12,652 bases of DNA. Source: Faecalicoccus sp. GTDB taxonomy: Bacteria; Bacillota_I; Bacilli_A; Erysipelotrichales; Erysipelotrichaceae. Made by a program: the position numbers and the translations under genes. Of the stretch, positions 1-12,652 are shown in pieces; positions within the stretch are counted from its first letter, which is position 1, and every line of letters begins with the position of its first letter. A model generated the notes under the pieces. That model was given only the letters and a program-made list of their open reading frames with translations, did not search any database and was not told the origin of the DNA. Location: positions 1 to 12,652 of the forward strand of contig JAGAWH010000050.1 of the NCBI GenBank assembly GCA_017941505.1, written 5' to 3'.

Positions 1-1
1 A

Positions 2-82
2 ACCAAGTGCCAAACGACTATCGAACAAAGTGAAAAAGAAGCAGCAGAAATCAAAAAACGAGGAAGCAAAAAAGTCATATAA
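2..82 (+). CDS. 3' end of an unidentified rightward gene (partial)
   Basis: The left edge is purine-rich on the + strand. One frame reads 26 codons from position 2 to a TAA at 80-82, giving a charged, helix-prone tail with segments EQSEKEAAEIKKR and GSKKVI. The stop lies 11 nt before a strong terminator hairpin, as expected for a gene end. A second open frame (from 3, stop at 114-116) would run into the hairpin loop, and the third frame stops at 31-33. No family can be recognised from so short a tail, and even the choice of frame is an inference. Confidence 0.3.
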   Translation, partial: TKCQTTIEQSEKEAAEIKKRGSKKVI

Positions 83-93
83 ATATAAGAAAA

Positions 94-139
94 GGGCTGA
101 AAAAACCTCCAGTTAATTTTGGAGGTTTTTACACAGCCC
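94..139. terminator. Bidirectional intrinsic terminator between converging genes
   Basis: Arms 101-110 (aaaaacctcc) and 121-130 (ggaggttttt) pair perfectly around a 10-nt loop. An outer stem gggctg (94-99) with cagccc (134-139) extends the hairpin. The + strand RNA ends the inner stem in five U residues and the - strand RNA in six. It can therefore end the rightward gene at the left edge and the leftward operon that finishes at 209. Confidence 0.8.
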
Positions 140-162
140 CTGTCATATGACCTTTCAATATA

Positions 163-182
163 TTTGACCATTCATGGTCAAA
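163..182. repeat. Perfect 9-bp inverted repeat
   Basis: The arms tttgaccat (163-171) and atggtcaaa (174-182) are exact reverse complements separated by 2 bp. They lie 26 nt past the stop of the leftward prephenate dehydratase gene and before the bidirectional terminator. There is no U-run on either side, so this is not a typical intrinsic terminator. It could be a protein-binding site or a 3'-end stabilising hairpin; no role is established. Confidence 0.5.
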
Positions 183-208
183 CCTTATCTTAACAAATAG
201 ATTCCCTT

Positions 209-1120
209 TTATTTCATCACGACATCAAAGGTTCCGGCAAAACGTACCGTATCCATTTTTTCAATCTGTTCAATTTGTTTAGCAGTGATTCCATCCTCTT
301 TAACGACTTCAATCACATAATAATACTTCCCGAGTTCACTACCTTCAGGGCGGTCATGTAAGGCGACAAGTTCCAATCCGGATTGATGGATTTCTACGAT
401 GATATCATCGATTTGATCCGCATTACAGGTGGCCACAAATACCGCATGTGAGTAAGCTCCCTTTGCGGACGGTTCTTTAGAAAGAACATAGAACCGTGTT
501 TTATTGGTGTCGGTAATCTGGACATTTTCGGCAAGGACATCTAAATGATAAATATCAGCAGCGCCCGGTGCCGAAACGGCAGCTATTGTCAGATCCTGTG
601 TTTCCGATACATAACTTGCCGCAGCTGCCGTACTGTCCATCTCCTGTTCTTTGGCATTCGGTAAGTTTTCTTCACGCCATTTTTTTGACTGGGTCAAGCC
701 CTGAACATGGGAACAGACAAGCTGAATATCTTCTAACTTTGCTCCGGGTACACCTAATAAAGTCTGCGAAATAGGAATCACAACTTCTCCTACCACATAT
801 ACATCTTTCTGTGATATTAATGCATCCACATAATTGGTGACCGGACCGCCAATCGTATTTTCCTGCGGGATCACACCGTAATCAGCGCTTCCGTCCAAAA
901 CATCACTGATTGCTTCATCTACAGTTTTTTTCGGATTATAGGTATCCGAATCGGTGAAAAAGTATTTAGCTGCTTCTTCGGTATACGTTCCTTCCGGTCC
1001 CAAATAACTGATAATCGCATTTTCCTTAATTGGTGTTTTTTCCGGTTTCTCTACAGCAGCAGAGCTGCATCCTGATATAAGAAGCAATCCGGCAATTGTT
1101 AAGGTTGTTAATTTATTCAT
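209..1120 (-). CDS. Prephenate dehydratase with lipoprotein signal peptide
   Basis: Predicted to convert prephenate to phenylpyruvate, the committed step of phenylalanine synthesis, but exported. Residues 1-18 are a lipoprotein signal (MNK, hydrophobic core, lipobox ISGC with Cys18), followed by a charged linker to about residue 34. The dehydratase domain (about 36-215) keeps the family landmarks: YLGPEGTYTEEAA (39-51), IPQENTIGG (84-92), SHVQ (137-140), STAAAA (163-168) and the catalytic-type TRF (208-210). A degenerate ACT-like domain follows (about 220-303); it has HDRP at 255-258 where family members carry ESRP, and no clear GALF motif. The start has GGAG seven bases upstream (1128-1131). 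There is no internal Met before residue 161, so an unprocessed cytoplasmic form is not obvious. It is last in an operon, 2 nt after the membrane-protein gene. The family call is firm; surface location and retained activity are inferred. Confidence 0.85.
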   Translation of the reverse strand: MNKLTTLTIAGLLLISGCSSAAVEKPEKTPIKENAIISYLGPEGTYTEEAAKYFFTDSDTYNPKKTVDEAISDVLDGSADYGVIPQENTIGGPVTNYVDALISQKDVYVVGEVVIPISQTLLGVPGAKLEDIQLVCSHVQGLTQSKKWREENLPNAKEQEMDSTAAAASYVSETQDLTIAAVSAPGAADIYHLDVLAENVQITDTNKTRFYVLSKEPSAKGAYSHAVFVATCNADQIDDIIVEIHQSGLELVALHDRPEGSELGKYYYVIEVVKEDGITAKQIEQIEKMDTVRFAGTFDVVMK

Positions 1121-1122
1121 AT

Positions 1123-1548
1123 CTAAACTCCAAAAAATAAAATTCTAGTCGAAGGCAGAATCAAGACAATAAGAATCGCAAGATATGCTGCCAGCTTTAA
1201 TAAAGGAAACGCATTGATTATTCCCTTTAATTTAAATGCCACAGACGCAATGGAAAAAAGCGTAAATCCAAGCGCAATCCAATAATTCAGTGCGTTTCCT
1301 GCTTTAAAAATCGCATAAGCAGTAATCCCCTGAACAATACCGACCACAAAGGTCACAAAGCCCATTTTTCTGGCAAAGGCATCTAAATCCTTTATCTTTG
1401 ATACAAAAGAATCCGAAAGTTCTAATGGATTAAGTTTTCGATTTCCTTTCATATACATGATGCCTGTCACTATGCTGAAAATGCAGAGGACAGAATAAAA
1501 TATTCCGGACGCAATCAATACTATATTTCCGCTGTTGAATCCAATCAT
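1123..1548 (-). CDS. Small membrane protein with about four transmembrane helices
   Basis: A 141-residue hydrophobic protein that I do not assign to a family. Likely membrane spans are near residues 9-33, 61-81, 88-107 and 113-133. The loop at about 34-60 is polar and charged (KGNRKLNPLELSDSF) and probably cytoplasmic. Its ATG overlaps the stop of the acetolactate decarboxylase gene (TAATG at 1546-1550), and its own stop falls 2 nt before the prephenate dehydratase ATG, so translation of the three genes is probably coupled. AAGGGG at 1559-1564 is a reasonable ribosome binding site about 10 nt from the start. Context suggests a role linked to its operon partners, but no substrate or transport motif is visible. 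Confidence 0.8.
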   Translation of the reverse strand: MIGFNSGNIVLIASGIFYSVLCIFSIVTGIMYMKGNRKLNPLELSDSFVSKIKDLDAFARKMGFVTFVVGIVQGITAYAIFKAGNALNYWIALGFTLFSIASVAFKLKGIINAFPLLKLAAYLAILIVLILPSTRILFFGV

Positions 1549-2288
1549 TATTTCTTGTCCCCTTGCTCTACTGCCTTGATATCATTGGCATTTGCACTTT
1601 TTAAGGCATATGTATCATAGGCAGGGCTTTCCGGCAATAACATCTCCAGACAGGAAATCGTCTCGATGCGTCCGGTTAAAGATTTAGCGCTTACATCAAA
1701 GATATGACCTCCAAAGCTTTTGTCCTTTGAAATAAAGTGCAGATGCCATCCGGCTGCATTGATTCCATCCATATAATCCGGGAAATATACCGCTACAATG
1801 GTTCCCTCGATATTCTCAAAGGTAAAATCTTTCTGTCTGTCTTTAAGCAGTTCGTTCAACTCGACATGATGGGTATGTAATCCGGATTCAGAGCGTGCCT
1901 TAACAATTTCGAATTCACCATCGATGCGGGCGATATGCATGCTGTTGAGAGTAAAGTGGTTATCAATATATTGATCTAATAATTTTTTTAATTTATTGAT
2001 ATTCGGGATATCTTCAAAAAACAGATTTCTATCTCCCTGGCAGGTTGTGATGACCGCAAACGGAATTCCCATATCCGGATCTGCCTTTTTCACATGTCCT
2101 TTTTCATCCGCCTGATAACAATTTCCTCCTACAACGATCATCTCACCGTTTACATCTTCAAAGGTTCCTAAACCGATATTTCCGTATTCCATGAATTCTT
2201 TTACTTTTATAACTTCTCTTGTATAACCTAACGCCAGTGCCTGCAGCGTTGATACCTGATACATTTTATTTCGCACATGATCCTCCAT
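1548..2288 (-). CDS. budA: Alpha-acetolactate decarboxylase
   Basis: Cytoplasmic zinc enzyme that decarboxylates 2-acetolactate to acetoin, diverting pyruvate-derived carbon from branched-chain amino acid synthesis and acid production. Numbering below is from the most upstream in-frame ATG (2339). The N-terminal landmarks are YQVSTLQALALG (27-38) and GNIGLGTFEDVNGEMIVVGG (53-72). The metal site is GWHLHF plus GGH, giving His199, His201 and His212, with the 2/11-residue spacing of the Bacillus enzyme. The ATG at 2339 is unlikely to be the start: it lacks a ribosome binding site and a TATAAT box lies inside that extension (2308-2313). I report the ATG at 2288. A GTG at 2276, five bases after GGAGG (2282-2286), and the ATG at 2309 remain possible. 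It is first in a three-gene operon; no acetolactate synthase lies in the window. Confidence 0.93.
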   Translation of the reverse strand: MEDHVRNKMYQVSTLQALALGYTREVIKVKEFMEYGNIGLGTFEDVNGEMIVVGGNCYQADEKGHVKKADPDMGIPFAVITTCQGDRNLFFEDIPNINKLKKLLDQYIDNHFTLNSMHIARIDGEFEIVKARSESGLHTHHVELNELLKDRQKDFTFENIEGTIVAVYFPDYMDGINAAGWHLHFISKDKSFGGHIFDVSAKSLTGRIETISCLEMLLPESPAYDTYALKSANANDIKAVEQGDKK

Positions 2289-2307
2289 ATTTAATTTCTT
2301 CTTATCC

Positions 2308-2313
2308 ATTATA
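2308..2313 (-). promoter_or_regulatory. Candidate -10 box (TATAAT) of the acetolactate decarboxylase operon
   Basis: A perfect TATAAT on the - strand lies just after the terminator of the upstream hydrolase gene. The hexamer 17 bases upstream (TGGATT) is a poor -35. Transcription would begin near 2301, which places the start codon at 2288 or 2276 and argues against the longer reading frame. Confidence 0.45.
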
Positions 2314-2352
2314 TTCAATTTCAATAGGATAATCCACATTCAGACCAAAAAC

Positions 2353-2384
2353 AAAAAAAAGCAGAGAACGTTCAAATCCTCTGC
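2353..2384 (-). terminator. Intrinsic terminator of the alpha/beta hydrolase gene
   Basis: On the - strand, GCAGAGGA and TTCTCTGC (2361-2384) form an 8-bp stem with one G-U pair around an 8-nt loop, followed directly by eight T residues (2353-2360). It begins 12 nt after the hydrolase stop and separates that gene from the decarboxylase operon. Confidence 0.85.
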
Positions 2385-2395
2385 AAATATAAGAT

Positions 2396-3238
2396 TTAAT
2401 CTTTCTGTTTTGCCCGATATTTCTTGCAGGCATCCTTAAAGTGCTCTATGAAAGTATCAGCTGCCTGTTTAACACGGGGATCATCCGGATTCATCATATC
2501 ATAAGCATGGTAAAATCCCGGATAGACATCCACTTCAGCTTCTACACCAGCCTCTTTCAAATTCTTGATATAGGTTAATGTTTCCTCATAAAATGGCTCT
2601 ATATCCCCTACAAAAGTATAACAGGCAGGAAGTCCTTGATAATCTTTTCTGCGGGATGGCGAGGCATATGCCGGTATTTCATTCCCTTTTATCCATCTAA
2701 GATACATTGACCAACCCATGTGATTTCTTCTTGTATTCCAAATTTTTTCATGATTATCTTTAGAGGAACTTGTATCATAGCAGTCAATCATAGGATATAA
2801 AGGCATTTGATAAGCGATATTTACACTGCCTAAATCTTTGGCGTACATGCATAGTGCTGCAGCTAATCCTCCTCCGGCACTTTCTCCTCCAACCATAATT
2901 TGATCAGCATAAATTCCCAACTTATCTGCATGCTCCTTCATATAGACAAGGGCTGCATGGCATTGCCTTAAAGCGACAGGATAAGGAGATACAGGAGCTA
3001 ATGAATAAGCAGGTGATACTACAACGGCCCCACCTTTTACGACAAGATCAATGGCTCTTGTCATATATACCATCTTTGCCATACCGGTCGTATACCCTCC
3101 GCCATGGATCCAGAGCACCCCGGCAGATTGAGTATGATTTTCCGGTTTCACAATTAACAGTTTTAATTTTTTCCCATTGTAATCAATAGAAACAGTTTCT
3201 TCGATAACGCCTTTTGGCTTTTTCCATGTGAGCTTCAT
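2396..3238 (-). CDS. Alpha/beta hydrolase of the hormone-sensitive lipase (type IV esterase) family
   Basis: Probable cytoplasmic carboxylesterase or lipase; 280 residues is slightly short for the family, and there is no signal peptide. The oxyanion-hole motif HGGG is at 45-48. The nucleophile elbow GESAGG at 118-123 carries Ser120. The likely acid is Asp212 in VGDIEPF, and the likely catalytic base is His244 in GFYHAYD, so the triad is complete. The natural substrate cannot be read from the sequence. The gene has its own terminator and probably its own promoter, so it is a separate unit between the decarboxylase operon and the flavoenzyme. The ribosome binding site is weak (AGGAT directly before the ATG), and a TATAAT at 3246-3251 would place the transcript start at or next to the ATG. 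Confidence 0.9.
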   Translation of the reverse strand: MKLTWKKPKGVIEETVSIDYNGKKLKLLIVKPENHTQSAGVLWIHGGGYTTGMAKMVYMTRAIDLVVKGGAVVVSPAYSLAPVSPYPVALRQCHAALVYMKEHADKLGIYADQIMVGGESAGGGLAAALCMYAKDLGSVNIAYQMPLYPMIDCYDTSSSKDNHEKIWNTRRNHMGWSMYLRWIKGNEIPAYASPSRRKDYQGLPACYTFVGDIEPFYEETLTYIKNLKEAGVEAEVDVYPGFYHAYDMMNPDDPRVKQAADTFIEHFKDACKKYRAKQKD

Positions 3239-3245
3239 ATCCTAA

Positions 3246-3251
3246 ATTATA
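3246..3251 (-). promoter_or_regulatory. Candidate -10 box of the hydrolase gene
   Basis: Perfect TATAAT on the - strand ending 7 bases before the hydrolase ATG (3238). The best hexamer 17 bases upstream is TAGAAT, a weak -35. If used, the message would be leaderless or nearly so, which fits the lack of a well-spaced ribosome binding site. Confidence 0.4.
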
Positions 3252-3275
3252 AATAATCTAAAAAAAATATTCTAC

Positions 3276-3304
3276 AAAAAAACTGCAGCGAATAAACTGC
3301 AGTT
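3276..3304 (-). terminator. Intrinsic terminator of the flavoenzyme gene
   Basis: A perfect 8-bp stem, AACTGCAG with CTGCAGTT (3281-3288 and 3297-3304), closes an 8-nt loop. The - strand RNA continues into a run of U residues (3276-3282, the first two shared with the stem). It lies 16 nt after the reductase stop codon. Confidence 0.88.
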
Positions 3305-3320
3305 CTCAAATCATTATTTA

Positions 3321-5222
3321 TTACAGTTCCAACAGTGTATTGAAGGCATCTCTTCCTGCTTCAAAAGCATTGCTGGTCTTTACGCTGCCTCCAATCGTAT
3401 GAACTTCGCATAGATCTTTTAATTCATCTGCTAAACTGTTATCAGGGCGATATCCAAAAGCTAAAATAACCGTTTTTGCCGGAATAGAGAATACTTCTCC
3501 ATCCTTTTCTACAACCACTGCATCCCCAGTAATTTCTTTTACTTTAGCTCCGGTATGTACATCGATATCGTACTCTTTAATCTGCTTTAAGAAATTAAGA
3601 TCCTGGTAGATAGATGGCAGCATTTCTACAATAGTGACCTTTCCGTTTTCTCGATGTGCCATGGCAGCTGCTGTTTCAACTCCGACTTCACCGCCACCGC
3701 ATACGACAACATCATCACCGGTAACAACCTTTCCCATCAGCGCATCTTCGGCTTTGCAGACATGTGCCTGATTAATTCCCGGAATCGGTGGAACGGCTGC
3801 CTTACCACCGCAGGCAACGATCACTGCGTCCGGTTTTTCAGCTTCAACAATTTCTTTTGTGAGCGGCGTATTTAACCGCACTTCAATATCCAAACGTTTC
3901 ATTTGAGCACTTAACCATTGTGTAAAAAGAGAAACCTCGCCTTTTCCAGGAGGGTAGGCAGCACTCAGCAGCATGCCTCCTAAGCGATCCTTTGCCTCAA
4001 ATACAACCGGAGTATATCCTTTTTTCTTGGCGAAAATAGCAGCATACATGCCTCCCGGTCCTCCACCGGCAATATAGATCTTTTTGTTTACATCAGAGTG
4101 CATCTCATCCAATTCACCCTCACGGCCAACCGTCGGATTGGCAAGACAGCTGGTTTGTCTTCCGGCAAGAAGTTCCCCGTAACATCCAATATTACAATTG
4201 ATACAATGTCTTACTTCTTCTTCACGGCCTTCTTTTACTTTGTTCGGGAACCAAGGATCAGCTAAAGAAGTTCTTCCCATGCCGATTAAATCACTTCTAC
4301 CTGATTTTAATACTGCTTCCGCAACACCGGCAGTTGTCATTCGATTTGTAGTAAATACCGGAATGGATACCACAGAGCGAATCTTTTCAGTATTATCTAC
4401 ATTAAAGCCGTGCTTATAAACATCGATATCGTTATTTTGATGATTTCCGTACATACCGGAAGATACGTTAATATACATAGCGCCTACAGCTTCCAAGTTC
4501 ATGGCCAGCTCCATAGAGTCATATACATCACGACCGCCAAAATAACCATCCCGTGAGGACAATCTAGTTCCTACAAGGAATTCATCCCCAACTTTTGACT
4601 TCACATTTTCGAATATTTCTTTCACGATTCTAAAGCGGTTTTTGAAACATCCGCCATATTCATCCGTACGCTTGTTTGTATATGGTGAAAGGAATTCAAA
4701 TAATAAATAGCCATGTGCCAAGTGGATTTCTACACCGTCAAAACCAGCTTCTTTAGCTCTTCTTGCGGCATCGCCGAATTGTTCTACAATTTCGTGAATT
4801 TCATCCACTGTTAATTCATGAGGAATCTGTTTTAACCATGGACATGGAATAGGAGATGGTGCGATAGGCTGAACTCCCCCGTTCACATATTGATTGCTCT
4901 GTCTTCCCGGATGATAAATCTGGCAGATAATCTTTGTACCGTATTTATGAATTCGATCGGTAAAAACCTTATTTAAAGCGATTTGTTCATCATTATAAAA
5001 TCCCGGAATACGATCGTATCCTTTACCGTGTTCTCGCATCGCATAGTCTTCTGTGATGATGGTTCCCCATCCGCCTTTTGCCTTTTCTTCGTGATAGCGC
5101 ATATATTTTTCTGTTAATGTGCCATCATAGTTACAATAATTTGTTACCATTGCCGTAACAACCAGACGATTTTTAACTTCTACATTTCCTAATTTATATG
5201 GACTGAATAATAAGTCGTACAT
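3321..5222 (-). CDS. NADH:flavin oxidoreductase, Old Yellow Enzyme barrel with 4Fe-4S and FAD/NAD domains
   Basis: Resembles the 2,4-dienoyl-CoA reductase (FadH), BaiCD/BaiH and enoate reductase group, which reduce activated C=C bonds of enoyl-CoAs, cinnamates or steroid-like substrates. The FMN TIM barrel spans about residues 1-335, with the family motif HLAHGYLLFEFLSPYTNKR (167-185). The Fe-S motif is Cys340, Cys343, Cys347 and Cys359 (HCINCNIGC, then SCLANP). Two dinucleotide folds follow: GGGPGGMYAA (386-395) for FAD and GGGEVGVETA (509-518) for NAD(P)H. The full length of 633 residues and all cofactor motifs are intact. AGGAGG (5230-5235) lies 7 bases before the ATG. The MerR gene directly upstream and a MerR-style promoter in the 68-bp gap suggest ligand-induced expression. 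The substrate is unknown; bile-acid activity should not be assumed. Confidence 0.93.
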   Translation of the reverse strand: MYDLLFSPYKLGNVEVKNRLVVTAMVTNYCNYDGTLTEKYMRYHEEKAKGGWGTIITEDYAMREHGKGYDRIPGFYNDEQIALNKVFTDRIHKYGTKIICQIYHPGRQSNQYVNGGVQPIAPSPIPCPWLKQIPHELTVDEIHEIVEQFGDAARRAKEAGFDGVEIHLAHGYLLFEFLSPYTNKRTDEYGGCFKNRFRIVKEIFENVKSKVGDEFLVGTRLSSRDGYFGGRDVYDSMELAMNLEAVGAMYINVSSGMYGNHQNNDIDVYKHGFNVDNTEKIRSVVSIPVFTTNRMTTAGVAEAVLKSGRSDLIGMGRTSLADPWFPNKVKEGREEEVRHCINCNIGCYGELLAGRQTSCLANPTVGREGELDEMHSDVNKKIYIAGGGPGGMYAAIFAKKKGYTPVVFEAKDRLGGMLLSAAYPPGKGEVSLFTQWLSAQMKRLDIEVRLNTPLTKEIVEAEKPDAVIVACGGKAAVPPIPGINQAHVCKAEDALMGKVVTGDDVVVCGGGEVGVETAAAMAHRENGKVTIVEMLPSIYQDLNFLKQIKEYDIDVHTGAKVKEITGDAVVVEKDGEVFSIPAKTVILAFGYRPDNSLADELKDLCEVHTIGGSVKTSNAFEAGRDAFNTLLEL

Positions 5223-5248
5223 TATATGTCCTCCTATCCTTTATTTAA

Positions 5249-5279
5249 AGCTTAAAGGATGAAGAAACTTCAGAGTCAA
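5249..5279 (-). promoter_or_regulatory. MerR-type promoter and operator before the flavoenzyme gene
   Basis: On the - strand, TTGACT (5274-5279) is followed after 19 bp by TAAGCT (5249-5254). The long spacer contains the perfect dyad TGAAG-TTT-CTTCA (5260-5272). A 19-20 bp spacer with an internal dyad is the known arrangement at promoters that MerR-family activators twist into shape. The -10 is weak, and the dyad is about 2 bp off the spacer centre. The assignment rests on this layout and the adjacent MerR gene. Confidence 0.55.
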
Positions 5280-5290
5280 TATAAAAGTTA

Positions 5291-6103
5291 TTATTTCTTA
5301 ACCGGGATTTTGATTTCCATATAACGGTGCCACTTCCCTTCTTCATGGCACTTCACAAGAATCTCCCCCAAAATCTGACCGTTAATTTGATATCCTCTTG
5401 TTTCCATATAGTCTAATGCCGGCCTTAACTGCTTGATACTTAATTCTCCTTTTTCTCCCATATCGATAATTGTATGAAGATAAGTTTGTGATGGTAATAT
5501 CTTTATTTCATCAGTTTGTTCCAAGCCTAGAAATTCATAATAGTCTTTCTCTAAAAAAATCGACCACATCTCTGCCTCCAGTCCCTGTTTGATATTGGAA
5601 ATATCAACATGTAACTGAGCACGGTAAAATGGAGCGGTCTTCAGCCACTTTTTGAGTGTTTGACTGGTATAATCCGCATCGGTATAAGAATTACCGTCCC
5701 GCACACAATAAGGCAGATAATATTTTTCATCTTCTCTGTGAATCCAATAATTGCCGATGTTATCCGGTGCTGAAGATATTCTTTCATGGAAAGAGGCCAT
5801 AAATCTTGCCAGCATATGCTGGTGTTCAATATGCTTCTCGATATCTCGATATTTGTTCATTATCTTTTGATCCAGCTCCATCAAAGAATCCGACTGCATC
5901 ATCTCTTTCACTTCTTTAAGTGAAAATCCCATATTCCGATATTGTAAAGATTCATTCAATTCGAATACATCCCATACATCATAGGCTCGGTATTTACTGT
6001 TATCTAAGCGTTTTGGAGATATGATCTTCTCCTTCTCATAAAAGCGGATGGTTTCTACGCTCATATCTGTTAATTTCGATAACTGTCCAATTTTTAATCC
6101 CAT
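5291..6103 (-). CDS. MerR-family regulator with GyrI-like effector domain (BmrR type)
   Basis: A DNA-binding activator expected to respond to a small hydrophobic ligand. Residues 3-72 form the MerR winged helix: IGQLSKLTDMSVETIRFYE, then the RYxD-like RAYDVWDVF, then YRNMGFSLKEVKEMM. Residues about 75-105 form the dimerising coiled coil. Residues about 120-268 fit a BmrR/GyrI-like ligand domain, ending in GYQINGQILGEIL and YMEIKIPV. AAGGGA lies about 7 bases before the ATG. The gene has its own extended -10 promoter, and no terminator is seen before the flavoenzyme 68 bp downstream, so read-through is possible. Most likely it controls that flavoenzyme and perhaps itself. The effector is unknown; it could be the enzyme's substrate. 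Confidence 0.92.
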   Translation of the reverse strand: MGLKIGQLSKLTDMSVETIRFYEKEKIISPKRLDNSKYRAYDVWDVFELNESLQYRNMGFSLKEVKEMMQSDSLMELDQKIMNKYRDIEKHIEHQHMLARFMASFHERISSAPDNIGNYWIHREDEKYYLPYCVRDGNSYTDADYTSQTLKKWLKTAPFYRAQLHVDISNIKQGLEAEMWSIFLEKDYYEFLGLEQTDEIKILPSQTYLHTIIDMGEKGELSIKQLRPALDYMETRGYQINGQILGEILVKCHEEGKWHRYMEIKIPVKK

Positions 6104-6139
6104 ACTATCTTCCCTTCAAAATCTATAGTTACTACAGAC

Positions 6140-6148
6140 ATTATACCA
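6140..6148 (-). promoter_or_regulatory. Extended -10 promoter of the MerR gene
   Basis: TGGTATAAT on the - strand combines a perfect TATAAT (6140-6145) with the TG dinucleotide of an extended -10 element. It lies between the SNF2 terminator and the MerR ribosome binding site, and would start transcription near 6133, giving a leader of about 30 nt. No good -35 is seen, which extended -10 promoters tolerate. Confidence 0.65.
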
Positions 6149-6151
6149 TTT

Positions 6152-6174
6152 AAAAAGCCCATCCTCAGATAGGC
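6152..6174 (-). terminator. Intrinsic terminator overlapping the SNF2 stop codon
   Basis: GCCTATC and GATGGGC (6168-6174 and 6157-6163 on the - strand) pair over 7 bp with one G-U, closing a 4-nt loop, then five T residues (6152-6156). The loop 6164-6167 contains the TGA stop of the SNF2 gene (6165-6167), so the last codons form one arm of the hairpin. It separates the SNF2 transcript from the MerR promoter immediately downstream. Confidence 0.75.
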
Positions 6175-8861
6175 TTCTCATTCTGTTCCATTTCCTTTTT
6201 GATTCGTTCAATTTCTTCTTCAACGATTTGATAGAAGGTTGTCTGATCGACCTGATCAACCTGCTGACGATCCGCATCAGCCGAAACCGATTCATGGGCA
6301 AATTGATCGAAGATATACTGCTTATCCGCTAATAAATCAGTAATTCTTTCATCAATCGTATTTTCGCACAACAAGCGATGCACCAGTACATTTCGTGCCT
6401 GTCCCATACGGTACGCTCTGGATATGGCTTGATTTTCAATCGATGGTTTTAACTGCGGTTCACAGATAATGACCACCGATGCACTTTGAATGTTAAGTCC
6501 TGTACCACCTGCCTGAATCTGGGAAATCAAGACATGACCCGGCTCAGCTTTTTCAAATTCATCGATAATTTCCTGACGTGTTTTTGCCGGAACAGAACCA
6601 TTGATAATCGGAGAACAGATTTCATCCGGAAGATATTCTTTGATTTTTTCTAATGTCTTTCTAAAGAAGCTGAACACCAATACTTTGCGGCCATCCTCTT
6701 TGGCTTCTTCAATGAGTTCTGATAACCGTCTTGCCTTCGATGAATTCTTTAAATCTTCGACATTCCAGGATGCCTGACGGCAATCCATATAGTTTCTGTT
6801 AAAGATATCTTTTCGATAGATTTTCTTTTCTTCATCCAAAAGCGTGCACCACTGCTCTTTTTCAATCAGTTCCGGAAGTTCCATCAAGACATCTTCCCGC
6901 TTCCTTCGATAATAGACCGGTGCCACCAATTCACGGAACTGGTCGGCTTGCGACAGGTAGGATACTCTTTCAGCTTTTTCAGCAAGTTCCGGCTGAATAA
7001 TACGGATTAGGGAAATCATTTCTTCCACACGATTTTCCAGGGCAGTTCCCGTCATCAAAATGATCCGCTCAGCGTGTTTGGCCATAGCTTTGACATGAAT
7101 GGTCCGTTTGGCAGCCGGATTTTTAATATAATGTGCTTCATCCACCACCAGTAAGGAATACGTAAAGTCTTCCTCCAAGTTCCAGTGTCTTGTTGTCTCA
7201 TAGGTTGTGATCGCAACACCGCCGTGATCTTTCCAATACTGCAGCTCTTCCAATCGATCCGGTCCATATACAGTCACATAGGAAAGCTTGCTGTGCTTAC
7301 CGATTTCCTTACACCAGTTCGGCAGTACACCGGCCGGGCAAACCACCACAAAATGATCGGCACCGATATTTTTTAAAGAGACCATCGTGGCAATTGCCTG
7401 TATGGTCTTTCCAAGACCCATTTCATCCCCTAACAGGACATTTTTTTGATGGAGCATGTATTTAACGCCCCATTCCTGGTAATGACGCAGACTGTATAAT
7501 AATCCATTAGGAAAAATAACCTCTTCCCGAATCTGTTTGGCAAGCTCTTCCGGAAGTCCATATAAAGATTCACCATTATCGAGGATTCCCGGAACGATTT
7601 CTTCTATGATTCCATAGTAGCGGATTGAATCCTTTTCAAAATCTTTCCAGGCATTGAATGGGTTATCTAAAGGTTCTTGATACACTGCCTGCAAGTCATC
7701 AAAATAATCTCCATCCAGAGTATCTTTGGCATATAGATAGGCTTTGGATGTTTGATTCTTAATGGATGGTTCCAAAAGGATCCAATATGGATTGGAATCA
7801 TAGTTTTGGAGAGATTCCATCGCCTCCGGAAGTCTTCGATAATACGATTGAATCCTTTGACACGAATTCATCCACGCCATCCGCTGTTTATAAGCATAAA
7901 TATTTTGAACCAAATCATCATATTCTTCTGTTTGATTATCAACATTTAATCTTAAATGAACGGTTTTCTGGGTATCTGCTGCATATTGTCCGGCTGTTTT
8001 CTTCAATATTCTTGCGGTTTCCATAGAGATACCGGAGATATTGCTTAAGGCATAGATTCCTGCTTCATGGATATCAGCCACCGTTTCATATCCATGGTCA
8101 CGAAGCGGTTTAATCCGAATGACAGTATCTTTTGTCTTTAAAGATTCCACCGGTATGGTTTTTAAGATTCCTAAAACTTCCTTCATCACAATCTGCATGG
8201 TCTTATCCCGGATTGCCTCTTTATTCTCGGCAAGCTGTAAAGACAGATCATCATGTCCTTTTGTGAGCACCTGGTACTTTTGAAGCAGCCTTTCCACACC
8301 GGAATCTCCCATTTGGGCCTTTCCATCCCTCTTATCGGCATAATTCATCAATTCGGTATATAAATCCTGCTCTAATATCGATAAAGAAGGAGACGCATTC
8401 ATTATTTTTTCCAACTGCAGTACGGCATTATAATAATTCCCCATCGCCATGCCATGAAGTCTGTTATATGCGTTTTCTGTCTTCTTCTTATCTTCCTTCG
8501 ATGCGAAAAGCCGGCTGAAAAAGCCATTGCCGGAAGATAGTACTTCGATATCCCTTTTTATTCGCTTTTCATTTTGAAGTAATTCATTACAGTGATTATC
8601 GATCATTTGAAATTGAAGATATTTCTCAAAGGCTTGAAACAACGGTTCTAATTCCGGATAGTTGAAATACCCTGCTGATGAGCGAAGCTCCTCTTTGGCA
8701 TACAGCCGAAATGTAGACTGTATATTGTCATCTTCAAGTATTTTATTAAGATGATCTTCAGCCTGTGTGCAGGCACTTGATATATGATCCAGCTTTCTTA
8801 ATAAAGATTCATGAAGCTGTATGATTTTCTTTGCGTCAGAAAAAGAAAAAGACAGGGCCAT
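6165..8861 (-). CDS. SNF2-family DNA translocase/helicase with helix-hairpin-helix N-terminal region
   Basis: An ATP-driven double-stranded DNA translocase of superfamily 2. The C-terminal half carries a full SNF2 motor: Walker A GDEMGLGKT (478-486), DEAH (574-577), TGTALENR (604-611), motif V QAGGTGLN (783-790) and motif VI QAISRAYRMGQ (811-821). The first 450 residues are mostly helical and charged, with a helix-hairpin-helix-like DNA-binding segment at about 252-290 (LRDHGYETVADI, then ISGISMETARIL). No zinc-binding SWIM motif, nuclease or methylase domain is evident. The ribosome binding site GGAGG (8868-8872) is 6 bases from the ATG. The gene stands alone on its strand, with its own promoter and terminator, and diverges from the XRE/membrane-protein pair. 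The motor call is firm. Repair, remodelling of RNA polymerase and phage defence are all possible roles. Confidence 0.92.
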   Translation of the reverse strand: MALSFSFSDAKKIIQLHESLLRKLDHISSACTQAEDHLNKILEDDNIQSTFRLYAKEELRSSAGYFNYPELEPLFQAFEKYLQFQMIDNHCNELLQNEKRIKRDIEVLSSGNGFFSRLFASKEDKKKTENAYNRLHGMAMGNYYNAVLQLEKIMNASPSLSILEQDLYTELMNYADKRDGKAQMGDSGVERLLQKYQVLTKGHDDLSLQLAENKEAIRDKTMQIVMKEVLGILKTIPVESLKTKDTVIRIKPLRDHGYETVADIHEAGIYALSNISGISMETARILKKTAGQYAADTQKTVHLRLNVDNQTEEYDDLVQNIYAYKQRMAWMNSCQRIQSYYRRLPEAMESLQNYDSNPYWILLEPSIKNQTSKAYLYAKDTLDGDYFDDLQAVYQEPLDNPFNAWKDFEKDSIRYYGIIEEIVPGILDNGESLYGLPEELAKQIREEVIFPNGLLYSLRHYQEWGVKYMLHQKNVLLGDEMGLGKTIQAIATMVSLKNIGADHFVVVCPAGVLPNWCKEIGKHSKLSYVTVYGPDRLEELQYWKDHGGVAITTYETTRHWNLEEDFTYSLLVVDEAHYIKNPAAKRTIHVKAMAKHAERIILMTGTALENRVEEMISLIRIIQPELAEKAERVSYLSQADQFRELVAPVYYRRKREDVLMELPELIEKEQWCTLLDEEKKIYRKDIFNRNYMDCRQASWNVEDLKNSSKARRLSELIEEAKEDGRKVLVFSFFRKTLEKIKEYLPDEICSPIINGSVPAKTRQEIIDEFEKAEPGHVLISQIQAGGTGLNIQSASVVIICEPQLKPSIENQAISRAYRMGQARNVLVHRLLCENTIDERITDLLADKQYIFDQFAHESVSADADRQQVDQVDQTTFYQIVEEEIERIKKEMEQNEKPI

Positions 8862-8884
8862 AGAAATCCTCCTTAACTGTTTTG

Positions 8885-8893
8885 ATTATATCA
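8885..8893 (-). promoter_or_regulatory. Extended -10 promoter of the SNF2 gene
   Basis: TGATATAAT on the - strand gives a perfect TATAAT (8885-8890) with an upstream TG. Transcription would begin near 8878, leaving a short leader with AAGGAGG before the ATG at 8861. The -35 hexamers at 16-17 bp spacing (GAATTG, AGAATT) are poor. Confidence 0.65.
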
Positions 8894-8902
8894 CAGCTAT
8901 TC

Positions 8903-8937
8903 TAAACAATTCTTAGTTTACAATAGTAGATGTAAAC
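8903..8937. promoter_or_regulatory. Array of GTTTA half-sites in the divergent promoter region (candidate operator)
   Basis: The segment holds a perfect inverted repeat GTTTACA (8916-8922) / TGTAAAC (8931-8937) with an 8-bp spacer. An overlapping repeat TAAAC (8903-8907) / GTTTA (8916-8920), also with an 8-bp spacer, shares the middle half-site. The array sits between the -10 of the leftward SNF2 gene and the -35 of the rightward XRE gene. It is a natural site for the XRE regulator to control one or both transcripts. Binding is inferred from symmetry and position only. Confidence 0.5.
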
Positions 8938-8968
8938 CACTATGTTACATAATGCACATGTTAGTTTC

Positions 8969-8998
8969 TTGTCTATATAGTCATATAAAAGATACAAT
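8969..8998 (+). promoter_or_regulatory. Promoter of the XRE/membrane-protein operon
   Basis: TTGTCT (8969-8974) and TACAAT (8993-8998) are separated by 18 bp and match sigma-A-type -35 and -10 elements at 4/6 and 5/6 positions. The start would be near 9005, 23 nt before the ATG at 9028. AGGA (9014-9017) is a modest ribosome binding site 10 nt from that ATG. Confidence 0.65.
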
Positions 8999-9027
8999 GA
9001 AAGCACAAAAGAAAGGAAAACTACTTT

Positions 9028-9468
9028 ATGAATAACCTAAGCAGTAAAATCGCATTGAAGCGGAAGAGTCTTGGCATGACACAGATTGAATTTGCCAATC
9101 AATTGTCCGTCACAAGACAGACCGTTTCCCGCTGGGAAGCAGGTACCGTTTTACCGGATATCGATAAAATTCCGGATATTGCCTCCATATTAAATGTCTC
9201 CTGCGATTATTTATTAAAAGACGAAATTGATCAAGATACTCCGCTTTCTTCTGTCAGCCGTCTGCTATTTGATACGAAAGGAAAGACCGTCCGTTTTGTG
9301 TTCTTCGACGGTGAAGCGGATATGGATCTATTCAACAAAGACTGCCGCATTCTGGAATTTGAAGGAAATTGGATCAAAGTAGAAGTTCAAACAAACAAAG
9401 GAAGACTCGAAAAACTAATATCACTTTCCTCTATACTTTCCTTTGAAATTATCAAGGAGGAACAATAG
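9028..9468 (+). CDS. XRE-family (Cro/CI-type) transcriptional regulator with extra C-terminal domain
   Basis: Residues 5-65 are a canonical HTH_3 domain: IALKRKSLGMTQIEFANQL, then the recognition-helix region SVTRQTVSRWEAG, then LPDIDKIPDIASILNVSCDYLL. After a linker, residues about 85-143 form a compact, beta-rich-looking domain that I do not recognise. It aligns without gaps over its last 27 residues with the downstream membrane protein: WIKVEV with WLLVQI, NKGRLEKLISL with PKGSKEKLIRL. The stop codon directly abuts the next ATG (TAGATG), so the two are co-translated. It probably represses its own operon through the half-site array upstream and may also control the divergent SNF2 gene. The regulator call is firm; the targets are inferred. 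Confidence 0.92.
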   Translation: MNNLSSKIALKRKSLGMTQIEFANQLSVTRQTVSRWEAGTVLPDIDKIPDIASILNVSCDYLLKDEIDQDTPLSSVSRLLFDTKGKTVRFVFFDGEADMDLFNKDCRILEFEGNWIKVEVQTNKGRLEKLISLSSILSFEIIKEEQ

Positions 9469-9834
9469 ATGGAATATATCGGATTAGTGTTCGGAATCTT
9501 TGGATTACTTGCGTACCTGCAGGTCTCGCAATTGAAAACAAAGGTGAATGAATTAGAAAGCCAGCTGGCAAAAATACAGGGTACTTCTTACCACGATGAT
9601 CGCTTGGCATTAGAATCTGCTGCCAGGAAATATATCAAAGAAACAGTTCAGATCAAGCTGAAGGAAGATTATATGGATGTGGATATTGTGAACTACGGCA
9701 ATACTAAGCACGGATCCAATATCATACTGGACGTAGATGAAGACTGGTTATTGGTTCAGATTAATGCTCCAAAAGGAAGTAAAGAAAAGCTCATTCGGCT
9801 GGAAGCGGTTCAAAATATTACCGTCAAAAATTAA
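9469..9834 (+). CDS. Single-span membrane protein sharing its C-terminal domain with the upstream regulator
   Basis: Unrecognised protein of 121 residues. A transmembrane helix near residues 3-20 (IGLVFGIFGLLAYLQV) is followed by lysines, so by the positive-inside rule the bulk should face the cytoplasm. Residues about 20-38 look like a short coiled coil (LKTKVNELESQLAKI). The domain at about 57-120 matches the C-terminal domain of the adjacent XRE regulator, with conserved Trp93, Val96, Lys102-Gly103, Glu106-Lys-Leu-Ile109 and Leu111; it also has an extra loop of about six residues (NYGNTKHG region). The ribosome binding site GGAGG (9456-9460) is 8 nt from the ATG, which directly follows the regulator's stop codon. 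A membrane partner that tethers or titrates the regulator is the simplest model, but it is untested. Confidence 0.82.
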   Translation: MEYIGLVFGIFGLLAYLQVSQLKTKVNELESQLAKIQGTSYHDDRLALESAARKYIKETVQIKLKEDYMDVDIVNYGNTKHGSNIILDVDEDWLLVQINAPKGSKEKLIRLEAVQNITVKN

Positions 9835-9841
9835 ATATAAC

Positions 9842-9882
9842 ATGGGGCTGTTACGAAATATTTCATTTCGTAGCAGCCCCAT
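9842..9882. terminator. Long hairpin between converging genes, probable bidirectional terminator
   Basis: Arms 9842-9859 and 9865-9882 pair over 18 bp around a 5-nt loop. The one imperfect position is a G-U pair in the + strand RNA and an A-C mismatch in the - strand RNA. The core is atggggctg / cagccccat. It lies 7 nt after the membrane-protein stop and 8 nt before the symporter stop. The U-tracts are poor on both strands (tctcgtttt on +, gttatattt on -), so the long GC-rich stem must do most of the work. Confidence 0.7.
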
Positions 9883-9890
9883 ATCTCGTT

Positions 9891-11414
9891 TTACTGCATA
9901 TTGATATTGTTGGATGCGATATCCTTTTTGAAGTGTTCGTTTACATCCGGATATGCCGACAACATCGGTTCTACATCGATTCCCTTTTTGCGGTCAAAAT
10001 AATTCTTTGTGATCTTACCTACCAGTGACTGTAAGGCAATCAAACAGATCAAGTTTGGTACAGCCATCAAACCGTTAAACGTATCATCAATTGCCCATAC
10101 CAAATCACTTTTGATGGTTGCCGATGCGGCAATCAAAAGTACATATACAACTTTAAATACAGCTACTACTCTTCTGCGGTTTTCCTTAGTCATCCAGTCA
10201 CAGCAGAAATCGACTGCCTTTTCACCATAATAAGACCATGCCAGAATGGTCGTAAAGGCAAATAAAGGAAGAATGATACTGAAGGTCATGGTTCCAAATG
10301 TTCCGAAATTCTGGGTAAACATATTCATGGACATTAAGCTGTCTTCCATCTCACCGGATAATAATGCCACATCATTTGTCGTTAAGAACATAAGTGCTGT
10401 TAATGTACAGATAATAAAGGTATCAAAGAAAACTTCAAATACACCCCAAAGTCCCTGTTTAACCGGTTCTCTTGTCTCGGATGCAGAGTGCGCAATTACA
10501 GAAGATCCAAGACCTGCTTCATTGGAGAACACACCTCTTGCCATACCTTTTTTAATAACCTGAGAGAAGGAATAGCCTAAGATTCCTCCGCCGGCTGCCT
10601 GGAAGCTGAACGCCTTAGAGAAGATTAGTCCAAACGCAGAAGGTAATCGATCAATGTGCATCACAATTGCGATAATAGATAACACAATAAATAATAAAGA
10701 CATAAACGGTACAAGCAAGGATGCCGTGCGTCCAATTCTTTTAATACCGCCGATGACGATAATGGCAGTAATCAGAGCTACAATACAGCCAATCGCAAGA
10801 CGCAATCCTTCGTTAGAAAGTGTTACTCCCAAACCGGTTAATGCCTCAGCTAGTGTTCCGGAGATCTTATTTGTTTGTACACCGCTCATACCGATAGCCG
10901 CAAACACACAGAATATCGCGGCTAAGTAAGCCAGCCATTTCTGCTTCATACCATAGGCGATATAGTAGAAGGAACCACCGGATAAGTTTCCATCCTCATC
11001 TTTTTTACGGAAATATAAACCCAATACGTTTTCGGAATAGTTTGTCACCATTCCAAAGAAGGCAGAAATCCACATCCAGAATACAGCACCCGGTCCACCG
11101 GTTAAGATGGCAGATACAACACCGATAATATTACCGGTACCTACGGTTCCGGAAATTGCGGTTGCGAATGCTTCAAACTGCGAAATCGATTGAACAGTGT
11201 CCTGCTTGTCGGATTTCTTTTTTCCTAAACCTTTAATCGTTGGAATAATCGTTGTGTTGAGTGATTCCTTAAAGTGTGTAATCTGTAGAAAATTTGTTCG
11301 AATGGATAAGATCAAACCGGTGCCAAGAATCAAAATAATGACCGGCCATCCCCATACAATGCCATTCAATACGTCGTTGATCTTTTCGATCGTGTTAATA
11401 ATGTTTGTCCACAT
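9891..11414 (-). CDS. AGCS-family sodium:alanine/glycine symporter
   Basis: An integral membrane transporter that takes up alanine or glycine with sodium. Hydrophobic segments run throughout, about ten or eleven in number. Family signatures include SQFEAFATAISGTVGTGNI (82-100), GGPGAVFWMW (110-119) and the later GVFSNEAGLGSS stretch, numbered from the upstream ATG at 11426. I place the start at the ATG at 11414: GGAGG (11419-11423) lies four bases before it, whereas the ATG at 11426 follows a terminator U-run with no ribosome binding site. A charged tail after the last membrane segment (KNYFDRKKGIDVEP onward) is probably cytoplasmic. The gene lies downstream of a tandem glycine riboswitch and terminator, so glycine is a likely substrate and signal. 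The family is certain; preference for glycine over alanine is inferred from the riboswitch. Confidence 0.95.
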   Translation of the reverse strand: MWTNIINTIEKINDVLNGIVWGWPVIILILGTGLILSIRTNFLQITHFKESLNTTIIPTIKGLGKKKSDKQDTVQSISQFEAFATAISGTVGTGNIIGVVSAILTGGPGAVFWMWISAFFGMVTNYSENVLGLYFRKKDEDGNLSGGSFYYIAYGMKQKWLAYLAAIFCVFAAIGMSGVQTNKISGTLAEALTGLGVTLSNEGLRLAIGCIVALITAIIVIGGIKRIGRTASLLVPFMSLLFIVLSIIAIVMHIDRLPSAFGLIFSKAFSFQAAGGGILGYSFSQVIKKGMARGVFSNEAGLGSSVIAHSASETREPVKQGLWGVFEVFFDTFIICTLTALMFLTTNDVALLSGEMEDSLMSMNMFTQNFGTFGTMTFSIILPLFAFTTILAWSYYGEKAVDFCCDWMTKENRRRVVAVFKVVYVLLIAASATIKSDLVWAIDDTFNGLMAVPNLICLIALQSLVGKITKNYFDRKKGIDVEPMLSAYPDVNEHFKKDIASNNINMQ

Positions 11415-11426
11415 ATTCCCTCCCAT

Positions 11427-11454
11427 AAGAAAGAGCCTGTAATACTACAGGCTC
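11427..11454 (-). terminator. Riboswitch-controlled terminator before the symporter
   Basis: GAGCCTGTA and TACAGGCTC (11446-11454 and 11433-11441 on the - strand) form a perfect 9-bp stem with a 4-nt loop, followed by TTTCTT (11427-11432). It lies directly before the symporter's ribosome binding site and about 40 nt after the second glycine aptamer. The foot of its 5' arm can instead pair with the aptamer-2 P1 region. Confidence 0.8.
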
Positions 11455-11569
11455 CGAAGAATCATACAAAAGACATCAAAAAACTAAATTCTGTCTCCGT
11501 CCTTTTGCCTGAGAGATTACGGTATTACCCGCTTGCACCTTCGGCATCCATTCAAGGAATTCTCCGGAG
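11452..11569 (-). promoter_or_regulatory. Predicted antiterminator pairing of the glycine riboswitch
   Basis: CTCCGGAGAA (- strand, 11560-11569) can pair with TTCTTCGGAG (11452-11461) over ten bases with one G-U. The first element contains the 5' P1 strand of aptamer 2; the second overlaps the first three bases of the terminator stem. The two folds exclude each other, so ligand-stabilised P1 should release the terminator. Confidence 0.6.
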
Positions 11570-11643
11570 TATTGTCCGCATACAGTCTTCTGTTTCCTGA
11601 GTGTTTTACACCTTCGGCGATGTTTCCATCCTTTTCCTGCATG
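11495..11643 (-). promoter_or_regulatory. Tandem glycine riboswitch (gcvT-type, two aptamers)
   Basis: Two consecutive aptamers lie on the - strand. Aptamer 1 (11643-11579) has P1 arms CATGCAG and CTGTATG, the core CGCCGAAGGTGTAAAACAC and CTCAGGAAACAG. Aptamer 2 (11569-11495) has P1 arms CTCCG and CGGAG, the core TGCCGAAGGTGCAAG, and TCTCTCAGGCAAAAGGAC. The repeated CCGAAGG and CTCAGG elements are the diagnostic glycine-binding core. A 9-nt linker joins the aptamers. The gene downstream is an AGCS symporter, a well-known partner of this RNA class. Known AGCS-linked examples in other Gram-positives act as OFF switches, and the pairing seen here predicts the same. Confidence 0.95.
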
Positions 11644-11681
11644 TTTCAACCAATACAGATTCATTTTATTAAGCGATATGA

Positions 11682-11710
11682 ATAATAACACATTTTATGC
11701 GTTATCTCAA
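11682..11710 (-). promoter_or_regulatory. Promoter of the riboswitch/symporter transcript
   Basis: TTGAGA (11705-11710) and TATTAT (11682-11687) on the - strand are 17 bp apart and match -35 and -10 elements at 4/6 and 5/6 positions. A start near 11675 would precede aptamer 1 by about 30 nt. No convincing terminator is seen between the TerD-like gene stop (11733) and this promoter, so some read-through from upstream is possible. Confidence 0.65.
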
Positions 11711-11732
11711 CTATCGGGATAATAAATCTCAC

Positions 11733-12652
11733 TTAATTCATAAGTGCCATAATTCGTTCTACATCCGTAGAGCGAATCACTTCTACATCCTCTGTCACAT
11801 TTACTACTTTATCCGTAACCACTACATCGGCTTTGGATACATCATCAACTGTTTCTTTTGCGATCATGGAGAAAAAGTCATAAAGATTCATAACAGAGAT
11901 AATATCAAAATAAGATCTTAGATAGTTCATAGCCGTTGTCCCGGCTACATTGACACTAGAGTCACGTCCGATATTAAGCCATATAAATTCATGATTCATT
12001 AAATCAATCGCAAACAAATACGCAAACCGACTGTCTGAATTGATGGTAAAGGATGTCTTTACCGTTTTCGGCTCAAATATTTCTCCGGAATCTTTTGCAT
12101 CACGAAGCATATATCCGGCTGTACAGATACATTCACTAAATGGCTTGAAAGAGTACACATTGTCGCAGAACACAAGATGCGTAATATGCGGATACTTTTT
12201 CTTAAATGCCGGGATATCTATATCAAAATATTCCGATCCTCCGTTATATCCGGATGTTTCATCTCCGGAATACGTGATCACATCGGATTGTTTGTTCCAC
12301 ATCGATCTCCAGGAAAACTCTTTCTGCGAGCCATCTTCACAAAGACCGATCACCGATAAATCAATATCATTTACTTTTTCCCAATAGGTAAAGGCTCGAA
12401 TCTTTTTTCCTTCCGGAATAGAAAGATGACTTCCCTTAGGAAGAATACCATATCCGGACGCAGATGTTCCCTCCTGGATCGGAAGGGCAATCTTTTTCAT
12501 ATCTGGATCGATATAGACCTTGTTTAATCGATCGGCATATACCTTTTTAAGACTATTCTTGATCAGACTCATTAAAAGATCTACCCGATCAGAGGAAAGA
12601 ATAGATTTTCTTTTAGCACTTTCTTCTTTGGTTTCCATATGAACTGTCATCA
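11733..12652 (-). CDS. TerD-domain protein, C-terminal part (5' end outside the window)
   Basis: About 305 visible residues, numbered from the ATG at 12650. The core at about 70-175 resembles the TerD/TerZ calcium-binding stress-protein fold: ILPKGSHLSIPEGKKIRAF, then DIDLSVIGL, then YSGDETSGYNGGSEYFDID, then HITHLVFCDNVYSF. After it comes a beta-type segment (RFAYLFAIDLMNHEFIWL) and a C-terminal tail with alternating valines and acidic residues. The arrangement resembles the C-terminal end of large TerD-containing cytoplasmic proteins of Actinobacteria and other bacteria, in which a long helical region precedes it. No stop codon separates the ATG at 12650 from the window edge and no ribosome binding site can be seen, so the gene probably begins further right. 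Function is unknown; tellurite resistance should not be assumed. Confidence 0.65.
   Translation of the reverse strand, partial: MTVHMETKEESAKRKSILSSDRVDLLMSLIKNSLKKVYADRLNKVYIDPDMKKIALPIQEGTSASGYGILPKGSHLSIPEGKKIRAFTYWEKVNDIDLSVIGLCEDGSQKEFSWRSMWNKQSDVITYSGDETSGYNGGSEYFDIDIPAFKKKYPHITHLVFCDNVYSFKPFSECICTAGYMLRDAKDSGEIFEPKTVKTSFTINSDSRFAYLFAIDLMNHEFIWLNIGRDSSVNVAGTTAMNYLRSYFDIISVMNLYDFFSMIAKETVDDVSKADVVVTDKVVNVTEDVEVIRSTDVERIMALMN

Follow-up and report, generated by a model that had tools for sequence, protein, structure and literature searches.

Why should a soluble transcription regulator and the membrane protein encoded beside it end in the same domain? The question is raised by a window of 12,652 nucleotides, the whole stretch of a Faecalicoccus sp. 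contig that was analysed, in which a gene for an XRE-family regulator (XRE) directly precedes a gene for a small membrane protein (MP). The initial annotation ascribed a common C-terminal domain to both products and proposed that the membrane protein binds the regulator by pairing of like domains and in this way sequesters it or signals to it.

The two genes and the domain they share

The regulator gene (9028..9468, + strand) encodes 146 amino acids that comprise an HTH_3 domain, a linker and a barrel-like domain at about residues 84-145 (9277..9462, + strand), the latter delimited by profile comparison. Pfam recognises HTH domains only in this protein, with HTH_3 (PF01381) at residues 9-62 scoring 52.1 bits against a cut-off of 23. 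The adjoining gene (9469..9834, + strand) encodes the 121-residue MP, for which the predicted order is two residues outside the cell, a membrane span of about residues 3-17, a probable heptad-like coil at about residues 18-38, a linker and the second copy of the domain at residues 56-121 (9634..9831, + strand), likewise placed by profile comparison. No Pfam family above its cut-off and no NCBIfam entry at E<=1 matches MP. Re-reading of the DNA confirmed the coordinates and frames of both genes and their exact abutment, the TAG stop codon of XRE (9466-9468) being followed at 9469 by the ATG of MP. Likely ribosome-binding sites were read from the sequence: that of XRE, AGAAAGGA, lies at 9010..9017 (+ strand), and that of MP, AAGGAGG (9454..9460, + strand), falls within the 3' end of the XRE gene. 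The position of the latter site, together with the spacing of the two genes among related loci (-4, -1 or 0 nt in 47 of 56), suggests that their translation is coupled. An intrinsic terminator predicted directly 3' of MP (9842..9882, + strand) would end the two-gene unit. The flanking genes, for a SNF2-type helicase (6165-8861) and a sodium:alanine symporter (9891-11426), both lie on the opposite (-) strand. The symporter gene is preceded by a glycine riboswitch aptamer (RF00504, 56.1 bits, 11487-11577, - strand), which is an ordinary pairing. Farther away, the gene at 209-1120 (- strand) encodes a prephenate dehydratase (PDT) domain (PF00800, E 3.5e-53, residues 37-217) preceded by the lipoprotein-like signal LLLISGCSS; its product is possibly an exported PDT-like protein.

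The proposed gapless match of 27 residues between the two C-termini was recovered at XRE 115-141 and MP 93-119, with a constant offset of 22 and with W115/W93, K124-G125/K102-G103 and E128-KLI/E106-KLI among the matched residues. A BLASTP comparison of the two window proteins yielded 25.8 bits and an E-value of 8e-5, which applies to this single comparison. The likeness is far stronger between families: hhalign of the MP family against the XRE family gave Prob 96.2 and E 2.2e-9 over 70 columns. The underlying alignments contained 56 rows of 121 for MP (A1) and 39 rows of 54 for XRE (A2), drawn from a pool in which the two window proteins were joined by 120 listed homologues of MP and 53 of XRE. 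The upstream TV..DxD part, which had been aligned on the assumption of a six-residue loop, also held, as the profile alignment contains one six-residue gap after the D.D motif. The gap coincides with the loop YGNTKHGSN of the main-family MP domain, which the XRE copy does not possess.

Profiles built from one protein recognise the other. Among the eight genomes that contain a strong MP, an MP-only profile matched the XRE C-terminal domain in seven, with per-genome E-values of 2.7e-7 to 8.2e-4. The exception was G095, where it matched MP alone; in another genome (G101) it matched XRE and missed the divergent MP. At E<=0.01, the MP-only main-family profile found 45 of 45 main-family XREs and 6 of 13 divergent ones, and the main-family profile of the XRE C-terminus alone found 44 of 44 main-family MPs and 12 of 18 divergent or solo MPs. 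The divergent-MP and divergent-XRE profiles extended recognition to 12 of the 13 divergent XREs and 16 of the 18 divergent or solo MPs, respectively, again with all 45 XREs and all 44 MPs of the main family. No reversed decoy reached E<=0.01, the best values being 0.021 and 0.014 for the two main-family profiles and 0.014 over all four. Other reading frames that matched were MP fragments at contig ends or masked bases (L079, L088, L090) or RimP (L087, L089). The XRE of L085 was matched by no profile built without L085, and its domain was recognised by eye. No further result was drawn from a mixed alignment that places XRE domains over MP domains. By these sequence comparisons the C-terminal domains of XRE and MP are homologous, which speaks against different folds for the two.

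As to what that fold may be, weak profile matches suggest a resemblance to the C-terminal SH3/Sm-like barrel of RimP. Of 90 MPs, 16 matched DUF150_C at E<=0.5, the best match obtained (L025) having an E-value of 0.0046 and 17.6 bits against a cut-off of 26.3. DUF6897 reached 20 bits at best against a cut-off of 23.9, and the Hfq-like family Phage_Hfq showed a weak resemblance below its threshold. From the other direction, the divergent-MP profile matched RimP proteins (E 4.8e-5 and 2.9e-4), and both this profile and the mixed domain profile A7 picked up RimP in the genomes G638 and G084. The likeness to the RimP C-terminal domain (PF17384), DUF6897 and Phage_Hfq is thus repeated and weak, the matches of XRE and MP staying below the curated cut-offs. 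Unlike RimP, XRE and MP have no RimP N-terminal domain, and a role at the ribosome or with RNA is not indicated for them. Searches of PDB sequences gave no match with A7, and with A1 only weak, coiled-coil-like matches at E>=0.19.

The lysines that follow the single span had been taken to place the MP domain in the cytoplasm, and the charge pattern bears this out across the family. At least three K/R occur in the 20 residues after the span in 61 of 61 MPs, none before it in 60 of 61, and precisely two residues precede it in 51 of 61. The set leaves out L079, L087, L088, L089 and L096 (masked, RimP, truncated or with an odd start), and L132 was counted from an inner start. By the positive-inside rule, MP is oriented N-out/C-in, with about two residues outside and the domain in the cytoplasm; a location of the domain outside the cell was considered by the charge rule only, and by that rule the domain falls inside. 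The span is the best-conserved stretch of the protein (mean 0.82 compared with 0.71 for the barrel in 43 main-family MPs), with F11 and G12 at 1.0 and A15 at 0.98. It therefore probably packs against something and is more than a mere anchor.

Distribution of the pair and of solitary membrane proteins

That the two genes remain neighbours in divergent genomes, as a functional link between them would require according to the initial annotation, was confirmed by survey. The mixed profile A7 (22 rows), run over one order of 315 genomes, matched 57, many of the surveyed genomes being fragmented assemblies. Of these, 53 contain the XRE-MP pair, one has a solo MP (G068), one is cut at a contig edge (G610) and two are RimP (G638, G084). 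Within the 53, the XRE of G618 was identified by eye, the MP of G565 runs into the contig end and the N-terminus of the G145 MP is masked. Where a script located both genes, in 56 loci, XRE always comes first and on the same strand as MP. Several matches were discarded. Those in G638 and G084 are RimP and not the pair, as judged by Pfam for G638 and by resemblance for G084; the match in G372, with frames of 668 and 562 aa hit at different places, was treated as chance; and a 515-aa partner in G145 proved to be an artefact of masked bases.

In a sample of the class, 13 of 395 genomes matched: seven with pairs (including G832), five (G172, G183, G392, G337, G781) in which no XRE was seen next to the MP, and G372. 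Three of 160 genomes in the order of G482 matched, two of them as pairs, and three of 198 in the phylum of G004, all as pairs. Two of the loci in the latter phylum, L153 and L154, have a GC content of 63-64%; the C-terminal domain of the L154 XRE was missed by the mixed profile (E 0.26) and found by the divergent-XRE profile (E 2e-5). The arrangement therefore probably crosses a wide gap, into a second phylum, a conclusion that draws on the assignment of the G004 assembly to Coriobacteriales and on the GC content and that is open to mis-binning of the G004 contig. Near relatives were found in assemblies of Solobacterium, Erysipelotrichaceae, Lachnospiraceae, Oscillospiraceae and Coriobacteriales, some from sheep gut, and one in Erysipelothrix sp. 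HDW6C. The pair recurs in many gut and rumen bacteria.

No neighbouring protein gene accompanies the pair in more than 4 of 67 loci. Three neighbour clusters in all occur in at least 4 of 67 loci; in the largest, present in 27 loci, 35 of 35 frames are antisense to the pair, and in one 4-locus cluster 4 of 5 are. The sole true neighbour protein is present in 4 of 67 loci (L121, L122, L123, L137), and a conserved neighbour or effector gene was consequently rejected. A phage or plasmid module was likewise not supported. Neither 50,697 phage records nor 72,556 plasmid records contained a match to the window MP at E<=0.01, in searches that would reveal fairly close relatives only, and 20 stretches of viral contigs that fit the MP alignment patterns yielded no confirmed case.

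G172 and G183, each with a solo MP, contain no second copy of the domain at E<=0.05, which suggests that MP has a function of its own. Solo MP-like proteins, 107-112 aa long and without a visible XRE neighbour, occur at L013, L015, L027, L028 and L086; their C-termini are alike, with a KIIRIESI-like sequence in several. At L093 (2007-2375), a main-family MP without XRE and without an exact operator, the second copy in G595, lies near an Hsp20-like gene and is either a true solo MP or the result of an assembly rearrangement.

Such proteins bear on an explanation in which XRE and MP never touch. Sm/SH3-like barrels often bind small molecules or RNA, and both domains might bind the same small molecule or RNA, MP serving as effector or carrier and XRE as ligand-responsive regulator of the MP gene. 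The weak likeness to the RimP SH3 domain, to Hfq-like proteins and to DUF6897 fits this scheme, as do the MPs without an XRE neighbour and the MP loop YGNTKHGSN, which is conserved like a site. Arguing against it is the absence of the loop from XRE and from divergent MPs, so that a common site is not evident; nor does the near-invariant coupling of the two genes call for a shared ligand. We regard a common ligand as improbable.

The putative operator and the proposed circuit

The regulator's presumptive target lies just upstream of its own promoter. O1, a putative operator with the palindrome ATGTAAACCACTATGTTACAT (8930..8950, + strand), precedes XRE in all 45 main-family loci examined, with the consensus ATGTAA-N9-TTACAT at 91-104 bp 5' of the XRE start. 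Of 57 upstream regions, 42 have an exact copy, and no such copy arose in 200 base-shuffled sets; the three remaining main-family loci have it at the same place with one mismatch. Among the divergent loci, L135 and L136 retain it at -91/-90 with two and three mismatches, and the other ten have no O1 in place; L085 was kept outside the operator set. Column conservation points to an additional element, O2 (TGCACATGTTAGTTTCTTG, 8953..8971, + strand), lying 3' of O1 and extending into the -35 box. The predicted sigma-A promoter, TTGTCT and TACAAT separated by 18 nt (8969..8998, + strand), was obtained by a consensus scan that found 7 sites in the stretch where 3.5 were expected; the family promoter profile contains the same elements with a spacer of 17 nt. 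In 40 distinct regions of the 42, the palindrome, a TG-ACA-GA--ATTTCTTG block, the -35 and the -10 follow at fixed distance in unconserved surroundings. O2 is a possible second binding site; its right half is conserved and its dyad symmetry is poor. Two other palindromes were noted. An inverted repeat at 8917-8938, GTTTACA-N8-TGTAAAC, overlaps the left half of O1 and is not conserved in the family profile. The divergent pairs L079 and L081 have similar palindromes with 10-bp arms and the core TTTATC-N4-GATAAA, their left edges at -115 and -117 of XRE, which are either operators of that lineage or terminators of upstream genes.

The genomic distribution of these sites is narrow. The extended core ATGTAAMM-N5-TGTTACAT occurs in 40 of 42 pair genomes and, as counted from the match list, always at the promoter of the pair. 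In G054 and G529 the pair's site falls one base short of it, that of G529 being a one-mismatch version, and one extra copy in G548 is a probable contig-end duplicate. O2 is exact in 10 of 20 genomes and in those is found at the pair's promoter only. Among genomes with no pair seen, 1 of 39 has a match to extended O1. Since copies of the extended core and of O2 are confined to the pair's promoter, XRE most likely serves one strong site, predicted to be that of its own operon.

The bare palindrome is somewhat less restricted. Away from the pair it turns up in 9 of the 42 genomes (G001, G003, G004, G074, G526, G529, G549, G595, G635) compared with 2 for the reversed control, a mild excess that may include weaker XRE targets. 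These sites count in favour of a sensory switch of the kind known from LytTR Regulatory Systems, in which MP would be a membrane inhibitor that a membrane signal inactivates, whereupon XRE would activate its own operon and distant effectors through weaker sites. The order of regulator and membrane protein and the sites just 5' of the -35 box agree with such systems as far as the accessible part of their description goes (PMC6193735), and the conservation of the MP span is unusual for a mere anchor. At up to two mismatches, however, the extended form in 10 genomes gave 12 off-pair strand-hits (9 places) compared with 15 in the reversed control, hence no excess of other sites; one off-pair site with a single mismatch is found in G587. 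Nor does a recurrent neighbour gene offer itself as effector, and LytTR Regulatory Systems employ LytTR regulators and direct repeats, their control reaching genes outside the operon itself. A general switch with a regulon is disfavoured because the extended-core copies are found at the own promoter only and because MPs occur without an XRE neighbour; we consider this explanation rather unlikely.

The position of the sites is informative about the sign of regulation. O1, an inverted repeat, is situated 18 bp upstream of the -35 hexamer, and relative to the predicted start the centres of O1 and O2 fall near -65 and -43, which fits activator positions. The arrangement leans toward positive autoregulation, and placement upstream of the -35 is compatible with repression as well. 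XRE regulators are commonly repressors, and XRE might repress the operon while MP acts in the manner of the anti-repressor SinI, as a competitor that forms inactive heterodimers and whose location restricts the effect to a pool at the membrane. Such a mechanism would accord with the habit of XRE-family repressors and with the binding of SinI through the dimerisation helices of SinR, as given in the available text (PMC6192195). With O1 lying 5' of the -35 and not over the promoter core, and with no match of XRE or MP to the SinI family of Pfam at E<=1, it appears very unlikely.

Our preferred reading, a tentative one that comes close to being probable, is that the pair forms a self-contained two-gene autoregulatory unit, a homeostat or switch without a large regulon that operates by pairing with MP; pairing and regulation are both predicted. 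XRE would bind O1, and perhaps O2, just 5' of its own -35 box and would control only or mainly its own operon. MP would self-associate through its coil and conserved span and, in its N-out/C-in orientation, present its barrel to the cytoplasm, where it would pair with the barrel of XRE. XRE would be drawn to the membrane, or its dimer broken, with a change in operator occupancy, such that transcription of XRE and MP would be set by how much MP the membrane contains or by its state there. MP would then be both the thing measured and the thing made, and XRE a dedicated sensor built on a copy of the MP domain. The single strong site and the solo MPs elsewhere favour such a feedback device for MP itself.

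Direct contact between the barrels is plausible, and evolutionary distances give it weak support. The distances between XRE C-terminal domains correlate with those between MP domains (partial r 0.27, p 0.004, with HTH and span distances removed) and more strongly with those of the MP span plus coil (partial r 0.41, p 0.0005), in 43 of the 45 main-family loci. HTH distances do not track MP domain distances after correction. The correlation is weak and is limited by the shared operon history and the slow HTH (0.24), and the stronger tracking of span and coil means that barrel pairing is not singled out. A tree of 59 domains required 6 changes between XRE and MP labels compared with 24.5 after shuffling, with low support and several long branches. 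The domains group by type and not by genome, by which a recent tandem duplication in each genome was rejected; XRE and MP domains, to judge from the tree, separated long ago. Owing to this old separation and to the MP loop without an XRE counterpart, the surfaces of the two domains may differ.

Significance and comparison with known systems

It is possible, though we lean against it, that the pair represents a new membrane-linked regulatory class, probably in two phyla, in which a regulator reads a membrane protein through a copy of that protein's barrel, by pairing of like with like, and acts on one private promoter. With so little of MP exposed outside and so conserved a span, MP would on this reading sense the membrane itself or a partner within it. 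If this is right, it is about the smallest membrane-to-DNA circuit that can be built, with some 270 residues, one promoter, one operator and specificity through the shared domain. It would extend the idea of a regulator and its membrane inhibitor from LytTR to XRE regulators and would provide a clean test case for the co-evolution of a soluble regulator and the protein that it senses. By means of the operator and the domain profile, the system can be located and tested in many uncultured gut bacteria.

The initial annotation did not recognise the arrangement as described. This stands for the combination: no XRE/membrane pair with a shared domain was recognised in the open literature, as covered by titles and abstract openings and with subscription papers mostly outside, and the combination, on a different domain, is unmatched there. 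It does not stand for the components, as operons of a regulator and a membrane inhibitor, and the SinR/SinI pair, are already known. On the features examined, the pair falls outside LytTR Regulatory Systems, SinR/SinI and the XRE-DUF397 pairs.

DUF397 partners are small soluble proteins. In Streptomyces, an XRE gene is likewise followed by a small partner gene, and the accessible portions of two reports describe the pair as regulatory (PMC6262351, PMC10364602). DUF397 is not among the Pfam families listed for MPs, one table of which covers 25 of 67 families. A membrane-associated transcription factor described elsewhere is, in the part of the source available, a single protein and not a pair (PMC13384398).

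SinI pairs through helices, and the partners in SinR/SinI are soluble. According to the available text, SinI of Bacillus subtilis binds SinR through two C-terminal helices that also serve in SinR dimerisation (PMC6192195), and in Clostridioides difficile SinR', a SinR homologue, binds and inhibits SinR (PMC11139204). As in these systems, so far as the sources show, an HTH regulator is joined by a partner from the same locus, which there is an antagonist; here the shared domain is predicted to be beta-barrel-like and one copy is anchored in the membrane.

LytTR Regulatory Systems are widespread and mostly uncharacterised; in HdrRM and BrsRM of Streptococcus mutans, deletion of the membrane protein triggers positive feedback (both from the accessible part of PMC6193735). 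Like them, the pair is a two-gene operon with a soluble regulator followed by a membrane protein, here evident from gene order, spacing and the charge rule, with conserved sites just 5' of the operon's -35 box and, by prediction here, autoregulation. They differ in the regulator, LytTR there and XRE (HTH_3) here, no LytTR domain being found in XRE among Pfam families at E<=1, and in the sites, direct repeats there and the inverted repeat O1 here in place of any direct repeats of the LytTR type 5' of the -35. MP is a single-span protein with about two residues outside, and it has a domain in common with its regulator, of which the accessible part of the LytTR account makes no mention. LytTR Regulatory Systems are by analogy the nearest in layout and promoter logic, and for pairing by way of C-terminal helices of the regulator itself SinR/SinI comes closest, binding in the XRE-MP pair being predicted.
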